NCBI GenBank assembly: GCA_946623755.1
Contig: CAMORK010000021.1
Coordinates: forward strand, 1-37,740
Length of the DNA: 37,740 nucleotides
Origin: an uncultured Butyrivibrio sp.
GTDB lineage: Bacteria > Bacillota > Clostridia > Lachnospirales > Lachnospiraceae
Direction of reading: 5' to 3'
The notes beneath the pieces are model-generated. The model made no database searches. It was not told the origin of the DNA and saw only the letters and a list, made by a program, of their open reading frames with translations. Both the position numbers and the translations under genes were made by a program. Position 1 is the stretch's first letter. Each line of letters opens with the position of its first letter. Shown here one piece after another: positions 1 to 37,740 of this stretch.

Positions 1-78
1 CATTTCTGGTATAAGAGTCTTATTGTCGTCACACTTAACTTAATGACATTGCCCATAGCACGTGGGAGATTTTTCTTT

Positions 79-780
79 TCAGAATGAATATTTAAGTACC
101 AGTTCACTTAATGCTCTGTAAGTACCGCGAGGCACCGAGAATTCTTTTCCGTTCTCCATCACAACAGAATCTTTGGTAATCTTGAGCACTCTCTTTAAGT
201 TGATCACGCTCTTGACGCCCATGGAGTAAAAATGCGGATAATCCAGACTCTCATGAATAGCCTGCATTGTACTTCTGATAAGGAAATTGTCATCATGGGT
301 AACGATTCTCTTGTAGTGATCCTCCGACTCTACATAAAGGATATCCTCAACCTTGACTTTGTGCACCTCTCCGCTCTCTCTGAAGGTAATGTAGTGCTCC
401 TCCTCGTCCTGAGTGCACACCCTGTCCATGGCCTCAAAGAAATCCTCCTGCAGGATCGGCTTCTCAAGATAGTGCGCCGCATGGATCCTGAATGCATCCT
501 TATAAAAGGCATTTGACGATGTCATGAAGATAATATGCGCGTTCTCATTATTCTTCATTATTGTCTCAGCCAGTTCAATACCGTTGATCTTGTCAATATA
601 TATGTCCAGCAAAAAGATATCGTAGATATTTTTTTCCATCACTCCGAGAAGATCCAGAGATGTGTAGAAAATGTCCACGCTAAATTCAAGACCGCTGTGA
701 GCAGCCCTGTATTTTTCCAAAAGCTCTGCCGCCTCAGCAGCAGAGCTTTTCTCATCGTCACATATTGCCAGTCTGTACAT
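79..780 (-). CDS. LytTR-family response regulator
   Basis: A 233-aa two-domain response regulator. An N-terminal CheY-like receiver (about residues 1-118) has the acidic pair D8/D9, the phosphoacceptor D59 in the FLLDIY strand, T87 in MTSS and K107 in EKP. A C-terminal LytTR DNA-binding domain follows (about 130-231). The family usually pairs with a GHKL histidine kinase and controls secretion, bacteriocin or surface genes. No kinase is in view, but the window ends 78 nt downstream and a partner could lie outside. The ATG is preceded by a G-rich ribosome site. It lies downstream of, and in the same orientation as, the lipoprotein gene at 832-1767. The target is unknown. Confidence 0.9.
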   Translation of the reverse strand: MYRLAICDDEKSSAAEAAELLEKYRAAHSGLEFSVDIFYTSLDLLGVMEKNIYDIFLLDIYIDKINGIELAETIMKNNENAHIIFMTSSNAFYKDAFRIHAAHYLEKPILQEDFFEAMDRVCTQDEEEHYITFRESGEVHKVKVEDILYVESEDHYKRIVTHDDNFLIRSTMQAIHESLDYPHFYSMGVKSVINLKRVLKITKDSVVMENGKEFSVPRGTYRALSELVLKYSF

Positions 781-831
781 ATACCCCCCCGGATAGTTAT
801 CCTTTAAAATCTATGCTCTGCCCAATATTCT

Positions 832-1767
832 TTAGTCTGCCTTCTCTCCGGTCTTGGCATCGTATGTTGAAGTCTCCAGCACTTCGCCGGTCTCATACAA
901 TACCTTGGAGAAAATTATCTGCTTTTTATCCCGGTCATACTCTGTCTTATATGTATATCTGACACCCTCATCAAGAACTTCACGCTCACCTATCCACATT
1001 GGACAGAAAAATTCAATTCCGTCTCCTGCCTGAACATCAAGCATCTTATTGGAAACGTCAACGGACACGCCTTCATCGGTTAAAAGAGTGTGCTCATAGT
1101 CGCTGTAATCGCCAACCTCAGCATCTTCTCTTCCAATGGTTGCCAGGTACTCTTCTGCGTAGGATTTCTTCTGTTTCTCCAGCTCATTCCTGTCGTCGTC
1201 TTCGATGGTGATGCATCTGCTCCATAGCGCTTCCGGAAAGTTTTCCTTGATGGAATCAACAAATCCGCTTCCATCCTCAGCTTCGACCATTGAAACAAAC
1301 TCATATTTTCCGTCGTCGTTTTTCCTGACAGTAACAACAGCCGGAATCACACCGGATCCTTCGCACTCAACAAAGTTTCCATCCTGGAACTCAAATGCCC
1401 CGAAGGTCTCAAGAACATAGCATTTGATCTCGCCATTTTCATCCGGTTCATCCTGATCCATCAGAATATGCCCCTCGCCCTGAGTCTCACCTGCTTTATA
1501 CAGATTGTTGCACAAAATTATTATTCCGTTTCCTATCGTCTCATCAAGGTCAGCGGTGATGAGCGGGAATGATGTTTCTTCTGCAGCTGCATCAGATGGT
1601 TCTTCTACAGAAGCTTCCACAGATGCTTCCACTACTGCCTCCTCTGTTGATGCCTCTACTGGAGCTACCGCAGGCTCCTCTTTCGGAACATCCTTTTTTC
1701 CGCAGCCGACCGTCATTGCAGCCAGTAAAGTAGTCATTGTCAGTACTGCCAAAAGTCTGTTTTTCAT
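832..1767 (-). CDS. secreted lipoprotein, unknown function
   Basis: A 311-aa predicted lipoprotein. It has a lysine-start signal peptide, a hydrophobic core and a lipobox ending in C22 (TVGC). A low-complexity Ala/Glu/Val/Ser linker (about residues 28-65) should lift the folded domain off the membrane. The remainder is acidic and I recognise no enzyme motif. A GAGGAGG ribosome site precedes the ATG, and a TATAAT box lies a little further upstream. It lies between the Nudix gene and the LytTR regulator, all on the same strand. It could be a sensor-associated or cell-envelope protein; nothing in the sequence decides this. Confidence 0.8.
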   Translation of the reverse strand: MKNRLLAVLTMTTLLAAMTVGCGKKDVPKEEPAVAPVEASTEEAVVEASVEASVEEPSDAAAEETSFPLITADLDETIGNGIIILCNNLYKAGETQGEGHILMDQDEPDENGEIKCYVLETFGAFEFQDGNFVECEGSGVIPAVVTVRKNDDGKYEFVSMVEAEDGSGFVDSIKENFPEALWSRCITIEDDDRNELEKQKKSYAEEYLATIGREDAEVGDYSDYEHTLLTDEGVSVDVSNKMLDVQAGDGIEFFCPMWIGEREVLDEGVRYTYKTEYDRDKKQIIFSKVLYETGEVLETSTYDAKTGEKAD

Positions 1768-1795
1768 AATATGTTACCTCCTCATGGTACTTTCA

Positions 1796-1801
1796 ATTAT
1801 A
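1796..1801 (-). promoter_or_regulatory. candidate -10 box for the lipoprotein gene 832-1767
   Basis: On the minus strand a perfect TATAAT lies about 30 nt upstream of the lipoprotein ATG. It sits between that gene and the Nudix stop codon. The -35 region, about 17 nt further up, is weak (TGGAAA), so this is a candidate only. Confidence 0.4.
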
Positions 1802-1815
1802 TAAAGAAATAACAC

Positions 1816-2484
1816 TCATTTCCATAAATCTGATATAAAATACATAAGCGCAGCCCAGGTATAGACGGAATAAAAATGCCCCTTGTCATCAACTCCGGAT
1901 TTTATGAGCTCTTTTGCTTTCTCTTTGGTGACAAGCTCAAATCCGTTAAAGAATTCCTGTCCTACAGCACCGGTCTGATCCAGCATATCAAGATTCTCAA
2001 GACGCAGCTTAACGCAGACCAGTCCATTGCTCTCATCCGTCATTCCCGGACTACTGAAAAGCAGATTGTTTATGACAAAGATTTCATCCCTCTTCTCATC
2101 AACAACGATTCCTGTCTCTTCAAAGAGCTCTCTTTTTGCTGTCTCGATTAACGGATTATCCTTTCCCTGGTCCTCCGGATCCATAAGCCCTGCGGGGACA
2201 CTAAGAAGGAATCTTCCTGTCGGGTATCTGTACTCATATGAGAAAAGAAGCATAGGCTCTTTGCCGGGAAGTTCAACGATAACCACACAACTCACTGCAT
2301 CCGGTGTCATCGCCTTAAACTCTTCCTCACCCATAGGCGCAACAAGCCTGTCTATAGGCCTTCTTGTGGCGTCAAAATAGTGTTTTCCCTCCTCGTACTT
2401 AAGATCAAAAATCCTGAGAAACTTTTTGTCTACTACCGTCTCAACACAATCCCTGGTAATCTTTGGCATTTTTCCTGTTTCCAT
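1816..2484 (-). CDS. Nudix hydrolase (ADP-ribose pyrophosphatase-like)
   Basis: A 222-aa protein with a Nudix box at about residues 99-127, containing the core RELFEETG. The helix preceding the core is longer than the minimal G-x5-E-x7 pattern, with an insertion after PAGLMDPED. The family hydrolyses nucleoside diphosphates linked to another group. The length and the VPAGL motif fit the ADP-ribose/nucleotide-sugar pyrophosphatase branch better than MutT, but the substrate cannot be read from sequence. It stands between two lipoprotein genes on the same strand and is probably a housekeeping gene unrelated to them. Confidence 0.85.
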   Translation of the reverse strand: METGKMPKITRDCVETVVDKKFLRIFDLKYEEGKHYFDATRRPIDRLVAPMGEEEFKAMTPDAVSCVVIVELPGKEPMLLFSYEYRYPTGRFLLSVPAGLMDPEDQGKDNPLIETAKRELFEETGIVVDEKRDEIFVINNLLFSSPGMTDESNGLVCVKLRLENLDMLDQTGAVGQEFFNGFELVTKEKAKELIKSGVDDKGHFYSVYTWAALMYFISDLWK

Positions 2485-2502
2485 AATTGTCCCCTTTTAC
2501 AC

Positions 2503-2535
2503 AAAAGCCCCATAGTTCATAGAACCACGGGGCTT
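2503..2535 (-). terminator. intrinsic terminator after lipoprotein gene 2551-3288
   Basis: An inverted repeat with arms AAGCCCC and GGGGCTT encloses a further 7-bp stem containing G-U pairs, giving a 14-bp hairpin. A short T-rich tract follows on the minus strand. On the plus strand six T's follow, but no plus-strand gene ends here. Confidence 0.6.
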
Positions 2536-2550
2536 GTTTTTTACGTTTAA

Positions 2551-3288
2551 TTACTTAACTGTAACCTTTGTGATATGAGGATTTGCTCCCTCGTACCAGT
2601 AGAGGAATCCCTCCATGTCTACAGTCTGTCCAACCTCGAGGGCCTGAACCGCCTTGTAAACCTCTGTGTCAGAACCGCAAAGGTATGATTCAACTGTAAA
2701 TGTATAGGTCTGACCACCAACAGAAGCATTGAAGTAAAGGTCATCACCTTCTGTTCCTGAGCCGTCCCACTTGTAGAGATAAGCAACCTCATTGCCGTCA
2801 GCATCCTTGGAAGGCTCAATTGTAAGGCCCTTGAAAGCTGCGAAAATGTTCTGCTTGTCGATCAGCTCATCCTTGCCAAGAAGACCTGTTACATCCTCTG
2901 CCTTAGCGACATATGTGTCACCGCTCTCTACCTCATAGGTTGCATCAACGATCTCAACTTCTCCTGACCACTCTGACTTGTAACCTGTAACTTTGATCTT
3001 TGTTCCGGGAACAAGCTTGTTGTATTCTTCCTCTGAGCATGGAAGCTCGTAGATGAAGTATCCGCCGTCAGCATCCTGTGTGTAGATGGTTGCCTTGTCT
3101 TCCCACCAGGACTGCTTAGCCTGAACATAAGTCTCAACAACTACCTCAGAATCAAGTTCAGCTGCTGCGTATTCAGCGTAGGTCATAACGCCCTCGCCCT
3201 TAGCTGACTTGCCGTTTCCTGAAGCCCCGCATGCTGCAGTCGACAGAGCGACTACCATAGTAAGTACTACTGCCAATGTCTTTTTCAT
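2551..3288 (-). CDS. secreted lipoprotein with OB-fold-like repeats
   Basis: A 245-aa predicted lipoprotein with a signal peptide and lipobox ending in C20 (STAAC). Two beta-rich segments follow. The first (about residues 45-120) ends in a strand pattern like KIKVTGYKSEWSGEVEI. The second (about 165-245) ends VDMEGFLYWYEGANPHITKV. This recurring 'property of G..V.V.G ... I..V' pattern is typical of OB-fold domains in Firmicute lipoproteins; the assignment is an inference from pattern only. It has its own extended -10 promoter and terminator, so it is probably monocistronic. Confidence 0.75.
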   Translation of the reverse strand: MKKTLAVVLTMVVALSTAACGASGNGKSAKGEGVMTYAEYAAAELDSEVVVETYVQAKQSWWEDKATIYTQDADGGYFIYELPCSEEEYNKLVPGTKIKVTGYKSEWSGEVEIVDATYEVESGDTYVAKAEDVTGLLGKDELIDKQNIFAAFKGLTIEPSKDADGNEVAYLYKWDGSGTEGDDLYFNASVGGQTYTFTVESYLCGSDTEVYKAVQALEVGQTVDMEGFLYWYEGANPHITKVTVK

Positions 3289-3329
3289 AATTTTTCTCCT
3301 TTTGTGTGTGCTACTGTTTTAGCAAACTG

Positions 3330-3338
3330 ATTATAGCA
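3330..3338 (-). promoter_or_regulatory. extended -10 promoter for lipoprotein gene 2551-3288
   Basis: The minus strand reads TGCTATAAT, an extended -10 element (TG-N-TATAAT), just downstream of the solute-binding protein stop codon. It would give a short leader of about 35 nt before the lipoprotein ATG. A 7-bp inverted repeat (TGTGCTA/TAGCACA) overlaps it. Confidence 0.5.
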
Positions 3339-3340
3339 CA

Positions 3341-4927
3341 TTATTTTTTCTTCTTGTATTCCCTAAAGGCAACAAGTCCTATAAGAACCCATGCCAATAC
3401 AAGCGCTGTTAAAAGAGCTTTCGATGCCCCGGGGAGAGGCCCGAGATCTCTTTTCTCTCCTGCCACATTCCCAGAACTTCTCTGATCAAGATGATACAGC
3501 GATCTGACTTCCTTGTACTGAGATTCTATAAAAGCATCGTCCACTGTCTTTTTCCTGCGGACCGACTTTGTAACGTTCTCTATCAGCTGTCCCGCAGCAT
3601 CTCTTACGGAAGCAGACCCGTTGAACACCGCTGTAACAAAGGTGTTCTTTGTATTGTTCATAAGGAGCTTTACTGCTTCTATCTTCACGTCATAGTGTTC
3701 CGAGTTATCCGTTCCCTCTTTTGCCAGATAGTCCTGATACTCCGGGCTGTTCTGTGCCTTGGTGGTCACGGGAATATAGCCTTCTGTCTTGGAATAGGCA
3801 ATCTGAACTTCATTTGTCAAAAGATACTGTGCAAAAATCCACGAAGCCAGAACCTGCTGAGGATCTTTTTTATTAAAAATACAGAGCGAAGGGCCCTGGG
3901 ACATCATCTTTATGTCGGATGTGTCATACTGCGGAACCGCCATTACTTTTGTTTCAAAGTCCACAACCTTATCCGGTGCTATGTCAAGGAGAGGCGCCTT
4001 GCTGCCCATCCAGGTTGATCCGGCTGTCGAATCAATGGCAAATATGCACTGTCCGGCATTCAGGAAATTCGCAGGATACCCCGAAATCTTGAAGGTTGAA
4101 AAAGCCCCGGTGGTAGTGTGCTGCGCCACAGTTTCCAGAATTTCTTTTGTATCGTCATTAAAAAGCAGAATGTTGCCGTCACTGTCAGTATAATCCGCAC
4201 CCTTTTGTCTGAGCATCGTGATCATCATATTGTCTGTAGACTTGTAGATTACAGGGATCATGACGTTCTGTCCGTTTACCTTAAATGTGCCGTCGGGATT
4301 CTTTTCCGTAGCAGCCTCAGCCACCTCCCACATAAAATCCCAGGTAAGGACTTCAGGAAGTTTGAATCCAAGCTCCTCAACATAAGTCTCGTTTACATAG
4401 CATGCCTCAGTGGATCTCATATAAGGAAGTGCGTAGCAGTTTTCGCCGATGATTCCCTCGTTCAGAAATTCAGGAACTATCTCCTCTTTTCCGGGCGAGT
4501 CGAATTTAAGCTCACTTCCGCCAAGACCGTATTTCTCATCTTCAAAAAGATCGTCCAGCGGGACCACAACGTTGTTGCCCGTAAGATAAGTTGCGATGTG
4601 ATCCGGATAGGTAATGCACACATCAGGTGTGGTTCCTGTGGAAATATTGGTGATTACATCGTTGTAGATTTTCCCGTAATCTGTGTATAGCCTTAGATTG
4701 ACCGTGATGTTAGGGTAGAGCTTTTCAAAATCCTCTATAGCCTGGGAGTATATCCTGCTCTGTACCACGTTTGTGTCATTCTTGGCCCAGAAGGTGATCT
4801 CTATATTTTTATTTTCATCAAAGCTCTCCGGGATGGCAAAAGCCCCCTGAGCTTCTGCCCCATGGCATCCTGTCAGGAATGTCACGCTCATCAAAAGAGC
4901 CAGAGCTGCACATTTAATTCTTTTCAT
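3341..4927 (-). CDS. sugar ABC transporter substrate-binding lipoprotein with C-terminal anchor
   Basis: A 528-aa extracellular solute-binding protein of the carbohydrate importer class (CUT1). It has a signal peptide with lipobox LTGC and then a binding fold starting with ITFWAKNDTN. I chose ATG 4927 over an upstream in-frame GTG because GAGGA lies 5-6 nt before it. The C-terminus is odd: after a Pro/Gly linker (LGPLPGAS) comes a hydrophobic helix of about 18 residues and a FREYKKKK tail. This resembles a transmembrane anchor or a sortase-type sorting signal, which binding lipoproteins normally lack. The two permeases and the ATPase lie immediately upstream. Confidence 0.9.
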   Translation of the reverse strand: MKRIKCAALALLMSVTFLTGCHGAEAQGAFAIPESFDENKNIEITFWAKNDTNVVQSRIYSQAIEDFEKLYPNITVNLRLYTDYGKIYNDVITNISTGTTPDVCITYPDHIATYLTGNNVVVPLDDLFEDEKYGLGGSELKFDSPGKEEIVPEFLNEGIIGENCYALPYMRSTEACYVNETYVEELGFKLPEVLTWDFMWEVAEAATEKNPDGTFKVNGQNVMIPVIYKSTDNMMITMLRQKGADYTDSDGNILLFNDDTKEILETVAQHTTTGAFSTFKISGYPANFLNAGQCIFAIDSTAGSTWMGSKAPLLDIAPDKVVDFETKVMAVPQYDTSDIKMMSQGPSLCIFNKKDPQQVLASWIFAQYLLTNEVQIAYSKTEGYIPVTTKAQNSPEYQDYLAKEGTDNSEHYDVKIEAVKLLMNNTKNTFVTAVFNGSASVRDAAGQLIENVTKSVRRKKTVDDAFIESQYKEVRSLYHLDQRSSGNVAGEKRDLGPLPGASKALLTALVLAWVLIGLVAFREYKKKK

Positions 4928-4948
4928 ACTATTCCTCACAATTAAGGA

Positions 4949-5821
4949 TCAGCCTTTGGTTCCGCCTCGGGCCACACCCTCCATTATCTTCTTCCTGAAG
5001 ATCAAAAACAGTACTACAAGCGGCAGCGAGATCACAACAACTGCTGCCATCATTGCAGGTACATTCTCTCGTCCGAAGCCGTTTTCTCTAATTTCCTGGA
5101 TGCCGTTTGATACCAGGAAGAAGTTTTTATCATCGGTGATGAGCCTTGGCCAGACATAGCTGTTCCAGCACTCAATGACTTTGAGTATAGTTATGGTCAC
5201 AAGAGTCGGTTTTGAAATCGGGATCATGACCTTAAAGAGATACCTCATGTCCGAGGTTCCGTCCACCTTGGCAGCCTTGTAAAGCTCCTCCGGTATAAGT
5301 TCAAAATTCTCCTTGAGAAGATATATGTAGAAAACCGAAGTCACCGACGGCAGGATAAGACCAAGGTATGTATTTCTGAGGTCTAAGTTTGTTATAGTGA
5401 CAAAGTTGGTTATGATGACAAGCTCATTTGGTATCATCATGAGGGAAAGAAACATCGAAAAGACAATGTCTTTTCCCTTAAAATCCAGTCTTGCAAAGGC
5501 AAAGGCCGCAAAAATTATGACTATCATCATAAGCCCTGTGGTAACAAGTGTGAATATCAGTGTATTGAAGAAGTACCTGGCAAGTGGTACCGCGGTAAAG
5601 GCCTGGATATAATTCTGAAGAGTCGGACTGAGCGTGAAAAACTTTGGTACATACTCTGAGTTGTATGAGCTGTAGCTCTTAACCGAAGTGAGGACCATCC
5701 AGTAAAAAGGAAACAGCACCAGAATCCCCCATATAGCAAGGAACAGATATCTGAGCACTTCTCTTACCGTTTTCTTTATTCTGCTTTCTCTTTCAATTGT
5801 CTGAATCTGAGTGTTATCCAT
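4949..5821 (-). CDS. carbohydrate ABC transporter permease, MalG type
   Basis: A 290-aa inner-membrane permease of the CUT1 family with about six hydrophobic helices. The cytoplasmic EAA loop, which docks on the ATPase, is visible as EELYKAAKVDGTS followed by PISKPTL (about residues 187-218). An N-terminal helix with FPFYWMVLTS is typical of MalG/MsmG/YcjP-type subunits. It is the downstream permease of a four-gene importer, 25 nt from the MalF-type gene, and precedes the binding protein gene. The transported sugar is not determinable. Confidence 0.95.
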   Translation of the reverse strand: MDNTQIQTIERESRIKKTVREVLRYLFLAIWGILVLFPFYWMVLTSVKSYSSYNSEYVPKFFTLSPTLQNYIQAFTAVPLARYFFNTLIFTLVTTGLMMIVIIFAAFAFARLDFKGKDIVFSMFLSLMMIPNELVIITNFVTITNLDLRNTYLGLILPSVTSVFYIYLLKENFELIPEELYKAAKVDGTSDMRYLFKVMIPISKPTLVTITILKVIECWNSYVWPRLITDDKNFFLVSNGIQEIRENGFGRENVPAMMAAVVVISLPLVVLFLIFRKKIMEGVARGGTKG

Positions 5822-5846
5822 TTATTCAAATCCTCAAAAAACTCTT

Positions 5847-6737
5847 CTAACTATAAAATACAGTCTTGCGGCTGACCATGAGATTGATGGTGGTGATGGT
5901 AAATACAATGGCAAAAAGGATCAGTGCTGCTGCCGATGCATAAGAAGGATAGCCTCCGCTGTTTCCGTACAGCATATCGTACACATAACCAACTATTGTA
6001 TTCATTCCCGCCGCGTTAAGATCTGTTCCGAAAAGAGCCACCTCATCGCTGTAGGCTTTGAACGCCCCGATAAATCCTGTGATCACAAGATAAAAAACCA
6101 TAGGCGAGATCATAGGAAGTGTGATCTTATAAAAAACCCTGAAGGGAGGTGTGTCATCCACCTTGGCAGCTTTGTAGTACATTGGGTTCACCGATGCCAG
6201 AGCACTGGTCAGGATCAGTATCTTAAATGGCATTACGATCCAGATCGTGTAAAAACACATCACGAACATTTTTGCCCAATAGGGACCGTCAATGAAATCG
6301 ACACCCTTTCCACCAAAGAGCTGTATTAGGATATTAACAAGGCCGTCGGAATACGGAGTCTTCTTAAAGAGGATCATGAAGACAAGGCCTACAGCCAGAG
6401 TATTGGTCACATAGGGAAGAAAATAAACAGTCTGAAAGAAATCTCTTAAGGCCTTGATATTACTTAATTCCAAAGAGATGAAAAGAGCGATTCCGGTAGA
6501 CAGCGGAACCGTAATGATAACAATTATAAAGGTATTCTTCAAAGCCTGAATGAAATACGGGTCGTGAAGAACATAGTCATAGTTGTAAAGCCCAACGCCA
6601 AAATAGCTCTGGGAGGCAAAATTATACCCTTCTTCAAATGAGTAGACAAAAACGTCCACAAGAGGATATACCATAAATACCAATAGAAAGGCCAGTGCGG
6701 GAAGCAGGCACAGCCACGCTGTCAGGTTCTTTTTCAT
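5847..6737 (-). CDS. carbohydrate ABC transporter permease, MalF type
   Basis: A 296-aa permease of the CUT1 family. It has an N-terminal helix (LLPALAFLLVFMVYPL), six predicted membrane segments and an EAA loop, NPMYYKAAKVDDTP, followed by LPMISPM. Its ATG overlaps the stop of the ATPase gene by 4 nt (ATGA), so the two are translationally coupled. It forms the transmembrane heterodimer with the MalG-type protein encoded next. Confidence 0.95.
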   Translation of the reverse strand: MKKNLTAWLCLLPALAFLLVFMVYPLVDVFVYSFEEGYNFASQSYFGVGLYNYDYVLHDPYFIQALKNTFIIVIITVPLSTGIALFISLELSNIKALRDFFQTVYFLPYVTNTLAVGLVFMILFKKTPYSDGLVNILIQLFGGKGVDFIDGPYWAKMFVMCFYTIWIVMPFKILILTSALASVNPMYYKAAKVDDTPPFRVFYKITLPMISPMVFYLVITGFIGAFKAYSDEVALFGTDLNAAGMNTIVGYVYDMLYGNSGGYPSYASAAALILFAIVFTITTINLMVSRKTVFYS

Positions 6738-7834
6738 GACTCTGTCCTGATCCTTTCCTCAATGATCTTATCAAACAACCTTACTTTGTGTGGCTTAAGT
6801 GAAAATCTCACGCAGCCTTCTACAGGAACAACTTCCTCCTCAGAAGGAATGATCGCCCTTATATTCTCTCCAAGGAAATGCTCGTTGGAAGCGATAACGC
6901 TGGTGTCGCGCCCCATGACTTCCCTGTTGATAAAATTGCAGGCCAAAGGACCGTTTTCATCCACAATAAATCCTTCAGGTCTTACTGCGACGTAAACATC
7001 TCCGTCTCCGGCGCCTTTTGCATCCATGACAACAGCATCACCGATGTAGGCTTTCTCATCCCTGATGTAACCTTCAAACACATTTATCTGTGGAGTTCCC
7101 AGGAATTTGGCAACAAAAAGATTAATGGGTTCGTCATATATTTCCTGTGGCTTGCCCATCTGCTGAAGTACGCCGTCTTTCATTACAACAATGATATCGG
7201 ATATACTCATGGCCTCTTCCTGGTCATGAGTTACAAACACGGTGGTAATGCCGGTTTCAGTCTGAATGCGCTTGATCTCCTCTCTTGTCTGGAGGCGCAG
7301 TCTCGCATCAAGGTTTGAGAGCGGTTCATCCAGAAGAAGAACCTTGGGCATCTTGACAAGAGCCCTGGCAATGGCAACTCGCTGCTGCTGTCCGCCGGAC
7401 ATCTCATTGGGCTTTCTGTCCAGAAGTTCATCGATCTGTACCAGTCTGGCAGCCTCCAGGACCTTTTCCTCCATAACTTCCCTTGTGAGTTTATTCTCGC
7501 CCCGAAGGTTCTCAAGAGGAAATCTGATATTCTCTCTCACTGTAAGATGCGGGTAGAGAGCGTAGTTCTGGAACACCAGTCCTACACCTCTCTTCTCGGG
7601 CTCAAGATCCGTGACATCAAGGTCTTCAAAATATATCTTTCCTTCTGTTGGCTTCTCAAGTCCGCAGATAAGATTGAGTGCCGTACTCTTTCCGCAGCCG
7701 GATGGCCCCAGCAGTCCTACAAGCTTGCCGTCCGGAATGGTAAAGTTAAAATCCGAGACAGCAATCACCTCATCCTTGATCTTCTTATTTCTGTTTGGAA
7801 ACCTCTTGGTGAGGTGTTCTAAAACTATTTTCAT
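6734..7834 (-). CDS. sugar ABC transporter ATPase (MsmX/UgpC-like)
   Basis: A 366-aa nucleotide-binding subunit. It has Walker A GPSGCGKS, signature MSGGQQQR and Walker B VLLLDEPLSNLDA. A C-terminal regulatory domain (about residues 235-360) contains the 'VRPEGF' segment typical of the MalK/UgpC/MsmX group. It is encoded inside the importer operon, although MsmX-type ATPases often serve several importers. Its ATG lies 9 nt after the stop of the Cys-rich small gene, so the whole set 9989-3341 may be one transcript. Confidence 0.95.
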   Translation of the reverse strand: MKIVLEHLTKRFPNRNKKIKDEVIAVSDFNFTIPDGKLVGLLGPSGCGKSTALNLICGLEKPTEGKIYFEDLDVTDLEPEKRGVGLVFQNYALYPHLTVRENIRFPLENLRGENKLTREVMEEKVLEAARLVQIDELLDRKPNEMSGGQQQRVAIARALVKMPKVLLLDEPLSNLDARLRLQTREEIKRIQTETGITTVFVTHDQEEAMSISDIIVVMKDGVLQQMGKPQEIYDEPINLFVAKFLGTPQINVFEGYIRDEKAYIGDAVVMDAKGAGDGDVYVAVRPEGFIVDENGPLACNFINREVMGRDTSVIASNEHFLGENIRAIIPSEEEVVPVEGCVRFSLKPHKVRLFDKIIEERIRTES

Positions 7835-7843
7835 ACTCTCCCC

Positions 7844-8014
7844 TCAGATCTGATGTCTTACAACCTTGTACTCATCGTTGTCCTGATAGTACGGGCACTC
7901 TTTGGAATTGCCGGACATAAGTCTGTAATAATCATCCTCGTCCATGTTGACCATACAGGTGTAACACTCCCAGTCCTCATCATACACATAATTTGCGCAG
8001 GTATCGCAGATCAT
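7844..8014 (-). CDS. small Cys-rich protein (DUF6472-like)
   Basis: A 56-aa protein, MICDTCANYVYDEDWECYTC and onward. Cysteines are C3, C6, C17, C20 and C40, i.e. two CxxC knuckles plus a late CP, followed by an acidic stretch. This suggests a bound zinc or iron. From memory it matches small Lachnospiraceae proteins called DUF6472; the function is unknown. Its ATG overlaps the cupin stop codon (ATGA) and its stop is 9 nt before the importer ATPase. That tight coupling supports it as a real gene and suggests co-expression with the cupin and the RACo-like protein. Confidence 0.8.
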   Translation of the reverse strand: MICDTCANYVYDEDWECYTCMVNMDEDDYYRLMSGNSKECPYYQDNDEYKVVRHQI

Positions 8015-8343
8015 ACAAAATCCTCTCTCATGGGATTAAAGATGTCCAGAAGCTTACCGGCCTCAAGGCATACGCATCCGTGAACCACATCATTCATCTT
8101 GAGCATAGTATCGCCGGCTTCAACAATCTTTTTTACCCCGTCAATCTCAAACTCAAATTTGCCACTGACTATATATGTTATCTGAGTGTGCGGATGGTGG
8201 TGAAGTGCACCTACAGCGCCTTTCTCAAAAGTATTCTCAACGCACATAAGATCCTTGCTGTATGCAAGAACACGTCTTACCACGCCGTTACCCTGATCCT
8301 CTGCCTTTACATTCTTATAAAAAACCCATCTCTCATCCATCAT
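8011..8343 (-). CDS. single-domain cupin protein
   Basis: A 110-aa small beta-barrel. Cupin motif 1 is seen around residues 45-61 (H48-H50, H52, then Q54 and G61), and motif 2 ends in MNDVVHGC with H88. The HHHPHTQ cluster should bind a divalent metal. Such proteins are metal-dependent isomerases, lyases or sugar/effector-binding regulators; the sequence does not choose. A GGAGG ribosome site precedes the ATG. It lies between the RACo-like gene (14 nt away) and the Cys-rich gene (4-nt overlap). Confidence 0.85.
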   Translation of the reverse strand: MMDERWVFYKNVKAEDQGNGVVRRVLAYSKDLMCVENTFEKGAVGALHHHPHTQITYIVSGKFEFEIDGVKKIVEAGDTMLKMNDVVHGCVCLEAGKLLDIFNPMREDFV

Positions 8344-8357
8344 TTTATTATCCTCCG

Positions 8358-9989
8358 TTAAAAGTTCATAGCTGCGATGTAGTCCTCATCGAACCCATCC
8401 ATGGTTGCAAGCTCGGTAAGCTGAGCCTTCTCCTTAATTAGATCCAGCCCGGCCGAAGCATCCGCTTCTGCCTCCCATCCCGAGAGCACGCAGGCTGTAT
8501 ACTCTGCAGCCCCCTTGAGTGCTGAATTTCCGATTGCTATTATCTTACCATTAAACTCCCTCGGAAACATATGTAATTCTTCTACATTTTCTGGTGTTAT
8601 TTTACTTCCAAATCCTCCGGAAATATACACTTTATCAGGAATTTTTCCATCAAGGAGAGTTTTGGCTCCGGTATATATTGCCGCCTTTGCCAGCTGTACA
8701 TTTCTGATGTCGCTCTGCAAAAGCCTTATCCTGCCGTCATCAGTCAGCGGAAATCCCTCATCGAAGTACTCCTCTGTCAAAAGACCTGTCTCATCAACCA
8801 GCCCTGTTCTCACAAGCTCAGAAACTGCCTCCATGACACCTGTTCCGCAGATGCCGATAGGTTCTGCTCCTCCGATGGTGTCTATGATCACCCGGCGGTT
8901 TTGGCCTGTGCCATTTATTCTGACGTGGCAGATAGCTCCGGGAACAGATGCTACTCCGCAGTTTATCCCGCCCGCCTCAAATACAGGCCCCGCAGCGGTT
9001 GAAGTGACATGCAGGTCCTCACCGTCAAAAAATGCCATCTCTCCGTTGGTTCCAAGATCCAGAAAAAAGAACTTTTCATCCTTGTTCAGGTCCAGAGTAA
9101 AGAGTCCTGCTACGATGTCAGCACCGACAAATGCAGAGATTCCGGGGAGGACTGTCAGGCTTATGTCGGATATATTATCAAGCAATATGTCTGAAAGCAT
9201 CTGCTCTTTCTGCAAATATTCAGCGGTGTACGGGTACTTGCCAAGGCTTGCCGCATCTCTTCCTGCAAGGAGATACAGCATTGTTGTATTGCCGGTTATT
9301 GTTATGGCCTTGAGGTCGGGTAACTTACCCGGACAGGTTATGTTGTGGGCCTTCGTAAGGTCTTTAATCAAGTTCTCTATATCTGTGACCACGGCCTTTC
9401 GAAGAGCTTCTCTTGTCTCTTCATCCTCTGATGCGGCAATTCTTGATATGACGTCTGCTCCGTAGCGGCGCTGAGAATTGACGCAGCTTGATGTTGCTAT
9501 TACTTTGTATCCGCTCCCTGTGCTCTGTATCAAGGCCGCAGCTATTGTGGTCGTACCAAGGTCGATGGCAATGCCGTAAGCGCCTTCTGCTTCGGCTTCA
9601 TTGCTCCCTGATGGTTCCGGGATATCTGTTTGCATTCCGGCATCCGGCATCTCATTATCATTTAATGTCAATGCCGACATTCCCTGCTCCTTAAGGCTTC
9701 CGATAAGTTCTACTTCACAGTCCTCATATATTACGGTCCTGCAGAGGATCCTGATTCCCTGCTTTGTCTCTTCCTCAGTCAGGAACATCTCCTCATAGCT
9801 TCCGGGGGTTGGGGCACCACTCAGGAACTTTATCCTGCATCTTCCGCACCTTGCTCTGCCTCCGCAGGGAAGAGCATACTTCACCCCCGCCCTGTCCAGG
9901 ACAGCCTTCAGCCTCTCTCCCTTGGTGGCAGCGATGGTCTGCACTTTTCCATATTCATTTATGGTAACCGTGATCTCTTTTGCCTTCAT
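8358..9989 (-). CDS. ASKHA-domain [2Fe-2S] protein, corrinoid-activator (RACo/DUF4445) family
   Basis: A 543-aa protein. The N-terminus is a plant-type [2Fe-2S] ferredoxin domain with ligands C42, C48, C51 and C83 (C-x5-C-x2-C pattern). An ASKHA ATPase domain starts at GIAIDLGTTT (about residue 139), with phosphate loops DLGTNGEMAF and GGFGSK. Family members (RACo, RamA, COG3894) use ATP to reduce the cobalt of corrinoid proteins back to Co(I). This copy lacks the C-terminal two-cluster ferredoxin of RamA. No corrinoid protein or methyltransferase is in the window, so the partner is unknown. The ribosome site is weak. It heads the operon that continues into the sugar importer. Confidence 0.85.
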   Translation of the reverse strand: MKAKEITVTINEYGKVQTIAATKGERLKAVLDRAGVKYALPCGGRARCGRCRIKFLSGAPTPGSYEEMFLTEEETKQGIRILCRTVIYEDCEVELIGSLKEQGMSALTLNDNEMPDAGMQTDIPEPSGSNEAEAEGAYGIAIDLGTTTIAAALIQSTGSGYKVIATSSCVNSQRRYGADVISRIAASEDEETREALRKAVVTDIENLIKDLTKAHNITCPGKLPDLKAITITGNTTMLYLLAGRDAASLGKYPYTAEYLQKEQMLSDILLDNISDISLTVLPGISAFVGADIVAGLFTLDLNKDEKFFFLDLGTNGEMAFFDGEDLHVTSTAAGPVFEAGGINCGVASVPGAICHVRINGTGQNRRVIIDTIGGAEPIGICGTGVMEAVSELVRTGLVDETGLLTEEYFDEGFPLTDDGRIRLLQSDIRNVQLAKAAIYTGAKTLLDGKIPDKVYISGGFGSKITPENVEELHMFPREFNGKIIAIGNSALKGAAEYTACVLSGWEAEADASAGLDLIKEKAQLTELATMDGFDEDYIAAMNF

Positions 9990-10071
9990 ATACCATAAGT
10001 GTAGTGACTGAAGCCTTAGTTCGCAAGTTTTATGTGAATTGCCCTGGCATGACAGTTATCACAAAACAATA

Positions 10072-10100
10072 GAGTCAATGGGAACGGTTCTTTTTGACTC
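10072..10100. repeat. REP-like palindrome relic
   Basis: Arms GAGTCAA (10072-10078) and TTGACTC (10094-10100) enclose GGGAACGGTTCTT. This is the same theme (GGGGACGG...TTTTTTGACTC) as the large palindrome at 30809-30883. A further diverged half-copy (CCCTTGACTCCGTCCCC) lies near 10503-10519. Confidence 0.5.
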
Positions 10101-10159
10101 CTTTTCCTATCCCTCTAGGCGACTTTTACTCATATATATAAATTCTCAGGATCATCCAG

Positions 10160-10409
10160 TTTCTACGCCCATAAGGCACTTTTCACAATATAGGTAGAAA
10201 GAATTCTTCATGAAAATTTTTATATTCCTGTTTTTCTACGCCCATAGGCCACTTTTTCAAATATAAGTAGAAAGAATCTGCTTCTCCATTCAAGTTTTCT
10301 ACGCCCACAGACCATTTTCATCCATATAGGTAGAAAATATGTCCTTATACAAATTTCTTCGCTCTAGCTTTTTACGCCCATAGGCTACTTTTATCCGTAT
10401 ATGAAGAAA
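10160..10409. repeat. array of four 41-nt palindromic repeats in a 684-nt gene-free region
   Basis: Four units of 41 nt lie at 10160-10200, 10233-10273, 10296-10336 and 10369-10409. Each starts TTTCTACGCCCAtaGgcca and ends GTAGAAA (degenerate in unit 4), so the ends are inverted repeats. Spacers are 32, 22 and 32 nt. Weaker relatives occur before (around 10103-10140) and after (from 10439, TTTCTACactctgtaagccac). The rest of 9990-10673 has no plausible gene. It also holds two copies of CACAAAACAAT (near 10060 and 10570) and REP relics. The role is unknown: protein-binding array, cruciform cluster or decayed mobile repeat. Confidence 0.75.
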
Positions 10410-10673
10410 AAACCTTATGCTAATTTTCTACCCTGGGTTTTCTACACTCTGTAAGCCACAGTCTGCATTCTTTTGCCAGCCTTAGCTCCTTTCAAAAATG
10501 GTCCCTTGACTCCGTCCCCAGGTGTCAAAATGGAGTGGCGGATGCTGCACGGGAGGTGAATGAATTGTCACAAAACAATGGCATTTTCGCCGCAAATGTG
10601 AGAAAATATAAGGTAACCGAGCATATTAATTCGGAATAAACAAAATGGTTTTCGAGTATGAAAGGAGATAGTT

Positions 10674-11861
10674 ATGGGGCTTATTTCAGCAGCACTCTCA
10701 GCAGGTGGCAGTGTACTCTCTGATTCCTGGAGAGATTATTTCTATTGTGACTCACTCACTTCTGATGTGCTTCTCACAAAAGCAAAAAAGAAACAGGGAA
10801 AGGGCAACGAGAACATTATTTCTAACGGTTCCATCGTTGCTGTTAATGAAGGACAGTGTATGATCCTTGTTGATCAGGGACAGATCACAGAGATCTGTGC
10901 AGAGCCAGGAGAATTCGTATACGATACTTCAACAGAGCCATCCCTTTTCTATGGTGATCTTGGAGAAAATATTGTAAATTCCTTCAAGCAGTTCTATAAG
11001 AGACTCAGCTTTGCAGGTGGCACAGCTAAGGATCAGCGCGTTTATTTCATCAATACCAAGGACATAATCGGCAACAAGTACGGAACAGTTAATCCCGTTC
11101 CTTTCCGCGTAGTTGATACTAACGTAGGACTTGATATGGATATCGATATCCGTTGCCATGGTGAATACAGCTATCGTGTTGTTGACCCCGTTCTTTTCTA
11201 CAAGAACATAGTTGGCAATGTTTCAGATGAATTCAGAAGAGACAAGATCGAGTCTCAGTTAAAGAGTGAACTCCTTACAGCTCTTCAGCCTACTTTTGCA
11301 AAGATTTCCGAGATGGGAATCCGTTACAGTGCTCTTCCCGGACACACAACCGAGATCGCTGACGTTCTCAACGATGTTCTTTCCAAGAAGTGGACAGAGA
11401 CTTACGGTATCAAAATTTCTTCCTTCGGTATAAGCTCAGTTAATGCTTCCGAAGAAGATGAGAAGACAATTAAAGAGCTCCAGAGAGCAGGCGCTCTTAA
11501 GAATCCCAATATGGCCGCTGCTACTCTTGCAAGTGCACAGGCACAGGCTATGCAGGATGCTGCCAAGAATACTGCTACAGGTCCTATGATGGCTTTCGCA
11601 GGAATGAACATGGCTCAGCAGGCCGGCGGAATGAACGCTCAGTCACTCTATGCAATGGGTGCTCAGCAGCAGGCTCAGGCAGCTCCTCAGATGGCAGCTC
11701 CTTCTGCAGGTTCATGGACATGCTCTTGCGGTAACGTTAACACAGGTAACTTCTGCCCTAACTGCGGCTCCAAAAAACCCGATGCAGGCTGGACATGCTC
11801 CTGTGGCACTGTAAATACAGGCAACTTCTGCACACAGTGCGGTTCACCAAGACCTAACTAA
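10674..11861 (+). CDS. SPFH-domain protein with C-terminal zinc ribbons (YdjI-like)
   Basis: A 395-aa protein. The N-terminal two thirds is an SPFH/band-7-like domain of the YdjI 'virion core protein' group. An Ala/Gln/Met-rich linker (about 305-345) and two tandem zinc ribbons follow, WTCSCGNVNTGNFCPNCG and WTCSCGTVNTGNFCTQCG. In B. subtilis, YdjI links the phage-shock protein PspA to the membrane through YdjG and YdjH. Homologues of both follow here, in the order I-G-H. AAAGGAG lies 7 nt before the ATG. It is the first gene of an apparent five-gene operon. No PspA is visible. Confidence 0.85.
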   Translation: MGLISAALSAGGSVLSDSWRDYFYCDSLTSDVLLTKAKKKQGKGNENIISNGSIVAVNEGQCMILVDQGQITEICAEPGEFVYDTSTEPSLFYGDLGENIVNSFKQFYKRLSFAGGTAKDQRVYFINTKDIIGNKYGTVNPVPFRVVDTNVGLDMDIDIRCHGEYSYRVVDPVLFYKNIVGNVSDEFRRDKIESQLKSELLTALQPTFAKISEMGIRYSALPGHTTEIADVLNDVLSKKWTETYGIKISSFGISSVNASEEDEKTIKELQRAGALKNPNMAAATLASAQAQAMQDAAKNTATGPMMAFAGMNMAQQAGGMNAQSLYAMGAQQQAQAAPQMAAPSAGSWTCSCGNVNTGNFCPNCGSKKPDAGWTCSCGTVNTGNFCTQCGSPRPN

Positions 11862-11879
11862 TATTATTCAGAGGAAATC

Positions 11880-12950
11880 ATGGCTTTACACGAATATGAA
11901 TGCCCCGCCTGTGGCGGGGCAATGGAATTTAATCCGAAGACCCAGAAGATCAAATGTCCCTTCTGTGATTCGGAGTTTGATGTAAAGGACTATGTAGCCA
12001 ATCACAACTCTGACTCTGCCGGAGAAGCAGCGGATGATTATATAACAAATCCCGCTGCCGGCGAAGAAGACAATTCTCAGCCCATGTTCATCTACCGTTG
12101 CGGTTCATGCAGCGGCGAAATTCTGGCCACAGAGTCTCTTGGCTCCATGAAATGTCCTTTCTGCAGTAACAACGTTGTAGTAAAAGAGAAATTCACAGGC
12201 AAGTTCACCCCCGATTACATCATCCCCTTTAATAAGACCAGGGAAGATGCCATCGAGGCTTATAAAGGTTATGTAAAATCCAAGAAGCTCCTTCCTAAGG
12301 TGTTCTTTGATCAGAACCATATCGACGAGATCAAGGGTATCTATGTGCCTTTCTGGCTCTTTAACGCCACTCAGAATTACAGGGGAAGCTTTGATGCCAC
12401 CAAGGTAAGGACCTGGAGTGATTCAAATTATAACTATACCGAGACCAGCTACTTCGATGTCACAAGAGTCGGATCAGAGCGCTTTGAACGCGTTCCTGTC
12501 GACGGATCAAAGGAAATGCCGGATGACCTTATGGAATCCCTTGAGCCCTTTGACCAGTCCAAGATGGTTCCTTTCAACATGGGATACCTGGCCGGTTTTC
12601 TCGCTAACAAATACAACGTTGAAGCTTCAGAGAACAGAGACAGGGCTATAAACAGAATGCATAGTTCAACTGTTTCTGACTTCAGAAATACCATATCAGG
12701 TTACTCCTCGCTAAGAGCACGGGAAGAGCAGTGCACAACTTCAGATGAATCCAATAAGTATGCCCTTTATCCGGTATACATCCTGAATACATCCTGGAAC
12801 GGAAACAATTATCTCTTTGCCATGAACGGACAGAGCGGTAAATTTGTAGGAAATCTTCCTTTCTCCCTTTCCAGAGCACTTGCATACTATTTCCCGATCG
12901 CCGGAGCAATTGCAGCTATAGCTTTCGTTCTGTTTAGCTTATTTACCTGA
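11880..12950 (+). CDS. membrane-anchored double zinc-ribbon protein (YdjG-like)
   Basis: A 356-aa protein. Two N-terminal TFIIB-type zinc ribbons are CPACGG...CPFCDSEF (about residues 9-34) and CGSCSG...CPFCSNN (about 74-98). A long globular middle and one C-terminal membrane helix (ALAYYFPIAGAIAAIAFVLF) follow. This is the architecture of the YdjG-type subunit that with YdjH forms a membrane anchor for the SPFH partner. It lies 18 nt after the YdjI-like gene. It probably works in membrane-stress response, by analogy. Confidence 0.8.
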   Translation: MALHEYECPACGGAMEFNPKTQKIKCPFCDSEFDVKDYVANHNSDSAGEAADDYITNPAAGEEDNSQPMFIYRCGSCSGEILATESLGSMKCPFCSNNVVVKEKFTGKFTPDYIIPFNKTREDAIEAYKGYVKSKKLLPKVFFDQNHIDEIKGIYVPFWLFNATQNYRGSFDATKVRTWSDSNYNYTETSYFDVTRVGSERFERVPVDGSKEMPDDLMESLEPFDQSKMVPFNMGYLAGFLANKYNVEASENRDRAINRMHSSTVSDFRNTISGYSSLRAREEQCTTSDESNKYALYPVYILNTSWNGNNYLFAMNGQSGKFVGNLPFSLSRALAYYFPIAGAIAAIAFVLFSLFT

Positions 12951-12970
12951 GGTGACCTTTAGGACAGCAT

Positions 12971-13855
12971 ATGAATAAAAAGAAACAATACAACATTATA
13001 TTTTCAAGGATCTTACTGGCAGTACTGCTTATCACTATGATCCTGCCCATAAGAGCTCTCGCATCTGAACAGCTCTGGGATAGCGATACTATGCCATCCA
13101 GCCGCCAGAAACCAAGACTTTTGGACAACGCCGATCTCCTTACAGATTCTGAGGAGAAGCAGCTTCTTGCCAAGCTTGATGAGACCAGCCAAAAATGGCA
13201 GTGCAACATTGTTCTTCTGACAGTTGACGATCACACTGGAGAAATCCAGGATTTTGCCGATAACTATTTTGACTACAATGGATTTCAGGCAGATTTCGAC
13301 GGAAGCGGTATTCTGTTCATGCTCAGCATGGCAGACAGAGAATGGGCGATCAGCACCCGTGGCAACGCCATCAATGTATTCACTGACTATGGCCAGGCAT
13401 ATATGATAAATGCCATGATGGACGACCTGAAATACGGTGATTACTACGGTGCATTTAAAACTTATGTAAAGGAATGTGACAAGCTCTTAGATGAGGCTTC
13501 AAAAGGAACTCCTTATGATGTGAATTCCAAGCCGATTCGCACAGCTTCTGACTATATAAGCTACGCTATGTACAGCGTCATCATCGGTCTTTTACTTGCA
13601 CTTGCTCCTATCCTCAAAATGAAAGCGGATTTAAAGACAGTCAAGATGAACTCCGGTGCACGCAACTACTCAGCTGGCGGCCCTACCATCAGAGCCCGCG
13701 ACGACAGATTCCTTCATAAGACGCTGCACAAAACACCAAGACCTCAAGATAACGATTCACACAGTTCCGGTCGAGGCGGTTCATTTGGCGGCGGTAGTTC
13801 AGTCCACGTCTCCAGTTCAGGAAGTTCTCACGGAGGTAGTCACGGACACTTCTGA
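12971..13855 (+). CDS. TPM-domain membrane protein (YgcG/YdjH-like)
   Basis: A 294-aa protein with a signal peptide (about 1-30) and a TPM domain (about residues 42-170, starting LLDNADLLTDSEEKQLL and including GILFMLSMADREW). A membrane helix (about 196-216) and a Gly/Ser/His-rich tail ending SFGGGSS...GGSHGHF follow. The tail is typical of this family. TPM domains face the outside; some have been reported as phosphatases, others are assembly factors. It is the third member of the YdjI-G-H module. Confidence 0.85.
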   Translation: MNKKKQYNIIFSRILLAVLLITMILPIRALASEQLWDSDTMPSSRQKPRLLDNADLLTDSEEKQLLAKLDETSQKWQCNIVLLTVDDHTGEIQDFADNYFDYNGFQADFDGSGILFMLSMADREWAISTRGNAINVFTDYGQAYMINAMMDDLKYGDYYGAFKTYVKECDKLLDEASKGTPYDVNSKPIRTASDYISYAMYSVIIGLLLALAPILKMKADLKTVKMNSGARNYSAGGPTIRARDDRFLHKTLHKTPRPQDNDSHSSGRGGSFGGGSSVHVSSSGSSHGGSHGHF

Positions 13856-13875
13856 TAAGCAGGAGGATTTAATCA

Positions 13876-15648
13876 GTGAATTTAACTGTGAAGATCCGCA
13901 CAGCTTTGTTGTCAGTAGTAGCACTGGCTCTTGTTTTACTATTTCTGCTGCTTCTTGGCACACATAGGTTTGACACTCCATTACAGAGTACAATAGTTCA
14001 GCTGGATTCCGGCTGGACTATTTCTCGTGGAGAAGAGATGTGGCAGCCTGATGACATCACAAAAACCAACGTCGGCATGATGAACAAAGGAGATGTCCTG
14101 ACTCTAAAAACTACGCTCCCCGCATTCCGTAGCTATCCTGCAACCATTTCTTTCAGAACCATTCTTTCAACAGCAGAGGTCTATCTGGATGGTAAGCTTA
14201 TCTATTCCTTTGGACAGGACTACGCCTCCAAAGGCAAAATGATTCCCAAGAATGAAAACTTCATCCCGCTCCCCGATGACTTTCAGGGAAAAGAGCTGAC
14301 TATAAAACTTACTTCCGGCGAAAAAGAAGCCTTTGCCGGTCTTTCCCCCATAAAGCTCGGTGTCTACAATGATATAAAGCTCTCTTTGGTGCAGGGAAAT
14401 CGACTTCCCCTGGTAATCGGTGTATTTCTATGTCACATAGGTTTTTTGCTCCTTATCCTCGCACCATTTCTTGTTTTTTCGAGATATCATGATTTCAGCA
14501 TTATCTTCAGTGGTCTGACATCTCTGCTTATTGGCATTTATATTCTCAGCTACAATGACATTTTCTGGTATCTGGCAGACAATCCGCCCTTCTATACATT
14601 CGCAGAATATTTTACGCTATATCTTATTCCTGCCGGTATAATGGGATTCATCGTCACCACAGACCGATCCGGCTATAAATACATTGGAATAGCATTATTT
14701 ATCTTTGATCTTATCTTCGGACTTGGTACCGCGCTCCTTCATCTGGCAAATGTCATTCACATCTGCAGTTTTGTTTCAACGCTTCATGTGATCGGCCTGG
14801 TGGAAGGTATCTTTGTCTTGTTATCCCTTATTTTCACAGCCTGGAAATCATCCAGAGGCGATGACAGAGACATTCTCAGTGCACGTATTATCTCAACCAG
14901 GATACTGATCGTCGGCCTTGCTTCCTTTGTTTTATGTGCAATTGTAGATATTGTTGCTTACAATATCCTTAAATTCATTACTGAAGGTGATGCCAATGTA
15001 AAGATTACCTTCACCACAGTAGGAGCATTGATATTTGTTATGAGCCTGCTCCTTAACTTCTTCTTCCACTGTATAGAATTCATCAATGAATCTACAATTA
15101 AATCCCAGTTGGAAGGACTTGCATACAGCGACACACTCACAGGCATCTCCAACAGAGCACGCTGTGAGCAGGTTCTTACGGAGCTTTCCGGTGATTATAC
15201 AATAATAAGCATGGATCTTGATTACCTGAAATATACCAACGACAACTATGGCCACGATATGGGCGACAAGCTCCTCAGCGGTTTTTCTGAAATACTTAAA
15301 AACAGCTTCACCGATGCTTTACTGATAGGCAGGATGGGCGGGGATGAGTTTATAGTCATCCTCCCATTTGTCGACGACGAAAGGATGAAGAGAGACATCG
15401 CATGCTTTACGGATCAGATGGATCACAAAAGCAGCCAGAGCTCCCCTCTTAGGTTTTCTGCATCATGGGGTTATGCTTCAAGCAAAGATCCCGAACTTAA
15501 AAGTGGCTCTCCTGCTCAGAAAGTATATCTTCTCGCCGATCAGCATATGTATGCCATGAAGAATCAGCATCACAGACAGACCCTCGGCAGGCTCTATGAC
15601 GATCTTCTTGGTAAAATGATGGAAAAGGGAGGTAAGAGCCATGATTAA
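13876..15648 (+). CDS. membrane diguanylate cyclase (7TM-GGDEF), first copy
   Basis: A 590-aa protein starting at GTG, with AGGAGG 9 nt upstream. One N-terminal helix is followed by an extracytoplasmic beta-sandwich-like sensor (about 40-170; 'FRTILSTAEVYLDGKLIYSFG' pattern of 7TMR-DISM sensors), about seven membrane helices (175-400), then a GGDEF domain. The active site GGDEF is at 488-492, with DTLTGISNR and DLDYLK upstream. The product would be cyclic di-GMP. The RxxD inhibitory site expected just before GGDEF is absent (TDALLIGR), so product inhibition may be missing. It overlaps the next, paralogous gene by 8 nt. Confidence 0.9.
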   Translation: MNLTVKIRTALLSVVALALVLLFLLLLGTHRFDTPLQSTIVQLDSGWTISRGEEMWQPDDITKTNVGMMNKGDVLTLKTTLPAFRSYPATISFRTILSTAEVYLDGKLIYSFGQDYASKGKMIPKNENFIPLPDDFQGKELTIKLTSGEKEAFAGLSPIKLGVYNDIKLSLVQGNRLPLVIGVFLCHIGFLLLILAPFLVFSRYHDFSIIFSGLTSLLIGIYILSYNDIFWYLADNPPFYTFAEYFTLYLIPAGIMGFIVTTDRSGYKYIGIALFIFDLIFGLGTALLHLANVIHICSFVSTLHVIGLVEGIFVLLSLIFTAWKSSRGDDRDILSARIISTRILIVGLASFVLCAIVDIVAYNILKFITEGDANVKITFTTVGALIFVMSLLLNFFFHCIEFINESTIKSQLEGLAYSDTLTGISNRARCEQVLTELSGDYTIISMDLDYLKYTNDNYGHDMGDKLLSGFSEILKNSFTDALLIGRMGGDEFIVILPFVDDERMKRDIACFTDQMDHKSSQSSPLRFSASWGYASSKDPELKSGSPAQKVYLLADQHMYAMKNQHHRQTLGRLYDDLLGKMMEKGGKSHD

Positions 15649-17338
15649 AAAGTTCATCCCCCCTTTGATCTGTTCCATAATAGTAACCTTCCTTGTATAT
15701 CTGCTGATCAGCACCTGTATGTCTTTTACTGCGGAACATCCAATGGCTGAGCTGGATAGCGGATGGGTCATAACACTTAATGGCGGAGTCCATAAAGATA
15801 TTCCTCTGACGAGATTTAGCGAAATAATAGATGGTACTCTCGAGAGAGGTGACAGCATTGTCATGACAACAACACTACCGGATCTTGGCAATATACCTTT
15901 CCCGGTTATTCTTTTTAAGAGCAGATACACTACCCTGACAGTTTATGTTGACGGAGAATACTTTTTCGACTATGGATCTGATATGTATGCCAACAATGAA
16001 TTTCTTGGTAAGACTTATCATTTTATCACCCTCCCGACTGATTTTGCCGGAAAAGAGTTAAAATTCGAAATGAGAGTCAGTGAAAAAGATGCATTCAACA
16101 ACCTTAATCCACCGGTAATAGGAAGTCAGCCGGATGTCGAAGGAGATTTTATACACAGACATCTGCCGATAATTGCTACGAGTATGTTCCTGTTTGTATT
16201 CGGGCTTTCATTCCTTTGCATCACAATGTTTTTCGTAAGCTCAATACCGGATATCCGGGCCTTTCTTATCGGCTCAGTATTCTGCATAAACCTGGCCATT
16301 TGGCTCATGTCGTATTACAGTATACTATCGCCATTTATTTATACCAGGTACGAAACACAGATAGAATTCTTTACGATGTACCTGATCGTGCCTTTCTGTT
16401 ATCTCTTCGTATATATGATTCAGAAGGTAGAAAACAAAAGACTCTATCTGACAGCTGCTCTTTTAACAACCGGTATAACATTAACACAATATACACTTCA
16501 CTATATCTTTGGAATACATATGAAGGTCACACTGCCAATGTACCACATAGCAGGTGCTTTCGGATTCGGAATTATTACCTATTATCTTATTAGAAATATC
16601 CGCAAAAGAGATATCTCGGAATCAGGTATGATCCAAATGCTGGGTGTATCTGTCTTCGCATTTGCACAATTTATACACCTGGGTATCTACTACATAGCCA
16701 AACACAGATATGTTCCGAATGCAAACACTTTGAGCATTATGACCCTCGACATAGGCTGCCTTTTCTTTGTACTGTGTCAGCTTGCCAATTACCTGGTGTT
16801 CATCACAAACGCCTATGCTCAGAGGCAGGAACATGCTTCACTTACACATCTGGCCTATGCAGACGGACTTACCAATATGCCCAACAGAGCCAAGGCTGAT
16901 AAGCTACTTGATGACCTTGACGCCTCCGATCTGGACTACTGTATTATCTCAGTCGACTTAAACGGCTTAAAAACAGTCAATGATAAATTCGGACATCCGT
17001 CCGGCGACAAATATATCAAGGATTTTGCGAAAGTCCTTACTACCACTTTTGATGAAACAGGATTTTGTGCCAGAATAGGCGGAGATGAGTTCCTGGTCAT
17101 TCTTGAAGATTCAAATGAAAAAGATGTGGATGCTCTTCTGGGCCGAATGAATAGTGCTCTTAACGTCATGAATGCTCTTTATTCCGAGTATCACAGAAGC
17201 GTAGCCACAGGTTATGCTTTCAGGCATGAGTGCCCTGAAAATGCAACATCCCACGAAGTATATCTTCTTGCAGATCAGAGAATGTATGAGTTAAAGCGCA
17301 AAATGCATGAGGAATTGGGAATACATAACAGGCTGTGA
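15641..17338 (+). CDS. membrane diguanylate cyclase (7TM-GGDEF), second copy
   Basis: A 565-aa paralogue of the preceding protein. The plan is the same: N-terminal helix, 'LDSGWVITLNGG' start of an extracytoplasmic sensor, about seven membrane helices, and GGDEF at 480-484. DGLTNMPNR and DLNGLKTVNDKFGH are intact, so catalysis is expected. No I-site arginine precedes GGDEF. The tandem and overlapping arrangement points to a local duplication and possibly a heterodimer or two sensors for related ligands. A strong terminator follows. Confidence 0.9.
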   Translation: MIKKFIPPLICSIIVTFLVYLLISTCMSFTAEHPMAELDSGWVITLNGGVHKDIPLTRFSEIIDGTLERGDSIVMTTTLPDLGNIPFPVILFKSRYTTLTVYVDGEYFFDYGSDMYANNEFLGKTYHFITLPTDFAGKELKFEMRVSEKDAFNNLNPPVIGSQPDVEGDFIHRHLPIIATSMFLFVFGLSFLCITMFFVSSIPDIRAFLIGSVFCINLAIWLMSYYSILSPFIYTRYETQIEFFTMYLIVPFCYLFVYMIQKVENKRLYLTAALLTTGITLTQYTLHYIFGIHMKVTLPMYHIAGAFGFGIITYYLIRNIRKRDISESGMIQMLGVSVFAFAQFIHLGIYYIAKHRYVPNANTLSIMTLDIGCLFFVLCQLANYLVFITNAYAQRQEHASLTHLAYADGLTNMPNRAKADKLLDDLDASDLDYCIISVDLNGLKTVNDKFGHPSGDKYIKDFAKVLTTTFDETGFCARIGGDEFLVILEDSNEKDVDALLGRMNSALNVMNALYSEYHRSVATGYAFRHECPENATSHEVYLLADQRMYELKRKMHEELGIHNRL

Positions 17339-17362
17339 TCAGCTGATGATATACATACGAAT

Positions 17363-17394
17363 AAAACCCACACAAGAAAGCTTGTGTGGGTTTT
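17363..17394. terminator. bidirectional intrinsic terminator
   Basis: A perfect 14-bp hairpin, AAAACCCACACAAG / CTTGTGTGGGTTTT, has loop AAAG and A/T-rich ends on both sides. It lies between convergent genes (GGDEF gene ending 17338, flavoprotein gene ending 17414), so it should stop both. Confidence 0.9.
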
Positions 17395-17413
17395 GTAATA
17401 TGCATCTTTATTA

Positions 17414-19477
17414 TCAGATCTTCATAGCTATATCCCATGCTCCCCAGATAGCTGAACGAATATTTCCAACCTTCTGGCAATCTCCCAGAAGATGTACGTT
17501 CTTGGCTGCCTGAATAAGAGGAATAGGATGATAACCAACCGACATGATTACATTGTCAGCAGGAAGCGTAACTACTCTGCCATCCTTTAGGTTAACTTCA
17601 ACACTCTTTTCATTAATCTGCTTAACCCCTGCATTGAGATATACAGGAACCTTATTGGTCTTGAAGCAGTCACGGAGGTAACTAGTGTTGGCAAGACACA
17701 TATTCTTAACTGCAATAAGGTCATCCTTCATCTCAACAATCTGAGGGTTCTTGCCCTTTCTGAACAGATCAAGTGCAATCTCGCAACCTGTAAGTCCACC
17801 ACCGATAATAACAACATCATTACCTACGGACTTCTTGCCAAGAAGGTAATCTGTGGCATCCATAGCATACTCTGCTGCTCCCGGAATCGGGATCTTGTTG
17901 GCTTCAGCTCCTGTTGCGATGATATATTCATCAGCTGACGGCAGTGAATCAGGTCTTACTTCATAGTTGAAGTGGATCTTTACACCGAGCTTTTTGAGCT
18001 GGTGCTTCTGCCAGGCAATGAGCTGTTTATCCTTCTCTTTGAACTCAGGAGCTGCTGCAGCGATAAATACGCCGCCAAGCTCACCGGTCTTCTCATAGAT
18101 TTCAGGCTGATGTCCGCGAAGAGCAAGGATTCTTGCTGCTTCCATACCACCTACACCGCCGCCGATGATGGCAACCTTCTTGGGTGAATCGGTAGGCTTA
18201 ACTCTGTATTTCCTGGACTGCATGCTGCGTGGGTTGACCGCACACCTACACATTCCTGCGGACTCAGAAAGATCCTGATCATTGGCTGTTCCATTGTGTT
18301 TGGTCAGGTTAAAGCAAGCTGAGTGACAGCAGATACATGGACGAATCTCTTCTTCCATGCCTCTCTTTAACTTGGATACCCACTTAGGATCAGCAAGGAA
18401 CTGCCTTCCGACAGCCATGGCATCGATGCCGCCTTCTCTGATGGCTGCTGCTCCGACATCGGGTTCCATCTTACCTGCACATACAACAGGAATATCAACG
18501 AACTTCTTGATGTGCTCTACATCTGCAAGGTTACAGTTCTGTGGCATATACTGCGGTGGATGTGCCCAGTACCATGCATCATAGGTTCCGTTGTCACAGT
18601 TGAGCATATCGTAGCCTGCATCCTGAAGGTACTTGGCTGCGCGCTCGGACTCTTCCATGTCTCTTCCGATCTCTTCAAAGTCCTCACCAGGCATAGCTCC
18701 GTACTGGAACGCCTTGGTCATGGACCTTACGGAATATCTTAGAGAAACAGGATAGTCTCTCCCACATTTCTTCTTGATCTCTTTTACAATCTCTACTGCG
18801 AAACGATAACGGTTCTCAAAAGATCCGCCGTAGTCATCAGTACGCTTGTTGGTGTACTTAAGTGTGAACTGGTCAAGGAGGTATCCCTCGTGAACAGCAT
18901 GCACTTCGACACCGTCAACTCCTGCTTCCTTACACAGCCTTGCTGTCTCTCCGAAAGCATAGATGATGTCCTTGATTTCTTTTTCTGTGATGGCACGTGT
19001 TGTAACGTCATCAGCCCAGCGGTTAGGAAGAACTGAAGGCGCTGCTGTAAGGTACTCAGCATCGATATAAGGCTTAGCAAGTGTGTTAAGAGCCTTATTC
19101 TTGGCAAGCATTGCAAGAGGTGCTGTCAGAGCAAAAGACCTGCCGAATCCGGCGGTCATCTGAACGAACATCTTGGCTCCGGTAGCATGGAGTTCATCCA
19201 TGAAATCAGCCAGCTCACTGAATTTGCGCTTGTTCTGATATAGCCACTTGCCGCCCAGCATGTCTTTTACCGGTGCGATTCCGGGAATGACAAGACCGCA
19301 ATCATGCTTGGCAATCTTCAAAAGAAGCCGTGCTGCCTCTTTGTCGAAATGGCTTCCGCCTGGTTCCATCCAGCCGAAGATACATGTGCCACCCATGGGC
19401 GCCAACACAATCCTGTTCTTGATCTCAAGATTGCCAATCTTCCATGGGGTGAACAGTGATTCATATTCCTGTTTCAT
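17414..19477 (-). CDS. OYE-type NADH:flavin oxidoreductase with [4Fe-4S] (2-enoate reductase family)
   Basis: A 687-aa enzyme. An N-terminal TIM-barrel FMN domain starts YESLFTPWKIGNLEIKNRIV. A [4Fe-4S] motif C381-x2-C384-x3-C388 with a later C412 (before AVNP) follows, then FAD (GGGVGG, about 438-444) and NAD(P)-binding (GGGLTG) Rossmann domains. I start at ATG 19477, which has GAAAGGA about 9 nt upstream, rather than the in-frame TTG at 19495. Relatives reduce enoates or bile-acid enones (FldZ, BaiCD/BaiH, DienoylCoA reductase). It is last in the nickel/dehydratase-like operon and may supply or accept electrons there; the substrate is unknown. Confidence 0.9.
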   Translation of the reverse strand: MKQEYESLFTPWKIGNLEIKNRIVLAPMGGTCIFGWMEPGGSHFDKEAARLLLKIAKHDCGLVIPGIAPVKDMLGGKWLYQNKRKFSELADFMDELHATGAKMFVQMTAGFGRSFALTAPLAMLAKNKALNTLAKPYIDAEYLTAAPSVLPNRWADDVTTRAITEKEIKDIIYAFGETARLCKEAGVDGVEVHAVHEGYLLDQFTLKYTNKRTDDYGGSFENRYRFAVEIVKEIKKKCGRDYPVSLRYSVRSMTKAFQYGAMPGEDFEEIGRDMEESERAAKYLQDAGYDMLNCDNGTYDAWYWAHPPQYMPQNCNLADVEHIKKFVDIPVVCAGKMEPDVGAAAIREGGIDAMAVGRQFLADPKWVSKLKRGMEEEIRPCICCHSACFNLTKHNGTANDQDLSESAGMCRCAVNPRSMQSRKYRVKPTDSPKKVAIIGGGVGGMEAARILALRGHQPEIYEKTGELGGVFIAAAAPEFKEKDKQLIAWQKHQLKKLGVKIHFNYEVRPDSLPSADEYIIATGAEANKIPIPGAAEYAMDATDYLLGKKSVGNDVVIIGGGLTGCEIALDLFRKGKNPQIVEMKDDLIAVKNMCLANTSYLRDCFKTNKVPVYLNAGVKQINEKSVEVNLKDGRVVTLPADNVIMSVGYHPIPLIQAAKNVHLLGDCQKVGNIRSAIWGAWDIAMKI

Positions 19478-19495
19478 TTTGGCAATTCCTTTCAA

Positions 19496-20212
19496 TTATT
19501 TTTTATTCTTCCCAAGATGCAGCTCGCGCATTCCCTCGACCTCGTCACACACAGGCTTCATGCTGCAATGACCGCAGTCAGTTGGCAGTCCGTCCAGAAT
19601 GTGAGTCAGTGTCCTGGTAATTGCATCGACTTTATCCGCATTTGGTAAAAGAGCTTCAACCAGCTCCTTTTCTGTGATGAAAATAACCCTTACCTTCTTT
19701 ACCTGCTCAAGTTCCTTGTACTTAGCAATATAAGCAGCTCCAACTCTTGCAAAGCTTATACCCTGCTTAAGGGCGCCTCTTGCAATCCTGACCTGCTCCT
19801 GATTGCTCTGGGAGGATACTCTGACCATGTACCCTTCAGGAAAAACATGATATCTGACGAACTCCAGATTTCTTATGGCCTGAAAAGCCTTCTCCTGGTC
19901 CTGATCCTCTCCCAGATCACCGGTCTCAAGGATGACGATTCTGGCAAAAGCCGTTCCGCTGCTTATCTCGGAAATGTCTTTTCCGTAAACAACGACCTCA
20001 TCCTGAGACACCTTGCCTGAAGTTGTAACACAGGTATAATTCACCGAAGGAAGCCCTGCTCCGCCAAGCTCAAGCGCTGCATCTCTCTGCATGATAAACT
20101 CGGTGTTTTCAAGGCACTTCCAGGGAGATGTCTTTTCATAGGAAAAAACCCTTCCCTGCGCCTTATCAAGCTCCTCCAGGGTCACATCAATCAAATTATC
20201 ATATAGCTTCAT
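19496..20212 (-). CDS. stand-alone acetyl-CoA-synthase (CdhC/AcsB) middle-domain-like protein
   Basis: A 238-aa protein. From memory of Moorella acetyl-CoA synthase, the stretch 40-190 follows the order of its central domain. The matching segments are 'LELGGAGLPSVNYTCV', 'VVVYGKDISEISSGTAFARIVIL', 'FVRYHVFPEGYM..R' and 'ARGALKQGISFARVGAAYIAKYKELEQVKKV'. It then ends with C213-x2-C216-x5-C222 and DEVEGMRELHLG. That is where ACS begins its A-cluster ligands (C-x2-C-x8-C); the later Ni-binding CGC is absent. So it could bind a cluster or metal but not catalyse as ACS. It lies 18 nt before the flavoprotein gene. The family assignment should be verified by profile search. Confidence 0.7.
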   Translation of the reverse strand: MKLYDNLIDVTLEELDKAQGRVFSYEKTSPWKCLENTEFIMQRDAALELGGAGLPSVNYTCVTTSGKVSQDEVVVYGKDISEISSGTAFARIVILETGDLGEDQDQEKAFQAIRNLEFVRYHVFPEGYMVRVSSQSNQEQVRIARGALKQGISFARVGAAYIAKYKELEQVKKVRVIFITEKELVEALLPNADKVDAITRTLTHILDGLPTDCGHCSMKPVCDEVEGMRELHLGKNKK

Positions 20213-20226
20213 AAAACTGTCTCCAA

Positions 20227-20394
20227 TCAGAACTTAATGTCCGCTTTCTTGCGGTCAAATATCTTGTTAACCTGGGTATATGCCCAGGCCATGAGCTTCT
20301 GATCCAGATTCCAGAAATATATGACAAAGAGTATCCCTGTGACAATGGTAAGAATCTTTATTATTTTGAAAATAATCTTTATAGTCTTACTCAT
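20227..20394 (-). CDS. small single-helix membrane protein, cassette-associated
   Basis: A 55-aa ORF, MSKTIKIIFKIIKILTIVTG then ILFVIYFWNLDQKL and a basic tail ending DIKF. It has one membrane helix (about 11-28) preceded by lysines. It sits in the 205-nt gap between the activase and the ACS-like gene. It is clearly related to the 71-aa protein at 28263-28478 in the partner operon: both begin MSK-x2-K, then GILF, then a YF/YY aromatic pair and a LDxK motif. That paralogy is the best evidence that it is real. It may be a membrane tether for the complex (inference). Confidence 0.75.
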   Translation of the reverse strand: MSKTIKIIFKIIKILTIVTGILFVIYFWNLDQKLMAWAYTQVNKIFDRKKADIKF

Positions 20395-20416
20395 CCTTAA
20401 TAAGTCCTTTCACTTA

Positions 20417-21211
20417 TTACTTGGCAAGGCCCTTCTGTCTTGCATACTCAGCAGCTCCAAGTGCTCCCATAAGCTGAGGATCAATAGAAAGATCAACAAC
20501 CTTGAGCTTAAGTACCTGCTCAATGGCAGCCTTAAGTCCGGCATTCTTAGCGCATCCGCCTGTAAGAGTAATTGAATCTGTAGCGCCTGCTTTCTTGGAC
20601 ATTACAAAGCATCTCTTAGCAACAGCCATCTCGATACCTGCTGCGATCTCGTCCATAGGCTTTCCTTCACCAACAAGAGTGATAACCTCAGACTCTGCGA
20701 AAACTGTACACTGTGCTGTGATAGGAATAACGTTCTTGGCTGAGAGTGAGAGATTTGAGAACTGCTCAAGACTCATCTCGAAAGAACGAGCCATGGCCTC
20801 GAAGAAACGTCCTGTTCCTGCAGCACACTTATCGTTCATGGCAAAGTTCTTAACTGTTCCGTCTGTATCAATTGAAATACCCTTAACGTCCTGACCACCG
20901 ATATCGATGATAGCCTTAACTGAAGGGTTTGTTACATGTACGCCCATTGCGTGGCATGAGATCTCAGAAATGTTCTCATCAGCAAAAGGAACCTTGTTAC
21001 GTCCGTATCCTGTACCGATGAGGTACTCAAGATCCTTGGAACTATTAAGTCCATCAACCTGATCTATTACTTCCTTCATGGCAATCTCTGCAGATTCCTG
21101 AGCAATGATCTTGCTCTTTACAGTTGTTCCTGCAACCATCTTGCCTGTCTCATCAACAATTACCGCTTTTGTATATGTTGATCCTACGTCACATCCACCG
21201 AAATATTTCAT
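20417..21211 (-). CDS. 2-hydroxyacyl-CoA dehydratase-type ATP-dependent activase (BcrAD/HgdC family)
   Basis: A 264-aa ASKHA ATPase. It has GGCDVGSTYTKAV (phosphate 1), DIGGQDVKGI (about 103-112), C129 in NDKCAAGTGRF, C168 in TAQCTVFAESEV, and GGCAKN. C129 and C168 from each monomer would hold the [4Fe-4S] cluster at the dimer interface. The family performs ATP-driven, very low-potential electron transfer to dehydratases, benzoyl-CoA reductase or double-cubane proteins. AGGAGGG precedes the ATG. It is the only activase in the window, so it probably serves both dehydratase-like pairs. Confidence 0.92.
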   Translation of the reverse strand: MKYFGGCDVGSTYTKAVIVDETGKMVAGTTVKSKIIAQESAEIAMKEVIDQVDGLNSSKDLEYLIGTGYGRNKVPFADENISEISCHAMGVHVTNPSVKAIIDIGGQDVKGISIDTDGTVKNFAMNDKCAAGTGRFFEAMARSFEMSLEQFSNLSLSAKNVIPITAQCTVFAESEVITLVGEGKPMDEIAAGIEMAVAKRCFVMSKKAGATDSITLTGGCAKNAGLKAAIEQVLKLKVVDLSIDPQLMGALGAAEYARQKGLAK

Positions 21212-21265
21212 TTTAAAAAATCCCTCCTAAAAAAAGTTAACTTATTTTATTGCTGGTGATATACG

Positions 21266-21390
21266 CATGGCTCCGCTTCACTCCCGCCATGCTTCAGCCA
21301 TTTGGAATCCGCACTACCGCGCTACTTCCTCATGTCTGTTCGGTCTTCAAGGTCATGTAAATTATCATGCAAGCATGAAATTTCCATGAC
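21266..21390 (-). repeat. two hairpins in the 193-nt gap upstream of the activase
   Basis: 21352-21390 forms an imperfect inverted repeat (GTCATGtAAATT..CATGC / GCATG.AAATTtCCATGAC). A second pair, GCATGGC/GCCATGC, flanks a GAGTGAAGCGGA loop near 21266-21292. Neither has a U-tract. They may be mRNA processing or stability elements that set activase level, or a dispersed intergenic repeat; the wording 'GGGAGTGAAGCGGAGCCATG' seems familiar from related genomes. Confidence 0.45.
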
Positions 21391-21404
21391 TTTGAATCCC
21401 TATA

Positions 21405-23180
21405 TCACCATGTGGTATCATCCTCGAAATCCAGCAGTGACGGATCAACCGGTTCTGCTTTCATAACTGTTCTCATGAACTCATTAAATTCAGATCTCAT
21501 ATCCTTACGGGATACGGTTCTTGGATCCATAAGGTCGTGACTGCACCAAAGAAGCTTGATGCCTCTCTCCCTTGCCTGATCCTCAAACAGTCCCTGAACA
21601 GTTGCCATGTTCTTGCAGGATACGTGCTGATACATAAGAACGAAATCTACATTCCATGCCTCACACTGTCTCCAGAGTTCTGTAACAACGTGATCATAAC
21701 CACCGTTGGTGTGCCTTCTCATTACCATTCTCTCATAAAGTCTTGAAAGATCCTTAAGAGCTTCTTCCTTGTCCTCTGTCTCGAGCGGCTTAGTGAAGTT
21801 CAGTGACTCCATCTCTACCAGGATATCTACGCCCCAGCAGTTGGCTGCCCAGTTTGAGAAGTTTGCGTAGTAGTGAGCCGGGATCGACCAAACGATCGCT
21901 CTGTACTTCATCTTGCCACGCCAAGCTTCGTCTCTGTTCTCATACGCCTTGAGCATTAACTTATCAACCTTCTTGAAGGTTGATATGATCCTCGGATCGA
22001 GACCTCCGTCCATCTCGTAGTTCCATTTACGGAACAGCTCGTAGCATGGTCCGATTAGCTGTGGATAAGGAGTCTGGTTGATCTCCCACTTCTGGAGCTC
22101 ATATTTGGTCTCTTCATTAAATCTCTTCATGGCAGCAAAGTAAGCATCCCAGTTCCACTTTGCTCCTGTGTTATCCTCGATAAACTTGATGCAGCCCTTA
22201 ATGTCTTTGACTGCAGCATCCATAATGGACTCGTCTTCATATCTGACCGGGAATGCCAGGTGATATGTAGGAAGATCCTTGAATCTGCGGCTTGTATAAG
22301 ATGATGCCATAACAGATCCGTCACAAGGCATTGAACTTGAAATGAAGCATGCTCCCATATGAGGAAGCGCATCCACAACCACCGCACCGCATTCTGATGA
22401 AGGAACGGGGCAGGTATCTGAAGGAAGTCCGTAGGACTCGATGGCATCAATATATGGCATACATGCCAGCTGATCAATCTCAGAAAGAAGGAATACAGGC
22501 ATCAGCTGATAAGGAATTCCTATGAGGTCAGGGAATCCTGCCATGATCTGTGACATTGTCATCTCATCAAAAAGAACTATCTTCTTGGAAAGGTCTGTGC
22601 TGTTACCAACCTTCTCATCTGCCTTCATAAGAAGAACCAGGTTCTCCGCAACATATCTGAATATTGCGTAGATGAGCTCGTGATGCATCTTGAGAGCCCT
22701 TCCTCTAAGTCCCATGGTGTTCTTGTCCATAAAGGAATGACAGCAGAAGTATGAGATCATCCATCTGTAATGTGTTGCTCCCATAAGGGCAGGTACCAGA
22801 TCCTTGGAGAAGGTTGCAAGGAGCATTCCCCACATTCTGGTCCACTCATAGAAATCAACTCCGGTATCCTTAATGCCTCTCCACTCGCGCCTTACTGTGG
22901 CCATCTTGCCGTTGGCGTAGAGCTTACCAAGCTGCTTCTCCCCGTTCAGTACAAGGTCTTTTACCTCTTCGGGAGACATATTTTTAAGGAGATTTACTTC
23001 ATGGGTGATACGCTTTTTGAGCCCCTTGGCGTCCTTGCCTGCTGCTGCGGCAACGTCCTTCCAGTCTGTCTCCTTGACCAGCTCTCCGACAATGCCGGCA
23101 ATCTCCTTCATATTCTCAGCCTGGGCTTTCCAGTCGATGTGGTCTTTAAGTCTGAAATTCTTGGGATCTATGTATTTCAT
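21405..23180 (-). CDS. 2-hydroxyacyl-CoA dehydratase-like large subunit (pair A)
   Basis: A 591-aa protein of the HgdA/HgdB/BcrB superfamily. It is much longer than usual (about 375-480 aa), owing to an N-terminal helical extension of about 130 residues. It is paralogous to the 563-aa protein at 26553-28244. Cysteines shared by both are C257 (DTCP), C286 (PCDGS) and C522 (VSCK), candidate cluster ligands. Also shared are NCWG and the C-terminal EPVDPSLLDFED-like end. Its ATG overlaps the stop of the small subunit gene (ATGA). The reaction is unknown. It could be a dehydratase, an aromatic reductase or a double-cubane protein. Confidence 0.88.
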   Translation of the reverse strand: MKYIDPKNFRLKDHIDWKAQAENMKEIAGIVGELVKETDWKDVAAAAGKDAKGLKKRITHEVNLLKNMSPEEVKDLVLNGEKQLGKLYANGKMATVRREWRGIKDTGVDFYEWTRMWGMLLATFSKDLVPALMGATHYRWMISYFCCHSFMDKNTMGLRGRALKMHHELIYAIFRYVAENLVLLMKADEKVGNSTDLSKKIVLFDEMTMSQIMAGFPDLIGIPYQLMPVFLLSEIDQLACMPYIDAIESYGLPSDTCPVPSSECGAVVVDALPHMGACFISSSMPCDGSVMASSYTSRRFKDLPTYHLAFPVRYEDESIMDAAVKDIKGCIKFIEDNTGAKWNWDAYFAAMKRFNEETKYELQKWEINQTPYPQLIGPCYELFRKWNYEMDGGLDPRIISTFKKVDKLMLKAYENRDEAWRGKMKYRAIVWSIPAHYYANFSNWAANCWGVDILVEMESLNFTKPLETEDKEEALKDLSRLYERMVMRRHTNGGYDHVVTELWRQCEAWNVDFVLMYQHVSCKNMATVQGLFEDQARERGIKLLWCSHDLMDPRTVSRKDMRSEFNEFMRTVMKAEPVDPSLLDFEDDTTW

Positions 23181-24385
23181 ACAACCACCTCCTGTGCCTG
23201 GGCATTCTTTCTGATTCGTTTAATCTCAAGCGCTTCAACAAACGCCTGGAAACGGGTTCTCAGCTGTCCCGAATTGTGTACATTGTAAGATCTGTCGATT
23301 GAGAGCGTCGGCCATCCGTACTCCTCTGAGAGGATATGGCTGGCAAGAGGTCGCTCAAACGCCCAGAAATCACAGTACTTCATCTGTTCAAAGATGATTC
23401 CGTCAGCGCCGTATTCCCTGGCGAGTCTGTCAGCAGTGTCTCTTCTCTGTCTGATCTTTTCCTCGGCCATGTATCTCGGGCACTCAGAAGTCATCATGTA
23501 ATGTCTTGCTATCTGCTTAACGATGTCTTCGTCATCGTTTAATTTGATCTCTTCTCTACCGGGGAAAGATCCGTAGCAGTATCTGTCGGCTACAACCATT
23601 GCTCCGGCCTCTTCTAAAAGCCTTGTAAGATCAAGATCGTCTACCTCAGATCCAACAACAGCTACCCTTGCTCTGAACCATGGCTTGGGATCCGGCTTTC
23701 TTTTTTTGATCTCCTCAAGAGTCTCTTTAAGGAGCGGTAAAATCTTGGCTGTCGGACAGCAGTAGCTCACAAGAGATATAACATGGAATTCATATCCTGT
23801 TATTGGTGGATTCTCCAGTTTTCTGAAGTTTCCTATCTCTGTAACAACTCTGCAGAGCTCATTGTGCTCCTCAACAGCTTTTCTGATGGCCTCGTCCGAT
23901 ACGTCGGTACCGAGTTTTTCGTGCATAACATCGAGAACTCTCAGGCGCATCTGTGTGGCAACCTGATCCACATTATAGCTTTCAACCTTGTACGGAACAT
24001 CTGTATGCGTAACAAAGAAGTGCGGTTTCTTGTTGCACTGAAGCACCTCCAAATGTTCATAACATCTGTTCATGGCTGAACATGCATCAACACCGGCTAC
24101 AGCATCCAGATACTCATAGCCGCCTTCAATGCCTCTCTCCAAAAGAGCTCTGGCAAACTCGCAGGTATAGTTGGACATGTAATATGTAGATATGTCTATC
24201 GAACCTGTACGCGGTGCACGCATACGTGTCGAGAAACAATTGTCTACATTCAGAAGCACTTCCGGCATGTGATAGCATGTGTATCCGATAGCATACTGCC
24301 CTTCTGCCTGTGCCTGCTTGACCAGATCATTAGCTGCATCATCCAGTAGATTCTCGAATGTGATTAGATGTTTTAGGTCCTGCAC
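23177..24385 (-). CDS. 2-hydroxyacyl-CoA dehydratase-like small subunit (pair A)
   Basis: A 402-aa HgdB/BcrC-type subunit. Cysteines at C37 (GYTCYHMPE), C75 (YTCEFARALLE), C102 (ACSAMNR) and C338 (QMKYCDFWAFE) have identical positions in the paralogue at 25360. The first three and the late KYCDFW motif match cluster-binding sites of the family. The C-terminal GQLRTRFQAFVE is also shared. It is translationally coupled to the large subunit (4-nt overlap) and lies 21 nt after the CooC-like gene. Confidence 0.92.
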   Translation of the reverse strand: MQDLKHLITFENLLDDAANDLVKQAQAEGQYAIGYTCYHMPEVLLNVDNCFSTRMRAPRTGSIDISTYYMSNYTCEFARALLERGIEGGYEYLDAVAGVDACSAMNRCYEHLEVLQCNKKPHFFVTHTDVPYKVESYNVDQVATQMRLRVLDVMHEKLGTDVSDEAIRKAVEEHNELCRVVTEIGNFRKLENPPITGYEFHVISLVSYCCPTAKILPLLKETLEEIKKRKPDPKPWFRARVAVVGSEVDDLDLTRLLEEAGAMVVADRYCYGSFPGREEIKLNDDEDIVKQIARHYMMTSECPRYMAEEKIRQRRDTADRLAREYGADGIIFEQMKYCDFWAFERPLASHILSEEYGWPTLSIDRSYNVHNSGQLRTRFQAFVEALEIKRIRKNAQAQEVVV

Positions 24386-24406
24386 GGTTACCTCCTTTCT
24401 ATACCT

Positions 24407-25168
24407 TTAATAGATTTTTAAATTTTTAAGAGCCTCGTCGGCGCCCTTTAATATTCCTGTTTCCTGAGGAAGTTCAAAAATATTTTTGCCTTCCACATCA
24501 TTCTCCGTCATGGCGTCATCCTGCGGAATGACGGATACAATCGGAACTCCTTCGATCTCATCTGTCTCAATCCTCTCAGGGAACAGTGCCCTGTTTACTA
24601 TGAGACCGATCTCATCGTACATAACCAGCTCACCGGCAACATCCTTGATAGTTCCGATGATCTTTAGACCCTTCTGGCTCTGATCCGATACGCACACAAG
24701 ATGTGTGACCTTCTCAAGGACTCTTCTGTTTATCTGCTCAATTCCTGCCTCGCCATCAATCACAACATAATCAAAATCATCCACAAGCATCTCGATGACC
24801 TTCTTGAGATATGTGTTGATTGCGCAATAGCAGCCGGCTGCCTCCGGCCTTCCTATCGCCAGAAAAGCAAAGCCTCTTTGCTCTGCCATGGCATCATAAA
24901 GCCTGAACTTAGCCTCAGCCAGAATATCCTGAGTATCCTTAAGCTTACCGGTTACATCCTCTGCAACCCTCTTTCGTATCTGATCCAGCGTCTCCGTGAC
25001 TTCTACGCCGAGAGCGACAGAAAGACCCACCGCCGGATCTGCATCAATAGCCAGAATCTTGGCGTCGGGTCTTTTTTCAGTAAGGAGTCTAACAATAGCA
25101 GCAGAAAGAGACGTCTTGCCAACGCCGCCTTTGCCCGCCAATGCGATAACAACAGTATTATGCGTCAT
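24407..25168 (-). CDS. CooC-like nickel-insertion ATPase
   Basis: A 253-aa MinD/ParA-class P-loop ATPase. It has deviant Walker A AGKGGVGKTS (signature K13), switch-like IDADPAVGL, and C113-Y-C115 in GRPEAAGCYCAIN, followed by VVIDGEAGIEQI. The CxC at this position is the hallmark of CooC, in which a dimer binds Ni/Zn and inserts nickel into CO dehydrogenase. It is the first gene of the minus operon, ahead of the dehydratase-like pair. No CO dehydrogenase gene is in the window, so the client may be another enzyme of this operon. Confidence 0.88.
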   Translation of the reverse strand: MTHNTVVIALAGKGGVGKTSLSAAIVRLLTEKRPDAKILAIDADPAVGLSVALGVEVTETLDQIRKRVAEDVTGKLKDTQDILAEAKFRLYDAMAEQRGFAFLAIGRPEAAGCYCAINTYLKKVIEMLVDDFDYVVIDGEAGIEQINRRVLEKVTHLVCVSDQSQKGLKIIGTIKDVAGELVMYDEIGLIVNRALFPERIETDEIEGVPIVSVIPQDDAMTENDVEGKNIFELPQETGILKGADEALKNLKIY

Positions 25169-25203
25169 AAATCCCCCTCGTAGAGTAAATTACCCCTGCC
25201 TAT

Positions 25204-25231
25204 ATTATAAAGGATTGTATAATTTCCACAA
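25204..25231 (-). promoter_or_regulatory. candidate promoter of the CooC/dehydratase-like operon
   Basis: On the minus strand TTGTGG (25226-25231) and TATAAT (25204-25209) are separated by 16 nt, ahead of an AGGGGG-like ribosome site before the CooC ATG. The same intergenic region must drive the plus operon; a TATTAT at 25271-25276 is a candidate -10. An AT palindrome GATATA-N6-TATATC (25262-25279) overlaps it and could be an operator. Confidence 0.45.
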
Positions 25232-25359
25232 GTAAATAATGATATTCTTTAAAACTTTGGTGATATATGATATTATATCCATATTGAACTTTAGTCATTT
25301 TAAGCAAAATGCCCACTGGTGATTTTGTTTTTATTCTACAAGAGGGGGAAACCAAATAC

Positions 25360-26547
25360 ATGAAAGATCTCGTGCATATCTTTGAGCTCGAAGACCTTTT
25401 GCAGGAAGCCAACAATCCGCTGGTTCGTCAGGCGAAAGCTGACGGCAGGCGCGCCCTTGGTTACACCTGCTACTTCATGCCGGAAGTTCTCTTGGACCTT
25501 CCGGGATGTTTTTCTGTGCGTCTTCGTGCACCGCGTAGTGGATCGCCTGATATGGCAACCTACTACATGACCAACCGTACCTGCATGTACGGGCGTTGCC
25601 TTTTAGAGAGGGCCTTGGAGGGAGGCTTTAACTTCCTTGACGCTGAAATGGCAACCGAAACCTGCACCGTTACCTGCAGATTCCAGGAGCATCTCCAGCT
25701 TATGGACATCATCAAGAATCCTGATTTCTTCTGCGAATTCACTGATGTTCCGTTCAAAAAAAATGAGAACTCCATTGATCACTACGAGAATCAGCTTAGA
25801 TTCCATGTTCTTGATAAATTAAAAGAGCACTTTGACATTGATACAAGTGATGAAGCTCTTTTAAAGGCAATTGAAGAACACAATGAAGTCTGCCGTCTCA
25901 TTCAGGAAATCGGCAGCTACAGAAAGCTTGATGAGCCTACCATCACAGGATGGGAGTTCTCCGTCATCCAGCTTTGCACTCTTGTTTGTCCCAAGTATCT
26001 TATCATTGATAAGCTTAGGGATATTGCAGAGCAGCTCAAGACAAGAAAGCCCGACGCCAAAAAGAACTACAGAGTCAAGGTTGTTCTTACCGGATCAGAG
26101 GAAGATGATCCTGACTTTATCAAGCTTATTGAGGAGTGCGGCGCTTTAGTTGTAGCTGATCGCTACTGCTACGGTTCACTTCCCGGAAGAGAAGAGATTG
26201 TGATAAAAGAGGGGGAGACACCTCTTAGAGCCATCGCCCGTCACTATCTTGAAACCAGCGAATGTCCACGTTTCATGGACCAGCACATCATGCGTCAGCG
26301 CAAACAATACCTGGCTGATATTGCCAAGGAATACAAAGCAGACGGTATCATCATTTCACAGATGAAATTCTGCGAGTACTGGAGCTATGAGCGTACAATC
26401 GATACTCTTATCATTCCAAGAGATTTCGGTTACCCCGTATGTTCTATTGAAAAAGAGTATGTCAACAACGCTGTCGGTCAGTTAAGGACCAGATTCCAGG
26501 CGTTTGTTGAGAGCATAGAGCTCAAGAAAATACAGAAGGAGGGCTGA
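25360..26547 (+). CDS. 2-hydroxyacyl-CoA dehydratase-like small subunit (pair B)
   Basis: A 395-aa paralogue of the 402-aa protein at 23177. I start at ATG 25360, not the in-frame ATG at 25309. A GAGGGGG ribosome site lies just before it, and from there C37, C75, C102 and C338 fall at exactly the same residue numbers as in pair A. Motifs include GYTCYFMPEVLL, MKFCEYWSYER and GQLRTRFQAFVES. It is the first gene of the plus operon, divergent from pair A, and 5 nt before its large subunit gene. Confidence 0.92.
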   Translation: MKDLVHIFELEDLLQEANNPLVRQAKADGRRALGYTCYFMPEVLLDLPGCFSVRLRAPRSGSPDMATYYMTNRTCMYGRCLLERALEGGFNFLDAEMATETCTVTCRFQEHLQLMDIIKNPDFFCEFTDVPFKKNENSIDHYENQLRFHVLDKLKEHFDIDTSDEALLKAIEEHNEVCRLIQEIGSYRKLDEPTITGWEFSVIQLCTLVCPKYLIIDKLRDIAEQLKTRKPDAKKNYRVKVVLTGSEEDDPDFIKLIEECGALVVADRYCYGSLPGREEIVIKEGETPLRAIARHYLETSECPRFMDQHIMRQRKQYLADIAKEYKADGIIISQMKFCEYWSYERTIDTLIIPRDFGYPVCSIEKEYVNNAVGQLRTRFQAFVESIELKKIQKEG

Positions 26548-26552
26548 GATAA

Positions 26553-28244
26553 ATGGCTATCGGATTTAAAGACATAAAAGCAAAATATCGCGAGCTCTTC
26601 GTCGTAGAAAAGAGCCCGGAAGAAAAGAACAAACCAAAAGACATAAAGAAAATGGCCAAGGACTTCTGGTATGGCAAGCCCCATGAAGAGAGGCGCCTTG
26701 GTGATCTCTATGTCGGCAACACAGGACTTTACAAGCACCGTGAGTGGCGTGGCGTAAAAGACACCATGTATTACTTCAACATGATCTGGCTTTACAACTA
26801 CGCTCACATGGTTACAGATATCATGAAATACGGCGGCGGTCCTCAGGGCGTTGTTACCTTCGCCAAGGGAACCATGAGATATCGCTGGATGGGCCAGACA
26901 TATCTCACTGTTATGCACTGGTTCGACAGAGGTCTTGAAGGTACAAGGGGCGAAGCCATGAAGGCTTCAGCATGGCACTACCGCGGAATGGTAAGCGAGA
27001 CCATCAGACAGTTCATGAGAATGTTTGAGGCTGACAAGAAGCTCAACGGCGGTGAAGAGAACGAAACCTGGAAAAAGACAATTGCCCACAACGAAACACT
27101 CAGCGGAAATATCTTTTACGGTTGGAGAGATCAGCTTGATGACGTTGCTCTTGAGATGATCCCCTACTTCGTTTCTGTACACGTAAACAACCACACTGTT
27201 CTTAACTATATCGACGCAGCGCAGTCCATCGGACTTCCGGCTGATCCTTGCCCAATGTGCCAGGCAGAGTACGGACTCTTTGTCCAGGATGATTACCCGG
27301 ATTACAGCCCTGTAATGCTGACAACCAACGAGGCCTGTGACGGATCCGTTGCAACATCTGTTCTTCAGGACTGGTTCTTAAACCGTCCTCTTTATGCGAT
27401 GCCACAGCCTATGCGCTATGACGATCCTCTCGTTCAGAAGAACTGTCAGAAAGAGATCGAGGGTGCATGGAAGTTTGTAGAAGAAAACTTCGGCATCAAG
27501 ATGGATTGGGATCAGTACGTTAAGCACGCACAGAACTTCAACAAGCTCACCGAGTTTGAGTGGGAGAAATGGGATGTTGCAGCCAACACTCCTTACTATC
27601 CTATCACCGGTGTCGCTCAGGCTCTTTACAGAATCTATTACTCACAGGATGGCGACAGACCCATCTGGCACGAGATGGATGCACATGTAAAACGTATCAT
27701 GGACAAGTGCGTCAAGAACAAAATCGAGACATTCCCAAAGACCAGACACCGTGCAATCGCATGGAGCTGCGCACCTCTTTACTACTCACACTGGTGCACA
27801 TGGGCTTACAACTGCTGGGGTATCAACTGCGTTATCAACATGGATTCACTCATGTTTGACCAGTACTTAAGGACCGATACATACGAGCACGCTCTTGAAG
27901 ATCTGTCCTGGTTCAACGAAAAGGCACCTATGCGTGCTATGGCTGTTGGCGGACATGAGCACATTCTTTCCCTGTTTGATTACATGGAGAGATTCAACTG
28001 CGATATGGTCATCATGTACGACCAGCTTCAGTGTAAGGGAATGCAGGGAATCCACGGAGTATTTGAGGATGAATTCCGCAAACGCAACATCCACGCAATC
28101 TGGGTTCCTCATGCTCTTCCGGACAAGAGAACAGTATCCCGCGCAGAAATCCGCGATATCATAAACGACTACATGACAACAGTTATGCGCGAGGAGCCAC
28201 TGGATCCTTCACTTCTCGATTTCGATGACGGTGGCAGCTGGTAA
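26553..28244 (+). CDS. 2-hydroxyacyl-CoA dehydratase-like large subunit (pair B)
   Basis: A 563-aa paralogue of the 591-aa pair A protein. Shared candidate cluster ligands are C233 (DPCP), C262 (ACDGS) and C494 (LQCK). An extra C236 makes CPMC here, while pair A has CPVPSSEC. This difference near the cluster suggests a changed active site or cluster type. The N-terminal extension (about 1-100) is shorter. The ending EPLDPSLLDFDD is shared. It is followed by the small membrane protein gene. The substrate is unknown. Confidence 0.88.
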   Translation: MAIGFKDIKAKYRELFVVEKSPEEKNKPKDIKKMAKDFWYGKPHEERRLGDLYVGNTGLYKHREWRGVKDTMYYFNMIWLYNYAHMVTDIMKYGGGPQGVVTFAKGTMRYRWMGQTYLTVMHWFDRGLEGTRGEAMKASAWHYRGMVSETIRQFMRMFEADKKLNGGEENETWKKTIAHNETLSGNIFYGWRDQLDDVALEMIPYFVSVHVNNHTVLNYIDAAQSIGLPADPCPMCQAEYGLFVQDDYPDYSPVMLTTNEACDGSVATSVLQDWFLNRPLYAMPQPMRYDDPLVQKNCQKEIEGAWKFVEENFGIKMDWDQYVKHAQNFNKLTEFEWEKWDVAANTPYYPITGVAQALYRIYYSQDGDRPIWHEMDAHVKRIMDKCVKNKIETFPKTRHRAIAWSCAPLYYSHWCTWAYNCWGINCVINMDSLMFDQYLRTDTYEHALEDLSWFNEKAPMRAMAVGGHEHILSLFDYMERFNCDMVIMYDQLQCKGMQGIHGVFEDEFRKRNIHAIWVPHALPDKRTVSRAEIRDIINDYMTTVMREEPLDPSLLDFDDGGSW

Positions 28245-28262
28245 TTTAAAGGGAGAGTAATT

Positions 28263-28478
28263 ATGAGTAAAATATTAAAATTTTTCTTCAAACTTTTAAG
28301 GATTGCATTACTTATTTATGGCATCCTCTTTGCAGTTTTTTATTATGATCTGGATGGCAAGTTCCTGTACTACATCTGGGAGCCTCTGATGATCAAACGC
28401 TTTGACAACATGAAGCGCCCCGATGCTACAGCAATGCCTTACTCAATGAAGGAAAGCGTAGAAGACACAAGTATTTAA
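28263..28478 (+). CDS. small single-helix membrane protein, cassette-associated
   Basis: A 71-aa protein starting MSKILKFFFKLLRIALLIYG, then GILFAVFYYDLDGKFLYYIW and a charged tail. It has one predicted membrane helix (about 12-29). It is a paralogue of the 55-aa protein at 20227-20394 in the opposite operon. A GGGAG ribosome site precedes the ATG. As last gene of the plus operon, 18 nt after the large subunit, it probably anchors or assists pair B (inference). The function is otherwise unknown. Confidence 0.8.
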   Translation: MSKILKFFFKLLRIALLIYGILFAVFYYDLDGKFLYYIWEPLMIKRFDNMKRPDATAMPYSMKESVEDTSI

Positions 28479-28487
28479 GCATGATAA

Positions 28488-28518
28488 AAGAGGTCATCGC
28501 AATTTGCGACGACCTCTT
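28488..28518. terminator. bidirectional intrinsic terminator
   Basis: AAAGAGGTCATCGCA / TGCGACGACCTCTT form a stem of about 14 bp with one mismatch (G-U on the minus strand). The loop is 3 nt and CTTTTTTCT follows on the plus strand. It separates the convergent pair B operon and the CooT-like gene. Confidence 0.8.
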
Positions 28519-28528
28519 CTTTTTTCTC

Positions 28529-28714
28529 TTATTCACAGTCAATCCTGATGACTCCGCCTGTCAGATCAACAAATGTAAGCTTACCCTTAAAGCTCTTTTT
28601 CTCACCCATAAGATCCGTGCAGACAACGTTGTCGCCATCAAAGGTTATGGTACTTACATACTCCATGATGGCCTCATCCGGCTTGGAGTTTTTGTAAACT
28701 GTAGAAAGACACAT
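28529..28714 (-). CDS. CooT-like small nickel-binding protein
   Basis: A 61-aa protein starting MCLSTVY. It has a beta-rich pattern, and 'FKGKLTFVDLTGGVIRIDCE' at the end matches CooT in length and plan. In Rhodospirillum rubrum CooT, the cysteine directly after Met1 is involved in nickel binding; C2 is present here. AGGAGG lies 7 nt before the ATG. It lies 23 nt after the His-rich gene on the same strand. Together with the CooC-like ATPase it points to nickel delivery in this neighbourhood. Confidence 0.82.
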   Translation of the reverse strand: MCLSTVYKNSKPDEAIMEYVSTITFDGDNVVCTDLMGEKKSFKGKLTFVDLTGGVIRIDCE

Positions 28715-28737
28715 ATAAAACCTCCTGTTTCCGTTCC

Positions 28738-29016
28738 TTAACCGATAAGCTCCAGAGCTTCCTTAAGGTTTTTATTTCCTTCGGAAAAGAGCTCTTTGGC
28801 TGCGGAAACCTTGGCTGCTGCCTCAGCATAGCCAAGGCTTTCAAGCTTATCTGCAAGCTTATCCAGCTCGTCTGCATGGCTGGTGTTGTGCTTGTAATTG
28901 TAGTCCAAAAGAGCTTTTACCTGCTCTTTGTTCTCCATGGGATGATCATGGTGGTGATGCTCGTGATCATGATGATCGTGATGATCATGGTCGTGATGAT
29001 GTTCATGCTCGCTCAT
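28738..29016 (-). CDS. His-rich metal-binding protein (CooJ-like in design)
   Basis: A 92-aa protein. Residues 4-25 carry 15 histidines alternating with Asp/Glu, an obvious Ni/Co/Zn-binding tract. A helical domain of about 60 residues follows (KALLDYNYKHNTSHADELDK ... KEALELIG). CooJ of R. rubrum is a His-rich nickel chaperone, but its His tract is C-terminal, so this is a functional analogy, not proven homology. It lies 12 nt after the phosphohexomutase gene and just before the CooT-like gene. Confidence 0.8.
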   Translation of the reverse strand: MSEHEHHHDHDHHDHHDHEHHHHDHPMENKEQVKALLDYNYKHNTSHADELDKLADKLESLGYAEAAAKVSAAKELFSEGNKNLKEALELIG

Positions 29017-29028
29017 TGTCTTTTCCCC

Positions 29029-30723
29029 TTACTCAACAGAATTGATCAGATCCAGAGTAGCCTTCTTGATATCTGCATTAACCTTGAGTGCATTCTCTCT
29101 GGAATCCTGATTTGAATAGAAATAGAACTTGATCTTGGGCTCTGTTCCGCTTGGTCTTATAGCAAACCACGAGCCGTTATCAAGGAACATTCTGATCGCA
29201 TTCTGAGGCGGAATATCTTCATAGCCGTTGATGTAATCGATGACCTTGTCCACCTTGGCGCCTGCAACCTCTGTAGGAATGTTCTCCCTGTAGTACTTCA
29301 TCATGCGTTGGATACGCTGTGCTCCCGGAATTCCCTCAAGCACAATATTGGGCTCATCCTCCGCAAAGAATCCATACTTGGCATAAATCTCATTAAGCAC
29401 ATCCCAAAGAGTCTTGCCCTGCTTGCGGTAATAAGCTGCTGCCTCAGCAATAAGCATTCCTGCTGAGATTCCGTCCTTGTCTCTGATGTCCTCGCAAACC
29501 GCATATCCAACAGACTCCTCATATCCAAAGAGATACTGATATCCGTTCTCATGAAGGTAAGGGATCTTACCGCAGATATTCTTAAAGCCTGTCAGAGTCT
29601 CAAACATCTCAACTCCGTAAGCCTTGGCCATTATAGTTGAAAGAGTTGATGTAACAATGGATTTAACCATTGCTCCCTTAGCCGGCAGTGTTCCTGCACT
29701 CTTATGTCCCTCAAGGACATAGTTTACAAGAAGGTAACCTGTCTGGTTTCCGTTAAGTGGCACGTAATTGCCGTTGTCGTCTCTGATCTCTATGGCAAAT
29801 CTGTCTGAGTCGGGGTCAGTAGCCATGAGGAGCTCAGCACCAAACTCTTTTCCATACTTCTCAGAAAGTGCAAAAGCCTTTGGGTCTTCGGGATTGGGAT
29901 AGCCGACTGTTGTGAAATCAGGATCGGGATTTTCCTGCTCAGGAACGATCTTCCAGTTAGTAAAGCCTCTGTCTGTGAGCATCTGTCTGAACGGGATTGA
30001 TCCACATCCGTTAAGTGGTGTGTATACAAGCGGAATTGAAAGATCAAGGTCATCACCCTTGTGAATAGCAAGGCTCTCAATCTTGTCCAGATACTCCCTG
30101 TCATATTCCTCTCCAAGAACTATGATCTTACCCGCCTTGACGCCCTCGTTGTAATCGGACTTCCTGATTCCTGTCCAGATATCAACAGCATTGATGCACT
30201 CTGTCATTCCGTCTGCCACCTCAGCAGAAACCTGACATCCGTCATCCCAGTATGCCTTGTATCCGTTATAATCCTTGGGGTTGTGGGACGCAGTAATATT
30301 GATACCCGAAACTGTATGAAGCCGTCTTATCATGAACGCCAGCTCAGGTGTCGGGCGAAGGCTTGGGAAAGTATAAACCTTGATGCCGTTAGCCGCAAAG
30401 ATACCTGCTGCCAGCTCAGAAAACTCCCTTGAAAAATGTCTGGGATCATGCGCAATGATAACGCCGGCGTCCATAGCCGCCTGTCCCTTTGAAACGATGT
30501 AGTCGGCAACACCCTGTGATGCCTTACCCACTGTAAAGAAATTCATACGATTGGTTCCTGCGCCAACCTTACCCCTAAGGCCTGCAGTACCGAATGAAAG
30601 ATCCTGATAGAATCTCTCTTCCTTTTCTTTTTCATCATTAGCGATGGCTACAAGCTCAGCTTTTAAGGGATCGCTGTCTGAAAGCTTATTCATCCACTCT
30701 TCATATCTTGACTGATAATCCAT
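29029..30723 (-). CDS. phospho-sugar mutase (phosphoglucomutase/phosphomannomutase)
   Basis: A 564-aa alpha-D-phosphohexomutase. The phosphoserine loop is TASHNPKDYNGYK with S146, the metal loop ATDPDSDR, the substrate loop GYEES, and the phosphate-binding RPSGTEPKIKFY is near the C-terminus. It interconverts hexose 1- and 6-phosphates. The length fits the PgcA-type bacterial enzymes. It is followed on the same strand by the His-rich and CooT-like genes, probably as read-through. Confidence 0.95.
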   Translation of the reverse strand: MDYQSRYEEWMNKLSDSDPLKAELVAIANDEKEKEERFYQDLSFGTAGLRGKVGAGTNRMNFFTVGKASQGVADYIVSKGQAAMDAGVIIAHDPRHFSREFSELAAGIFAANGIKVYTFPSLRPTPELAFMIRRLHTVSGINITASHNPKDYNGYKAYWDDGCQVSAEVADGMTECINAVDIWTGIRKSDYNEGVKAGKIIVLGEEYDREYLDKIESLAIHKGDDLDLSIPLVYTPLNGCGSIPFRQMLTDRGFTNWKIVPEQENPDPDFTTVGYPNPEDPKAFALSEKYGKEFGAELLMATDPDSDRFAIEIRDDNGNYVPLNGNQTGYLLVNYVLEGHKSAGTLPAKGAMVKSIVTSTLSTIMAKAYGVEMFETLTGFKNICGKIPYLHENGYQYLFGYEESVGYAVCEDIRDKDGISAGMLIAEAAAYYRKQGKTLWDVLNEIYAKYGFFAEDEPNIVLEGIPGAQRIQRMMKYYRENIPTEVAGAKVDKVIDYINGYEDIPPQNAIRMFLDNGSWFAIRPSGTEPKIKFYFYSNQDSRENALKVNADIKKATLDLINSVE

Positions 30724-30808
30724 GCATTAACCCTCCATAAAATTACACTTATATTTAATATTTTCGCCCATTGAAAGGGGTTTTGCAACCCCCTGCCGGG
30801 GAGTCTCA

Positions 30809-30883
30809 GCGAGAAGTCACGGGGACGGTTTTTTGACTCATTGGATGCAACGAGTCAAAAAAACCGTCCCCATGACTTCTCAC
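30809..30883. repeat. REP/MITE-like long palindrome
   Basis: A 75-nt inverted repeat has arms of about 35 nt containing GGGGACGGTTTTTTGACTC and GAGTCAAAAAAACCGTCCCC, loop GATG, and a one-base bulge in the T/A run. Its right end overlaps the TGA stop of the radical SAM gene. Related fragments are at 10072-10100 and near 10503. The internal T-runs would let it act as a terminator. It resembles REP elements dispersed by RAYT transposases (from memory). Confidence 0.8.
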
Positions 30884-31797
30884 ACCCCTTCACAATCAAA
30901 CTCCGGAATGAAGCTCTCTGAAGCCGTTTCGCCCTCCTGAACATAGCCGTTTACTATGCCGAGATTTGAGGCGTAATCAACAAGGCTCCTGTACTCAGCT
31001 TCCGTGATCTTCCTGTTTATCTCCGGAAACTTCTCCAGTCCCTCTCCCGGTGTAAACTGATTCATCAGGCTGATATATATACTGTCGCCATAGGTATCAT
31101 AGAGATACTTCGTTATCATCTTGGCCTGGATCAGCATTCCCGGCATAAGAAGATGCCTGACAATAACGCCATTTTTGATCAGGTTCTGGCCTTTATCATC
31201 CGTTTCAAATTCGCACTTTGGCTTCTGCCTTATCATCTCGGCAATCGCGACCTTTGCAGCATCCGGATATCCCGGAGCGTTGCTGTACTTAACCGCATCT
31301 TCTTCCCTTATATATTTAAAATCCGGAAGGTAAATATCTATGAGTCCGTCAAGCCGCTTCACACTATCGACATTCAGATATGAAGATGTATTAAACAGAA
31401 ACGGAATCTTTATCCCCTGATCTCTTGCCCTCTCAATCGCATCAGCAATTGTAGGAATAAACATATCTCCGGTCACAAGGTTAATGTTATTGGCACCTCT
31501 CTCCTGCTGTTCAAAGAATATCTCCACAAGACGCTCAGTTGTTATGTACTTACCGACTTCTCCCCGGCTGATCTTCCTGTTCTGGCAAAAGACACATCCC
31601 ATATTGCAACCGGAAAAGAAAACCGTTCCTGACCCGGAGGTGCCGGAAATACAGGGCTCCTCCCACATATGGAGAGCAGCCCTTGATACGTGCAAAGTAT
31701 TCAATTCCCTGCAATATCCCATTGTTGTTGTTCGATCCACCTTACAGTTTCTGGGACACAACCTGCAGGATAAGTAGTCTTTATCAATGTCTTTCAT
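30880..31797 (-). CDS. radical SAM protein, PflA/PflX-like
   Basis: A 305-aa radical SAM enzyme with C64-x3-C68-x2-C71 (GCNMGCVFCQN). An N-terminal Cys set, CRLCPRNCKVDR...GYC (C11, C14, C18, C29), is characteristic of the COG1313 'pyruvate formate-lyase activase homologue' group. It probably activates a glycyl-radical enzyme or modifies a protein; no such partner is in the window. It starts 18 nt after the ABC exporter gene, so it may be co-transcribed. Its stop codon lies inside the palindrome at 30809-30883. Confidence 0.88.
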   Translation of the reverse strand: MKDIDKDYLSCRLCPRNCKVDRTTTMGYCRELNTLHVSRAALHMWEEPCISGTSGSGTVFFSGCNMGCVFCQNRKISRGEVGKYITTERLVEIFFEQQERGANNINLVTGDMFIPTIADAIERARDQGIKIPFLFNTSSYLNVDSVKRLDGLIDIYLPDFKYIREEDAVKYSNAPGYPDAAKVAIAEMIRQKPKCEFETDDKGQNLIKNGVIVRHLLMPGMLIQAKMITKYLYDTYGDSIYISLMNQFTPGEGLEKFPEINRKITEAEYRSLVDYASNLGIVNGYVQEGETASESFIPEFDCEGV

Positions 31798-31815
31798 AAT
31801 GTAAATTATACAACA

Positions 31816-33600
31816 TTACGACGCGCTGACAAACTGCGCAGAATAGAGCTCGTAGTACGCTCCCCTTCTTGCCATCAGGCTCTCGTGGTCACCCCACTCA
31901 AGGATTCCACCGTCATCAATAACGAATATCTTATCCGCATTCTTGATGGTGGAGAGTCTGTGTGCAACAACGAAGGATGTTCTCTTTTTAAGAAGCTCCT
32001 CAATCCCCTGCTGAACCAGGATCTCAGTCCTTGTGTCGATACTCGCAGTAGCTTCATCCAGTATGAGGATCTTGGGATCTGTCAAAAGAGTTCTCGCAAA
32101 AGCAACGAGCTGTCTCTGTCCGTTTGAAAGTCCGCCTCCGCGCTCTGTTATCACAGTGTCATACCCCTTCTCCATCTGGGAGATAAAGTCGTGAGCATGT
32201 ACAGCCTTGGATACCTCAAGCATCTCCTCATCCGTCGCATCGGGTCTTCCGTACTTGATGTTATCCCTTATGGTTCCTGAAAAGAGATAGTTGTCCTGCG
32301 TCATGATTCCTAGCTGATTTCTAAGTGATTGTATTGTCACTTTGCTGATATCATATCCGTCCACCAGAACCCTTCCGCTCTTGGTGTTGTAGAAGCGGCT
32401 GATAAGACTGACAATTGTTGTCTTGCCCGCTCCTGTCGGTCCAACAAGAGCTATTGTTTCTCCCTTTTTAGCCTTAAAGCTTACATCGTGGAGAATATCC
32501 ACATCAGGCTCATCGGGATAAGCAAAGGTCACATGATCAAACTCGACATTTCCCTCAATCTCAGGAAGATCGATTGCCTTCTCACCATCCTTAACGAGAG
32601 GATCCATGTCCATGATCTCATATACTCTTTCAGCTGATGACAGGTTAGTTATAAGTTTATTGTAGTAATTGGCAAGATTCCTTATAGGACTAAAGAACAT
32701 GCCAAGATAGAGAACAAATGCCGAAAGTGTACCAATGGACTCCGGCTGAACATTGAGCTTGGTCACTGCAAGATAGTATAACGTAGCGGTTCCCAGTCCT
32801 CCCGCAATCTCAATCGTAGGACTGTAGATATCCGTGATCACAACTGCATTCCTGAATGCTTTTATAACCTCATTAACCAGTCCGTCGAATTCTTTCGAAG
32901 ACTCCTCCTGAGCATTGAAGCTCTGGATAATGGACACACCCTCAATGCCCTCGTGGATGTACGCTGTCATGTTGGAGTCTTTCTTTTTCCAGATCTGCCA
33001 CCTCTTGTGAGCCAGGATCTCGCAAAAGTACAGTCCCAGCATGATTATCGGAACAGCAACTGCCGCAGACAGCGACAGAACCGGGCTCTTTACGATCATT
33101 ATAGCCAGTATCGCAACAAGCATAACTGCCTCAGGTGCCAGGGTCGTAATAGTGCTTGAGAGAACCTCTTTTAACGCATTGACATCTCCCGTAATCCTTG
33201 CCAGTATCTTACCGGATGGTCTCTGGTCAAAAAAGTCTACACCTAGTTCCTGGATATGAACATAGAGTCTTCTTCTGATGTTCATGATCATGTCGTTGGA
33301 AATAACTGCCATGATGCGCCTCCAGATCCTGGTGGCAGCGTAGTTTACCAAGGCCAGGACTATCATAAAGCCCGCCATTATAAACAGTCCCTTTGTATTC
33401 TTATCTATGATCTCATCATCAATTACTTTTTCAATCAGAAGAGGATAAGTGGTCTGAATAGCGACAGTTACAAGGATCAGTCCCGTTACCAGTACTATTT
33501 TCCCTTTATATTCCAGGAGATTCTTAAGGAGTCTTTTAAGGACGTCAAGCTTAAGACTCTCCTTTAAATCTTCATCCTCTCTGGTGCTGTTAATAGCCAT
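31816..33600 (-). CDS. ABC exporter half-transporter, catalytic partner (BmrD/LmrD-like)
   Basis: A 594-aa type IV ABC exporter with an N-terminal six-helix domain, Walker A GPTGAGKT (387-394), Walker B ILILDEATA with catalytic E516, and H547. Its signature is LSNGQ (491-495) instead of LSGGQ. That change should affect the composite site formed with its partner's Walker motifs, which is degenerate too. It lies 12 nt after the partner gene. It likely exports drugs or peptides as a heterodimer. Confidence 0.93.
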   Translation of the reverse strand: MAINSTREDEDLKESLKLDVLKRLLKNLLEYKGKIVLVTGLILVTVAIQTTYPLLIEKVIDDEIIDKNTKGLFIMAGFMIVLALVNYAATRIWRRIMAVISNDMIMNIRRRLYVHIQELGVDFFDQRPSGKILARITGDVNALKEVLSSTITTLAPEAVMLVAILAIMIVKSPVLSLSAAVAVPIIMLGLYFCEILAHKRWQIWKKKDSNMTAYIHEGIEGVSIIQSFNAQEESSKEFDGLVNEVIKAFRNAVVITDIYSPTIEIAGGLGTATLYYLAVTKLNVQPESIGTLSAFVLYLGMFFSPIRNLANYYNKLITNLSSAERVYEIMDMDPLVKDGEKAIDLPEIEGNVEFDHVTFAYPDEPDVDILHDVSFKAKKGETIALVGPTGAGKTTIVSLISRFYNTKSGRVLVDGYDISKVTIQSLRNQLGIMTQDNYLFSGTIRDNIKYGRPDATDEEMLEVSKAVHAHDFISQMEKGYDTVITERGGGLSNGQRQLVAFARTLLTDPKILILDEATASIDTRTEILVQQGIEELLKKRTSFVVAHRLSTIKNADKIFVIDDGGILEWGDHESLMARRGAYYELYSAQFVSAS

Positions 33601-33612
33601 ATATGCACCTCC

Positions 33613-35346
33613 TTACTCATTTACGGCAAGAGCGTTCCGATAGTCTCCGTACTGGGCTTCGTAGGTGCTGTAGTACAGTCCCCTCTTTCCAATAAGCTCA
33701 GTGTGGGTTCCTCTCTCTTTCACTCTTCCGTTTTCCAAAACTATGATCTCATCTGCATCCTTAACCGAAGATATACGGTGACCGATGATGATCTTACTCA
33801 TGTCTTTTTTCTTTAGAAGTTCCTGCTGGATTGCAGCTTCCGTCTCCATATCAAGCGCAGATGTGGAGTCATCAAGTACCAGAAGATCAGCCTTCTTGGC
33901 AAGAGCTCTTGCAATTGAGAGCCTCTGCTTCTGTCCACCTGAAAGCCCGATGCCTCTTTCTCCGATGACCGCCTCGTAGCTGTCGGTTATCTTCTCAACA
34001 AAGTCCTTGGCGTGAGCGCTCTTTATGGCATTTCTAACTGTCACTTCATCCATGGTCTCCTTGAATCCAAGTCTGACATTCTCTGTTATGGTATCAGAGA
34101 AAAGAAATACATCCTGGGTTACCACTGAGGAGAAGGCCCTTACGTCAGACAGAGGCATCTCCTTAATGTCTTTTCCCTCGATGCGGATGCATCCGTCCGT
34201 AACGTCGTAGAATCTCTCAAGGAGGTTGACTATGGTGCTCTTTCCCGCACCCGTTGCTCCCATGATGCCCAGTGTCTTTCCTTTTTCTATGGTAAAAGAC
34301 ACATCCTCCAAGATGGGCTTATCGTCGATTGCAAAGCTTACGTTCTCAAAGCTGATCTGTCCGGGAGCACCGGCTGCTTCCGCCGTATCTTTCCCCGAAG
34401 GATCGGTTATATCAGGCTTTGTGCCAAGAACCTTGGAAATCTTCTTGTAACCTGCAAGGCCCTGTGAAACCAGAGACAGCATCCATCCAAGATTTTCAAT
34501 AGGCCATACGATGTTGATTGAATATGACACGAACGCCACAAGTGTTCCGTAGGTTATGCTTCCCTTAATCGCCGCATATCCGCCAATTGCAACCACAGCC
34601 ACCTGCATTACCTTTGGGATAAGACCGATGAGCGGATCGCTGTCAGCAAGGTCTGTTGCGAATTTCTTGTTTGCCTCGGCATAGTCATGGTTCTTTTCAT
34701 CGAACTTCTTCATCTCGGTGCCTTCTGCCGAAAAAGCCTTAACTGTCCTTACACCTGAGATGTTCTCTTCAACTACCTTGGTAAGGGCTGCGTTTCTCTC
34801 GCTTATATCGTCGTAGTCCTTGCTAAGGGTCTTTTCAAGATGAAGTGCCACATAGGCCAGAAGCGGCATAAATACAAGAGGCACAATACTGAGCTTCCAG
34901 TTAAGCCTTACCATGCAGACAACAACACCGATGAAGTAAACCGTCGCCTCTGTCAGCAGCATTCCGACAAATCCGGTCAGATCCCAGACTGCTCCGGCAT
35001 CGTCCTTGACTCTTGCCATGAGTTCTCCGGTGTTGGTCTTGTCAAAATAGCCCTTGTGGAGCGTGAAGATATGCTTCATCATATCCTTCCTGAGGCCCGA
35101 TGCCACTCGGCATCCCGACATGTCGCAGAGGAACTCTTTCACAAACTGGAAGAATGCCCTTCCAAGACCTGCTGCCACAAACAGAAGTATGTCTCTTCTG
35201 AATATGTCCATATTTCTACCCACGATGACATCGTCAACCATGGAAAGAGTTACGAATGGGAGCAACACATCGATGGCCGTGCTGCATATAAGTGATATTC
35301 CGCCGATGGTGTATCTCCACCAGTTCCTGATCAAATACTTTTTCAT
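33613..35346 (-). CDS. ABC exporter half-transporter, degenerate partner (BmrC/LmrC-like)
   Basis: A 577-aa exporter subunit with six helices, Walker A GATGAGKS (363-370), canonical LSGGQ (468-472) and Walker B LLVLDDSTS. D493 replaces the catalytic glutamate, as in the degenerate subunit of BmrCD/TM287-288-type heterodimers. I start at ATG 35346 (AAGGA ribosome site); an in-frame upstream extension to 35502 would run through two hairpins and has no support. It is preceded by a leader peptide and terminator-like stems. Confidence 0.93.
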   Translation of the reverse strand: MKKYLIRNWWRYTIGGISLICSTAIDVLLPFVTLSMVDDVIVGRNMDIFRRDILLFVAAGLGRAFFQFVKEFLCDMSGCRVASGLRKDMMKHIFTLHKGYFDKTNTGELMARVKDDAGAVWDLTGFVGMLLTEATVYFIGVVVCMVRLNWKLSIVPLVFMPLLAYVALHLEKTLSKDYDDISERNAALTKVVEENISGVRTVKAFSAEGTEMKKFDEKNHDYAEANKKFATDLADSDPLIGLIPKVMQVAVVAIGGYAAIKGSITYGTLVAFVSYSINIVWPIENLGWMLSLVSQGLAGYKKISKVLGTKPDITDPSGKDTAEAAGAPGQISFENVSFAIDDKPILEDVSFTIEKGKTLGIMGATGAGKSTIVNLLERFYDVTDGCIRIEGKDIKEMPLSDVRAFSSVVTQDVFLFSDTITENVRLGFKETMDEVTVRNAIKSAHAKDFVEKITDSYEAVIGERGIGLSGGQKQRLSIARALAKKADLLVLDDSTSALDMETEAAIQQELLKKKDMSKIIIGHRISSVKDADEIIVLENGRVKERGTHTELIGKRGLYYSTYEAQYGDYRNALAVNE

Positions 35347-35372
35347 AATTATCACATCCTTAATATAAAAAT

Positions 35373-35400
35373 AGCGGTAGAGTCCGGAGACCCTACCGCT
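35373..35400 (-). terminator. gene-proximal attenuator-like hairpin
   Basis: On the minus strand AGCGGTAGGGTC/GACTCTACCGCT form a 12-bp stem with one G-U pair and loop TCCG, followed by ATTTTTAT. It lies about 27 nt before the exporter ATG, an unusual place for a terminator unless regulated. Confidence 0.65.
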
Positions 35401-35419
35401 GAAAATTGCCATAAAAATA

Positions 35420-35445
35420 GCGTGGTCTCCATGCGGATACCACGC
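35420..35445 (-). terminator. leader-proximal attenuator-like hairpin
   Basis: Minus strand GCGTGGT-A-TCC / GGA-G-ACCACGC has loop GCAT and is followed by TATTTTTATGG. It lies 25 nt after the leader peptide stop. The 3' arm ACCAC could alternatively pair with GTGGT inside the leader ORF (35496-35500), which would open the stem. Confidence 0.6.
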
Positions 35446-35470
35446 CAAATCGCCTATAAGCAAACCCAAC

Positions 35471-35542
35471 TTACACAGCAAACTCCTGCGAGGTAACCAC
35501 AATTTTCTTATTCACTGCCTTATGATTTCTAGTCTTTAACAT
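35471..35542 (-). CDS. 23-aa leader peptide of the ABC exporter operon
   Basis: An ORF of 23 codons, MLKTRNHKAVNKKIVV then TSQEFAV, with an excellent AAGGAGG ribosome site 8 nt upstream and its own promoter. It is followed by two U-tailed hairpins and then the heterodimeric ABC exporter. This is the layout of the B. subtilis bmrB leader that controls bmrCD by ribosome-mediated transcription attenuation in response to ribosome-targeting antibiotics. No sequence similarity to BmrB is claimed. Confidence 0.7.
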   Translation of the reverse strand: MLKTRNHKAVNKKIVVTSQEFAV

Positions 35543-35587
35543 TGTTCTTACCTCCTTTCTTAGTTTGCTTTATCACAAGTAATTATT

Positions 35588-35616
35588 ACATTATGCTAAT
35601 TGATGAGCTTTGTCAA
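35588..35616 (-). promoter_or_regulatory. promoter of leader peptide and ABC exporter operon
   Basis: The minus strand carries TTGACA (35611-35616), a 17-nt spacer and TAATGT (35588-35593). The -35 box is perfect and the spacing is ideal; the -10 is weaker. Transcription would start near 35580, about 38 nt before the leader ATG. Confidence 0.65.
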
Positions 35617-35643
35617 CACAATTATTAAAATTAACTGTCTTTT

Positions 35644-36123
35644 TTACTTGATAACCTTATTTTTACTAACATAACCCTCGGCTGATGCAGCCTTCTGGAA
35701 AGCCTCAAAATTCTTGTTATTGTTCAGATACATGGTATAAGATCTGGGACCTTCGAGATTTACCCTGATCTTATCTTCATCGATCTTATCCACCGTCATG
35801 GTCCAGTCTTCATCATGACATTCAAAATCAAACACCACGGTATCCTGCGCAGCAGGCTCTCCAAAGACTATTCTGCCTTTAGATTTTAAGATTATCGAAT
35901 AGATTGCCGGAAGATTGTCGGCACTCATCTTTACAGTTCCGTCAAGGCCTTCAGCCATGCAGATGTCTGACTCATTGCTGAGAACAAAGACGTCTACCTT
36001 GAACTCCCTGATCTTCTTTGTTTCCATAAACAGAGCAGCTATTACAAATATAGCAAATCCCAGTGCCAGCGCCACCAGCAGGGCTACTATCCATATTCTG
36101 TCCTTTGATGCTTTACTTTTCAT
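35644..36123 (-). CDS. single-pass membrane protein, unknown function
   Basis: A 159-aa protein with a lysine-rich N-terminus, one membrane helix (about residues 10-33, WIVALLVALALGFAIF) and an extracytoplasmic beta-rich domain. I prefer ATG 36123; a GTG three codons upstream is possible. I recognise no family. It ends about 30 nt before the exporter promoter and is probably transcribed separately. Confidence 0.65.
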   Translation of the reverse strand: MKSKASKDRIWIVALLVALALGFAIFVIAALFMETKKIREFKVDVFVLSNESDICMAEGLDGTVKMSADNLPAIYSIILKSKGRIVFGEPAAQDTVVFDFECHDEDWTMTVDKIDEDKIRVNLEGPRSYTMYLNNNKNFEAFQKAASAEGYVSKNKVIK

Positions 36124-36176
36124 ACACTCCACTTCCCTTAGCTTCCATTAATTCACTTTAATATCCTTATATTATT

Positions 36177-36449
36177 TTATTTAACCGGTGGTTTCCAGGG
36201 CTTTGGGGTTAAAAGCGTGGTTCTTCCGATATCCGGAAGTACATCATAAATGGAGCATCCCATACGCTCTTCAAATTCCTCTTTTATCTTGAAGGCAATT
36301 TCCCATCCTTTAATGTACCCTTCCATGATTCCGTATCTTCTGGTGACATCAACAAATCTTTTTTCCAAAATCACAAATCCATAGTCGGTTGCAAGAGAAT
36401 CGCAGAGCTGGATCAGCCTGTCATAATCATCCGGCTCTCCACAGTTCAT
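36177..36449 (-). pseudogene. C-terminal fragment of an HD-domain-type protein
   Basis: A 90-codon ORF. The segment DDYDRLIQLCDSLATDYGF...EKRFVDVTRRYG...FEERMGCSIYDVLPDI recalls, from memory, the C-terminal part of small HD-domain phosphohydrolases common in Lachnospiraceae. The N-terminal half with the HD metal ligands is missing, and nothing upstream continues the frame. It is probably a truncated remnant. If expressed, it has no predicted catalytic site. Confidence 0.45.
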
Positions 36450-36504
36450 TATTGAACGGTTTGAATGGTTTCAATACATTTTTCTGATTTTGTATTGTCA
36501 TTTT

Positions 36505-36521
36505 ATTGTCACGCTGACAAT
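36505..36521. promoter_or_regulatory. operator-like inverted repeat
   Basis: A perfect 7-bp inverted repeat, ATTGTCA-CGC-TGACAAT, lies between the methyltransferase and the HD-protein fragment. An additional half-site ATTGTCA is at 36494-36500. It could be a repressor site for a lost gene; no regulator is visible. Confidence 0.3.
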
Positions 36522-36557
36522 GTGATTGTAGCATAGCTGAAGCTAAGTCCCTTCATC

Positions 36558-37328
36558 TTATTTATACCCGAAAGAAATCACATGGCATCGCGCAGCCAAG
36601 TATCCATTTGAATCAGCATACTTTTCATCTACTCCATGGTCAATCATGAATCTTCTCTGCTCTGATTCAAAAGCATCCGTACCTACACTAACGAAATCAA
36701 CATAATCATTGATTCTTACCCCGACATTCTTTAGTCCAAGTTTCTCCATGAAGACCGGCGTTTTCATCCCAACTTGATAATCTCTTCCACCAGATTGTTC
36801 CTCTGATAACCATCTCTGCTTTAAAAACTCATCGTTTTCAAACGGATCATATGTCCTATTGTCTATATAAATCCCTGCATTCTCCATGCGCCTGCTTGGT
36901 TCGATGCATATAACCAATCCGTTCTCTTTTACAGCCCCGATCATCTTCTTCATTATATCTTCAGGTTTTATAAGATGTCGGAGTACAGCCTGGCAAATAG
37001 CTATATCATATTCAGCATCAGGCTCATACTCATTTATATCTGCAACTTCGAAGCAAGTCTCATTGCTGCTTGAAAAGATTTCACGTGCTTCACCAATAAG
37101 ATCTTCAGATATATCAATTCCCTTATATGAGCTTCCCTTAGGAACTAACGGCAACAACATCTGCGCCAAATATCCATATCCGCATCCAAAATCAATTATT
37201 CTCACCGGCTTATCTATCTTCCATACGCATTTCACAAGGAACTCAAAATAATCATTATTCCACAAATTCTGTCTTGTACTATGTAAATATTCCTTTTTTA
37301 ATCCCCAGTCTTTATTATTTTCAGGCAC
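36558..37328 (-). CDS. class I SAM-dependent methyltransferase
   Basis: A 256-aa Rossmann methyltransferase. Motif I is IIDFGCGYGYLAQML (about 44-58), the acidic motif II is around KGIDISED, and DIAICQAVLRHL serves as motif IV. This UbiE/COQ5-like plan methylates small molecules; the substrate is unknown. The gene appears intact, unlike its flanks, which are truncated genes. It lacks an obvious operon partner. Confidence 0.85.
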   Translation of the reverse strand: MPENNKDWGLKKEYLHSTRQNLWNNDYFEFLVKCVWKIDKPVRIIDFGCGYGYLAQMLLPLVPKGSSYKGIDISEDLIGEAREIFSSSNETCFEVADINEYEPDAEYDIAICQAVLRHLIKPEDIMKKMIGAVKENGLVICIEPSRRMENAGIYIDNRTYDPFENDEFLKQRWLSEEQSGGRDYQVGMKTPVFMEKLGLKNVGVRINDYVDFVSVGTDAFESEQRRFMIDHGVDEKYADSNGYLAARCHVISFGYK

Positions 37329-37358
37329 TTTCCTTCAATCTCCTCACCATGAACCCAT

Positions 37359-37619
37359 TTATCGCTGAATTCTGTAGTATTTAAAGCAATCATCTTCTTT
37401 TATAAAATTAAATCCAACCTTTTCTATAACATGCTGACTTCTAATATTCTTTTCCACCGTATCCGCATTTACAACATTCATTCCAAGCTCATCAAATGCA
37501 TACTTGATTGCAATCTGCTCAGCCTTTGTACCATACCCTTTACCTTTAGCGTAATCATTTTGCATATGAATACTAAGTGCGCATTCTTTCTTATCATAAT
37601 CAATCTGCTTCAGCTGCAA
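37359..37619 (-). pseudogene. truncated GNAT acetyltransferase (C-terminal half)
   Basis: An 86-codon ORF starting with TTG. It contains the acetyl-CoA-binding motif KGKGYGTKAEQIAIKYAFDE and the N-A-D-T...N-x-R-S-x-V-I-E-K-VGF motif of RimJ/RimL-type N-acetyltransferases. The N-terminal 70-80 residues are absent, and an in-frame TAG lies three codons upstream. It is probably a decayed gene. The remaining 121 nt to the window end show no gene. Confidence 0.6.
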
Positions 37620-37740
37620 TTCTCTCTATACTTTCTTATATATTTTGCACAAAAGAACAAGTATTTAAGCCTTCTGTGCAATTGTTTAATAAGTTACAAA
37701 CAATGATAAGCAATAAATAATGGGCGAAAACTATGTCATT

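Follow-up and report, generated by a model that had tools for sequence, protein, structure and literature searches.

The window analysed here is a 37,740-nucleotide stretch of DNA from a Butyrivibrio-like genome, and between 17.4 and 29.0 kb it carries a cassette that combines CooC, HGD-D, activase and acetyl-CoA synthase (ACS) domain genes. The families named in the initial annotation, all placed within 11.6 kb, were each recovered by profile or open reading frame (ORF) search of the window, with every expected family detected. The co-directional core of the cassette consists of CooC, a small (S) and a large (L) HGD-D subunit, the activase, a membrane protein, and a truncated ACS domain (ACSm). 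This core is contiguous at 58 of 67 loci from relatives, and such a conserved order indicates that the grouping is more than chance. ACSm and L are moreover present together in the identical 14 of 150 family genomes, so the nickel genes and the S-L pairs, which the initial annotation had joined in one system, do co-occur. As only the best 80 among at least 474 matches were taken as relatives, the sample is biased; the counts ignore kinship, gene starts were assigned mechanically, and the sampled genomes are often incomplete. One place in the DNA appears twice, as loci L015 and L064, and one genome twice, as G081 and G162, so that several counts hold one duplicate. Locus L072 was left out of the wide-locus counts because of overlapping gene calls, the ACSm copies of G181 and G182 were left out of the ACSm counts, and two of the seven L matches in G182 are fragments of a single gene.

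The window encodes two S-L pairs. The first, on the minus strand, comprises S1 (23177..24385; PF06050, 1.7e-89) and the BzdO-like L1 (21405..23180; HGD-D match, 5e-32); the second, on the plus strand, comprises S2 (25360..26547; PF06050, 7.5e-86) and L2 (26553..28244; PF06050, 1.4e-24). The S2 ORF extends from 25309 to 26547 on the plus strand, with a likely ATG at 25360, and L2 falls in a separate clade from L1. The HGD-D fold is found in S and in L, and the S family profile matches BzdN (7.6e-35). Six cysteines of S (C37, C75, C102, C270, C302 and C338) are kept in 126 of 126 sequences, occur in the same order as Cys36/73/100/263/293/327 of BzdN, the ligands of its double-cubane [8Fe-9S] cluster, and are also carried by S2. 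In L, C257, C286 and C522 are likewise kept in 126 of 126 and match the active-site [4Fe-4S] ligands of BzdO: the HMMER alignment sets C257 on BzdO C95, C522 on C380, and C286 on or next to C128. The residues following C286 are D287, G288 and S289 in 123, 119 and 123 of the 126 sequences, respectively. About 155 helical residues extend L at its N-terminus, and confidence in its predicted structure is low near C257 and C286 (pLDDT under 50). By their BzdNO-type ligand sets, the S-L pairs look like reductases.

The remaining electron-transfer candidates lie downstream of the first pair. The BcrAD/HgdC-type activase ATPase (20417..21211, minus strand; PF01869, 3e-55) scores 209 bits against TIGR00241 (cut-off 125) and 91 bits against the methanogenesis marker 15 model (cut-off 456); its C129 and C168, kept in 13 of 13 sequences, are by comparison with HgdC presumably the cysteines of the bridging cluster. 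An OYE-type FMN/Fe-S/FAD flavoprotein (17414..19495, minus strand; PF00724, 4.7e-56; PF07992, 8.7e-34) has many relatives of 687 amino acids, so its true start is probably near 19477. Its best NCBIfam matches, the long form of bilirubin reductase (359 bits, cut-off 750) and BaiCD (340 bits, cut-off 825), were both rejected as identities because the scores are under cut-off. At some other loci a GltD-like Fe-S flavoprotein takes its place, and the tally of OYE-type proteins over loci includes weak matches of this GltD-like protein. The two small membrane proteins of the initial annotation have one predicted span each: TMa (20227..20394, minus strand), an ORF aligned with its relatives, accompanies pair 1, and TMb (28263..28478, plus strand), with no Pfam family at 1e-8, accompanies pair 2. 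Cross matches and alignment show them to be related, one per S-L pair. A Clostridiales-1 RNA (21255..21409, minus strand; Rfam RF01699, 98.8 bits) occupies, in sense orientation, the stretch that separates L1 from the activase gene and extends into the end of L1; only some relatives have it, and it is probably not part of the mechanism.

The (R)-2-hydroxyacyl-CoA dehydratases (HadBC, HgdAB) share the HGD-D fold and, like the cassette, have one activase gene. The cassette might accordingly encode a dehydratase acting on, for example, lactoyl-CoA, with nickel used only by lactate racemase or other enzymes. We regard this as improbable, even though the HGD-D and activase families are those of such dehydratases and the HadC model matches S, since S carries the six double-cubane cysteines and the HAD models fall well short of their cut-offs (HadB 15.4 bits against 750; HadC 84.3 and 72.9 bits against 700). 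As the initial annotation had stated, CoA-transferase and 2-hydroxyacid dehydrogenase genes are absent, at least among the 30 window proteins scanned. An ordinary Stickland dehydratase was set low on these same grounds of ligand set, HAD models and missing partner genes in the window, with a lactate operon at locus L015 as a counterpoint. There the cassette adjoins genes for a lactate permease, an FAD-linked lactate-dehydrogenase-type oxidase, an acyl-CoA dehydrogenase, EtfA/EtfB-type proteins and the nickel-dependent lactate racemase LarA, and parts of this run recur at L060, L061 and L064. The run hints at a 2-hydroxyacid substrate, but it was seen in one locus group only and fits a lactate-oxidation operon, such as the lct genes of Acetobacterium, equally well. 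The term "low-potential reductase" from the initial annotation thus fits better than "dehydratase", given the double-cubane ligand set carried by S.

The closest reductase systems nevertheless differ from the cassette. Class I benzoyl-CoA reductase of the BZD type (BzdNO) is described in the excerpts of PMC11971306 as having a BzdPQ activase dimer and a catalytic His131, three residues after Cys128, whereas the cassette has one activase gene and its L, besides the helical extension, keeps no His at that place. The cassette further adds CooC, ACSm, nickel-chaperone genes and a one-span membrane protein, and no genes of an aromatic or benzoyl-CoA pathway were found among the window proteins scanned. 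The double-cubane cluster protein (DCCP) and its reductase (6eno, 7yyl) resemble the cassette in their double-cubane-type ligand set and, according to the same excerpts, in an obscure physiological substrate; DCCP, however, is there a homodimer, in contrast to the diverged S and L of the cassette with their extra nickel and ACS-like genes.

Three candidate nickel-maturation genes are encoded with the S-L pairs, all on the minus strand. The CooC-family ATPase (24407..25168), whose family profile has CooC1 (3kje_A, 1.4e-20) as its best PDB match, has a deviant Walker A motif, GKGGVGKT, in 12 of 12 sequences and a CxC within GCYCxxN in 68 of 68 relatives. The CooT family member (28529..28714; PF10133, 3.5e-16) starts with Met-Cys; of 41 called ORFs of relatives, 38 show this Met-Cys close to their start and the other three show it at a later start in the same frame. 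The CooJ-like protein (28738..29016) has a His-rich N-terminus and a small HNxHH domain; no Pfam family or model matches it, and 5 to 27 His were counted in each of 12 relatives out of 37. CooT is present at all 27 wide loci that have the His-rich ORF, and relatives of both start a co-directional CODH/ACS gene run in G026. At six other loci HypA lies next to either the cassette or an S-L unit, which adds support for a nickel link. At 17 of 52 wide loci, CooT, the His-rich ORF and HypA are all missing, and CooC is the sole chaperone. The evidence linking the cassette to nickel is throughout that of gene association.

ACSm (19496..20212, minus strand; CdhC PF03598, 2.7e-10, residues 38-184 only) is the protein that the initial annotation had called an ACS fragment: the ACS match is real, and the description is corrected to an ACS middle domain with a conserved Cys/His tail. 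At 93 of 93 loci the domain stops after the A-cluster cubane motif; ACSm keeps this motif in part (C-x2-C-x5-C-x9-H) and lacks both the N-terminal and the C-terminal domain of ACS, the latter holding the nickel-site cysteines. The idea that ACS is split, with a separate gene for its C-terminal domain, was rejected, as a search of 27 cassette genomes gave a PF19436 match in one alone, the full ACS of G026. ACSm might itself be the acting nickel enzyme, its cluster motif plus nickel forming a minimal, CODH-free ACS-like site for which S, L and the activase would be the reductive activator, by analogy with methyl-coenzyme M reductase. That the CooC-ACSm pair is the smallest conserved unit (L075, L088, L096) and that the cubane motif partly persists would agree with this; so would the activation complex described in the excerpts of PMC12176620, in which ATP-driven low-potential electrons pass through complex, nitrogenase-like Fe-S clusters to a nickel site, a likeness of function only. 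Without the ACS C-terminal domain, however, it is less likely that ACSm receives nickel for catalysis, and several L next to one ACSm in some family genomes are easier to reconcile with ACSm as a helper common to them than as the only client; we give this possibility a low probability.

The excerpts of PMC6006190 describe CooC, CooT and CooJ as a CODH/ACS maturation set, and the cassette resembles it in its CooC with CxC, its CooT with Met-Cys, its His-rich protein and its ACS middle-domain homologue. They also count 111 CooT homologues, 85 CooT proteomes that also have CODH, and nine characterised nickel enzymes, and name no CooT client where CODH is absent, for which the cassette offers a testable candidate. 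Beyond the window, too, no CODH was found in the genome itself (60% complete), and of 38 cassette genomes 3 have a catalytic subunit that scores over cut-off while the other 35 have none over it, so that CODH as a hidden client in the lineage was rejected. Eight further cassette genomes had none over cut-off, one of them with CODH in two pieces under cut-off. All three CooT-bearing, CODH-free genomes in the 150-genome sample carry the cassette, and one of them (G081) is also a LarA case. A short NiFe-hydrogenase match occurs in 15 of 37 cassette genomes, of which nine bear the name Butyrivibrio and so are kin of the window. For the six HypA genomes, a role of HypA in serving NiFe hydrogenase or urease was rejected. 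LarA adjoins the cassette in the FE2018-type loci L015/L064, L060 and L061, with a piece in L052, and there it offers an alternative nickel client. These occurrences of CODH, NiFe hydrogenase and LarA mean that the chaperones could serve another client in many genomes.

An ATP-driven reductase free of nickel is a rival explanation: ACSm would have CooC as its Fe-S or folding ATPase and would itself be a dedicated [4Fe-4S] carrier between flavoprotein and activase, and CooT and HypA would serve other clients such as lactate racemase. The loci with CooC as sole chaperone, the place of the window's ACSm between the activase and membrane-protein genes and the flavoprotein gene, the LarA neighbours, and a Rhodospirillum rubrum CooC that binds nickel not tightly and may act on folding (PMC6006190, excerpts) are consistent with it. 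The invariable presence of CooT at wide loci that have the His-rich ORF, with relatives of both at the head of a CODH/ACS run, argues against it, as do two types of nickel chaperone beside the cassette, the presence of LarA in only 5 of 111 fetched loci searched (one a piece, two the same place), and the report in the same excerpts that R. rubrum CooC, CooT and CooJ are unused for NiFe hydrogenase. We consider this explanation rather unlikely.

The initial interpretation is partly supported: of the three grounds for refutation that it named, two were examined, a CODH elsewhere in the genome and a lack of co-conservation, and neither occurred. We consider the chances about even that the cassette encodes a reductase system tethered to the membrane and driven by ATP, of the kind of benzoyl-CoA reductase and DCCP, that comes with dedicated genes for nickel maturation. 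The flavoprotein (OYE-type here, GltD-like Fe-S at some other loci) would take in electrons from NAD(P)H, and the activase, as in its family, would spend ATP to lower their potential strongly. From there they would pass to a putative [8Fe-9S] double cubane of S and on to a putative open [4Fe-4S] site of L, which would reduce a substrate, probably not benzoyl-CoA. Nickel could be supplied by CooC with CooT and the His-rich protein, or by HypA/HypB. CooC and ACSm, a re-used ACS domain with a [4Fe-4S]-type motif, would most likely act in trans to assemble or fill the metal site of L, since genomes of the family sample have one ACSm and up to three L, and since the CooC-ACSm pair remains at some loci with S and L elsewhere. 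Further substrates may be reduced by pair 2 and by the additional S-L units of some genomes; alternatively, pair 2 may be an assembly scaffold. It is possible, though on the whole unlikely, that nickel sits in the open [4Fe-4S] site of L, fed with ATP-activated electrons via the double cubane and built in trans by CooC and an ACSm cluster scaffold, and that rumen and gut Clostridia use such membrane-tethered families on several substrates as a further class of nickel enzyme.

The cassette may thus be a variant of the benzoyl-CoA reductase/dehydratase/DCCP family and possibly a nickel enzyme of a new kind, and this compact gene set, common to many gut relatives, is a candidate new nickel-dependent enzyme by its apparent union of an ATP-driven reductase with nickel-insertion proteins and a shortened ACS. 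If so, two low-potential chemistries, those of double-cubane reductases and of nickel C1 enzymes, would be joined in common rumen bacteria; were lactate racemase the nickel user, the cassette would even then represent a double-cubane reductase not described before, one that includes CooC and a truncated ACS. In either case the cassette shows an ACS domain persisting without CODH. No published description of the gene set was found among the titles and abstracts listed.

The ACSm profile matched 12 of 398 genomes in a phylum sample, only two of the matches being of ACSm size (the genome itself and G342) and the other 10 being frames of full-ACS size; the same-genus genome G324 had no match in this sample, so the cassette is patchy. 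A plasmid search with L2 gave no match, and promoter and terminator scans gave counts equal to the shuffle mean. The extra S-L units are flanked by TetR, GntR and OmpR-type regulators and assorted genes (30 proteins scanned) and so give no pointer to a substrate. The four largest neighbour clusters are nearly confined to Butyrivibrio loci, and the other cluster representatives scanned belong to common families (ABC ATPases, histidine kinases, HTH, EamA, MatE, EAL/GGDEF and Hsp90), with LarA (cluster 9) as the exception.

All of the genes that the initial annotation had listed for positions 17414 to 29016 are present in the window. On the minus strand, in order of transcription, a CooC-family ATPase (24407-25168) comes first and is followed by S1 (23177-24385) and L1 (21405-23180), the small and large HGD-D subunits of one pair, which overlap by 4 bases, then by the activase (20417-21211), the one-span membrane protein TMa (20227-20394), ACSm (19496-20212), an ACS middle domain cut off after the A-cluster cubane motif, and, last, the flavoprotein (17414-19495). 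The second pair, S2 (25360-26547) and L2 (26553-28244), is encoded divergently on the plus strand and is followed by the membrane protein TMb (28263-28478); beyond TMb, CooT (28529-28714) and the His-rich protein (28738-29016) lie again on the minus strand. A RACo-type corrinoid reductive activator, another ATP-dependent low-potential activator, is found at 8358-9989 (assigned by PF14574 and PF17651), at a distance of about 7 kb from the cassette. Among the fetched loci searched, whose flanks were often too short, six contain parts of this neighbour, and all six are Butyrivibrio.

The core of the cassette (CooC-S-L-activase-TM-ACSm) recurs well beyond the window. A search of 150 genomes from the window's family detected ACSm in 14, the window's own being one of them, and an alignment query for L at E 1e-30 or better picked out the identical 14 of the 150, a coincidence expected by chance with a probability of about 6e-20 if the two were unrelated and kinship is ignored. 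A GTDB scan returned at least 474 relatives; the best 80, together with 13 stretches around the family-sample ACSm matches, make up 93 loci, one place being represented twice. Within the best 80 of at least 474, Butyrivibrio sp. XPD2006 has the nearest ACSm of any named genome (97%). Of the 67 loci whose upstream sequence extends for 5.5 kb or more, 58 have the core contiguous and co-directional; of the nine others, two are re-ordered, one has a His-rich ORF interposed, and six lack S/L. At 52 loci with wide flanks, CooC is present at 50, S and L at 48 each, the activase at 50, and TM at 51, with two S-L pairs at 35. Given the co-occurrence of ACSm and L, the constant order, and the presence of L elsewhere in all eight searched genomes whose ACSm locus is without S and L, the cassette behaves as a unit of inheritance. 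Similar genes of 628-629 aa lie near the cassette in L097, L099 and L101; the L097 copy is Hsp90.

ACSm matches once in each of the 14 family-sample genomes, and L between one and three times. Outside that sample, two genomes (G181 and G182) have nine and seven L matches, partly pieces, and many of these copies stand alone as S-L or S-L-TM units, in differing gene surroundings. The window's own genome carries a third S-L-TM unit (G000:C35:6009-8960), which clusters with the pair of those more distant relatives that have just one, and whose flanks hold no catabolic neighbours hinting at a substrate. At three loci (L075, L088, L096) CooC-ACSm alone is left. Since a family genome with as many as three L still has a single ACSm, and since loci reduced to CooC-ACSm exist, ACSm may act as a shared scaffold. 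The core has no constant catabolic companion gene, and the neighbours do not reveal the substrate; regulator genes adjoining some extra S-L units argue for more than one.

Several lines of evidence point to nickel. The CooC motif GCYCxxN is kept in 68 of 68 sequences; at the 52 wide loci CooT occurs at 32, the His-rich ORF at 27 (each time with CooT) and HypA at three, so that at least one of them stands at 35. In G026, which has both the cassette and CODH/ACS, the CODH/ACS run opens with relatives of the His-rich protein (6e-10) and CooT (2e-11). CooT was detected in 20 of the 150 family genomes, 17 of them with CODH over the cut-off; the remaining three (G000, G009, G081) have the cassette, with CooT adjoining it, and among CODH-free genomes the association of CooT with the cassette has p 5.9e-4. 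At six loci (L016, L020, L021, L025, L156, L168) HypA is a neighbour of the cassette or of an S-L unit; L156 has HypB as well, and L168 a short piece of it. A GltD-like Fe-S flavoprotein accompanies HypA and is 909-962 aa long, except at L168 (464 aa). None of the six genomes matched NiFe hydrogenase or urease; four (G139, G066, G181, G182) have no CODH over the cut-off and two (G148, G056) do. In G148, which has no match to the ACS C-terminal domain, CODH lies about 16 kb from the cassette on one contig (G148:C23).

Other findings count against nickel, among them the 17 of 52 wide loci with none of CooT, the His-rich ORF and HypA. The nickel genes might serve other clients. NiFe hydrogenase gave a short match, within a frame of about 360-380 aa, in 15 of the 37 cassette genomes searched, nine of which are named Butyrivibrio; it was taken for Ech, which is reported as complete in 47 butyrivibrio genomes (PMC4478896). 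The CooC/CooT/CooJ of R. rubrum are reported not to serve NiFe hydrogenase (PMC6006190). The same source describes LarA, lactate racemase, as a nickel enzyme. LarA is encoded next to the flavoprotein in L060, L061 and L015 (L064 covers the same place), and a piece of it is found in that position in L052 (3-326). The whole lactate operon is seen in L015 (3-6844), where LarA is followed by EtfA/EtfB-type, acyl-CoA dehydrogenase, FAD-linked oxidase and lactate permease genes, and parts of it in L060 (13673-14986) and L061 (13438-14715). This arrangement was seen in one group of relatives; L015 belongs to G081, which is among the three genomes with CooT but no CODH over the cut-off.

The gene set, order, co-occurrence and ligand residues of the cassette can be read directly from the sequences, and the folds of ACSm and L are predicted. 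We give an even chance to the cassette being an ATP-driven, membrane-tethered double-cubane reductase with nickel-using maturation, in which S and L would carry metal clusters, an electron path would run through the cassette proteins, and the system would use nickel. A fourth near-invariant Cys (NCWG, 124 of 126) stands at residue 448 of L1, outside the three mapped ligands. The parts belong to known families. Among the literature titles and abstracts listed, none describes this gene combination, a truncated ACS that carries a Cys3His motif, or a CooC/CooT set used without CODH; in a term search, "hydroxyacyl", "dehydratase" and "activase" were absent from the main text of a 2026 paper on CODH genomic context (PMC13056359).

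A Clostridiales-1 RNA (RF01699) lies in sense orientation at an L gene's end, or no more than 5 bases from it, in six of 22 sources scanned, corresponding to five distinct places: window 21255-21409, L036 8799-8952, L045 8803-8956, L064 1872-2035 (in L015, 18292-18455) and L060 1470-1635. It follows L1 in three and L2 in the others. The closest relative, L028, has no match to this RNA, and the gap there is 53 bases. Such a pattern suggests that the RNA has inserted repeatedly into one kind of site.
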